Assembly: GCF_025766255.1 (NCBI RefSeq)
Contig: NW_026516864.1
Coordinates: 1 to 53,974, forward strand
Source: Zychaea mexicana
Lineage: Eukaryota; Mucoromycota; Mucoromycetes; Mucorales; Lichtheimiaceae
Length of the DNA: 53,974 bases
Direction of reading: 5' to 3'
A program made the position numbers and the translations under genes. Below the pieces are notes generated by a model, which saw only the letters and a list, made by a program, of their open reading frames with translations, did no database searches and was not told where the DNA came from. Of the stretch, positions 1-53,974 are shown piece by piece. Every line of letters begins with the position of its first letter. Positions within the stretch are counted from its first letter, which is position 1.

Positions 1-98
1 AGGTGTGTATATGCTAATATGTGTCCAAGGCAACCCATTTTATTACAATCGTTTAATATTTCTCATACCTTCCAAAAGATGCTACTACAAGTTCTCCT

Positions 99-2576
99 GC
101 ACGCACATCATTGCTTTCGGGATATTCGCATCCCTATGTCCTTGTCATTGTTTTCCTTGTCCTCTTCCAGCTGCACCTTATGTCTGAGCATATGTCAACG
201 GCGCTTATTGAGTTTTGTGGACTCCTCCTCGAAGATCTTCCGCTCCCGTCCACCGACCGCCTTTCTCTCTCTTGCTACCTTGCGTCGAATCACTGGCATC
301 TCTGCCCAGATCAATTCCCTGCGTCGTTATGTATCTTGCCCTAAATGCCATAGCATTTACCTTTTGACTCCAGACTGCCCGCGCACATGCACGAATGACG
401 ATATCGGCTACAACCGCCTCTGTGGTCAAACACTGTTTCGATCCACGGGTAATAGCCTATTACCGATTAAAGAATTTGCTTACCAGCCCTTGTCTGCGAG
501 TATTGAGCGACTGTTCAAGCGACCGGGATTCGAAGCAATGATCGAAGCATGGCGCGATCACAGAAGTGTGGCAAATGCTTTTTTGACGTTTATGATAGTG
601 ACATGTGGCGAGATCTTGTTGATGGTGCTGGTCGTCGATTCGTCGAAGAGATTCGATCGCTTTTGCTTACACTCAACGTTGACTGGTTTGGCCCGTTCAT
701 AAATTCGACTAACTCCTGTAGTACAATTTACCTAACTGTCAACAATCTCCCCTGATCTAAGCACTACAAAACCGAGAACGTTATACTCGTTGGAGTAATG
801 CCAGGTCCTCGAGAACCCAGCACATCTGACATGAATCATTACCTGCGCCCATTGGTTGATAATTTGCTTCAGTGGTATGACTGGAAAACGATCGGGACGA
901 ATGAGTGTCCAGACGGAGCGCAAGTACGTTTGGCACTCCTACTCAATGCTTGTGATATACCTGCCGCCAGAAAAACAAGTGGATTCACCTCGCACGCAAG
1001 TACTTGTGCTTGCCATAAGTGCGCTTGCCAATTTCCCGTTTTCCCTGGCACATCAGACATCGACTACTCGGGATTCATTTTGGACGAATGGGAATTGCGG
1101 ACACGCGAAGACAATCGAGAGAACGCCCAGCATTGGCGACAAGCCGAGACACTTGCTGCTCGCCGACAGATCGAACGTGACACCGGAACACGATGGTCTG
1201 AATTGCACCGCCTTGAATACTTCGATCCCGTTCGCTGCACGATCATCGATCCAATGCACAACTTGTTTCTTGGCACGGCAAAACGTATGACCAAGATGTG
1301 GATCGAAAACGGCGACCTTACCAGGCAGGACCTTTGTGAAATGCAGGTTTTGGCAGACAGCATCGTGCTCCCTCCTGACTACGTTTCCTTGAAGCGGAAG
1401 ATCGGAGCTGGCTTCTCTTTTATGACCGCTGATGATTGGAAATCGTGGTGTATCGTATACTCGCCCTTCGTCTTGCAAAACCATCTGCCCCGCCATCTTC
1501 TCGCTCACTGGCTGAGCTTCGTAAACGCCTGTCGATTGCTGGTCAAGCCTTCCGTCACCATGAACGAGATAGAAGGAGCCAACACGTTTTTGCTGGACTT
1601 TTGTCGTGGTGTCGAACGCATTTATGGCAGAGAGCAAATCACGCCAAATATGCATCTGCATATGCACTTGGACGTAACGATCGAGGATTTTGGACCTTTA
1701 TATGCTTTCTGGCTCTTTAGTTTTGAGAGATATAATGGATATTTAAAGGAGATCGATACGAACCAGAAGGATTCATTCGAGATGACGTTCATGAAGAAGT
1801 TCTTGCAAAAGACAGGTGCTCGCGACTTTGTCCGGTCGTTTGAGGACCGCTTCATGGACAAGCCAAGCCATTTCGCGTTCTTGAATCGCTTTTTGGACAT
1901 CGTGCAGCCGATGAAGCAAACTGGTGACACTACGAGTGGTGCGTTCGATCCACACAGATTTTTTGCGCTGTCGACCGGTACTGAACAGGCCACTGGAGGC
2001 GAGCCACTACCACCAGATGCATACCCGTTAGATTTTGCACCAGCAACGTTTATGCCTGACCCAGTATATACTTTCCTTCTGGCCTTTTATCGATCCGTTT
2101 ATGGCACCCACCTGGACCATTACAGAGATGCGCAGGGTAGCCGGGTGTTTGTGAACAATCGTTATAACAAGATGAAGACAATCACCATTATGGGTCAGCT
2201 CTATAGGAGCAAAGAAGCAAGATCGCGGCGTGGTGCGCACGCACAGGTGCTGTATGAAGCAGAAGATCGAGGCGAACCGATCGCTTGGCCGTGCGAAATC
2301 CAGTACTTCTTCCGCCACGAGTTAAAGGTCGACGCCCAGCTCAAAGAACATGTTTTTGCCTTTGTTCGCTGGCATAGCATTTACAGCAGTAATGAGTCGT
2401 TGTTCGTGGATGAATATCTGGAGACATGGCGTAGCCACTTCCTTGCTGAGGACATGCACTGCATCGTGCCCGTTCATCGTCTGTATAGTCAAGTGGCAGT
2501 TGTAAAATACGGCGATCAAACGCACGCAAGTGGTAGAACAGTCGTTATTCCGTTGCCTAAAAAGATGTTGGCGTAA
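99..2576 (+). pseudogene. Plavaka-1 transposase (TNP2/CACTA-like), broken
   Basis: The longest open part is 798-2576 (592 aa). It contains the family signature CTIIDPMHNLFLGTAKRM, where the Asp of DPMHN is a conserved acidic residue, and upstream LNVDWFGPF, the usual position of the first catalytic Asp. An N-terminal Cys-rich segment (CPKCHSIY, then CTND and CG) lies at about 334-440. The reading frame is broken: one frameshift lies near 580, there is an in-frame TGA at 753-755, and there are further frame changes before 330 where the protein aligns with Plavaka-2 in three frames. The gene ends with the sequence PLPKKMLA and TAA, as in Plavaka-2. The true start may lie outside the window or in an upstream exon. 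It is probably dead as a single protein, although the 592-aa part is undamaged. Confidence 0.85.
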
Positions 2577-2785
2577 AACAAAGAGAAGCAATTTTTTCTC
2601 CTCCCCCTCCTCAAAACTATCTTTCTCTTATTTCTTTCTCCCCCCACCAACTACTTAAAACGAGCGGCCTCTTGCTTCTTCCTCCCCCACCAAATAAATA
2701 GCACACTCACACACGCATATTATACAGACGTATTTTTGCCCACCCCTAACCCGCACAGCATAAGCCGGCAACCGCTTTATTTACT

Positions 2786-3930
2786 TTAAGCAAACATCCA
2801 GTCTTGCAGCTGCTCACGCACAGCCGAGCGCAAGGTAACTGCCTTTCGTGCTACTGATCGTTCAAGCACGTTCGGCTGCGAGTCAACGTCCACAGCCGGT
2901 CTGAAATCGTCAAGTCTTTTCAGAAAGACGTTTGCCTACAAACAACATCTCTGTCAAGATTCACGCGTAAAGAAATCTACTTTGAAAGTAATTACCCGCT
3001 CACTACGCCATTCGGGCACGAAGACCGAGACACGCTTGCCACTGCGCAGGACACCAGTGCTGCTGCTTTCGTTGTCGGTCTCCTCTTCCGACATACATCC
3101 GTCCTGGAGCAACGACTTTCCACCGGGGTACTGTTCCTCCAGTTCGATCGCGTGTTGCTGGAAAACATTGAGTCGTCGTACTAATTTCTGTTTCAGATGT
3201 TAAGACAATACTCTTACAAAACCTCCTATTACTTTACTTACGCTATGTCTGCGCTGATAGCGTCTTCTCATCACTTTTTTGCGCGCTTTCGTCTCGGGCG
3301 ACTCGTTCCCCTTCGTCCTTAAATTATCAAAATGGGTGTAGACATTTTTTTATCTGCTTCTTGTCCAAGTTGAAGCAGCCTTGGCCTTCGATGTAGTCGA
3401 CAAGGCGCTTCACGGCATCCTTGTTGGCCTGGTTTGTGAAGGGGAGGTCGAGCCTGAGACCAGCGTCGCCCAGTCGCTCATTCTGTGTACGTATACAATC
3501 CTTCAACACATTTATTGTAACATAGAATTCTTTTTAGCAATCATCACTGTTCTAATATTCACCACTTTCTTTTTTTTACAATTGTCTCTCTGTTCTCTAG
3601 TATGGCACTTACAGACACAAGTGGAACACGACGACCACGCGCTTCAGCTTGACGGCCAACGCCAACGCCACCACCTTGACCTTCACCGAGGGCCCCACTA
3701 CCAACTGTGGCAGTACGATATGCCATATTGGCAACTGTTTGGCCAATTCTATCGACCTTTTCGTGCAGTGCCTGGTTCTCGGCCTGCAAATTACGGACAG
3801 TATCCAAGAGCGCGTTATGCTGTTGTTGTTGCTGCTGCCGATCCAGGACACTGTTCTGCTGTTGGGCATCATTTTCACGCTGCGCCATGCGCCGTTGTCG
3901 CTGGGCTTGGAGATCGCTTACAGTAGGCAT
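2786..3930 (-). pseudogene. Plavaka-1 companion protein (coiled-coil, four exons), frameshifted
   Basis: The gene is convergent with the transposase, and the two stops are 209 bp apart. Exons read from splice sites and from comparison with the copy at 18252-19319: 3930-3613 (donor GTAAGT), 3482-3242 (donor GTAAGT), about 3180-2996 and 2935-2786. Exon 1 starts MPTV and encodes a Gln-rich, heptad-like coiled coil (LQAENQALHEKVDRIGQTV). Exon 2 carries LGDAG, FTN and, after a one-base frameshift near 3333, DNLRTK and RRRYQRR. Exon 3 ends FVPEWR, and exon 4 ends in a short alpha-helical tail. The protein is unlike the transposase. By analogy with the second gene of plant CACTA elements (TNPA, which binds subterminal repeats) it may be a DNA-binding partner; that role is inference. 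Confidence 0.75.
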
Positions 3931-5109
3931 CTATACAGTATTATCATCTCTCAATATACAACATTAACTAACAGCTGCAGTGGTTATTATAATTTACGTT
4001 CGTTTTGTTATTTTATCGTGTAGGCACAAGAAGTATTGGAGGAAAGAGGTTTGATAAAATGCAAGTACCTGGATCTACAGGGGATCATTTTATTGTACTC
4101 TTTTAATGCATGGTCAGCATGACTTTAACAGTATTGCAGGTTAGTTCAATTTCGCATCGATCGTTCCTTCGTATTTTACGCCTTTCTTTCTGTTTCTTTC
4201 TCTTCCTTTTCTCTTCTTTCCTGGCTGCTATGATACTCTATTTTCTCAAGGACCCAATACCGTAGGTTTGTAAGGCACTCTTTACTTTTATCGCTCTTCA
4301 ACTACCTTTAAGTCTCTGCAGCTTTTATTAAGGATATTTTATTTCGTGTGTACATGTAGCTCATGATTCGACCAGTTTTCCTATCCAAAATCATAGGCAT
4401 GATCCACACGAGTTGAAGCTTGTAAGTATTCCCTTTGTAATATTTACATACTTTCTTTCTATAGTTTCTTTCACTAAAAGCCTTCTTTCCTCATTCATAG
4501 CTTGTTTGTACTTTGCATGGTCTTCCATCCTAAACATCCGCGTAGATCCCCATTTGCACTGCTGCATGCAGGTTGCCCACTGTCCGATCGCTGTTGGCAC
4601 CGTCCAAGCGGAACTTTTCAGGTACGGTAAAGCTACCCATATTTTTGCTTCTGTCTAGCTGCAGTACAGGTTACCTTCGTTCTTCTTAAGTGAATCGCGG
4701 ACTCATTAGCACACACAGCATGACTCACCTTTTTGCCTTTGCCCCATCACCATCTAGAGATTTTATGCACCACATTCACACACATATACATAGAAGACTC
4801 CTTTCACCCTTCGCATTTATTCTTTACCACCCCTTTAATGCTTTTTATTGCTCTGTAAATGGTTTCCGAAACTTTAATAATGGAATAAATAAATTCGGTT
4901 GTATATGACCATACTATGATAATCATCACTGCTATACAATAATCAAAACCTGCTGCGATTATTTCATCCGTTTAGTATATGCCCAAAATCGATCGCGCTA
5001 AAATATGCTATGCAGACCTCTGTATGCACGATGAAGCTTCAGTACCCAGTCCGTATGTAAAGCAATTGGGGGATCCCTTCTATGCATATGCACTACCCAT
5101 TATCAAAAT
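3931..5109. other. Non-coding arm of Plavaka-1
   Basis: No convincing coding region is seen between the start of the companion gene and the subterminal repeats. The stretch is moderately AT-rich with pyrimidine-rich runs. Short ORFs here show no recognisable domain and have no counterpart in Plavaka-2. It presumably holds the promoter and 5' leader of the companion gene. Confidence 0.5.
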
Positions 5110-5280
5110 TGGAAACCAACTATAAAGCTGTTGAAAACAGCTGAATATGTGATAAAAAAGCTGCCTTTTGCAGGAACTATAAAGCGGTTATAAAATAGCT
5201 TTATATTTGGATGACAAGCAGTATATTCAGCTTATATTCAGCTGTTTTTTGCCCCTTTATATTACCCCTCCTGCCCAGTG
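5110..5280. repeat. Subterminal repeats and right terminus of Plavaka-1
   Basis: The motif CTATAAAGCTGTT, its near copy CTATAAAGCGGTTATAAAA and inverted forms (TATTCAGCTTATATTCAGC) are clustered here. One of them is a hairpin, AAAGCTGTT-GAA-AACAGCT. The end reads (minus strand) CACTGGGCAGGAGGGGTAAT. The same spacing, CACTA-like end followed by a GGGG-containing and AATAT-containing block, is seen at both ends of Plavaka-2. Clustered subterminal repeats are the known transposase or TNPA binding region in CACTA elements. Confidence 0.75.
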
Positions 5281-6133
5281 GAGGACACTTGCTCAAAGCA
5301 CCAGCCCTATGATTCTTTTCTCGGGGGATATGATGGACATCCCAAGAGAAGGACATAAATGTCTCTAACCAATGAATTTGTCATTTATTCAGATTGGTGT
5401 TGGTCTTGAGAGATGATAGTGCCTGGTTGTCTGTAAAGACAGTAAAATTCTGCATATCCAAATGATGACTCCATTTTAGTAAACAATGCTTGAGCACCAA
5501 CATTTCTTACTCATAAACGGAATAGTTCAACTCGGCTGGGGTCATAGATCTTGATGTATAAGCTATAGGGTGAAGCTTCCCATCTTCTTGTTCTTGCGAT
5601 AGGATACCTCCAATTGCTACAATTGATGATGCATCGGTATAGACAAAGAAATGTTTCGTTAGGTCCAGCAGTGCCAGCACTGGCGCAGAAACCAAACTTT
5701 GTTTCAGTGTATCAAAAGCATGTTGTTCTTTCTTGGTCCATTGCCATGGAGTATCCTTGCGTAGCAACCGAGTCAATGGGTGGGCAATGCTTGAATAACC
5801 CTTGATGAACCGATTGTAGTAATTCACCAAACCGAGGAAGCATTGGATATCCTTGATATTACAGAGTGGTGGCCAATCTACAACCGCTTAGACCTTGCTT
5901 GGGTCGGTATTTAAACCTTGTTCATCAATATAGTGTCCTAGGAATTCAAGCTGCTTGACACCAAACTCGCATTTTTTCAACTTGGGGTATAGCTTGTTCG
6001 GACTTAGAATATACCAAAATGTTATCCAAGTAAATAATGACGCAGACATCTAAGAGGTCTCTAAGGATATCATTCATCAAGCGCATAAAGGTCGCGGGAG
6101 CCGAAGTCAATCCAAACGGCAGAACAATCTGTA
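5281..6133 (-). pseudogene. gypsy-1 reverse transcriptase C-part and RNase H
   Basis: The upstream part reads [17 protein letters not shown], a typical Ty3/gypsy RT segment. It is followed by the catalytic box as YLDN at about 6016-6035; the second Asp of the usual YxDD is Asn here, which should abolish RT activity. The open segment 5830-5507 (107 aa) gives YYNRFIKGYS and the RNase H start FFVYTDAS. The RNase H continues to 5281 as TDNQAL and HHIPREKNHRAGALSK, with stops in between. The piece ends exactly at the Plavaka-1 terminus. Confidence 0.85.
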
Positions 6134-7416
6134 TTTATAATATGAATTTATATAATAGTTAATATAATATATTGTAGTTCATTTTTATACTTATTAAATA
6201 ATATATTAATTCTTAGATTTTTCTTAATGTATTATATTCAAGAATAAAAAATTTAAAGAATTAGAATATAATAAATATATTAAACAGAATAATAATAATA
6301 TTCAAAAAAGAAAACATTGATTAAAAACTATTATTATAAAATATAAAATTTATAAATATTATAAATCTTGAATATTCTATTTTTTTCTAAAATATGTTAA
6401 AATAGGTTATTATTATTTTTCTGAATTTATAACATTTTTGTTAATTACCTTAACTTTTAAACTCAAATTATATTTATTATTAAATAATAAAAAGATTAGA
6501 ATTATTTATATTATAATTATAAATATATGTCTTTTTCAAATATTCTTTTCTATATAATATTTTTATAGATAAATCCTAAATATATATCTAAAAAAATAAT
6601 TTATTTTTTTGATATTTTGTGTAACAATAAAAAAATGGAACTTCCATTTTTTGAAAATATACCAAAAAAAGATTTTAAAATCTTTTTTTTATTTGGATTT
6701 ATCTTATTTTTGTTTTAATTATGTATTAATTATTATAAATTATATTATTTTGTCGGAGCTAAAGCTCCTAGAAGAACTTCGTTCTTGGGTTTAAATCGAA
6801 GATTTAAAGACTGGAAGGAAGAGGGAAGGAGAGTTTTATATATATTATTAAAATATAAAGAAAAAATAATTTAATTTTTTTTTTTTACTTATAAATATTT
6901 TTTTTCAAAAAAATATTAAGTTAATATAAATTATATTATCAACTCTTCTCTCTCCTTTCTTCCAGTCTCGTCGAAAACGAAACAAGGAATGAAGCGAGCA
7001 GCGGAATGACTTAAGGAACGAAGTGACTTCTAGGAGCTTCAACTCTGACAAAAAGAATTAATAGAAGTTAAAGATGGATTAATAGAATCATTAAACTATT
7101 AGTAAAAGAAAACTTTATAGTAAAGATTAATGTATTATATGTGTTAAATTAATTAAATGTGGTAATTAAAAACATTAAATAAATTAATATAAATGGAAAA
7201 AAATTAGATTCTGAAAATATTATGTTGTAATTAAAATAATAAGAAAGAAAATTATTAACTATATTATTTTATTTACTCTAAAAATAGTTGAAAATAGTAA
7301 AAAATATATAAAAAACCATAAACAATATATAATTCTTAGATATATAGAATAAATTTATATTAATCTATAAGATTATACTATTGTTGATACTAATTTTTAT
7401 AGTTCTAGATTATTCT
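6134..7416. repeat. AT-rich insertion inside gypsy-1 RT
   Basis: This is about 1.28 kb of very AT-rich DNA with no ORF of note. It separates the two halves of the RT frame. Both flanks contain codons for VLP (plus strand cggcagaaca on the left and cggtaaaaca on the right), consistent with a target duplication of about 9-10 bp that has since diverged. The outer parts, AATCTGTATTTATAA on the left and the reverse complement AATCTAGAACTATAA on the right, are weak inverted repeats. A fold-back MITE is nested at 6747-7054. Confidence 0.6.
6747..7054. repeat. Fold-back MITE with long imperfect inverted arms
   Basis: The left arm starts TTTTGTCGGAGCTAAAGC and continues with CTCCTAGAAG, GACTGGAAGGAAG and GGAGAGTT. 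The right arm, as its reverse complement, starts TTTTTGTCAGAGTTGAAGC and continues with the same CTCCTAGAAG, GACTGGAAGAAAG and GAGAGAAGAGTT blocks. The arms are about 90-115 nt around an AT-rich centre near 6840-6940. GC content is much higher in the arms than in the surrounding insert. No coding capacity. Confidence 0.7.
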
Positions 7417-7683
7417 TCACGGTAAAACAGTATACTGATATAATCCATATTGGGTCATAACCACCGTTTTATGAATGTCCTTGGGGTCCACACGAATCTG
7501 GTGGTATCTAGAACGTAGGTCTAATTTGCTGAATACCTTGGCACCTTGTAATTGGTCGAGCAGTTCTTCTGTGCGAGGTAGTGGGTAAACATCCTTAATC
7601 GTTGTTGAGTTCAATGCACGGTAGTCCGTAACAATTCGTAAGCTTCCATCCTTCTTAGCAACAAATAGTACCGGGGCACCATA
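7417..7683 (-). pseudogene. gypsy-1 reverse transcriptase, central piece
   Basis: On the minus strand this reads GAPVLFVAKKDGSLRIVTDY, the standard Ty3/gypsy RT block, then NSTTIKDVYPLPRTEELLDQ, FSKLDLRSRYHQIRV and KTVVMTQYGLYQYTVLP. The first catalytic Asp of RT, in FSKLDLRS, is present. The piece is cut at 7684 by the Tc1/mariner element and at 7416 by the AT-rich insertion. It has no internal stop. Confidence 0.9.
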
Positions 7684-8236
7684 CAGGATTTTGCATTCGA
7701 TACTGCTGTCGGCCTTCTATTTCTTCGTACTTGAAGGATATTTTTTAGTGTTTAGGAGGAGTATTTTTTGGTATACGGGTTGCAGGTTTTTCACATAGGG
7801 GTGGGTGGTTTTTACTTTGTGGGACAATTTTTAGTTTGTAGGACAACAGCTTTTGTAAATAGGCGAAAAGTTTTTCGGAGTCGGTTCCGCTTACGGGCGG
7901 GCTATTTTTCGTATCTACACGACAGCTTGTTCGTAACTGGGTTACCACAACTTCGCAAGTGGGAATATCTTTTTTCGTAGTGGGCAAGAAGATGTTCATT
8001 ACTAAGCAACTATATTTTGCGTTCGCGGGTGTGCAAATGTTCGTTTATGGAAGTGCCTATCTTTTGCATGTGGTAAGCATTAGTTCGCATTGGAGCTATC
8101 TAATTATTCGCACTGAAAAAAACAAAGTTCGTACAGGAGAAATAGCATTGTTCGCATTCGGCATCTCGCATTCATAAGTGAGAGGCAATATTTTGCAACT
8201 GAGTTAAGTGATGATACGTCGTCGCCGTTTCACGCC
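7684..8236 (+). repeat. Left long terminal inverted repeat
   Basis: Reverse complement of 12817-13368, ending inward at GTCGTCGCCGTTTCACGCC. It is non-coding; apparent ORFs in both arms are mirror copies of the same sequence. The few mismatches between the arms point to a relatively recent insertion. Confidence 0.9.
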
Positions 8237-8425
8237 AGAATCAGATGTGTTGGCGTTCATCCGAATGCCTTATGTATTACAAGGGTCTGTCGGTAACCGT
8301 TTCCAGTACTATCATAAAAGCATTTTTCATATTTTGAACAGGCTCCCTTTTTCACCGTTTGCATATCCTATGGGAAGAATAAACCGAAACAAGATCGATA
8401 ACGTCAAAAAAACTTCAGCTTCTAG

Positions 8426-8716
8426 GAAAAGCGCATAAAAAAAAGTACCGGAGCCGTCGCCGAAAAAGAGCTCAAAGAATCGCTTGCTGGCCTACGTTCG
8501 TTTATGGATGATGTCAAGCTCTTACAGCAAAAATGGGTGCCTGATGAGTATGAAATCAGCAACCTAACCGCGAAATTGAAGCGTCTTAACTTAAAGACAA
8601 CTAGCAAAAAGCAAATTAATAAACAAGGTACAACTTTAAAGATGAAAAGAAGGGTTTGGGTCAACACTCATATCTTTGCTATAGTTGATGAGCATAACAC
8701 CAGAAGTCTCCCATAA
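8426..8716 (+). CDS. Possible exon or small ORF in the Tc1/mariner element
   Basis: After an acceptor-like site (cttctag, 8419-8425) an open frame runs for about 95 codons to a TAA near 8716. It is Lys/Leu/Glu-rich and helical in character (ELKESLAGLRSFMDDVKLLQ), and then basic. A GTACAA that could be a donor lies near 8628. It could be an upstream exon of the 9252-10631 transposase gene, an independent small gene, or chance. I recognise no domain. Confidence 0.3.
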   Translation, partial: EKRIKKSTGAVAEKELKESLAGLRSFMDDVKLLQQKWVPDEYEISNLTAKLKRLNLKTTSKKQINKQGTTLKMKRRVWVNTHIFAIVDEHNTRSLP

Positions 8717-9251
8717 TAGATAATGCTACTATGAAGAAACATGCAAATGCAGCTAAAGATGTCAGCCATGAGGACGCTTGTATATGCCACATTATAGAAA
8801 TTAAAGCTAATTGTTCTAAAGAACTTACCAAGAGTCTTCATTTGTTTACAATTCCGTGTTTTTACTTTTTTACATTGAGATGGTTTGTGTTACAAACAAC
8901 ACCTTATGGATACAAAGATACTTCAATAAACATTAAGCACCTCTTTTTTCCCCTCTTCTAAAAAGAATTTGTATTCTATATCATGATATCACGCCAATAT
9001 AAAAAAAATCAACGTCCCTCTCACCGCAAGAGCAATAACAAAGCGCTCTCGACAACCACAGCCAGTAGTGAGCACTAGACGGTCACTTCGGCTGATTCAA
9101 AAAGCTATGACGCTGATGCAGTTGAATAGTAGCACCGAAACTCCTGGTATACCTCATTTTTTTAATGGAGGTACATGGCTAACAATCTCTCTAATTCATT
9201 CGTTACCTTGCTACAGTTAGCACGACCTCGATTCCAAACGAGGATATCGAA

Positions 9252-10631
9252 ATGGAGGAAGAAGTAACCTTTGTCCGTTCTGAGGAGCTGGGCAGTTACG
9301 AAATTGTCAGCTTTCCTAGTGACCCTACACGGCTTGGGCAGGAGAATGATGGCATTAACAGTGATACTGACGAGGACAGCAGTAGCAATTCTGATGACGG
9401 CCATGAAGTTGATGATGATGAGCATCAATTGCGTTCGATCGACACAACAGTCACTCTAACGGATGCTGATGAAGATGATATCAGTTCTTTACAGTTTGCC
9501 AGACGTAGCCGCAAACAAGCTAATGCACCCAAAGTTGCACATAGCAAAAATGCGCCGCACTCGTTAGATATAAAAGACCGGGCTCTTTTCTTGAAGTTGT
9601 GTGGAGCGACCAACAAGAAGGCATCCGAGATGTTAGGACTATCAGCGAGCACCATCAGAGATCATGATTCTCGATTCCAAGCACGAGATGGTAACGCCAA
9701 GCCTGTCAAACACAAAAAGACACGACCATCAAAGATCACGGAAGCTGGAAGCAAGTTCCTTGTAAAGACCGTCGAAACAATCAACACTGCAACTCTGGAG
9801 CAGCTACAGGAATTGTACTTCAAGAAATTTGGGCTGCTATTAGCTGTCTCAACAATTTACCGTCATTTCGTAAACAAGCTCCATATCACGATCAAACGAG
9901 CGCATATCTATCCAGAACGCCGCACAGATGAAGAAACAAAGGATAGGCGTGTCGCATTTGTTCTTGATAATATCCAAACCGGCATCGTCGACTATAGGCT
10001 CAACAGTGTTTTTGTTGATGAGGCATCTTTCATGGCAAATATGCGACGAAGCTATGCATGGGCACCTGCAGGGGAAGTAGCACATGTTATCGTTCCACAG
10101 ATGTATGCCCGATCGCGCTCTATGCTTGCAGCCATTAGCTACACTGGCGCTGTCAAGATATGTACGAAGATCAACAAAGGAGGAAAAGGAGGCGGAACAA
10201 AAACCCAGGACTTTTATGCTTTTCTGACCATGGTAATGGACGAGCTCGATAAAAGAAACCTTCAAGGCAAGGGTTGGAATATTATATGTGACAATGCAGC
10301 AATCCGTACGGCAGAATATATCCGCAACAAGGTGGCTGACCGTGGATATCGCCTTGTCCTGTTACCACGTTATTCTCCTTTTCTAAATCCAATCGAGGAA
10401 TTTTTCTCAAAGGTCAAGTTCGGCTTCAGACGCGTTAACATCCAGCACCAGCTACAGCATCAGAATACAGGGGACAGCCAGTCTGAGTATACCAACACAG
10501 ACCAGATGAAGGATATAGATGATCGATTGGCGATGGCAATTAGTAAAGTTACACCACGCGATTACGTTGGCTATATTGACCACTCGATCGAATACTTTGA
10601 CCGCTGCCTTGCTCGTGAGGACAACCTCTAA
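9252..10631 (+). CDS. Tc1/mariner-like (DDE_3) transposase, DD34E, apparently intact
   Basis: 459 aa. The N-terminus (about 1-95) is acidic and Ser-rich. A helix-turn-helix follows at about 112-140 (GATNKKASEMLGLSASTIRD), then a second helical DNA-binding segment (VSTIYRHFVNKL). The catalytic core has all three acids: Asp256 in VFVDEASF, Asp347 in IICDNAAI and Glu382 in LNPIEEFF, with 34 residues between the last two. The family motif LLPRYSPFLNPIE is complete. No stop or frameshift is seen. It would cut at the element ends and insert at TA. It is convergent with the degenerate copy at 11053-12694. I chose the first Met because it begins the open frame; an upstream exon is possible. Confidence 0.9.
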   Translation: MEEEVTFVRSEELGSYEIVSFPSDPTRLGQENDGINSDTDEDSSSNSDDGHEVDDDEHQLRSIDTTVTLTDADEDDISSLQFARRSRKQANAPKVAHSKNAPHSLDIKDRALFLKLCGATNKKASEMLGLSASTIRDHDSRFQARDGNAKPVKHKKTRPSKITEAGSKFLVKTVETINTATLEQLQELYFKKFGLLLAVSTIYRHFVNKLHITIKRAHIYPERRTDEETKDRRVAFVLDNIQTGIVDYRLNSVFVDEASFMANMRRSYAWAPAGEVAHVIVPQMYARSRSMLAAISYTGAVKICTKINKGGKGGGTKTQDFYAFLTMVMDELDKRNLQGKGWNIICDNAAIRTAEYIRNKVADRGYRLVLLPRYSPFLNPIEEFFSKVKFGFRRVNIQHQLQHQNTGDSQSEYTNTDQMKDIDDRLAMAISKVTPRDYVGYIDHSIEYFDRCLAREDNL

Positions 10632-11052
10632 ATTCAAAACCGATACTACCCCTTTTCCCTTTTTTATATCTCTGTTTGTAGATTTTCTTGATTACTTTTC
10701 ACTACACTTCCAAAATCAATCAATCGTTCTTTCTTTTAAAAAGTATATATTCATAAAGACATATATTCAATGCATGGGGAAGTACTAGCATAAAAGGTTA
10801 CGGGCTTGAAGAAAAAGAAAGTATAAAGGGAAGCGGGCAAAGAGATACATAAATAATAGAAGAAGGCATAGTGAATAAGTCAGAGGAAAAATGAAAGCAT
10901 AGAGCATAGTGAAGAAAAAAAATTGAGCATAAAGACCAAGAAAGACAACGACGAAGAGATGGATACAGTATATAAAGAACGGAGACAAATAATGGAGGCA
11001 GAAGAGGGATTATAGACAGAATGAATGGAGAAAAGGAATGTAATGACGGCTT
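10632..11052. other. Spacer between the two convergent transposase genes
   Basis: AT-rich, purine-rich on the plus strand (runs of gaag/gaaa). No domain-bearing ORF is seen. It is expected to hold both 3' ends. Confidence 0.5.
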
Positions 11053-12694
11053 TTAAAGGCTGCAAATGCTGCAGTCGCAATCCAAGCTCTTACCGCGGAT
11101 GATGGTGTTGAGATCGATTGCTTGCGTATCCCTAATGGCACGCTCCAATCGGCGGAAGATGTAGTCATTGGGGTCATCCACATTGGTCTTGTGCCGCTTA
11201 CACCGTAGCTCTACTGTTGAAAAAAACCACTCAACAGGATTAAGTGATTCGTTCAAATCAGAGCATCGTGGCAAGAAGATAGCCCTGGAGCCACCTGCTT
11301 CGACAACCTGAGATATCATCTTTCTGGTCTCACGTGAAGCATTATCAAAGACGATGTCCCATCCTTGAAGTTCTGTGCTCGCCATTTTAGCTAGCAACGT
11401 GCGAACAAACTTCTTTACGTCGTCGTCTTCCGTCTTTCTAAGCTTCTGGTAGTCTTCGTAGACAACTTGTTTGCGCGTCATGGCAACCAGGTAAGATAGC
11501 CGTGTTGCTATCGGCAGTTCCGATTTTACTCGCTGCTTGATCTGCAGATTAGCACCCTGCTTTTTGGCAGCTCTGCTTCTTGCTTTGGCTTCATCGCCAT
11601 ACTTGCGATTTGTGTCGACATCGTAGGCTGCCTCACCAACAAAAACACACTTAAGCGGATCGACGCCTGCTACAGCAAGAGAGTGTACGATCTCAGATCG
11701 AAGATGCTTTGCATCCTCTTGCTGCTTTGGCCACGTTTGATGGCGTCTCAAGGTGATACGGAAATTTTTCTACAAATGCTCCTTCATCGCATGCCGAGGA
11801 ACTTGCTCGCTAAAGGTGATTTGGAAGTTTTCGTACACCTGTTCATGCGATGCAATGCTGTTCACATCCACATACTTGCAAATATGCCTATTCATTTCCT
11901 CGGTAAAATGATCCTTCGCCTTAGGACCTCTCTTCTTTTCCACCAAGCTATTGACGGTATTGGAGCGGCCACTCAAGGTACTCAACTTGATGTTGTTGTC
12001 AGCAGCAGCTTGCTTCATTGACTTTCCAGCAAGCATGTCTCCCAAAGCTTGCTCAATCTGGGCTTTTGTGGGAGGGTTGTATGGGCCCCTTTTCTTATTA
12101 ACATTGTTGCCTTGCTGCCGGGAAATCCTACGAGAGCTGCTGCTACTGACGGACTCCTCAGGCTGAGGTCGGCTGGTCGAAGGACCCTCCTGACCACTGG
12201 CACTCATATCAAGGTCGCCCTCCCAATCTAGTCGGTGATCTCTGGGGCGCTCTGTGTAAACCAATAAACTATATGTTAAGAGCTAGGATATTTACTCTTC
12301 CTGTTTGCCTTATTACCCTCAGAATGCGATGCGTTTGGAGTTTCCTCCTGATTGGCCTCTACGCACGCACCAAATACAGTGCTCGCTTCGTCAGATTGTT
12401 CGCCATTCAAATAACGTCATATAGAAGCAATGTAAGGATAAGTGCTTTTATTGTACGTTGCAAGTATATGTAATACATACTTTCGTCACTTGGATTGTCT
12501 TGCAAAGACAATTGACTTGCAGAACGCGTAAGAGCTGCAACGGGGCCACCAGCAAACATACCCAAAAGACTACTAGCAGCTGCTATTTCCGAGCCTGTGC
12601 GGTTGACAGTTCGAGCACGCTTTTGCTGATGAATGTCAACATCCATAGAAGAAGTTGAAGAGGAGCGGGATAGAGTACGTTTGTTAAATAGCAT
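11053..12694 (-). pseudogene. Second Tc1/mariner-like transposase, first catalytic Asp replaced by Gly
   Basis: Main exon 12264-11053, reading in one frame apart from a single TAG at about 11770. Upstream exons are suggested at 12694-12486 (starting MLFNKRTLSR, donor GTATGT) and about 12410-12300 (donor GTAAAT). The N-terminal part is Ser-rich, followed by KKRGPYNPPTKAQIEQALGD with a helix-turn-helix-like segment. In the core the first motif is CVFVGEAAYDV: Gly sits where Asp is expected. The second (WDIVFDNAS) and third (LNPVEWFFS) are present, with 37 residues between their acids. Only distantly similar to the 9252-10631 protein. It may be a decayed transposase, or a catalytically dead partner; the stop codon favours decay. 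Confidence 0.75.
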
Positions 12695-12816
12695 TATTTT
12701 TAGAAAAAGAGGAGAAGAGAGGAAGATTCGTAATATCCTTGTACAAGCATTTTAACGCGACTTGTCTGAGAAACATGTTGCACAATGATATTGCGTCTTT
12801 GAATACACTCGTCGTG

Positions 12817-13368
12817 GGCGTGAAACGGCGACGACGTATTATCACTTAACTCAGTTGCGAAATATTGCCTCTCACTTACGAATGCGAGATGCCGAATGCG
12901 AACAATGCTATTTCTCCTGTACGAACTTTGTTTTTTTAGTGCGAATACTTAGATAGCTCCAATGCGAACTACTGCTTGCCGCATGCGAAAGATAGGCACT
13001 TCCATAAACGAGCATTTGCACACCCGAGAACGCAAAATATAGTTGCTCAGTAACGAGCATCTTCTTGCCCACTACGAAAAAAGATATTCCCACTTGCGAA
13101 GTTGTGGTAACCCAGTTATGAACAAGCTGTCGCGTAGATACGAAAAATAGCCAGCCCGTAAGCGGAACCGACTCCAAAAAACTTTTCGCCTATTTACAAA
13201 AGCCGTTGTCCTACAAACTAAAAATTGTCCCACAAAGTAAAAACCACCCACCCCCATGCGAAAAACCTGCAACCTATATACCAAAGAATACTCCTCCTAA
13301 ACACCAAAAAATATCCTTCAAGTACGAAGAAATAGAAGGCCGACAGCGGTATCGAATGCAAAATCCTA
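12817..13368 (-). repeat. Right long terminal inverted repeat
   Basis: Mirror of 7684-8236. The outer end reads, on the minus strand, TAGGATTTTGCATTCGATAC. The next plus-strand bases, TA then GGGTGAC, belong to the target duplication and to gypsy-1. Confidence 0.9.
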
Positions 13369-13612
13369 TAGGGTGACTTGCTTGGCTCGATCCATCCTTT
13401 GGCGATTAACTCGTCAAGTCGCTTCTTGAGTTCACCCAATTCGTGACTAGAGAGCCGGTAAAGCTTCTGTGCTGGGATCTTAGCATCAGGTTCCATTGGA
13501 ATAGTATGATCGACATGTCTTTGTGGTGGTAGTCCTGAGGGCAATTCCGCAGGGAACACATCAGCATATGAGTCAACTAGCTTGAGTAGAGCATTGGAGC
13601 TATGCATTTCAG
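13369..13612 (-). pseudogene. gypsy-1 reverse transcriptase, N-terminal piece
   Basis: On the minus strand this reads DVFPAELPSGLPPQR, VDHTIPMEPDAKIPAQKLYR, ELKKRLDELIAKGWIEPSKSPY, which is the classic opening of Ty3/gypsy RT. It is open throughout. It is cut at its upstream side by the hAT-like MITE at 13613 and at its downstream side by the Tc1/mariner element. Confidence 0.9.
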
Positions 13613-14640
13613 TAGGGATCCGTATCAGAACCGTGGAACTGGAACCGAACCGAACCGAAACCGAGAAAATACGGTTCGGTTCCTGTCAAGAACCGAACCA
13701 GAACCGAACCGGTTCTGTATAAGTAGAACCGAAGAACCGAGAGGCAGAAGATTGCAATCAGCGATTTTGGTAATTAGTATAAAGTAGGCTATAATGGAAG
13801 TTACAAACAGTGTTATTCCGAAAAGACCACAAAGTAGTGTATTTGCAAGCTATACTTTATTGAAAAACTTAACAAAACCTGCAAAAGCAGAAGGGAGGGA
13901 AAAATAGTAAAGAAGAGAAGAGAAAAAACACTTCTTCTGATGGCAGCTTGCTTTCTCCGCCCATGACGCGCATTATTACTTGTTCCTCTACTTTGCTACC
14001 CACAATGCATTTTTCTCCGTGATGTACTACTTTACTAGATTTATCATGGCTTCTCGATCAGTTTTATCAAGTTTGTGCATTCTGTTTGAGATTGCGCATT
14101 CTGGGGCTCATAACAGAATTATCTTACCCATTCACCCTTTGCCTTTTATGAGACACTATACACTATACACACGTAGAGACACAGCAGCTGTATGTACTGC
14201 CGGTTGTGGTTTAATTCCTCCAATGTTACGATAACATATTGTACTAGTAATACTAAGTCGCTCTAAGTAAGTACTATAAGCTCCACTTTTTTTTATAAAA
14301 ACTGTGCTTCAGTCTTTTAACCATGCAATGACACACATCGTATAAGAATGTTTACATTCTGTTTCTCTTATTCATTTTGAGATCGCTGTTCAATGTACAA
14401 TAATAAACTTTTCTTTTTTACTGCAGTATTCAAGTATACCGCGACATTTGAACACACACATCAGCTTTCATTTAAAAATACCGAATCTTGCCTTTTTTAT
14501 ATACATGATGGGTTCGCTTCTTCGGTTCGCTTCTTCGGTTCTACGGTTCTCGTCGGTTCTAGTCGGTTCGGTTCTTGCTTTAGACAGTTCGGTTCGGATC
14601 CCTTCAAGAACCGAACCGAACCGAACCGTGCAGATCCCTA
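13613..14640. mobile_element. hAT-like MITE with GGTTCG-rich ends, 8-bp duplication
   Basis: The ends read TAGGGATCCG and (reverse complement) TAGGGATCTG. The perfect 8-bp duplication CATTTCAG flanks it at 13605-13612 and 14641-14648, as expected for hAT superfamily insertions. Subterminal regions (about 13634-13740 and 14515-14630) are dense in the pentamer GAACC/GGTTC (accgaaccgaacc). The centre is AT-rich and non-coding. It is non-autonomous. A 5'-truncated copy lies at 27907-28577. Confidence 0.85.
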
Positions 14641-14648
14641 CATTTCAG

Positions 14649-15289
14649 CTCCTTGAGCTGCCTTCCTTGTATCCATTCCTTCATGCTTCATCCTTGCAAT
14701 CTGTCAGTATAAGTGCGTATAGTACGAGTTCGTTCCGTCGGCATAAGCAGTTAAATTGTCGGTGCGAGATAAATTGTACTTCTGGGGTCCAATATGTCCT
14801 TAAGCTAGGATCTCCTCCCCCGCCATAACAACCTTATGTGATCACCAAACAATCTAGGGTTCTTCATCGAAGTGCCATGGCTTGCTTAAGATAAGGTCGT
14901 GCTTAGAGCTCTTGATGCCTGTATAAGCCCAGATGGTCCGTGAAGAACTTGGGCCTAGGGTGATCTTCAGGTCTGCAAAGTAGGTAGATGTTGCCTGAGA
15001 TGCATTGCCAAATGTGATCGACCCAGTATCTGGTTTAAGCAAATCTTAAAGGCCATGCTTATTGATGAAGTATAAGGAGACAAAATTGTGGGTGGCACCA
15101 GAATCAAGCAAAAAACAACAGGGATAAGATTGACAATGTCCAGTAATTCGTATTGTTTGATGGCGATGATCACTACTCTATTCGCTATTTGTGCCTTGTG
15201 CCGAATTGTCCTCGAGCCTAATATAGTTGCTAGGATGCTTGTCAGGATCCTTGCCAGGGTTTATATCTGCGTGTTACATACTGACAAAT
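14649..15289 (-). pseudogene. gypsy-1 aspartic protease
   Basis: The active-site motif LDSGATHNFVS is read on the minus strand (DSGAT at 15105-15091). It is followed, after an in-frame stop, by GSITFGNASQ and KHDLILSKPWHFDEEP, which match the end of a Ty3/gypsy protease domain. Several stops break the frame. The downstream side is cut by the hAT-like MITE. Confidence 0.8.
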
Positions 15290-15682
15290 TTAGTTTTTTA
15301 GGTGGAACATGGAGCGAAGATGGCACTCTTTCTTGATATGTTCCTTGGAGCCACAGTATTGGCAACGACCTTCCTTACAAGCTTGCTCCCAGGTAAGCTT
15401 AGTGGGAGTCCGTTCAGTCTGGTCCACATCCATGGGGTCATTTTTTAATGTTCGAGAGCGGTCCTTAAAGTGGCGGGAGCCAAAGTGCTTCTTGAACTTC
15501 TTACCAGGTGAGCTATTCTTGTATGACATGTGGTGTTGGCTACCTTGGGTGTTGAAACTGGCATTGTTATAGTTCTTAGCAAGCTTCATTGCCTTGCGAA
15601 GAGTTTTGGGTTCCTCGAGTTCAACATACTTCTTGGTTTGGCTCTAGAGATTATTGACATAATGGCTGAGTGCTTCCACTTA
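15290..15682 (-). pseudogene. gypsy-1 Gag C-terminal part with zinc knuckle
   Basis: It begins VEALSHYVNNL, followed by a stop, then YVELEEPKTLRKAMKLAKN, as in the Gag capsid end. A CCHC knuckle follows, CQYCGSKEHIKKEC, within the 99-aa open part 15589-15290. The zinc knuckle binds the packaged RNA in this family. The upstream part of Gag is at 25273-26262, separated by Plavaka-2 and an AT-rich insert. Confidence 0.85.
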
Positions 15683-16191
15683 AGAAGAATAATCAAAAGT
15701 TAAAAATTATTATATTATATGTAATTTAATAGAGATAATGGAATACAAAAAATAAAGTGGAATATATATTTTTATATTCCTAGAAGTTAGAAATATAACG
15801 AAAATTAATAAAATCAATGAAATTAGATTTTATATTTTCTAGGAGTAATAAATTTAATTATTATTTATATTTTTAAAAGAAAAAGAAAACATATAAATAA
15901 ATATTTTGATGATTGAAAATCATCTAGTAGATATATAATTTGTTTTGTATACAAAACTAGTAGATAATAAACAAATTGTTCATTTTCATACAAATAAATT
16001 AGGTCACAAGTTGCTCCAACCTGCGACACGACTCTTTGTATTACTTTCTCTAGAGAAAGTAGCTAGTTGGAAATCTCCATAGAAAACTTTTAAATTTCGA
16101 AACTGGCAGAATCCCAAATAGGATGATAGATTCTCTATCATCTCCCATTTAAATAATTATATTCTTGTTATTGATGAATCCTCTTACTTAC
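15683..16191. repeat. AT-rich, palindrome-rich insertion in gypsy-1 gag
   Basis: About 510 bp, no coding capacity. It contains the perfect palindrome ACTTTCTCTAGAGAAAGT (16044-16061), the hairpin GATGATAGA-TTC-TCTATCATC near 16121, and a TTTTGTATACAAAA palindrome bracketed by the repeat CTAGTAGATA near 15925-15965. The left end (AGAAGAATAATC) resembles one end of the insertion at 6134-7416 (GAAGAATAATC), suggesting one family. Its other end is cut by Plavaka-2. Confidence 0.55.
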
Positions 16192-16489
16192 ATCCACTAG
16201 GCTTATTGGGGAATATTAAGGGGTAGAAAAGAGCTTGATATTACATTGATATACAGCTTTTCTATAAAATATAAAGGTGTTTTCAAACACCTTGATATTT
16301 TTTTGTGCATGTAGTCTCCCAAGTACATAATTTGATTACATCATACATGTAGATGTCTATAACGGTCTTACTATACATTGCATTTGGACCAGGTGCCTTC
16401 TGTAGTACGTTCGTAAAAAGAAGGATTACGCATTGGATATTTTCATTCTTTTTATCATACATATAGTAAACAGACAAAGCATGCTATTG

Positions 16490-18240
16490 GTTTTTATATT
16501 CATGGTCATGTGTAATATATATATTATTATGGGTGTCCACAACCGTTTTTATTATATTTGGTATAAATAATCAATACTAGATTATGCTTTATAGAACATT
16601 AAAAGAACGTCATCAAATGTAAGTCTATGTTATGTAATGATTTTAAAAGGAAGGCTGTAATCGAAAAGAGATAGTGCAAAGGATGGCAGTCCTACTACGG
16701 AAAAATGCATGTTGAGTCAAATTATAAGTGAAAGCAAAAGCAGCGCAGAAGGAGATGTTCATAGACGATTTTGGAGATGACATACCTAAAAGACACAATG
16801 AAGATTATTAGTGAAGAATCCAGAATGCATAATTCATAGGATGAAGGAGTTAAAGACTGGCCGCGAAAGGAGCAGTTTGATATATACCAATGGTGCAGAG
16901 ACAACGAAGCTCGTCATATGTCATAGGAAAAGAGTACTAACAAAGATACATATACCTATAAGGCCTTGCTCCTTATTATCCATATGAGTCAGCCGTAATA
17001 GTAGCACTCCATTTCATCACGTTAGGAAGCCTTAGCAAGGCATGAATAAGTTCGTAGTGTACATGTGGCATGATGAGATGGGTGGTAGATTGTAGTTAGT
17101 CAGGGTTATAGATAAATGGTATACAGTAGATAAAATGAAAAAAGGGAAACTTACGCTCTTCTAGCTATATATAACATCTGGCAGCGACAGCAGCTTCAAA
17201 AGGTATAAAGTACGAACTGTGTTGTATGAAATGGTATAATGAAGGCGTGCATTAGTATAAGCAAGATAAACCGTAGAAAAAGTAAAAAGGAAAGAATAAG
17301 AGCCAAGAGGATCACCTTCAAACAAGACTGCAAATAAAAATTGATATAATTAAAAACTGGCTGTTGTATCTGTTACGTAGTGAGAGGAAGAAGAAGAAGG
17401 AGGAGGAAGAGGAAAGAGAAGAGGAATCCAGTGAGCCAAAAAAAAGAACTTTTGAAAAGTACTCATCACATGCACACTCACAAAATCCGATCCAAACATT
17501 TGCCACAGATTATGCAAGTAGCGCGTCGATTCCACCGACCAACACTTTATCCATCTTTCTGTATTCCAATCTTACCTACCACCTTACACCTTGAGCATGA
17601 CAAAGTTGTATCCATTTGGCGTTCCCATAGCACTGGGTATTGAATCGTTGAAGAAAGTGGTGGCCTGTGCAATAGCCATGATCATAGTGAAAAGTAACAG
17701 GCCGTGCATAAGAAAAGGAAGTGTAAGAAACAATGCACAGAAGAAGTCCAAGTATGCAAGGAAGAGCATCAAGTGAGATCGTTGATTACTCCCCCAACAC
17801 AATCCATATTGTGCTACTTTATTATCGTACCATAACTTTTACGAACCTTTATCGTAAACCACGCCATCCATTTACATTTGCTGCTGGCAATTTGTCGCTT
17901 GAATTTATTACATTCCTAAGAGCATGTATAGTAGCACCTATAGTCGATGAGCAGTCATCCAATACGCCCTTAAAAAAGGTAAGAATGAATACACAGTGCA
18001 CTACATCGTGACCAACCCCAATCCGATCCACATTGGTCCGACTGCAAACAATAATAACGGTATTCATCTGCAGCAAATATAAACTAATTGAGTGACAAAA
18101 CATAAAGTCATTATAAAAGACGCTCTCAAAAATATACTTTCCTGAATCAGATCCCTTTCTTCATATCGAACTGCTTAGTGCTAACAACCAAAGTAAGCAT
18201 AGAGAGTTGCTGGCAATACATTGTCGTTACATGTACTAAG
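16490..18240. other. Left non-coding arm of Plavaka-2
   Basis: About 1.75 kb without a gene I can support. ORFs here are short, low in complexity (a run of gaggaagaagaag near 17380-17425), and have no counterpart in Plavaka-1. It probably contains the companion-gene promoter. Confidence 0.45.
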
Positions 18241-18251
18241 TTATCCTATAG

Positions 18252-19319
18252 ATGCCTACTATACGTGAAATCAACGCGCAAAGAGAGCGCGAAGCCGAAT
18301 CCCGTCGTGTGGCCATCCAGTAGGACAATGCTACTGCTTACGAGCGTGCATTGATGGAAAAACGGCTGCAAAGGGTGGAGACGGAAAACAGGTTGCTGCG
18401 CGAACGGTTGACGTCGATAGGTGATACAGTTTCGCGCCTGTCCGAAGCGCGTCCTGAGCATGGGCAGCAAGAACCCGGTGTGGTCCAAACAGCGAGCACG
18501 CCAGGCCGTTTGCCAACTATTTCCGTAAGAAAACAATTATACAACGGCGAGCAATGGAATAGCAGTACATTGATGACTATGATGTGTTTGATAGGAGGCT
18601 ATCCGCGACTACAATCGTACCCTGGGTGATTGTGGTTTCTGTTTCTCGACTGTGTTCACAGATCCACATAATCGCGCTGCTCGTGATCTGATTGTCAGGT
18701 ATGTAAACAGCTTGAGCCATATCAACGTCAACAAGCGTCGTTTGTTGGACATGGTGTATACGTTCTTTGATAACGAGCGTACGAAGTCGCGACGACCGCC
18801 TTCCGCTGCAGAAGAACTGAAAGTGGTTCGGCGACGTTATCAGCGACGCAATACGGTAAGGTCATATAGATTAATTGGTGAGAATTTGGCTATTTGTTGG
18901 TAATAAAGGTAATGTTTAATATATATAAGAAATTGCAACGGTGATTATGAGCCCATGAGAACCATTCTGCTCAATTCGGTGAGCTCTACCCAGATGGTTC
19001 TCGGTTGCTCCAGCACAAGTGCCAGTCTGATGAAGAGACAGACACGGAAGGCAGCATCAATGGGAAGCAGTTGTTGGTGCTGGTGCCTGAATGGCGTACC
19101 GATAGGGTAAGACGCTTGCATGAGTGTTAAAAGGTTATGTCATGGAGCTGATGACATCTGTAGGCAAACGAGTTTTTTGCAAAATTAGACGAGATTGTGG
19201 CTACTAGTGCTGGTCTCCGGAATCAACGAGCGGCACTTGTTGGTAGAACAAGGGTTAGTAGAGCGGTGGATTTGGCACCTGAAGTGGTGTCTACGCTGCC
19301 AGCTTGGGCTCACCATTAG
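18252..19319 (+). pseudogene. Plavaka-2 companion protein (coiled-coil, four exons), one nonsense codon
   Basis: Gene model from splice sites: 18252-18524, 18595-18855, 18960-19106 and 19164-19319. All four exons are whole numbers of codons (91, 87, 49 and 52), and the donors are GTAAG-type. The protein would be about 278 aa. A single in-frame TAG interrupts it at 18321-18323. Exon 1 begins MPTI and forms a coiled coil (VETENRLLRERLTSIGDTV). Exon 2 carries LGDCG, DNERTK and RRRYQRR; exon 3 has ELYPDGSRLLQ and ends VPEWRTDR; exon 4 is helical. The exon layout matches the gene at 2786-3930, which shows selection on the protein in the family. Its function is unknown; a subterminal-repeat binder is the best guess. 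Confidence 0.8.
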
Positions 19320-19952
19320 AAAAATAAATCGGTTGCACGGTTTCCGTGTGGGTATGGGGAGGGCAAAAGTAGTTATGTGTGTACTGTTTTGTAAGAGGAT
19401 TGTTTAGGGGAGGGGGACTCAGAATGCAGTTGATATTGGGGGTCAGAAGAAAAAGTCTTCGCCATATTTTGGGGTGACATACAAAACGAACACGCGTCCT
19501 TTCTTTGTTCCTTTTCTTCTCTTTCCTGGTTTTTTCTGTTAATCTTTACACTGAACAGCATCTCCTTCATTCGACGCTCTATTCTCAATACACTCGAAGG
19601 AAGGGTATTCAGTACACATACAAGCTGCCGCACATCCACAAAAAAGCCTCATTGTTGGAACCAGCATTTGGTATGGTTGGCCTTGTATATACACGCGTTC
19701 CTAGATACTATACAGAACCATCTCTTTGTACAAATGAACACTTTCTTTATACAACATAATGTGCTGTTAATCGTTTCGCTGACGAGCTCAGCAAGAATGT
19801 AGGCACTTACATAGCTGTTTCGACAGTTGAATGGACATGTAAAGGCAAGAACGAATTTTTTAAGGCAGTGAACGGTTTTGTTTGTTGAGGAGGAAAGATG
19901 AAAGTATAAATGTAGAGATGGGACATTCATGCGGAAAGTAAAGGGTTTGCCC

Positions 19953-22900
19953 TTATGCTAACATTTTTCTAGGCAAGGGAATGACTACTGTTGTTCCGTC
20001 ATTATCATTGTCTAGGCTATCATATTTAACGACTGCAACTTGTGTGTTCAAACGGTGAATAGGCACGATGCAATCGCTACTCTCGGCTCGAAATCGACTA
20101 CTCTATGTTGTTTCCAAGTACTCATCCGTGAAGGAGGGAGGAGGAACATCATCGTCGCGCGAAGCATACCATCGTACAAATGCAAATACATGCTCTGTTG
20201 GCACGCTATCTATGGTCAACACATGCCGAAAGAAATACTGTATTTCACATGGCCATGCAACTGGCGGTGGCTGTGGGTTAGTATTACGTTGCCCTGATTC
20301 GTACAGAACTTGTACATGCGCTCCTCGCTGAGATCGTGCTGCCATGCTCCGGTAAGTCTGACCCATGATGTCAACTGTCTTGATCTTCTGATAATAATTG
20401 CTAACGATTTCCAAGCCAGTTACGGGGTACCGGAAATGGTCGAAAGCTTGGTCGTATACATGATCGTAGAATTCATACAGATATTCATACAATGTGTCAG
20501 GCATGGTCGCGGTCGGTCCAGTTTTCAGAGGGTAAGAGCTTGGGGGCAATGGCTCAGATCCTGTCGCTTCTTCTGTGCCCGTTGACCATAAGTAGAACCC
20601 ATGAATGTCAAATCGAAGTGGGTCAACGTCAGAAGTTTGCTGGATGGGTTGAATATAATCAAGGAAACGAGTTAAATATTCAAAATGATGTGGACGGTCT
20701 TGGAATCGACCTTCAAACCAGCGAAGAAAATCACGACCACCAGTCTTTTGCAGAAACCGTTTCAAGAAAGTCACTTCGAAAGACTCCTTTTGGTTTGTAT
20801 CGATCTCTTTCAGATACCCGTTGTATCTCTCAAAGCTGAAGAGCCAGAATCCGTACAAGGGGCCGAAATCAAGGATCGTCATATCCAGATGCATATGTAA
20901 GTGCATGTTTGGTGTTACTGCTTCTGCGCCATACAAGTCTTCAACACCAGTGCAAAAATTCAGCAAATTTGCGTGTGCCAAATCGACCTCGCTCTTAGTA
21001 ATCGATGGCTTTACTAGTAAACGGCATGCGTTGACAAAAAGTAGCCAATTCTGAAGCAAACGATCTTCGAGGTGTCCCTGCAGCACAAAAGGTGAATACA
21101 CTAGGCACCATGACTTCCAATCATCAGCAGTCATGAACGAAAAACCACTTTCGATCTTACGCTTCAAGGAAACATAGTCGGGTGGGAGGACAATGCCATC
21201 AGCCAGTCTAGGTATACGGTCATTCACAGAACAAGATCATGACATCCATCTATTAACAACGATAGCAACAAACACAATAAAGAACTGCTACTAAAACTTA
21301 CGTTTGCATTTCCTTCAGATCTCGATTTGTCAGATGCGCATCTTCGATCCAAAGTTTTGTCATACGTTTAGCGGTACCAAGGAACAAATTATGCATTGGG
21401 TCGATAATAGTACAACGAACGGGATCAAAGTAGCGTAGGCGATGAAGCTCTGACCATCTCGTCCCAGTTTCACGTTCGATCTGTCGCCGAGCAGCCATAG
21501 TAGCAGCATATTTCCATCGAGTGGCATCACCCAAATTGCCTTCCTTCGTGCGCAGCTCCCAATCATCGACTTCGAAACCAGAGTAGTTTATACTCGATGT
21601 ACCCTCGAAGACGGCGAACTGGCGAAGGCATTTATGGCAAGCACAGAGGCATGCATGGGACGTAAATCCACTAGTTTTTCGAGCAGCAGGGATATCGCAT
21701 GCATTGTTGAGCAAAGCTACGCGGACAAGAGCGCCTTCTGTTGGATTGCTGTAGGTGCTGATCCTTTTTCCATCATACCACTCCAACAATTCATCAACCA
21801 GTAGACGAAGGCGATGATTCATTCGGATGTACTTGGCTCACTTGGACCTGGCATGATACCAACAAGGATTACATTCTCTGTTTTAAAGCGCTCTGACCGC
21901 GGCAAGTTGTTGACAGTCAAGTATAGGGCACCGCACGAGTACATAGAATTGATGAACGGACCAAACCAATCAACGTTAAGCGCCAACAACAACGAACGAT
22001 ATAAAGAAACGAATGGGGCACCACTTCTATCAAGGATACCACGCCACATATCGCCATCATAGATGTCAAAAAATTTGTTTTCATATCTTGTGCGGGAACG
22101 CCATTGTTTAATTTTTGCCTCGAACCCTGGTCGTTTGAAAAGTCTCTGTACACTAGCAGCCAAGGGCTGGTACGCAAATTCCTTTACTGGAGATAGGCGA
22201 CTCCTTAATGCTTTGAACAATCTGGTACCGCACAATCCTTGGTATCGAATGTCGTCATTGGTGCATTCGGTGGGGCAATAGCAGGCTGTCCAATACTTTA
22301 TTAATTGTTTTGTTTTTTATTTATTTTATATATTTAGTTGTTAAGTTTTATTTTAAATGATAAATAATGATCAATATAATTAGGGGTGGTCAGAAAAATC
22401 TTTGATTTTCGATGATGTGGGTAGCTGGTCATTATGACGGTAGTCATAACCCTAGAATGATGGTAATCACTCCAAACATTTGCCTACAAATGCCTCATAA
22501 ACAGTGTTCATAGTCGGATCGTTTCAGGTAGAGACTGTGGCACCGGGAACACGACACATATAAGACGATGTTGTCTGTTTTTGTCTGTTAAGACAGAGAA
22601 GCCAGTTATACTACGCAGGGTATCAAGTGAACGAGGGATATGGGCATCCAGGCCAAGGAGATCTGCAAGCAGGACTGAGAAAAACTCGATAACTATGCCT
22701 GAAATATGCTCAGAAAAAAAATGCAACTGGAACAAGACAAGGAAAACGAGGACGAGTGCAACTGGATGTCGATAATGCTGAAGTAGCATTCTTTCTGATG
22801 CTGAATTATTGAGGTAAGTGATATCTTTTTTTAAGAAACACTTATTTAGTATTACTATGCAAGTGAATATAATAAAATTGTCCTTTGGGAACCGACCTCC

Positions 22901-23391
22901 TGTTATATCGACTATATCGTCTTCCTCGTTGCTGTACCCCCACTCAATGTCGTCCGCATCCAATACACGAGTATGAGCACCAACCACAGTCTCACTATCG
23001 CTATCACCACCGTTTTCGAATATGTTATCCTCAATGTCGAGAGGTATTCTGCAGTTGGCATTGACAGCTACATTCAGAGATAATTCGTTATTAGTCGATC
23101 TATCAACAATTCTACTCAACAACTTATCATACCTTGAGGACGAGGGTAAGGAAGTGAAAAGGACTCCGGAGATGAAAGATGAATAGGAGAAGGGGGGTTG
23201 CCATCATCAATATCCATCGTATCATCACCATAATCGTCCATGTCCGCGTTAGAATTGCCTGCTAGTGGTGGCAAAACACTGGATTCACTAGTACTATCCA
23301 TGGTTACGCCATTGCCAACTGATGATCGGGACATGTTATTGCTCAAGGATTCATAGAGAGCGATCATACTAGCCACTATATTCGAAGTCAA
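19953..23391 (-). pseudogene. Plavaka-2 transposase (TNP2/CACTA-like), multi-exon, broken
   Basis: A first exon (23391-about 23130) is acidic and Ser-rich with donor GTATGA; more N-terminal coding lies to about 22510, including CSRCHSLY. About 190 bp of AT-rich sequence (22300-22490) then separates CSRCHSLY from YCPTECTND; it may be an intron or a small insertion. The core runs 22235-21302 and 21207-20106, joined across a clear 94-bp intron (21301-21208, GTAAGT...CTAG) that restores the reading MQTLADGIVLPPD seen uninterrupted in Plavaka-1. It has LNVDWFGPF and IDPMHNLFLGT. Breaks: a one-base frameshift near 21826 and an in-frame TAG at 20105-20103. The last part ends PLPRKMLA at 19953. Confidence 0.85.
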
Positions 23392-24184
23392 ATATCATTA
23401 TTACCATACTGATGCTTGGAAAAGTAGCTTATAAAATACCATCCTGCTGTGTCTCGCCTCTTAGTACAACGTGATCACGCTCATCGTGGTTTTGACGTAC
23501 TTGTTTTGTCACCAACTCATAACCCCGTGGGTTTGACCTGCTGCACGTCTCGACAGTAGCAAGCAACCATACGTCTATTGCTTGCCATTATGCATCAACA
23601 AAAAAGCGAATGTAGATAAAAGATTAACCTCAAAAGAATTCACTTTTATATAAGAAAAAGCTTCCTATAAATGGGGTCGTCTTAAATAATTCAGGGGTTG
23701 TTGCTCCTACACTGTCCCTAAATTTTCAAATCTCTACTTAATCGCATTGGTTATTCACAACAATGAAAAAAAAATAAACGCATTCGATCAGCATCGTAAA
23801 ACATGTACTGCTTTGTAATACGCTGAGAATGTTTTAATATATAAAAATGCCTTGTAGCAACCTTTTTTTTGAATGCAACTGGTTTCGGCATAACATCAAA
23901 TTATATATATGAGAGCGGCATTTTTCGGCACTTTGCATATGTTTGTAAGAGAGCAGTATGAAAAGTACACATGATCTTTTGAAGTAAGGGTTGTAGGGGG
24001 ATTATGAGGATGCAGAACAGTGGTAGTGCGAGACCCGTTACTTTTTTTTTAGGTACATAGAATGGTGCATGTTGGTGTACGTGAAGAAAAATTCATAAAA
24101 GACTTCTCTTTGTAACGAAAGCATACACTTGGAGTGCTTCATCCGATGTAGTATTGAGTAACTAACATGAAGTTCTGTTCTTGC
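23392..24184. other. Right non-coding arm of Plavaka-2
   Basis: No supported gene. It lies between the transposase start and the nested MITE and should contain the transposase promoter. AT-rich with scattered poly-A/T runs. Confidence 0.45.
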
Positions 24185-25071
24185 TAGGGGTCGCAATTGG
24201 ACGGGTCGGGTCGGGTCAAGGGTCTGACCCGTTGACCCACGGGTCAAGAAAACACTGACCCGACCCGACCCGTTCAACCCGACGGGTCAAAACTCGGGTT
24301 GACGGGTCACTACTGATTTTGATTTGGTGACAAAGGAGGTGTCAATCAACCTGAGCTTGAGCACTGGAAGTGCAAAACTACATGTATACACAGCTCTCTA
24401 AGATGATGGCACGCAAATTCCTAGCAGTGCTAGCAATATCTACGTTTTGTGTGATTATTCTTAAAGGTAAAGGGTTTGTGCCATAACAAAAGAAATCGTT
24501 TGCGCTCACATGCATTAAAGAAAGCATAATGGTTAAAGTGTGGTTAAAAATCGACTTCCTTTAAATGCCCCTAATCCTTTTCCCTTTTCTTTTCATTTCT
24601 TCCTTCTTCTTCATTTCTCTTTTCTTAATTTCTTCTACGTCTTTTGTCAAATCTCGTCTCTCACTGCCACTCTCTATTGTCTATTCTCATTGTACTATTG
24701 CTACTTCTTTACTTTGCTACTTCTTTACTACTATTACATATATTGCTTATAGCTTACTTATCTTACACTTTTGAATATAAAATATGATCCCACAATGAAA
24801 AAGAATATAAGTACGTTTTATGTTACAGTTCTATAGCAGACATATTGACAACTACATCTCTAATATAATGATCCTTTCCAACAAGAAGATTGACTACTTG
24901 ATTACAAGTACCTCATAGATATCATATGTATACACGGGTCACAACGGGTCAACGGGTCGGGTCAAGGGTTAGACGGGTTGACCCGCGGGTCAGAAAAGCA
25001 TCAACCCGACCCGTTGACCCGTCCTCAACCCGCGGGTCGGTTTTGACCCGTGGGTCAGATTGCGACCCCTA
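24185..25071. mobile_element. hAT-like MITE with GGGTC-rich ends, 8-bp duplication
   Basis: Terminal inverted repeats are TAGGGGTCGCAATTGGACGG and, reverse complement, TAGGGGTCGCAATCTGACCC. The perfect 8-bp duplication GTTCTTGC is at 24177-24184 and 25072-25079. Both ends are packed with GGGTC/GACCC units (acgggtcgggtcgggtc; gacccgttgaccc). The AT-rich centre is non-coding. It is a different family from the MITE at 13613-14640 but has the same design, with pentamer arrays next to a short TIR. Confidence 0.9.
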
Positions 25072-25272
25072 GTTCTTGCAGCTATTGCATATACTGGGAG
25101 CTTTTTGGACCAATATAGTAAGCTTACATATACAAACAGAAACTTCATGCATAACTACTGCATCCACTCTCTGAAAACCCCCCAACTTCTTTGGGGGCAC
25201 ACCTTGCCTCTTTATATACAAATATCAAGGTCTTTCAAAAGCCCTTGATATTGGACTTTTCGCATGGTGATC

Positions 25273-26262
25273 AGTGCACTCAACAAATGCAGCTTGGAAT
25301 GCCGAGTTGTACTTGGTTACGCTACCAACTTGGCGACAGGACTCGAGTTGTTGGCGATTGGTGTTATAGACATTCAATGGTAAGAATCGTTCACGAATCG
25401 CCTTCTTGAAAATTTATGCAATGTTTTAGAGGCCTGGTCTGCTTGTCTCAACATACGCCACCATAGGGTCGCATCATCTACCATTTGACTTGTTGCGATG
25501 GCGACACACATAGTCTTCTTGATGTTGGCCTTGGTAAAATACTCCTCGAGGTTGAATAGCCAGGATTCGATCTTGTAGGGGCTACCTGAGTATTTTTCTT
25601 CTGGTGGCTTGAACTTGTATGGGCTGCGTGAGTGTGAGTGGGATCCTTGCTTACTGTCACCCTCACTAGTGGAGTCTTCATCTGAGGACTTGTTCACCTG
25701 TTCCATTTTGGGGTCCGAGGCATCATCATCAGATGATGAAGATGAGTCCTTATCGGAGTCAGAAGGATCATCATATGCCTGTGTAGATCGGGTGCCCTGA
25801 CCGTGGGATCTGTGCGCCTTGTCTGACATTACTTGTGTCACCTTTCTTAGTTTGCTGTGATCTCTTGTAACTTGCTCACTACATGCGACATAGTAGACGA
25901 CAAGGTCGTTACTTGTTCTTGAATCTTGTCCTGGGTAACATAGACCTTATGCATTTCTGATGAGAGTTGAGTATTGAGCTGGTCCCAGAGCTGGTGTACT
26001 TCTTGTAGGGCTAGTGCCGCTGTGTCACCCATGTGGTGGGGCTCAGCACCTCGGTCCATGGGTATAGGTTTTTCTTGTGCTTCGTTCATAATACTTGTGT
26101 TCAATGAGGGAACTTGTTCTACTTCCTTTAGGTTTTTCATATTGCTGGGAGCTACTTCGTGGTCCAGAACTTCTTGCTCTATGGCTTCACTTGCGTCGAA
26201 ATACCTGTTCCTAGTCGACGTTGACTGTGTCGGCTTAGGGCTAATAATCTATTTACTGGTAC
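25273..26262 (-). pseudogene. gypsy-1 Gag N-terminal and capsid part
   Basis: Two open parts are seen, 26140-25847 and 25841-25374, separated by a frameshift near 25845. The first is a coiled-coil-like region (LQEVHQLWDQLNTQL). The second is Ser/Asp-rich and then gives YSGSPYKIESWLFNLEEYF and DDATLWWRM, typical of a Retrotrans_gag domain. The domain continues in another frame to 25273 as LESCRQVGSVTKYNSAFQAA. Coding sequence continues upstream of 26140 (ASEAIEQEVLDHE). Broken and interrupted by Plavaka-2. Confidence 0.8.
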
Positions 26263-26487
26263 TTGCTTGACTAGAAGAGTCTATTCCAGTATGTGGGTTT
26301 TGCACTCTCTTCTCTTAGTTCTGAGATGCAAATTTCTCCAATAGCTGGTCTGCTGGTGTTGATAGAAAGCTTGACCAGAATTGCTTTATTTCTTGACGTT
26401 GTTCTTGTTCGTTCAGCTTGCCTTGTCCTTGCACGTGCTCTTGCTAGCTTGCTTATAACTTGTTGACTGTTGATTGATGAATCGAAA

Positions 26488-26499
26488 CTTCCGCTACCA
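26488..26499 (-). promoter_or_regulatory. Primer-binding site of gypsy-1
   Basis: On the minus strand TGGTAGCGGAAG follows the LTR end after two bases. TGGTAGCG is the usual complement of the 3' end of initiator methionine tRNA in Ty elements, so tRNA-iMet priming is likely. Confidence 0.65.
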
Positions 26500-26501
26500 A
26501 G

Positions 26502-26686
26502 TGTTATAGACTAGGGTCTTGTCTACAGGGAACGTTTATCCAGGTCAGTGCATGATTCAGTGGAAAAGAGGTTACTTTTTATTTTCCCAGCCCAGCCAGC
26601 CTTTATATACTGCTCGGCCTAATAAGCTTTGTACAACCTAGGCCGGGGCTTAGGTTTCTTGGCTAAATGCTACCTAGTCGGTAACA
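26502..26686 (-). repeat. 5' LTR of gypsy-1
   Basis: 185 bp bounded by TGTTA and TAACA (plus strand 26502 TGTTATAGAC, 26686 GTCGGTAACA). It lies immediately upstream of the PBS on the minus strand. TTTATATACTG within it could be the promoter core. The other LTR is outside the window, so identity between LTRs cannot be used for dating. Confidence 0.7.
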
Positions 26687-26697
26687 TATATCTATAG

Positions 26698-27906
26698 TTG
26701 AAAGACCAATTGTACGAGTTCTATCCAAACGATATGATCTCAGTACAAAAATGGCTGGATGAACGTCTTATACAAGATAGTTATATCGTTTATTGCAGCA
26801 ACACAGCTGAATATACAAGCAATGTTAACACTTACTCGCTTGGCTTCCTATCACAGAACCAACTCGCCCAGCTTCAGTAGTCGTGGACAGTTCGCATAGA
26901 TGCCACCTACAAGATCACTGCACGTATTGCTGACATTATGTACACCATTGTGACATGTGATCCACATACCAGACGCAGATATCTAGTTGCATACATGTTT
27001 ACGAACGATTATTCAGCTGGCCCAATCCATCAATGGCTATGCTTTCTTCACCAGACATGCCAAATGGATGTTGAGCATATAACCATTGACTGCAGCATCC
27101 CTGAAGTCAATGTAATCCAATCTGAGCTCCCTGCTGCAACGATTCACTACTACGCCTTTCATATCATCTAAGCTTGCAACTGCAACCTGAAAAGCAAAGT
27201 TCGTTTGGATGCATCGCACACAGCAGAAGAGCTTCAAGATTACCGTGCTAGAATGATGACAGCACTAAAAGAAATTTTACATGAAGACGATGTCGATACG
27301 CTCTATCACTCAATCTAAACGTTTCAGACAGAGTTCGAAGTGCAAGAGGGTTTCCAAGACTACTTTGAGGCTCATTGGTTGCCTGAGCACAAGATCCAAT
27401 ACTGGGCATCTGCATATATTGAGCCTGCAAAAAGACATATGATGACTAACAACTTCATCGAGTCCTGGCACAACCAACTCAAGACCGTATACCTTAAGCA
27501 TTTACGAAACAAGAGACTTGACCGTTTGTTTTTTGTCCTTACATATGAAGTCCAGTATTTTTCAAGAGCGAACAGGACCGTGTATTAAGCAACAATGGGC
27601 GCATGGGACCATTGGAGAATGGGCTATCGCGCCGTCGACACCTGGCATCTTCTGTTGACGTCGAAGTACTTGCAGCAATGATCCACAATCCTCAGGGTGA
27701 ACAAAGTAGTAGCCCAATGGCAGGTATTTGGACAGTGAAATCATTTTAGGCTCAAGCATCTGAGGTATACGAAGTAGTAGTTAGCGATGCCATGCTCCTT
27801 GAATCATGTACCTGTGAAGATTATCAGCGTAGGCACACGCCCTGTAAGCATATGTATCTGTTGAAGCAATTTATAGGCATAGAGCTTCGGTTTGAAACAG
27901 AGCGGC
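26698..27906 (+). pseudogene. MULE (Mutator-like) transposase with SWIM zinc finger, broken
   Basis: Motifs in order: RIDATYKIT (first catalytic Asp, 26899-26901), DCSIPEVNVIQSELP with a downstream H-AC (second Asp region), TNNFIESWHNQLK (third acid, about 27450-27485), and CTCEDYQRRHTPCKH, a SWIM zinc finger near 27808-27855. This order is typical of Mutator-like transposases. Four in-frame stops (26878, 27169, 27316, 27586) and a frameshift near 27583 show that it is dead. Both ends are cut, by the gypsy-1 LTR on the left and by a hAT-like MITE on the right. Confidence 0.85.
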
Positions 27907-28577
27907 CCATGACGCGCATCATTACTTATCCCTCTACTTTGCTACCTACAATGGATTTTTCTCTATGACGTACTACTTTACTAGATTTAGCATGGCCTCT
28001 CAACTAGTTTTATCAAGTTTGTGCATTCCGTTTAAGATTGTGCATTCTGGGGCTCATAACAGAGTTATCTTACCCGTTCACCCTTTGCCTTTTTTGAGCC
28101 ACTATACATTATACACGCGTAGAGACACAGCAGCTGTGTGTACTGCCGGTTGTGGTTCCATTCCTCCAATATTACGATAACATATTGTACAATACTAAGT
28201 CGCTCTAAGTACTATGAGTTCCACTTTTTTTGTAAAAACTGTGCTTTCATCTTTTAACTATGCAATGACCCACATCGTATAAAAAATGTTTACATTATGT
28301 TTCTCTTATTCATTTTGAGATTGCTGTTCAATGTACAGTAGTAAACTATACTTTTTTACTGCAGTATTCAGGTATACCGCGATATTTGAACACACACATA
28401 TCAGCTTTCATTCAAAGATACCTGATTTTGCCTTTTTTATATACATGACAGGTTCGGTTCTTCGGTTCGATTCTTCGGTTCTACAGTTCTCATTGGTTCT
28501 AGTCGGTTCGGTTTTTGCTTTGTATGGTTCGGTCCGGTTCCCTTGAACAAAACCGAACCGAACTATGCGGATCCTTA
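27907..28577. mobile_element. Truncated copy of the GGTTCG-type hAT-like MITE
   Basis: It starts at the internal sequence cccatgacgcgcat, also found near 13960, and stays closely similar to 13959-14640 through the GGTTCGG-rich end and the terminal GCGGATCCTTA. The left 340 bp present in the full copy are missing. It lies between the MULE relic and the LINE. Confidence 0.8.
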
Positions 28578-28616
28578 CTCAGTACTCCTCTGTCACCCTT
28601 TGTCTTCGTATTGACG

Positions 28617-29516
28617 ATGACGGATACTCATCGTCTACCCAGATCTACAGGACATAGGTCTTGGGCCAACGTCGTTCGCAACAAGAGCGACACTATTTTC
28701 ACCGCCAATGTATTTGAGGAAACACGCCGTTCGCACCAAGCAGAGACCATCTTAGCCCGCGCCCTCAATGTTGATGCTGTCATTTTCGACTTCGGCACTG
28801 CCCTTCCGTCCAAATCAGAAGCGTATCGCTTGATCGCCACATTAGGCCCAGTGCATGGCGCATTGGTTATTTCTCGCACCCAACATCCAGAGGCACCTCT
28901 TCTCATCGAAGCTCGCTACATTGACTACAAGGATACACTAAAAGCAATAAACGACGGTGTAACATATCTGGACCACCCACAGCCTTATCGTGCAACAAAG
29001 GCCGTCTCCGTAGACGCTGAGTTAGTAAAGGTAAATTTCAAATACTTGCCATTTATATCTCCAGAGGCCCTGTCGGCCGGACTCCAGAACACATGGAAAA
29101 CTACAGCAAAGTCTGCCAAAATTGCCTCTATGCTTGCCCGAGACTGGAATATTCGAAGGTGAAGCAACCGTAATTCTTGATATCACTCCTCCTGACAACA
29201 CAATGCGCGACGATGGCAACCCGTACTACATGCCGCTGCGGCGTTTCATTGAATTTGACAATTGGGGTCAAAAATTCCCGGCTTCCTGGAAAAACTGCCC
29301 CTAATCTGCTGGTATTGCTCAGAAGAGGGACACCGGGGCAGAGACTGTCCTAAGTTGGACCCTGTCGAATGTTACTACTGTCGCCAAACGGGACATTACC
29401 AATGCAGCTGCAATGCCAAAAAAGCTGCTGATCAACGCGCCAGAATCGATAGAATGGACGAGCACGAGCTACTGGCGTCCTTTGAACAACAACCCGAGCA
29501 ACACCCTGGAGCATAG
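28617..29516 (+). pseudogene. LINE ORF1 (nucleic-acid-binding protein with two zinc knuckles)
   Basis: It starts MTDTHRLPRST 21 bp inside the element. The first 182 codons are open to 29162; the coding sequence then changes frame near 29125-29165 and again near 29270. The C-terminal part has two knuckles, CWYCSEEGHRGRDC and CYYCRQTGHYQCSC, as in many LINE ORF1 proteins that coat the element RNA. The middle part (about residues 60-150) resembles an RNA-recognition-type fold in composition, but I cannot confirm it. Confidence 0.8.
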
Positions 29517-29941
29517 TCCTCAGCATCGCAGCAACCATCTCAACGCTCTGCACTATCACAACAGCAACCTGAGTCCCCAACACTAGTAGCAGAAACGACC
29601 ACAACAGCTTGTGAACCAGCCGACGTCGACTCAAACTCACACGCTGCAGATATTGACGATCAGACAGAACACCAACGACCAGCAGTTTCAGTTTCCTTCA
29701 GTGACGACAGTGACATGACGGAAGCCGATAAGTTCGAAAAACCCGCCCGACACTCAGACGAGTCGATCTGCCGAGATCCCAAGAAGCAACGAACCGACAA
29801 CAAACCTCAGTACACCGACCATAGCAGCAATGATACGCATCCCCTAGCCACAGTCAAGGACAACCTACGTGGCTCGACGTTAGCCACCATATCTGAAGGG
29901 AGCTCTCCACCCTCTTCCGGTCTGCGATTATAAAGATTGTA

Positions 29942-32900
29942 ACCAACTATGCAAGGGTGGCCTCCCTGAATGCCCGCAGCATTCTTAAAGAGGCCAACCC
30001 TACAACCCAGTCTCAATTCACTGCTCATTTACGATCCAAAACGCTTAATATAGACATACTCGCACTATAGGAAGTATCACACACACGTTCCATCTCTTTA
30101 ACCGACCATGACTTATAAAAACTTTCCTGTATTTTTTCCCGTTCTTCCTCTTGCTTTACCAGACACTGTGGGCTCGTTTGCCTCAACCCCTCTTACTTTC
30201 TTTCTAATACCTATGTGACCCCCGATCAATGTTGTATTGTCTCCGATATTTGTACCTCACATGGGGCTCTATGTCGTCTGGTGGTGATATACGCCTACGC
30301 GGATGCACACCGTCGACCAGAGTTTTTTTCTTCTCTCCTTACCTTGCCATGTTTTAGATTTTTTACGGACTCCACCATCATTGTGGGCGATTTCAACTTG
30401 CACCTTCATGAAACCGTCCCTACTGGTATTCGCCCATGGACACAATTTCTGCTTGATCGTTGCGTCAACTGTCTTTACCTAGACGATAGCGACATCTTAT
30501 CACCCCCAACAGCTACCCCTACGTTTTCACGAGGGAAGCACCGCACGACTATTGACTATATGTTTGCTCATACGGCACTACGCTCCCACATCATCCGAAC
30601 CACGCAACAACTCACCAACCCAGCATGGACCGATCACGATATGCTCATGCTTGACTTGAGGACTCGCAACATCAACTGTGGCCCAGAAACATGGCGTTTC
30701 AACCCCCTTTTACTCGAACATGAAGACTATCAGTTACTCTTGCGGGAGTCTCTTAAAACTTTCTTTGACTATACCTCCAACGGCACCACCTCACCACAAG
30801 CGGAATGGGACCAGCTCAAGAATGTTATTAAGGAGTCCGCTCTCTAATTCAGTCGCTCGCTCAGTCGCTATACCAAGAACCGCCTGTCCGCTCTCCATCG
30901 CCAATGACAACAACACCTATTCAGTCCAACACCCACCTCTCGATCGACCCTCCCAGCACTTGAACGAGAAATCGCCCAGATCAATGAAGCCAAAACTCGT
31001 CAATTATTGCTACGCACAGCTACTTGCTGGCACGAGGAAGGCAAACGTAACAACAAGTATCTCTTCCGAGTGCTACGTGAGCGCCACAATACAGCTACTA
31101 TTCAACAATTGCGTGATCCCGCCACGGGCGCACAGTTCTTTACCTCCGAGGATATCCTTCGCCATGCTCAGTCTTTCTATACCAACCTGTTCGCGCCGGA
31201 GCCGGTATCACCTCCTGCAATTGATAGCCTCCTCAGCAATGTCCCGGAAGACGCTCGGCTTTCTGAATCACAACAAACCAGACTAACCACCCCTTTCACA
31301 ATGTCGGAGCTGGTCCTCATGTTGAAACACACTCCACTTGGAAAAAGTCCTAGCCTTGATGGTTTGCCATTTGAGCTTTACCGCCACCTCGCATCCCACG
31401 ACGGCTTCATCCAGCTGCTTCTCTCTGTACTTAATGGAGCACTTGGAGAACAACTTTTCCCGGACTCTTGGATGAAAATCCGAATTATCTTACTCTTCAA
31501 GAAAGGAGATCCACAATTACTGTCCAACTGGCGACCACTCTCCCTCATTAACTCGGACGCCAAAATCTTCACGAACCTACTGGCAAATCGCTTACAACCA
31601 ATGATGAACACGATCATTAATCCATTCCAGATTGGGTTCCTCGCCAACCACTTGATTTCTGACTACGGCTGGACGGTGCAGAATATCATGAGTCATGCGC
31701 ACAAAATTGAATCGACACAGGAACCAGTTGGCGTATTAATCGATCAAACAAAAGCTTATGATATGGTAAACAGTGAGTATCTCAAACAAACCATGGCAAG
31801 GTTTGGACTTCCCTTTTCTTTCATTGACTCTATTGTATCTCTCTTCTTCTCTACCTCCATTTTTCTTTCTCTTAACAGCTGGCTCTCTGAGCCAGTTCGT
31901 CAGCTTCGAGGTTTGCACCAAGGGGACCCATTTTCCCCATTACTCTTTAATACTGCTTTTGAACCCCTCCTTCTCTCCCTTCTTTCTGATTCCCTTCTAC
32001 TCGGAGCACCCTTGGCGCCACTCCCCCCTCGAAGCAGCACTCATTTACACACCATTAGTCTAGTAAGAGAGTATCCACCAATCAAAATACTTGCCTATGT
32101 GGACGACCTTTTGGTCTTCCTACACGGTATTGACGAGTAGGACTGATTGCTGACCCACATCAACACATACGGCCGTGCATCCAATGGACGCATCAACCTC
32201 AACAAAACCGTGGTGTTCTCTTTGTCTGGAAAAGCTCATCAACGGTGGATCTCACGCGTTGAAACGCTTGGCGCTCGCTGGCACGACAGCACCTCACCCC
32301 AAATGCTAACATACCTCGGGTATCCATTGTACAACAATCCACACCAGCTCGCATCTTTCTTGGATAATCTCTACACCATATTGCTCTACTAAAACAACGC
32401 CATCTCTCTATCCAAGCAGAATCTATAGTTGCCAACTCACTGCTACTCTCTCGACTATGGCATGTCCTCCGCGTGTGTATCGTCCTGGTCGAGTGGTTAC
32501 AGAAATGTCAAAACTTAATTCGACAATACCTGCTCCCTTTCTTCCCTTTCCCTCGCTGGGGTCATGTATGCGCGCCCCGGCCCCAGGGAGGAGTAACCCT
32601 TAATAATAGATAAATCCTTAATAGTGTTAACTTTAAAAGATTAATAGTTTAAAAATATATAATGTTAATTCTTTTAATTGATAAATCATTTAATGATTAA
32701 AACCTTTAAAGATTAAACGTTATATCTTTTATAGATTAAAACAACCCCCCGGAATGGTAATGAGGATACCTAAGTTACAGTAGTAACTTGCTCTCCTCCT
32801 CCAAGTGCTTAAGTCCTTGACTTACGCACGTACTGGCTTGGTTACTTGTCCAAGGAACAAGTAACTTATATCCTTTTAAAAATTCTCTATAAAAAAATTT

Positions 32901-33919
32901 CCAATTTTTTTGTCTTAGCAGAATTTATTGATAAATCTTTTAATGATAAAGCCTTAAATGATTTATTATTAATGATTGATTCCCAGGGTGGACTCAGCAT
33001 CGTTGACATCAAAGATCAATATGCTGCCCTCCATCTCATTTACTTACAACGCCTCTTCGCAACACATGCAACACCATCAAAACCACCCTTTGTTGTGTCT
33101 CTTATCCAACAACTTTTCGAACTATATACTGGACAGCCCTCTCGGTACAGTATGCTCCTCTGTCCCACTAAATTTAAACGTTTATATTCACCCTCCTCAC
33201 ATTTAGTCTAACTCCTCAAACTCATTCAACGCCTTCCACCATTCAATATCCCGGACAACACGCCGCTCTCCGCCCTTCTCGACCTGCCGCTACTCAGTGT
33301 GATTACTGCTCTCTCGCCGGATACGGAACTACGGAGACTTCCCGCTAAATACTTAGTGAGCAAAGCCTACTGTACTACAGATACTGGCCACGGCCTACAA
33401 CCGTTCAACCACAGCCGGCCACCTAACATCGTCACTATGGTTCACACCCGCGTCATCCTGGGACAATGGCATCTCCACCCAACACTCGACAAGGCACTGC
33501 AACTGCCTCATCAACCGCCACCGCTCCACAGCACACCCCCTCACCACATCTCAGCTGCCTCATCGACACTGCCACGAACCTCCCTAGTCTACAGCCGCCC
33601 GACTCCACCAAATCCAATATATATACTACATATTGGTCCTGGCAGCCTCCGTTGCTACTGGCGTGACAAGCAACTGCCTACTCCTGACTCTTCCACCATC
33701 ACAAACGCACTTAATTCGACTGAATGGCGACGCTTTTGGAAATCAGACATCCCCCATAGTGCACAGACGATCTGGTGGCGTCTGCTAATTAATTGTTTAT
33801 CAAACAAAGTACATCTTCACTGGGTTTTCAGCCAGAGACACCCTACCGACCTCTGCCTTATCTGTGAGGTGGAACCCGAATCATTACGTCATTTCTTCAT
33901 TAACTGCCCTTCGAACTGA
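29942..33919 (+). pseudogene. LINE ORF2 (endonuclease and reverse transcriptase), broken
   Basis: Endonuclease motifs: VASLNARSI near 29957, LALxEVSHT with a stop where Gln is expected (30068), GDFNLH near 30385 and TDHDML near 30633. RT motifs: LGKSPSLDGLPFELYR, ILLFKKGDPQLLSNWRPLSL, QTKAYDMV, GLHQGDPFSPLLF and the catalytic YVDD at 32096-32107. Most pieces share one frame, with stops at 30068, 30845 and 32138 among others; the frame changes near 32390. After the AT-rich insert the coding sequence resumes as QGGLSIVDIKDQYAALHL and ends with CLICEVEPESLRHFFINC, a Cys/His motif common at the end of L1-like ORF2. It has no RNase H domain. Confidence 0.85.
32595..32981. repeat. AT-rich MITE-like insertion in LINE ORF2
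   Basis: The reading QGG is present on both sides: cccagggaggagt on the left and cccagggtggact on the right, 11 of 13 bases equal. This suggests a target duplication. The ends, TTAATAATAGATAAATCC and (reverse complement) TTAATAATAAATCATT, are inverted repeats. An inner hairpin near 32843-32866 (TTACTTGTCC-AA-GGAACAAGTAA) is also present. No coding capacity. Confidence 0.65.
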
Positions 33920-34270
33920 TTTTCTGGCAACACATGGCTCAAGTGGTCCACGCCCCCAACCCATAAACCTCATCACATCTGGGCAGCTCTTCAGTTCCGA
34001 ACTCAGTCAGAACCCACCTTTTGGTCCAAAAACGTAGGACTGGTTGGACTTTTGATCCAAACTATTTGAGCAATGCATTGGCACACCATCCTTGAGGACG
34101 AACCTTAGCACTCTCAGACCGCAAATAACCACCTAGACCACCTACTACATAGATATCCCTTTTTACTCCTGCTACCCTCTGCTTAATGTATTATAAATTT
34201 TATATTTGGGGCACAAAGCCCCCAAATAAATCAATCCGAATTCATACAAAAAAAAAGTACTCCTCTGTCA

Positions 34271-34540
34271 GTAGCAAGCATGAACGGTTTAGTGGAATTT
34301 GTATAATTGTTGCTCCAAAGCGTATAATCTTTTGCCTGTTTCTTTATGCTCAAATCACTTCTATGTTTGCTTACCGTTTCATTTCGATTATATAAACGCA
34401 TTTCTCTACCAGAATTGCAACAACATCTGAGATCTGAATGCACTTGCTTCCCCTTTATCTGCACACTAATATCCATATATCCGATCTGTATCTGCATGTA
34501 TTTGATCCAATCTAACCTGTGAATAACGCTAGTCATTTTG
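34271..34540. other. Short stretch without a recognised feature
   Basis: Non-coding, moderately AT-rich. It lies between the LINE target duplication and the start of gypsy-2 similarity (EHLDQL at about 34541). It may be the right flank of the truncated MITE site. Confidence 0.4.
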
Positions 34541-35475
34541 GAGCATTTGGACCAACTGTTGACTATTGCAGAGGTAGTTAATACCTGTCATTGTCACTCA
34601 AGAAGTGCTGTTTTGGTTACCAAGAAACGAAGATCTTTAGGCATATTGTTGGTCAAGATGGGTTTTCCATATACACGGCGAAGGTAGACAAGATCGTTAG
34701 GTGGCTGGCACTTATATATGTTAACGGAACTCAACCGGTTTCTAGGTACAATTTCCTACTACTATCGCTGTTACTGCCTAGATTTCAGCGAGAAGGTTGC
34801 TGTGCTGAATCATTTAAAAAAGAAGAATGTTCTGTTTATGTGGGGCTGGGAAGAACAAAGCTCATTTGAGCAATGCAAGGAATTGCTGACAAAGGGTCCT
34901 ATTCTCATCCATCTGGATTATACCCATGAATTTTATCTATTCTGTGATGCATCGATCTAGTCACTGGGAGTGGTCCTCACCCAACAATCGCCAAATGAAG
35001 ACAGTGTATATTTGCCTGTATATTTCGGAAGCCGTGCCTTGACAGATGCCAAGAAGAAATTCTCTATATATGAGCTTGAGATGCTCTCTATAGTGCTCTT
35101 CATACATTTCTTTCGATTGTACAACATTAATCGACATATTCATATTATTTAAGATTAAAATGCTTTGTCGTTTTTAGCAAATAGCTTAAAAGAAGAAACA
35201 TCGCCCAGAGTTTCCTAATGGTCAATGACACTTTCTATGTACGACTTCACAGTACATTACAAGCCTGTCTCATGTAATGTGGTCGCGGATGCAATATCAA
35301 GACTCTCAGAAATGGTCCCAGACAAGGTATTGGTAGAAGATGTGATCGTGGACGCCTATTTGCCTCTCTTCATGTTACAAGAGGAACAACTAAGAAAGTA
35401 ACAAGCCCTAGTACCAGAAGAGTTCTAGGGAGGCATGGATACACGGCGATACAAGGCGATTCTGCACTACCTCAG
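34541..35475 (+). pseudogene. gypsy-2 RT end and RNase H
   Basis: Second Ty3/gypsy relic, on the plus strand. It reads LKKCCFGYQETKIFRHIVG, LNRFLGTISYYYRCY, LLTKGPILIHLDYTHEFYLFCDAS (RNase H start), FGSRALTDAKKKFSIYELEML and VVADAISRLSE. Several stops and frame changes are present (for example the stop after CDASI at 34958). It is not a copy of gypsy-1: the residues differ throughout. It continues after the d1-d2 insertion at 40815. Confidence 0.85.
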
Positions 35476-35500
35476 GGGACCGGCCATGGTTATGATAGTT
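35476..35500. repeat. Left end of d1 with CGGCCA and ATGGTTAT motifs
   Basis: CGGCCA at 35481-35486 overlaps ATGGTTAT at 35486-35493. The same two motifs recur at the d1 right end and at both ends of d2. They look like iterons, short binding sites for a Rep or transposase; the role is inference. Confidence 0.6.
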
Positions 35501-35668
35501 TTAATGCGATCTAATAGCCATATATGGTTTATAAGCTAAGGTATGCTAGGATAGCTAAAGTAATTTTTATTAAAATAATTTATTCACAAATGTCTTAGCA
35601 TGCATAATTTAAAAATTTTAAAATAATAAAAATTGAATTTTGAATAAATATAAAAAGAGCATCCTACA

Positions 35669-36637
35669 ATGATTCAAACACCTGCAAATGATGTTGTATT
35701 TAATAATGATAAAATTGTTATTGATACAAAAAAATTACAAAATTATTTATCTAAATATAATATTAATATAAAAAACTTTTGTGAAGAAAATATACATGAA
35801 AAATATAATATTGAATATATAGAGAAAAAAAATAAATTAAATATTAAAAGAAAAGCGTCTGAAAAATAAAAATCAGCGTCCAAATCAAATTTAAAAAATT
35901 CTAATGATCAAAAATATAATAATAATATAATTAAAAAAGTTGGAAATCTAAGAAAAGAGAATTATGAACTAAAAAAGAAATGTAACATATATGATAATTA
36001 TTACGCAAAAATAGATGAAGAAGATTTAAAAAATAAAAATTCTCAGGAAGAATTAACAAATAAGGAGGAGATGTCTTATGAAAATTCTCAGGAAAATATA
36101 ATCTCTGAGAATATACCAGTTAGAAAACAAGATTCTCAGGATATATATCCTGAAAATTCAAATTCTCAGGAATCCTCAATTCCTCATATTTCCGAAGCAA
36201 TGTTAGATGGTAACACCTCTAGTGCGGTTACCTCACAGGGTGGACTAATTAATAGTGAAGATGAGGAATGTCAATTTTATTGCTTAGAGCCATGTGATAA
36301 TTGTAATGAGAAATTATGGAATACATATCAATGTAACTTTGCAAATGATGTAATAGAAAAACTCGAAAAGGAAAAACATAAATATAAAATGTTCTTTACA
36401 AGATATTTTAGTTACTATACTGATTTAATAAAAGCTAAAGAGTTAAATAGGAACGATATCATGCAAGCATGCCAAGATAAGTTACAAGAACTGATTCAAC
36501 AATATATACAATTATACATTGAAGAACATGAAAGTAGTAGTGAATATAAATATAACTGGGCAAGTAAACGAAAGGTTGATACAGTCAGTTTCAATATGAG
36601 ATTTTTTAATAAGCAAATAAGTAAGAAATTAATTTAG
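35669..36637 (+). pseudogene. d1 ORF1, related at its ends to the d2 Rep gene; core missing
   Basis: Frame runs 35669-36637 with one in-frame TAA at 35867. The N-terminal part is Lys/Asn-rich with a coiled-coil look (VGNLRKENYELKKKC). A block IPHISEAMLDGNTSSAVTSQGG matches NPQFSEAMLENTSGADSLQGG just ahead of the HUH region of d2. The C-terminal 33 residues (KYNWASKRKVDTVSFNMRFF and so on) are almost identical to the d2 C-terminus, also in DNA. No HUH motif or Walker A is found; instead a Cys-containing stretch (FYCLEPCDNCNEKLW) lies between. It may be a Rep gene whose catalytic core was replaced, or a separate accessory protein. Confidence 0.7.
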
Positions 36638-38118
36638 AGCTGAATACCATGTGTGGCCATATATTCATGTAGCATTTCCCGGGAATTAATCTTATCAACT
36701 GTTAACCAACTATTATCCTTTACACTATATCCAACCCACTTAACCTCAAATATGTACTTATTATCAGTATACACATGTCCTACAATCTTCTCAATTTCAT
36801 ATGAATTACTATGTTCTATATTTCTCTGTTCTCTTTGATTTTTTCTCTTGCGTTTAGATGTATTATTTTCAGTTTCGTCCTCACTATCTATAGCCATATC
36901 CATTGATTGATTAATGTTAAGCTGTAGAAATTTCTGCTGCATGTCAACCATTTCGTTATATTCAGTATTTACTTTTTGCTCATTTGAAAATACTAAGTCA
37001 AGTTTGTTTTTCTTACTTGGGAATTCAAGATCTTTTCCATACCATAATTTATGATGTAATTGTACCTCTATATTATACTTGTTTACAAATCGCCATATAT
37101 TAGTAAGAATACAAGCAACACGAAGCTGAATATTATAATATCTTATATCGGTTATTTGCAATGCTGCACGATTATTATTAAATCGTTCAAATTTAGAGCC
37201 TAACATAGAGAACTGTGCTTCTATTGCTGAACGAAATGATCCAAACTTGTTATTAAAGTATGTCTCATTGATTGTTAACTTTTGTCCTGGTTCTTTTCTT
37301 ATGGGATGTAAAAAATTACGATCATAAAAACTATATCCAGCATCTGTTGCATTATCTTTAAACTTTTGTATAAATAAGTTATATCCACCATCCATTCCTA
37401 AACAATCTGCCTCACTTATTTTTTTATATAGTTTCATATTAATAAACATAGTACTATCATTTCCGATAGCACATTTTTCAGATACTGAAACATGTGTAAT
37501 TATTTCATCCATATCCTGTATAACTTGTGTACGTACAGCTGGCCCTTTTAATTTATATGAATATAACTGTGAATGTGACTCATTTGGTTTATGATACTTT
37601 ATTTTACTATCATATCCATCAATAAATAGTGTAACATTCTTAAAACCATCTGGATTGTTTATTATTGCTGATAGAATGCGAATACGTGGTGATGAGAACA
37701 TACTATCTAGATCTTGTTTTACCTTTTTATTCAATTCATTATAGTTAGTAATCCAGAACCGCTTATATAAATCATAAAATGTTGCATATGGCATAACAGT
37801 ATACATATCCTTTCCTGATACACCTGATACGATATGATATAATAATGCAAGTCCTTTTTCAATCTCGCGGTATGGCCCTGGATATTCAATATTTCCATAT
37901 AAAACTGTAAGAAAATAAAATACAGGTATAAATCCAAATCTATTAAGTAATACATCCTTTATATCATTTATTGTATTATTCTTCATATCTTTAATAGCTG
38001 TTCTATGATTAAATCTATGTTGCATTTCAGGCCAAGATTTATCAAGAAAAGTCCATTTATTATCAATTAAATTTTTAATTTCAATATCGAGTTGTTCAGT
38101 GTGTTGTGTTGTGTTCAT
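36634..38118 (-). CDS. DDE transposase with C-terminal chromodomain, intact
   Basis: 494 aa without a break. The core resembles the DDE_4/Harbinger type: Asp167 in LFIDGYDSK, Asp243 in LGMDGGYNLF and Glu300 in RSAIEAQFSMLGSKF, each in the expected local setting, with 56 residues between the last two. No N-terminal zinc finger or myb domain is seen. A basic linker (KRKRKNQREQR, about 422-432) leads to a chromodomain at about 440-480 with the aromatic cage pattern YEIEKIVGH, YIFEVKWVGY, NSWL. Chromodomains of this kind bind methylated histone H3 in integrases of Ty3/gypsy chromoviruses; here it could guide insertion into silent chromatin, which would fit its landing in a dead gypsy element. It is convergent with ORF1 and overlaps its stop. 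Confidence 0.85.
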   Translation of the reverse strand: MNTTQHTEQLDIEIKNLIDNKWTFLDKSWPEMQHRFNHRTAIKDMKNNTINDIKDVLLNRFGFIPVFYFLTVLYGNIEYPGPYREIEKGLALLYHIVSGVSGKDMYTVMPYATFYDLYKRFWITNYNELNKKVKQDLDSMFSSPRIRILSAIINNPDGFKNVTLFIDGYDSKIKYHKPNESHSQLYSYKLKGPAVRTQVIQDMDEIITHVSVSEKCAIGNDSTMFINMKLYKKISEADCLGMDGGYNLFIQKFKDNATDAGYSFYDRNFLHPIRKEPGQKLTINETYFNNKFGSFRSAIEAQFSMLGSKFERFNNNRAALQITDIRYYNIQLRVACILTNIWRFVNKYNIEVQLHHKLWYGKDLEFPSKKNKLDLVFSNEQKVNTEYNEMVDMQQKFLQLNINQSMDMAIDSEDETENNTSKRKRKNQREQRNIEHSNSYEIEKIVGHVYTDNKYIFEVKWVGYSVKDNSWLTVDKINSREMLHEYMATHGIQL

Positions 38119-38233
38119 TTTTATTTGTTGTTATGTACTTTAAACAATCGCTCTTTTTTTTCTCATGGGAGGCTACCGATATAAATAAAAAAATTCAATT
38201 TTTATTATTTTTATTGTAAATCAATAATTAATT

Positions 38234-38258
38234 CGGTCACTGATGGTTATACCGGTCA
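38234..38258. repeat. Iteron-like motifs near the right end of d1
   Basis: CGGTCA (38234-38239), ATGGTTAT (38243-38250), CGGTCA (38253-38258), eight bases before the stem-loop. The matching d2 motifs are at 40722-40746. Confidence 0.6.
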
Positions 38259-38266
38259 TAGCAATT

Positions 38267-38298
38267 TTATTATCTATATTACAGCTAGTAGATTATAA
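38267..38298. promoter_or_regulatory. Origin-like stem-loop of d1 with TATTAC at the loop
   Basis: Arms TTATTATCTA and TAGATTATAA pair at 9 of 10 positions. The 12-nt loop begins TATTAC (38277-38282). In CRESS-DNA replicons the Rep nicks in a hairpin-borne nonanucleotide ending TATTAC; here the nonamer is CTATATTAC, one base off the NANTATTAC consensus. Its place next to repeated motifs, 28 bp from the element end, is the same in d2. Confidence 0.65.
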
Positions 38299-38604
38299 TT
38301 GGTTAGACAACTAATAGTAGGACGCCAATTTTAAATATTCAGGGGACCGGCCATGGTTATAATGATTTTAATGCAATTTAGTAACCCTAGCTGGCTTATT
38401 AGCTAAGATATATCAGGATAGCCAAATTAATTTTTACTGAAATAATTCATGTATGTATGTCTTGGCATGTATACATTTAAATTTTTGAAAAAAATAAAAA
38501 TTGATTTTTTTTTAATATAAAAATAATACTACAGAATATAAAGCAAAATATATTTGTTATATTTTTTTAGCACTCCAACAAAACTACCCCAATAAAAATA
38601 CAAC

Positions 38605-40712
38605 ATGGACCATATGAACCTCCTCATATTTATTGCCATTATGGCTGAATTTATTCCTATTTTAGGAATAACATTGACGCTCTTAATAGAAAGAGCAAAG
38701 CATCTTGCTGAACATCATCAAGATGTTAGTGAAAAAACAATTGCTGACCAACTAAGGGTCGAACTCGAAAAGGACCTCAAAAAGGCTAACATAACAAAGG
38801 AAGTAAGGGACGAGAACCGTACTGCAATAATGGGACGGGTTAGGGCTTTTGCAAAATTCCTCAAATCCTCAAATCCTCAATTTTCCGAAGCAATGTTAGA
38901 AAACACCTCTGGTGCAGATTCCTTGCAGGGCGGCAAAAAATTCCGATTCCAAAACACTAAAGGACTATTACATATATTTGTAAGGACTTCCATTTAACAA
39001 AAGAACAAGTCATGGAATGGTTTATAAAACATGAACGTATTGGTTATCGAATTGAAAAGGCAATTGCATGCGATGAAATTGCACCAGAAACTGGTGAGAA
39101 ACATGTTCATATATAGATACAAATGAATGAGCGGTTCGACACAAAAACAGCACGTAAATTCTTTACTATCGATGGTGTTACTCCAAATATGAAACCAGGT
39201 GGTAGTCCACAAAAGTCCATTAGCTACTGTATGAAAGGAAAAGATTATATTTGTTATAATATGGATCCAAATTATGAAGTTAAGACCAGAAAAATGCATC
39301 AACAGTTACTTGGATATCAATTAATTACGAAGCAGCTTAATATGCGGAAGGCTACCGAAATATATCCCGAATTGCTATGGAAATATGATACTGTGAAATC
39401 AAATTTAAATTCTTACTTTCATGATGCCGATATGGAAAATAACCCTGGAGATAAATTACATATGTGGTCTATGTTTGGGATTGAAACAATGTTTGGTGGT
39501 AAAAATAAGATACCACAATACTGGATTGTAGGTCCATCAAATGTAGGTAAGACATATAACATTGATGTATTAGAACAAGGTAGCCATCGAGCATATCTAA
39601 TGAATAAAGAAAATGATTGGTCAGATTATAAGGATGATGATTATGATTTTATGTATAATGAAGAAACAGGTTCTGATTTCAAATTAACATTTTTAAACCA
39701 AATGCTAGAAGGAACACGATTAAAACTTAATGGCAAATTTACAAAGTCAATAACTAAAAAGAAAAATATGCCAATAATACTGAATAGTAACTATATGCCG
39801 CATATGTTATATAAAAATAAATCAGTATATGAGTTAGAGCCAACACTCAATCGTTTATATATTATCTATGTTGATAAGAACCGTAAAGGTCATATAATAT
39901 GGAATCCATACATAATGAAAGTGAAGGATTATGAAAATAAATTCATGTATTATGAAAACATGGATATGTATGAGGACTTATACAAAGATGAATTCGAAAA
40001 CGAATACCAAGATCAGCATACATTTATCCGTTATGTACATAATAGTGGTCAGGATGGTATTAAAAAATATACACCAATGGATAAAACAGTAGAGGAACTA
40101 CAAGAATTAGCTGATACAGAAGAATATATGAAGGAATAAGAAGAAAAACATAATAGTAATAATACACAGAACAATAAACAACATAAACCGCCTCAACAAA
40201 ATAATAGAGGATGGTCAACTGTAAAGGTACCATCATCAGCAGATTGTATGCATTGGGAAGATGTGTCTAATGATATAAAATGTGATGATGTTGTAAATGA
40301 TACTACTGATTGGGAAAACCCACCAGAAGATATAGAGAAACATAAATACATAGATGTAAGTACATCTGAATCAGAGAAAAGCAGTGACTGCAACATACCA
40401 AATAATATACCAAAACGTAAAAAGAAAAAAAGACACAATAAAAATAAATAGAGAAACAAGCAAATAGTAGAAGAAATACAGCCAAAAGATTATTTTAAAA
40501 AGCATAAGGATATAAAACAGGCTATAATAGATGATATAGATATAACAAAAGAAACTGACGTCAAAAATAAACCAACAGATACTAATATAAGTACAAGTAT
40601 AACTAATGAATGCATAAAACATAAATATAATTGGGCAAGTAAACGAAAGGTTGATACGGTCAGTTTCAATATGAGATTTTTTAATAAGCAAATAAGTAAG
40701 AAATTAATTTAG
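38605..40712 (+). pseudogene. Rolling-circle Rep-like protein (HUH endonuclease plus SF3 helicase), broken
   Basis: The N-terminal ORF (38605-38997) is a helical region of unknown type ending in SEAML...LQGG and a stretch that leads into Rep motif I. A frameshift near 38965 falls inside motif I. In the next frame: an LTKEQ segment, the HUH motif HVH (39102-39110), and motif III YCMK (Tyr codon 39225-39227, Lys 39234). The helicase part has Walker A GPSNVGKT (39531-39554), an acidic Walker B-like NEETGSDF and motif C ILNSNYMP (about 39776-39800). In-frame stops are at 39114, 40137 and 40449. The C-terminal tail is basic and matches d1 ORF1. Motif order and type are those of CRESS-DNA (geminivirus/circovirus-like) Reps. 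The copy is inactive as it stands. Confidence 0.85.
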
Positions 40713-40721
40713 AGCTGAATT

Positions 40722-40746
40722 CGGCCACTGATGGTTATACCGGTCA
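40722..40746. repeat. Iteron-like motifs near the right end of d2
   Basis: CGGCCA (40722-40727), ATGGTTAT (40731-40738), CGGTCA (40741-40746). Same order and spacing as in d1; the left end of d2 has CGGCCA (38348-38353) and ATGGTTAT (38353-38360). Confidence 0.6.
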
Positions 40747-40754
40747 TAGCAATT

Positions 40755-40786
40755 TAATTATCTATATTACAGCTAGTAGATTATAA
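40755..40786. promoter_or_regulatory. Origin-like stem-loop of d2 with TATTAC at the loop
   Basis: Arms TAATTATCTA and TAGATTATAA pair at 8 of 10 positions; loop begins TATTAC (40765-40770). Same position relative to iterons (8 nt) and element end (28 nt) as in d1. Confidence 0.65.
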
Positions 40787-40818
40787 TGGGTTAGACAACT
40801 AATAGTAGGACGCCTCAG

Positions 40819-41148
40819 CAGCTTAACGTTTCCCGAAGCTGCATCTGAGCAAGAAAAGAAAGCTATCTGTCATGTAGCAAGGATTCATGAAAGCTAAGGC
40901 TCTTGTCTATATAGGAAGGCAAGCCAGACCGTGCCGAGATGTGAAGTTGTCATACACAACGATGTGATAGCGATTCTTCAAGCCAACTATAATCACTTGC
41001 TAGTGGGTCACCAAGGAGTAGCAAGGATGTTCAAAAGAATCAAGCAAAACTATTTTTGGCTAAAACACTATGAAGACATCAGAAGATATGTATTGTCTTG
41101 TCCAATCTGCCAGTAGTTTGGTCCTAGAAGATTAGTAGAACAATCTAT
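40819..41148 (+). pseudogene. gypsy-2 integrase zinc-binding region
   Basis: Continuation of gypsy-2 after the TCAG duplication. The piece reads FPEAASEQEKKAICHVARIH and, from 40931, IAILQANYNHLLVGHQGVARMFKRIKQ, WLKHYEDIRRYVLSCPICQ: the H-H-C-C zinc-binding module of integrase. A stop follows CPICQ (41114-41116), then FGPRRLVEQS. The catalytic core is missing, because AT-rich DNA starts about 41140. Confidence 0.85.
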
Positions 41149-41251
41149 ATTTATAAAATAATCCAAAAATATAGAATAATAATTATACTATAGTTTAATT
41201 TTTATACATTTAATAATTGATGTTTAAATTTGATATATAATATTTTTTTCT

Positions 41252-43260
41252 TTAAAAATAATCTTTAATAATTTGTTTTTTATAAAAATCATTTTCTTTA
41301 ACCCAAGAATTATCATTATTATCATAACCTTTCCATTTAACAAAAAAGGAATATTTATTATCTTCTATTTTATGTTCAATTATGTTTTCTATTTCATATA
41401 TATTATCATCTTTATTTAGGTTTCTCATATTTTCTATTTTTTTATTTGATTTATATAATCTTTTTCTTCTTTTTTTAATAACTTTTTTTAATTCAGGATA
41501 GTCTAAATCACTTTCTTCAGTTATATTATTTTCATTTTCATTGTCATTATTATTATTATTAGTAGAATTTATATTTTCATCAATAATCATATTTTCATTT
41601 ATATCTAATTTTTAAAAATCATTTTGTATTTCTGTTAATATTTTAAATTTATTAATCTGTTTCATTTCATTATTATAACCAATATCAATTAATCTATCTT
41701 CTTATGGAAAATCAAAGTTATCAGTTTTCCATAATTTATAATATTCTTCTGTAATAATATTAAATGTATTTGAAAATTTTTCTATATTTTTTAATAAAAA
41801 TGCTACTTTGATTTGTAAATTTACATATTTAATATCATCTGTCTTTAATGTTGAGTTATTATTACTAAATCTTTTAAACTTATTAAATAATTCTTGAAAT
41901 TGATTTTCTATTTTACTTCTAAAACTTCTAAAGACTTTATTATAATATATTTCTTGTTCATTTAATTTTTCATTTACTTCTTTTCTAATTGGATAGAAAA
42001 AGTCATTATCATATATATCATATCCTTTATTATTGCATAGATCTTCAAATTGTTTTATAAATAAGGTGTAACCTCCACCAACAGCTATACAATCTTGCTT
42101 TAAAATTTTATTATATGATTTCATATTTAAAAACATCATACCATTATTAACTTTTCTACATAAATCACTATAAGATATATATATTACCATATCATTTATA
42201 TCTGAAACAACTTATGTTCTAATACTAGAACTTTTTAATTTATATGACCACCGTTTTTGTATTGATATATTTGGTTTATTGTAAGAAATAGAGCTATCAT
42301 GTCCATCTAATAATAGTGTAATATTTTTAAAATTTTTAGGGTTTTTAATTAATGCTGATAAAATTCTTATTTTCATATTTGAGAACATATCTAATAGATA
42401 ATAATTAACTTTTTTATTTAACGAATCATAATTTGCAATCCAAAATTTTTTATAAAATACATAAAAGCTAGTATATAGAATATATTTTTTTATATCTTTA
42501 CTAGTATATCCAGATGTTAAATGAAATATTAACATTAAACCTTTTTTGATTTCTATATATAGTGATGGGTATTCAATATTTGAATATAAATTATTTAAGA
42601 AAAAAAATATACTTGTAATGAATAAACAATAAATTATATATATTTTTTTAATTCTAATTTAAAAAAAGGTGTTGTTAATGTTAATTTACTCGTAATGGCT
42701 CGACACCCCATCGACCATTACCTCTATATATCATAATCAAGCAACCGTCGTCCAAGTATTCCTAGGTTGAGAGGGGATATGCTCATTACCATTCCGCCAA
42801 TCATATATTAAAAAAAACTATTTTTATTTATTATAAAACTTTTTATCCATTATAAATAATAACTGAATGGAATTACTTTTTTAAAATGGTAAAAAATAAT
42901 AATAAATTTTAATAAATAAAATAATAATAAATAATTTTAGATTTTATTTAATTCTTAAATTATATTTAGTATCTTAGATATATATCTAAAAAATATTGAA
43001 ATTTTCATTCAAAATACTAAATTATACCTTTTTTATTAAATATAAAATAATCCTATATTCTATTATTTTTGATTATTCATCTATATAACCTAATTTTTGT
43101 AATAAATCTTCTTTTACTTCATCTATAGATTTTATATTTTTTATTTCAGTTCTATGCTTATATTTATAATTTATAATTTTCCAGTTTTCATTTAAAAAAG
43201 ACCATTGATTTAAAACTAATTTATTAATCTCATCTTTTAATTCATTTTTTAAAGTTTATT
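41252..43260 (-). pseudogene. Older copy of the chromodomain DDE transposase
   Basis: Pieces from the N-terminus: about 43260-43070 (INKLVLNQWSFLNENWK, matching the start of the d1 protein), then 42620-42212 (GYTSKDIKKYILYTSFY; LLLDGHDSSISYNKPN with the first Asp), 42190-41702 (IAVGGGYTLF, where the second catalytic Asp has become Gly; FRSKIENQFQELFNKFKRF with the Glu), and 41590-41252, ending in a chromodomain (YEIENIIEHKIEDNKYSFFVKWKGY, NSWV). Frame breaks lie between pieces and about 450 bp are inserted at 42620-43070. The protein is Asn/Lys-rich, reflecting extreme AT bias. Confidence 0.85.
42620..43070. repeat. Insertion in the older transposase, with a GC-richer hairpin island
   Basis: It splits the transposase relic between its N-terminal segment and NIEYP. 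Most of it is A/T, but 42685-42800 is much richer in G and C and holds the hairpin GTAATGGCTCGA-caccccA-TCGACCATTAC (about 42692-42721). It could be a non-coding RNA gene, an origin-like hairpin or the core of a MITE. I recognise no family. Confidence 0.45.
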
Positions 43261-44020
43261 ATATTCTCATCATTTTTATTAGTATATTCATTCATAATTT
43301 CAATGTCCGATTCCATAATTAAATCCTATATTGGGTAATAATTTTAAACTAGGAGGATAAACAATATCTATAAATTTTACAGTAAACTGTAATTTATAAT
43401 ATTTTATTATTCTGTCAAGCGTTCTAGTAAAATTCTAATTTCATTGAATTTTATCTGAACTGGGCGTCGTCATTCTTCCTAGCCTGTTTTTTCTTAAACA
43501 TAATAGTTGCGATTAATTCTAGTAGTTGAGAATTTTATAAGGTTTGAGAATTTGGTTTTTTATTTAATAAATAAAATAATATAATTATTTATAATTTATT
43601 TAAAATGATATTATTTATAGTTTTTTATTTTTTTGCTATATTATTGAAAACATAATACTAAGACTCACCTTCCCTATATGTAAAATTCAATTTTGGAATT
43701 CAAAATATGTAACTTAGCAGCAAATAAAAATTTATTACCGTATATTATATTTGTTTAAAAGTCCCAGAAATAGAAAAAAAAAGTTACCATGGTAACATAA
43801 TATATTTCAAGTAATATTTCTTCTATAGTAAAATGAAAAAATAAAATGCTTATAATAATATTTATTCAGTAATATTATACTATAAAAAAATAAAAATATT
43901 GTATTTTTTATTAACTATAGTAACTGTTTGTTCTTCTTAATCCATGCCTGTAGTTTTAAAAAGAAATATAGTTGATGATATATTTTATAGTTTTATGCTT
44001 AATTAAAATAAATTTACTTT
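43261..44020. other. AT-rich DNA between transposase relics
   Basis: No ORF of note. It holds the perfect 14-bp palindrome GTTACCATGGTAAC near 43785. Otherwise low-complexity A/T. Confidence 0.4.
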
Positions 44021-44280
44021 TTAATTTCTATAGATAATGTTTTTTTCATTAAAATAGTCTATTATAATTTCTTTTTGTTTAAAATCTGATTTTTTAACCC
44101 ACATATTACCATCATCATTGTAACCTACCCATTTAACATAGAATATATATTTTTTATCTTCAATTTTATGGTTTATTATTTTATCAATTTCATATATATT
44201 TTTTATCTTCAATTTTATGGTTTATTATTTTATCAATTTCATATATATTTTCATCATCATTCGTATTTCTTATATCATAG
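44021..44280 (-). pseudogene. Isolated chromodomain remnant of the same transposase family
   Basis: The 63-aa open piece 44212-44021 reads YEIDKIINHKIEDKKYIFYVKWVGYNDDGNMWV, clearly the same chromodomain. Immediately upstream a segment of about 53 bp (atcttcaattttatggttta and on) is duplicated in tandem (about 44153-44259), repeating the chromodomain start. The catalytic part is absent. Confidence 0.8.
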
Positions 44281-44339
44281 TTTGGTTTGAATAGGGAGTC
44301 TGTAACAAAGGCGGTAAGGTCCCCATATTATATTAAAGA

Positions 44340-46950
44340 AATAGCATAGGCACAATGTTGCACACAAGAGATTTTTTGAGTTGATTCACCGATGGGATAA
44401 GTCATGTTCAGTAGAATGAGCACTATGTTGGCCCTACAATCGAGATATGTCATGGTCGAGCGAAGAAATAGCATAGGCACAATGTTGCACACAAGAGATT
44501 TTTTGAGTTGATTTACCGATGGGATAAGTCATGGTCGGTAGAATGAGCACTATATTGGCCCTATAATCGAGATATGTCATGTTCGATCGAAGAATGGCAC
44601 AGGCACACAAGAGATTTTGGGTTCCAGTCCACTTTTTCTCGGTCCATTCCACCAACGGGATAAGTCATGGTCGGTAAAACAAACACTATGTTGGCCCTAC
44701 GATTGGGACATGTCATAGTCGAGCGAAGAAATAGCATAGGCACAATGTTGCACACAAGAGATTTTTTGAGTTTTGATTCACCGATGGGATAAGTCATGAT
44801 CAGTAGAATGAACACTATATTGGCCCTACATTTGGGACATGTCATGGTCGAGCAAAGAAATAGCATAGGCACAATGTTGCACACAAGAGATTTTTTGAGT
44901 TTTGATTCACCGATGGGATAAGTCATGGTCAGTAGAATGAGTACTATGTTGGCCCTACAATTGGAACATGTCATGTTCGATCAAAGAAATGGCACAGGCA
45001 CACAAGAGATTTTGGGTTCCAGTCCACTTTTTCTCGGTCCATTCCACCAACGGGATAAGTCATGGTCGGTAAAACAAGCACTATGTTGGCCCTACATTTG
45101 GGACATGTCATGGTCGAGCGAAGAAACAGCATAGGCACATTGTTGCGCACAAGAGATTCTTTGAGTTTTGATTCACCGATGGGATAAGTCATGGTCAGTA
45201 GAATGAGCACTATGTTGGCCCTACGATTGGGACATGTCATGGTCGATCAAAGAAATGGCACAGGCACACAAGAGATTTGAGTTCCAGTCCACTTTTTCTT
45301 GGTCCATTCCACCAACGGGATAAGTCATGGTCGGTAAAACAAGCACTATGTTGGCCCTACATTTGGGACATGTCATAGTCGAGCGAAGAAACAGCATAGG
45401 CACATTGTTGCGCACAAGAGATTCTTTGAGTTTTGATTCACCGATGGGATAAGTCATGGTCAGTAGAATGAGTACTATGTTGGCCCTACGATTGGGACAT
45501 GTCATGGTCGATCGAAGAAATGGCACAGGCACACAAGAGATTTGAGTTCCAGTCCACTTTTTCTTGGTCCATTCCACCAACGGGATAAGTCATGGTCGGT
45601 AAAACAAGCACTATGTTGGCCCTACATTTGGGACATGTCATGGTCGAGCAAAGAAACAGCATAGGCACAATGTTGCACACAAGAGATTTTTTGAGTTTTG
45701 ATTCACCGATGGGATAAGTCATGGTTGGTAAATTAAACACTATGTTGGCCCTATGATTGGGACATGTCATGGTCGAGCAAAGAAATAGCATAGGCACAAT
45801 GTTGCACACAAGAGATTTTTTAAGTTGATTCACCGATGGGATAAGTCATGGTCGGTAGAATGAGCACTATGTTGGCCCTACAATCGAGATATGTCATGGT
45901 CGAGCGAAGAAACAGCATAGGCACATTTTGTTCCACATGAGACGGTAATCAGGACGAGATCCGTTCCTTGGTGTGCCTATGCTGTTTCTTCGCTCGACCA
46001 TGACATGTCCCAAATGTAGGGCCAATATAGTGTTTAATTTACCGACCATGACTTATCCCATCGATGAATCAAAACTCAAAAAATCTCTTGTGTGCAACAT
46101 TGTGCCTATGCTGTTTCTTTGCTCGACCATGACATGTCCCAAATGTAGGGCCAACATAGTGCTTGTTTTACCGACCATGACTTATCCCGTTGGTGGAATG
46201 GACCAAGAAAAAGTGGACTGGAACTCAAATCTCTTGTGTGCCTGTGCCATTTCTTCGATCGACCATGACATGTCCCAATCGTAGGGCCAACATAGTGCTT
46301 GTTTTACCGACCATGACTTATCCCGTTGGTGGAATGGACCGAGAAAAAGTGGACTGGAACCCAAAATCTCTTGTGTGCCTGTGCCATTTCTTCGATCGAA
46401 CATGACATGTTCCAATCGTAGGGCCAACATAGTGCTCATTCTACTGACCATGACTTATCCCATCGGTGAATCAAAACTCAAAAAATCTCTTGTGTGCAAC
46501 ATTGTGCCTATGCTGTTTCTTTGCTCGACCATGACATGTCCCAAATGTAGGGCCAACATAGTGTTTGTTTTACCGACCATGACTTATCCCGTTGGTGGAA
46601 TGGACTGAGAAAAAGTGGACTGGAACCCAAAATCTCTTGTGTGCCTGTGCCATTTCTTCGATTGAACATGACATATCTCGATTGTAGGGCCAACATAGTG
46701 CTCATTCTACCGACCATGACTTATCCCATCGGTGAATCAACTCAAAAAATCTCTTGTGTGTGACATTGTGCCTATGCTATTTCTTCGCTCGACCATGACA
46801 TGTCCCAATCGTAGGGCCAACATAGTACTCATTCTACTGACCATGACTTATCCCATCGGTGAATCAAAACTCAAAGAATCTCTTGTGTGCAACAATGTGC
46901 CTATGCTATTTCTTCGCTCGACCATGACATGTCCCAATTGTAGAACCGGA
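44340..46950. repeat. Large inverted satellite array (units of 126-137 bp)
   Basis: The core GGGATAAGTCATGGTCGGTA recurs 12 times in one orientation, at about 44394, 44520, 44657, 44787, 44915, 45052, 45180, 45317, 45446, 45583, 45711 and 45838. It recurs seven times inverted, at about 46048, 46176, 46311, 46448, 46576, 46716 and 46845. Two unit types alternate in places: about 128 bp (with GATTCACCGATG) and 137 bp (with CCATTCCACCAACG). The orientations meet at a unique spacer about 45930-45965, so the whole is a palindrome with arms of about 1.6 and 1.0 kb. ORFs through the array are by-products of the repeat. Confidence 0.95.
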
Positions 46951-47087
46951 AAAAGTAGCTTGGAGTGGCTATAAGCTGTACTATTTTGTTTGTGCCTGAG
47001 TTTTATACATCCGTAAAATGTGAACCAAAAAGTATTTAAGCCGAAGTCAAATAACATTTTTCGAAATCATTCAAAACATAATACACA

Positions 47088-47618
47088 ATGACCTTGGACA
47101 CCCATACCACTATGAACACCGAAGATCTGGACTATTACGAAGACGAGGTTGAGATGCAAGAACGAGATGCCATGGAATTCGATATGACGCTACCATTCGC
47201 TGAGGCTGATGAAGAATTACAACTACCACTACCACCGCCATACTCCCTACCAGCATCAACTCCAACAACAACATCAACAACAACATCAGCAGCATCAACA
47301 TCACCATCAACATCAGCAGCATCACCATCACCATCATCAGCAGCACCACCATCACCATCACCATTACCACGACAACAACGTCGGCAACGTCGATAATACA
47401 CCAAGGATGATATTGTTTCTGTCCTTCGTGCTTACTTGCGGGAAGGACGTACCATGGAAGAATCTGCGAGAAGGGGTGACATGCCGAGGACAACAGCCGC
47501 CAGGCTCATCCGCACGTATCGCCCCCAAATGCCTCCACGACCAGCTCCAGTCCGTCCTCGTCAAGCAAGCATGATCAACCAAGTTGACGATGATATTTTG
47601 ACGACTACCTTACAATAA
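47088..47618 (+). pseudogene. Helix-turn-helix protein with acidic start and simple-repeat linker, one stop
   Basis: One frame from ATG 47088 to TAA 47616-47618, interrupted by TAA at 47394-47396. The first 45 residues are acidic. Next comes a Pro/Ser/Thr/Ala linker encoded by CAC/CAA/CAG trinucleotide runs (about 47215-47370). The C-terminal part, KDDIVSVLRAYLREGRTMEE and ARRGDMPRTTAARLIRTY, is a helix-turn-helix like those at the N-terminus of Tc1-type transposases. There is no catalytic domain. It may belong to the same element as the following transposase relic. Confidence 0.55.
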
Positions 47619-47838
47619 TAAATACAAATTTTATTATGCTGAAAATATAGCATTCACTGTGTTACGCGGTACAGCTGCGCTTTGTCCTGTCTCATCTTCT
47701 TTGTCACTTCCATAAAAAAGCTTCAACTTCGTGTTACCAAACACGTATATTGCGGCAAAAAAAAGTATAAAACCAGTACAGCTTTTCTGCTGCAGCTTGT
47801 GCTTACATTTCGTTCAAGATCTTTACTCAACTATTACC

Positions 47839-49250
47839 ATGTTATCTATTGAAAACCCGATACTCCCACACGATACCGACGTTGATATCCATGAAGATGA
47901 GATGGAAGTAGACGATGTGTATGAAATTGTGTCCGACGAGTGTAGTAGTTTTACTGGTGGTGTCCAATCACTTGTATCAATGACCAAGAGGAAAAATATA
48001 CCACAGGTACCTAATTAAAATCTTCTTGTTTTACGAGTTTTTTGTTATTAACTGATGGTCGTTAATATGATAGGCATGTTCCACATCCATGTTAACGGAT
48101 CCTCCAACGCCCACTTCAACCGTCACCGTAGCCACCCAAAAAGCAACAGTGAAAAAGGTCAAGGGAAGACCTCGCAAAAACATTCAGCAAGAAAACATTG
48201 TTCCAAAAAGTATGTTACTTATTATTGCTAAAACTTCAGTTGCTTTCAATATCTAACCTTGAACTCTAAATTCATAGGGGCTCATCGAGTGTATCGAGAT
48301 TCAGAAATAATCTAACTTATCGACAGAATTCAAAACATTACCTTAAACGCTGCAGAAGCTGGACGCGACCTCTTGATCCCTGAACGACCTGCACAGAGAT
48401 ACTGGAAACGCTTTGCTGATGGTGAACCGTATCTTCTAAGCACAATGGGCAAATCTCCCGGTCCCCCACCGACGTTAACACCAGAACATACCACATTCCT
48501 TCCAGGCTTATTATGACACCAAGTCAGACGCGACCCTGAAAGAGGCACAGCAATCCCCTTGTCGATCGATTCGGTATCAACATCACCCAAAGCGGCCTAC
48601 AAAAGCATCTTGTGAGTAAATGTGGGCTTACCATGAAGAAGCTGGAACGGATTTCCGAATATCGCAACTCGGATGAAACGGTCGCCTCCCGCATGAATTG
48701 GGCGCATGCGTTCGAAGCCAGTGGCATGGACTACTACAAGTGTATCTTTATTGACGAAGCTGGTTTTAATATGCACATTAAGCGTAATTTTGGTCGTTCG
48801 CGTCGAGGTGCTCCAGCCAGGGCTTTGGTTTCGAGGTCCCGTGGTGTGAATATGACGATCTTGGGAGCGATAACTGGTGAAGGCGTGGTCAACCTCAGCC
48901 TTAGATACCACAGGCAGTTGTTGGCTCGAAAAAACGCAAACTCCGCGATGGCGAGGAAAAGGTTGTGGGCAAGATCGGTACGCGGGCAGAGCACTATATC
49001 AAGTTTTTGGAGGTGCTCATGGAAGTATTAAAGGAAAATAACATGGGAGGAAGAACTTATGTAATGGATAATGCCACTATCCGTCCAAGATCTAAGCAAT
49101 TCTTCCAACCACCTTGCGTTTCTCGGGGAGCGTTCAGCTTTTCTGGAGCATACACGTTGCGCTTCTATATATTTAGTCTTCAGCCTTCAACTTTCCAGGA
49201 ATTGTTCAATATCAGTACATTAAAATGCGCCACGATTTGAGACGAACAGC
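47839..49250 (+). pseudogene. Tc1/mariner-like transposase, multi-exon, broken
   Basis: Likely exons: 47839-48006 (acidic N-terminus), 48074-48209 (basic GRPRK motif), then 48278 on; introns have GTACCT/GTATGT donors and TAG acceptors. Exon 3 reads LIPERPAQRYWKRFADGEP, a helix-turn-helix region, with stops at about 48312 and 48514 and frame changes to 48612. The core has CIFIDEAGFNMHIKR (first Asp), GRTYVMDNATI (second Asp, after a frame change near 48965) and only a mutated trace of the final LNPIE box near 49160-49215. Dead. It belongs to a different family from the transposases at 9252 and 11053. Confidence 0.8.
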
Positions 49251-50440
49251 TTATACAAGATGGTGAAATAGTCAAGTAATTTGGTTGTTGACGTCATGCA
49301 TACAAACAATGACTTCTCATGCTCGAGCAAGGGGTCTAAAAAATTAGACACTCTTACAAGCGAGTCAGTCACATCTCTCGATTATGAATCTATGCATAAG
49401 CATTTTTGCATTTAACTTGTTTATATCTGAGAGCATTGACGTTGTGACCATATAGTTTGGGACCAGAGTTTTAGTAAGAATGTTATCAGCGTAAAAAAAA
49501 TAAGAAGAGAAAGTGGTGGCACGAACATGTTGTTGAAAAAATGATCCGGATAGCGACTGCCATTTCTCCTCCTTCTCGACCATCATCCTTCAAGAGTAAA
49601 AGCATTCTTGTAGTTTCGCAGCTCTATGAATCTATGCGGTCTATTAACAAGTGCTCTCGTATCTGGAAGAAAAATATACCTTTGTTTTACGCCGCCATTT
49701 CTGTGGCTGCTTACAAATGAGAATACAGCCGTAAGCGGAGGAGATGAGATGGCTCGGTTGTTACGCGCTTAATACAATTTACTGATGAAGAATCATATAT
49801 GCGTAAGTAAAATCACGCGTATAATAATATTATTATTGCACTGTTTACTCATACATTCTTTAACACCTCGTGCCACGCCAACTCTTACCAACAAAAGTAA
49901 GCTGACTGATGCAATTGGCAATCTGCATTGTATATGTGTATATGTGTATAGCACGTGTGCCACATAAATTATTCATGCAGGTTACGCGACAGAGATAATG
50001 CGAGGATGATAACTAAACTGATAAAAGGGTCATTCTTCGCCTGTAAGCGCGAGGGAGAAGTAACACAAGCTCAAACGCCATTGACAAGGTGTATTCCGTT
50101 TACGAAAAACGAATGGTCAAGAGGAAAGTGGTACTTTTTGAAACCGGAGAGTAGCGGGAAAAAAGGCATCCTACTTGCAATACCAGCGCGTTATAAAATA
50201 TCGTATAAACCTTTTTGAACCAAGCTTTGACAACGCGAGTCCGCAGCAGTCGGTCAGGTCAAGCTTGACTTGAAGTCAAGCGTGTCTCAATTGCTGCCGT
50301 TGATGGCCATTTGTTTCAAACGAATCGTGCATCGCAGAACTGAAAAACACGGATGCCAACCTCGTTTCTTTCTTTTAAGAACAATAGCAGGGTCTGTGCG
50401 TAGAGAGCACGGTGTCAAAGAGTTGCCACCGCTTTATATG
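49251..50440. other. No supported gene
   Basis: Only short ORFs of odd composition. One perfect 19-bp inverted repeat, GCTTGACTTGAAGTCAAGC, lies at 50263-50281. I see no transposon end or RNA gene. Confidence 0.5.
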
Positions 50441-50452
50441 CACTTATAAAAG
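50441..50452 (+). promoter_or_regulatory. TATA-box-like site
   Basis: CACTTATAAAAG, about 100 bp ahead of an ATG at 50541 that opens only ten codons (GRHYPTKD and stop). It could be the promoter of a spliced gene that covers the ORFs at 50887-51487. Weak evidence. Confidence 0.3.
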
Positions 50453-50842
50453 ATCCTAGATCTCAATCAGTACATTCACAAACAAAGTACAAAAGTACAT
50501 CACAAGGTCGATCAGTACGCGAGAGATTTTTCTTTGTGAAATGGGACGTCATTACCCAACGAAAGATTAACTTTCCGTTATAATAATAATCAAACATAGA
50601 AAGCTTCTCTTGTTGATTATTATCTTTTTGTCATTTTCTTATTGTATTTTAAAGAGAAACCCTCTTTTTTAGGAAGTTCCAATAGAAAAAGAGGGAAAAA
50701 CTCCTGCTGTCTCTTTTTTCCAGGAAGACAACAAAACCTGATCGAAGACGCAGGTAGTGAATGGTCGCTACGCAATGAGAGACCTTCGCCATTCACTAGT
50801 GGCGCCCGTGCCGTGTGTGCCCACAACGTCAACTAAGCACAA

Positions 50843-50922
50843 AGATGCCTCAAGGTTGTTGTACTACGTTGGTGCAGCCCTAGGGCATGCTTCCAACAAC
50901 CTTGCTACCGTTGAAGCATCTT
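50843..50922. repeat. Imperfect hairpin, 11-bp perfect core stem
   Basis: CAAGGTTGTTG (50851-50861) pairs with CAACAACCTTG (50894-50904). AGATGC (50843) and GCATCT (50916) extend the stem outside. The loop is about 32 nt. Possible structured RNA or small fold-back element. Confidence 0.45.
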
Positions 50923-51487
50923 TCGGGTGAAAATATCCACCTCGACTCGGCGGATAGCTTTCCAAGTCAAGGATTCACACAACACTTTGTGCATCATAAA
51001 GTTTGTGTAAATGGAACTGCAGAAGAAAAAAAATGGGAGGGGTGGGGGGTTTTTTGGTATTCTTACCCAGACACTTTTTTGCCGTCACGCTCGGGTCTTC
51101 AATGAAATCCATCATGTTGATTGGCTCTCATTTGTAAGGCTCTGGTTGGCTCATTTTATGGACCGCTTATATCATATGACGCAACTTGGCACAAAAGCAA
51201 AGGGAAGGGGAAGGAGATGTGTAAGTGATAGTCGTCGTGAAGAAGTCAAATACGCTATAGCAGCAGTGATCGACATGCTATGTATGTTTCACCATGCCGA
51301 TGTACCCTCCGATACTGTCGCCGCTTATTTTGGAAAGAAGTCAGTGCACGCACCCGGCCTCCACGTCAAATACAGGTACGTTTCGAATGCCAACTTGTTC
51401 AATGAGTACGCAAGAAAAAAAAAGATGCGACTGAACAACTCAATTAGAAATGACAAGGAAGAAAGACAGAATGCCAACGATGATTAA
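50887..51487 (+). CDS. Hypothetical protein fragment(s), unrecognised
   Basis: Two overlapping ORFs in different frames: 50887-51105 (72 aa) and 51011-51487 (158 aa). The second has the more protein-like composition from about residue 60, including SRREEVKYAIAAVIDMLCMF and KKSVHAPGLHVKYRYVSNANL, and a basic C-terminus. Together they may be one gene with a frameshift or an intron near 51030-51105. I find no known domain. Confidence 0.3.
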
Positions 51488-53937
51488 GAACAACGGATGA
51501 GTGCTCGTGTGCGATCTGGGAAGCAGTAACTACTGCTGAATTTCCAAGGGCTCGTATCATTTGCCCTGGCGGACCAAATATCTACAAGTGATAATGTGGA
51601 TTTTGTTCGACCCATGGAGTATTCTGCTGAAAGTTCGCTCGACCCAATTCCATTCCACTTTTTTATAGGTTGCTGACTTGTATCTTTGCCTATTCAAATA
51701 TAAAACAATATCTCTTGTAACACAGTCAGTATTAGCATAGCAAAGTCGTCGTCACTTTTATTTCAACAACACAAACTCACTTCTCAACGTCTGTTAGTGA
51801 AGATACTGTTTAACGAGATTTCGAAGCAAACTTTGTTCTTGCTGCAATGGCAAATGATTGCTGGATTTTACTGAATCGTTTGGAAAGGCGGAAAGGGCAC
51901 TGCTTAGAAAGTTTGAGTCGCGTCTCAAGCTTTTGAATGGAATTACAGCTCAGCAAAACAAATAATAACTAGAGCAAGTACCATTATTGGCAATCACGAC
52001 CTTTAGTATTATCTCTCGAATACAGGTACATACACATCAGCACCCAAGAAGTATAGAATATCCTAGAATTACTGTAAACAATCCAAAATAAGTGGTGTAG
52101 AAGAAGAAGAAGATAGTCCCATATACATCCAAGCTCATCATTTGAAACTTTAAACCCGAAACCAGACTAAACCCAGACCAGGACTTGCGCGTTCGCCTAA
52201 ACCTGCTCACTCACTGGCGTTCGTGCCAGGCCCCACAATTCGTTGCGAGCTACTCGCCCTTCTTTTCAACATATTGAGTGACTTAATTCATAACGATATC
52301 CTATATTTATCAGTAACGTAGCTGCTTGATATCATGACAATGCAGTAAGATATTTTGGATCGCGTGGGCAATGTATTAGGAAGAAGCCTGCATACCAGCG
52401 AAAATGCTGCTGTTTCCTTTTTTTTTTCACAAACATCATCCTATCTTCAACTTGAGAATCCAGTGTCTCTTACACAGAAAGTACACAGACCGGTCTTTTT
52501 TATTCCATTGCAATCAAATAGCGTTATCCCTTCATTACTATAGCAACAGCAGAAATAGTAAAGATGACATACCGATTAATTTTGTCTAGATAGTCTGCTG
52601 GATCGAAGCCTGGATGTGTGCAAAATGTTATGAGTAGGATTGCCTGTTTCCTTTTGGTCCTGAGAAATGGGTTCGAAAGTGATTGGTGCTGTTGCTGTTC
52701 GGTGTATGGGATGATATATACATCTTTACTTGAATGTTGATAAAATTACACCAACGTCATAATCAAAAAATTAGCGCTGGATACCGTCTTTATTTTAATG
52801 GTGCTGTGTCACCCTTCTTTTCTGCACGTGATGGAAGAAAATATATCGGCTGGCATAGAACATATTCAAACGAGTTCGTCTGTATTTGCAGTGGTGTTGC
52901 TAATATCAAAAAATGCCGATTTTGACAGCGATTGAATGACCACTGACGATTGTGTAAAATGTGTGTTGTATATTCGTTCGTCAAAGTTTTTATATATGTT
53001 CGAGTGCTGTGAGTACAATTGCCGCCTTAATGTGTCACTTTGGTATGATAAAAACGCGTGGTCAACAACTCTGTATATATTATATCGTTACAGACGAGAT
53101 GATCTGCTAATCGTCGTCCAGAGAAATCGTTGTATGCAAACGTTCGTGAGAAGCACACGGTCCCAGTGACACCAGTAGAATGGTATGTTGAGTTGTCAGA
53201 GGTGCTTGTACGATCGATGGTGTGGAGCGTTCGTGATATTCATGCTTTTTGTTTGGTAAAGAGGAAAAAGAGTAGAGATGTGCTGTTCTTTTTCAGCAGC
53301 ACAGTCACTCAAAGACAGCACGATCATGGTTCACCGTCATATTCATATGTCGTTGTTCGACTATCCACATATACATGCTGGTAATCAAGCCAAGTTATAA
53401 AATAGAGATCCTTCTGTTTCTATTTCTTTTACCAGTGCTCTCACACAATCCGTCGTATCAGTAATCCGACAAAAGAACTGCCGTTCATAGCACATCTTCT
53501 AACCCGCTCAAAAAGTATTTTTTCTTTTTTAAATTGATCGTCTTTATTAAAGAATTCTATTCTTCTAGTCCAACACTGTTGCCTTCAGCAAACAAAGACC
53601 GGCACTCTGAAATATATATCCACATCACTCATCCATCACACCCATCCTCAACCAGCATGCTCAACACAATTAAACTAAGCACAGCATACTCTGCCCAGCA
53701 ATCACTCTTGACCACTTACCTGGATCCTCACACGTAGCAATGATACAAAGACGTAGTATCTACATTATAAGGACAGCCTCAAATTAGAAAATGGCTCAAG
53801 CTGATCCAGCAATACACATACATCAAAAAGTAAAGTACCTTATCACACCAACGGTCAATGGTCTTGCATCTGTTCCATAAACAAACAGAATAACCTGCCC
53901 ATCCAAATTCCTCTGCCACCGTCTCCAATACCCACAA
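51488..53937. other. No supported gene
   Basis: About 2.4 kb of mixed-composition DNA. ORFs up to 84 aa lack recognisable motifs and lie in both strands without splice logic. No repeat seen elsewhere in the window is found here. It may be host intergenic DNA beyond the repeat cluster. Confidence 0.45.
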
Positions 53938-53974
53938 TGGCCGCCGTCAACGATCGCGCGTTTACAAGCACTTC
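53938..53974 (+). CDS. Possible gene start at the right edge
   Basis: ATGGCCGCCGTCAACGATCG in a good initiation context (cacaATGGCC), after a C-rich, G-poor leader of the kind seen ahead of fungal genes. It is open for the 12 codons to the window end (MAAVNDRAFTST). Too short to identify. Confidence 0.3.

Follow-up and report, generated by a model that had tools for sequence, protein, structure and literature searches.

A chromodomain DDE transposon family of Zychaea mexicana that carries a CRESS-type Rep between its ends

We analysed a stretch of 53,974 nucleotides of the Zychaea mexicana genome (the window), in which two adjacent elements, d1 and d2, lie next to each other in the same orientation. 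Their features are the following.

35472–35474, no strand: TCA on the left flank of the joint d1+d2 insertion, one of two copies of its 3-bp target duplication, read from the sequence
35475–38326, plus strand: d1, with a transposase and a non-Rep second gene, delimited by the ends common to 24 complete elements carrying Rep and transposase
35475–35656, plus strand: left end of d1, starting GGGGACC
36071–36637, plus strand: open part of the d1 second gene (188 aa), whose upstream frame is interrupted by a stop and whose final 31 codons are in common with the d2 Rep gene
36634–38118, minus strand: open frame of the d1 transposase, 494 aa, DDE_Tnp_4 with a C-terminal chromodomain (Pfam, conserved D167, D243 and E300, structure model)
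38230–38326, plus strand: right end of d1, terminating AGGACGCC
38267–38298, plus strand: candidate replication-origin hairpin of d1, loop TATTACAGCTAG, 9 of 10 stem positions paired, putative function
38327–38341, plus strand: 15-nt spacer from d1 to d2, present at seven tandem junctions genome-wide
38342–38523, plus strand: left end of d2
38605–40139, plus strand: Rep gene of d2, broken, with HUH followed by SF3; the open stretch that carries SF3 is 39123–40136
40617–40709, plus strand: C-terminal block of the Rep gene in d2, common to d1
40718–40814, plus strand: right end of d2
40755–40786, plus strand: candidate hairpin of d2, the same as that of d1
40815–40817, no strand: TCA on the right flank of the joint d1+d2 insertion, second copy of the target duplication, read from the sequence

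The first-pass annotation of this DNA had claimed that d1 and d2 are homologous at both ends, and this is the case: identity is 79% over 183 bp between the left ends and 97% over 97 bp between the right ends. It had also claimed that their plus-strand genes are related through a C-terminal block. The block itself stood up (94% identity over 31 aa between residues 158–188 of the d1 plus-strand open reading frame, at 36542–36634, and 40617–40709 in d2), but the rest of the d1 gene turned out to be mostly a different protein and not a relative of Rep. The element d2 is without a transposase, and its Rep gene, as it stands in the window, is disrupted by stops and a shift of frame. Both elements sit inside the decayed pol gene of a retrotransposon, which we take to be of the Ty3/gypsy type; an RT_RNaseH_2 match lies on the left side, and an integrase-like zinc-binding stretch of the same gene, read by eye, lies on the right. 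The outer flanks of the pair read TCA and TCA, and removal of one TCA makes the retrotransposon frame continuous across the site, this frame having other stops. The single TCA pair at the outer flanks and the restoration of the frame indicate that d1 and d2 were inserted as a single 5,340-bp block; a genome search for the corresponding empty site returned only the block's own two flanks. We read both elements as incomplete members of one family that have undergone recombination and were inserted jointly. Elsewhere in the window, pieces of a non-LTR-type retrotransposon are found on the plus strand at 30215–32140 (RVT_1, E = 1.1e-21, with a sub-threshold endonuclease-like part).

Complete members of the family were sought in the organism's own genome (50.3 Mb) with the ends and the proteins; fetched stretches were re-blasted and then grouped by order and orientation. 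The grouping drew on 79 of 101 Rep matches, 88 of 93 transposase matches, 40 scored left ends (from 113 candidates) and 40 scored right ends (from 127 candidates); re-blasting contributed a further 12 left and 10 right ends. Since the search scores the best candidates only, all counts of places are lower bounds. The succession left end, Rep on the plus strand, transposase on the minus strand, right end was found in at least 24 places. The full two-gene copies that the first-pass annotation had suggested looking for thus exist, one family does unite the Rep and transposase genes within a single pair of ends, and those ends are neither tied to one of the genes only nor accounted for by a chance insertion of a transposase into a Rep sequence. 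These 24 are places and not independent insertions, as the copies on C13 and C141 are flanked by the same sequence and two copies on C79 have one right flank in common. Sixteen of them measure 4,030–4,074 bp; some others are enlarged by insertions, the longest reaching 7,426 bp. A left end, a transposase and a right end make up at least three further places (d1, C112 and C223), a left end, a Rep and a right end at least another three (d2, C234 and C256), and the remaining groupings are partial. Counted from the Rep side, a convergent transposase match lies no more than 2.5 kb away from 23 of the 37 Rep matches of at least 300 aa, and several of the other 14 adjoin transposase pieces in the re-blasted stretches; for the Rep copies on C174, C68 and C140, stretches taken at estimated positions showed no right end. 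The Rep and transposase genes are convergent and open frames of both exist in the family, along with many broken Rep copies and a decayed tail of copies. They account for both long frames of a complete element, in which no capsid-like gene was seen.

The transposase is the more readily classified of the two proteins. In d1 it passes the Pfam cut-offs for both DDE_Tnp_4 (PF13359, E = 7.5e-12) and Chromo (E = 9.8e-08), in agreement with the first-pass assignment, and among 45 sequences the catalytic residues D167 and E300 are invariant and D243 is present in at least 90%. In the predicted structure (pLDDT 85.5) the tail matches HP1-type chromodomains with a TMt of up to 0.89 and the core resembles Tn5 weakly; a fold search with this model returned no chain at E ≤ 0.001. 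The protein collection holds 70 homologues, the named ones coming from Circinella, Mucor, Phascolomyces and Linnemannia. One relative, P0032, lacks the chromodomain and falls outside the clade of the window transposase in the tree. The genomic copies are too similar for selection to be judged (13 copies, dS 0.012–0.066). Pieces of a second, more distant transposase occupy the minus strand at 41255–42535, just right of d2 (Chromo, E = 2.5e-10; DDE_Tnp_4 sub-threshold; 37% identity to the d1 transposase).

For the d2 Rep the profile search that had been proposed failed, Pfam giving only a sub-threshold match to RNA_helicase (E = 0.21), and the protein was identified by other means. Firstly, an open Rep copy of 703 aa consists of an N-terminal part, an HUH domain (about 114–222), an SF3 domain (about 304–400) and a long tail, and across 10 sequences H168, Y209, K212 and the Walker A residues G316-K317-T318 are invariant and H170 nearly so. 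This combination of a single-tyrosine YxxK HUH nuclease with an SF3 helicase is that of a CRESS-type Rep. Secondly, the best match in a sequence search of the PDB is itself a Rep (9pqq, E = 1.3e-6), and Gemini_AL1 of Pfam is matched below the cut-off by members of the family, at best with E = 2.3e-8 in one of 11 aligned homologues; NCBIfam and PHROGs searches gave nothing useful. Thirdly, the model of the homologue P0001, although poor overall (mean pLDDT 59.9), has a predicted fold that matches the Rep of Vientovirus FB (E = 1.3e-10) and the Rep domains of TYLCV (TMt 0.81) and wheat dwarf virus. We compared 20 Rep copies for selection, setting aside C35:287976 (ratio 1.25), which is out of register and which the pooled figures still contain. 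Against the window copy, dN/dS lies between 0.08 and 0.38 in 18 of 19 comparisons and is 0.09 and 0.11 at a dS of about 0.45; judged from these sequence comparisons, purifying selection acts on Rep. The protein collection holds 10 homologues at E ≤ 0.001, one of them named, from Rhizopus stolonifer, and homologues elsewhere are 46–58% identical. The longest contig is 4,459 bases for both the Rep relative P0002 and the transposase relative P0032, which is suggestive of one contig carrying both genes. No relatives were found in scans of viral contigs, a collection from which records of very near genomes were possibly left out.

We then considered how the elements are inserted. Their limits are sharp, with GGGGACC on the left and, in most copies, AGGACGCC on the right; the terminal match read by eye is five of seven bases (GGGGACC against GGCGTCC). 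Target duplications were assessed in 15 insertion units, derived from 13 end pairs and five further ends, with d1 and d2 merged, C13 and C141 counted once, and C79:237492 excluded since a tandem junction forms its left end; both flanks were at hand for 14 of the 24 complete places. An exact 3-bp duplication flanks nine units (TTT, ACA, CTC, ATG, ATT, TCA, CAT, CTA and AAT) and is lacking from six, while mismatched end pairs used as a control agree at 3 bp in 5 of 154 cases. Duplications of 3 bp are in keeping with a PIF/Harbinger-type DDE transposase; they fit neither a Helitron nor plain CRESS integration. The duplications in nine of 15 units make integration by the transposase likely, and it is likely that the insertion of the family is carried out by its own enzyme.

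The right end also carries a candidate origin of replication. Of 28 right ends, 25 have at a constant position a hairpin with a 10-bp stem (nine pairs in d1, ten in C262) and TATTAC in its loop, the motif being one position off NANTATTAC. The hairpin is changed in C273 and absent from both Rep-less sister-type ends (C212 and C63). An equally good hairpin arises in 8 of 2000 shuffles, a figure to be read with the motif having been found post hoc; folding of the whole right end is no better than that of shuffles (z = -0.98), and the left end has no TATTAC hairpin. A right end is joined to a left end by the same 15-nt spacer at seven places, namely d1/d2 (38327–38341), C51, C53, C79, C174, C194 and C303; a reversed control pattern of right end, spacer and left end gave no match. 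The genes flanking the seven junctions differ. The simplest explanation for these junctions is a tandem of single origin that is mobile as a whole and swaps its contents; they may also be multimers from rolling-circle copying. On one of these contigs, a minisatellite-like array with a unit around CACCACTGCTTCCTAGTGCGTCTCGAAAGCGTC lies at C79:235240–235830.

The position taken by Rep is occupied by other genes in related elements. Apart from the C-terminal block, the d1 second gene has in common with the Rep gene only an N-terminal motif (residues 34–58, about 60%). In d1 and C112 it represents a third kind of second gene, with relatives of 49–63% identity that make up separate short elements, which at C53 and C51 are tandem partners of Rep elements. 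A plain internal deletion as the sole origin of d1 is ruled out, its second gene being a different protein with its own relatives. In C212, the nearest sister of the family, the slot is filled by a small Cys-rich gene and not by Rep; identity to this sister is 82% for the transposase, 74% for the right end and 82% for part of the left end. Such a gene is convergent with at least 10 of 26 transposases outside the Rep family, and none of these 26 places has a Rep of its own, the Rep near C63 being that of a neighbouring element. This comparison used 105 of 150 Cys-rich matches and those 26 of the 93 transposase matches that were judged not to belong to the Rep family. The Cys-rich family (for example L061:976–1455), for which the best 150 of 294 candidates were scored genome-wide, has no Pfam match and is a frequent partner of transposases. 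Given the Cys-rich gene in the slot of C212, Rep probably displaced the usual second gene. With at least three unrelated fillings (Rep, Cys-rich and d1-type), the slot is exchangeable, and Rep is therefore dispensable for some members. Moreover, Rep and transposase distances are not correlated among 12 elements (Mantel test, r = 0.14, p = 0.19); in C292, Rep differs by 14–16% from the others and the transposase by merely 2–4%. This lack of correlation indicates that the modules recombine and speaks against a fixed pair.

From the 24 two-gene places, the target duplications, the selection on Rep, the hairpin, the sister with a Cys-rich gene and the properties of the two proteins we favour, with slightly better than even confidence, a DNA transposon whose copies are likely inserted by the chromodomain DDE transposase and whose CRESS-type HUH-SF3 Rep is predicted to nick and amplify an excised circle. 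The element would be freed as a circle, in which both genes would diverge from the joined ends in the ambisense layout of CRESS replicons, with the transposase in the position of the capsid gene. Rep would begin copying at the right-end hairpin, and the transposase would insert the copies; rolling-circle copying is here inferred from the type of protein, the purifying selection on it and the origin-like hairpin, and the integration step is backed by the target duplications. Against this model stand the six units with no duplication, the uncorrelated Rep and transposase distances, the off-consensus hairpin motif and the unremarkable folding of the right end, the poor overall Rep model, the transposase model with no chain at E ≤ 0.001, the variety of second genes and the broken Rep of d2. 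Such a family would have originated when Rep took over a slot that often holds the small Cys-rich protein. A more far-reaching version, which we put forward tentatively and hold at rather less than even chance, is that the element is in essence a capsid-less, ambisense CRESS-like circle with its own Rep and a hairpin origin at the joined ends, inserted by the DDE-chromodomain enzyme, the spacer tandems being traces of multimers.

Alternatively, Rep could be an accessory of transposition that binds or opens the ends, or acts in excision or gap repair, in replacement of the Cys-rich protein and with no rolling-circle replicon involved. We regard this as unlikely, yet as the most serious competitor. 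It would account for d1, C112 and C212, which carry non-Rep second proteins and must move without Rep in cis, for the ends that all types have in common and for insertions with DDE-type duplications; it accords less well with the conservation of nuclease and helicase residues alike and with the presence of the TATTAC hairpin in Rep-family ends and its absence from the Rep-less sister ends. Far less probable is that the Rep genes are remnants of an endogenised CRESS virus or plasmid that landed in a transposon and were carried as passengers. Their likeness to viral Reps and the many broken copies with their decayed tail would fit; against it stand the selection on Rep, the fixed 4.05-kb architecture of 16 of the 24 places, Rep homologues elsewhere at 46–58% identity, the lack of a capsid-like gene and the lack of relatives among the viral contigs scanned. 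An intact virus is ruled out by the last two of these observations. Finally, the idea that d1 and d2 are two unrelated elements and neighbours by chance, to which the non-Rep second gene of d1 and the seven tandem junctions of the genome might lend some colour, has practically no likelihood left given their common ends, the single TCA duplication outside the pair with the frame that continues once one TCA is removed, and the 24 complete two-gene places, which rule it out.

The transposon that we favour, with insertion by the DDE enzyme and amplification by Rep, has points in common with several known systems. PIF/Harbinger elements have a DDE_Tnp_4 transposase, a 3-bp target duplication (TWA/TNA) and two genes, the second protein being Myb/SANT-like. 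The Zychaea family resembles them in its DDE_Tnp_4 transposase, its 3-bp duplication and its two genes per element. It is unlike them in that the second protein is Rep, Cys-rich or d1-type (Pfam detected no Myb/SANT-like domain in the Rep gene or the d1 second gene), that the transposase has a chromodomain, that few terminal bases match by eye, and that the TWA/TNA preference is not seen, one of the nine duplications being of the TNA type. With CRESS-DNA viruses (redondo-, gemini- and circoviruses) it shares HUH and SF3 domains, the one tyrosine of YxxK, a candidate TATTAC hairpin and, if the element is circularised, two divergent genes. It differs from these viruses in having no capsid gene, dispersed chromosomal copies, and additional N-terminal and long C-terminal parts of Rep. 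Helitrons are likewise eukaryotic transposons with an HUH protein; they are not known to make a target duplication or to have a DDE transposase. A Helitron identity is ruled out by the 3-bp duplications and by the single-tyrosine HUH with SF3, and Kazlauskas et al. 2019 (PMC6668415) report that no link was found between Helitron and CRESS Reps.

The first-pass annotation had further held that known Rep elements do not carry a DDE transposase with a chromodomain; as a claim of novelty this goes too far in view of a geminivirus-like transposon of Tuber melanosporum described by Liu et al. 2011 (PMC3198968). That element has one interrupted Rep ORF and two transposase ORFs, one interrupted and one truncated. 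Its terminal inverted repeats measure 37 bp, no target duplication is obvious, and its repeat family counts 42 Rep genes or remnants. It is likewise a fungal repeat family with a geminivirus-type Rep and a transposase in one element, so that the Zychaea family is not the first element of this composition; the open-access literature searched yielded no other. Compared by description only, the Zychaea family differs from this precedent in the type of its transposase, in its ends and target duplication, in how well it is preserved and in its signs of selection: all ORFs of the Tuber element are damaged and its transposase type is not stated in the section that describes it, whereas the Zychaea family has open frames, DDE_Tnp_4 with Chromo, 3-bp duplications, a Rep under selection and an exchangeable second gene, and no inverted repeats comparable to the 37-bp ones. 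The sole printed precedent found is thus a damaged one and, as far as the literature searched shows, received no further study. Amplification of an excised form by Rep would mean that a DDE transposon of a eukaryote has acquired its own means of copying itself. The family would then link single-stranded DNA replicons and DNA transposons in a way that is open to test, and the sister elements, with different second genes at this position, allow the acquisition of Rep to be traced. Further along the window, the minus strand at 44561–45240 carries a tandem repeat array, the frames of which are built of the repeated unit MTCPNRRANIV...
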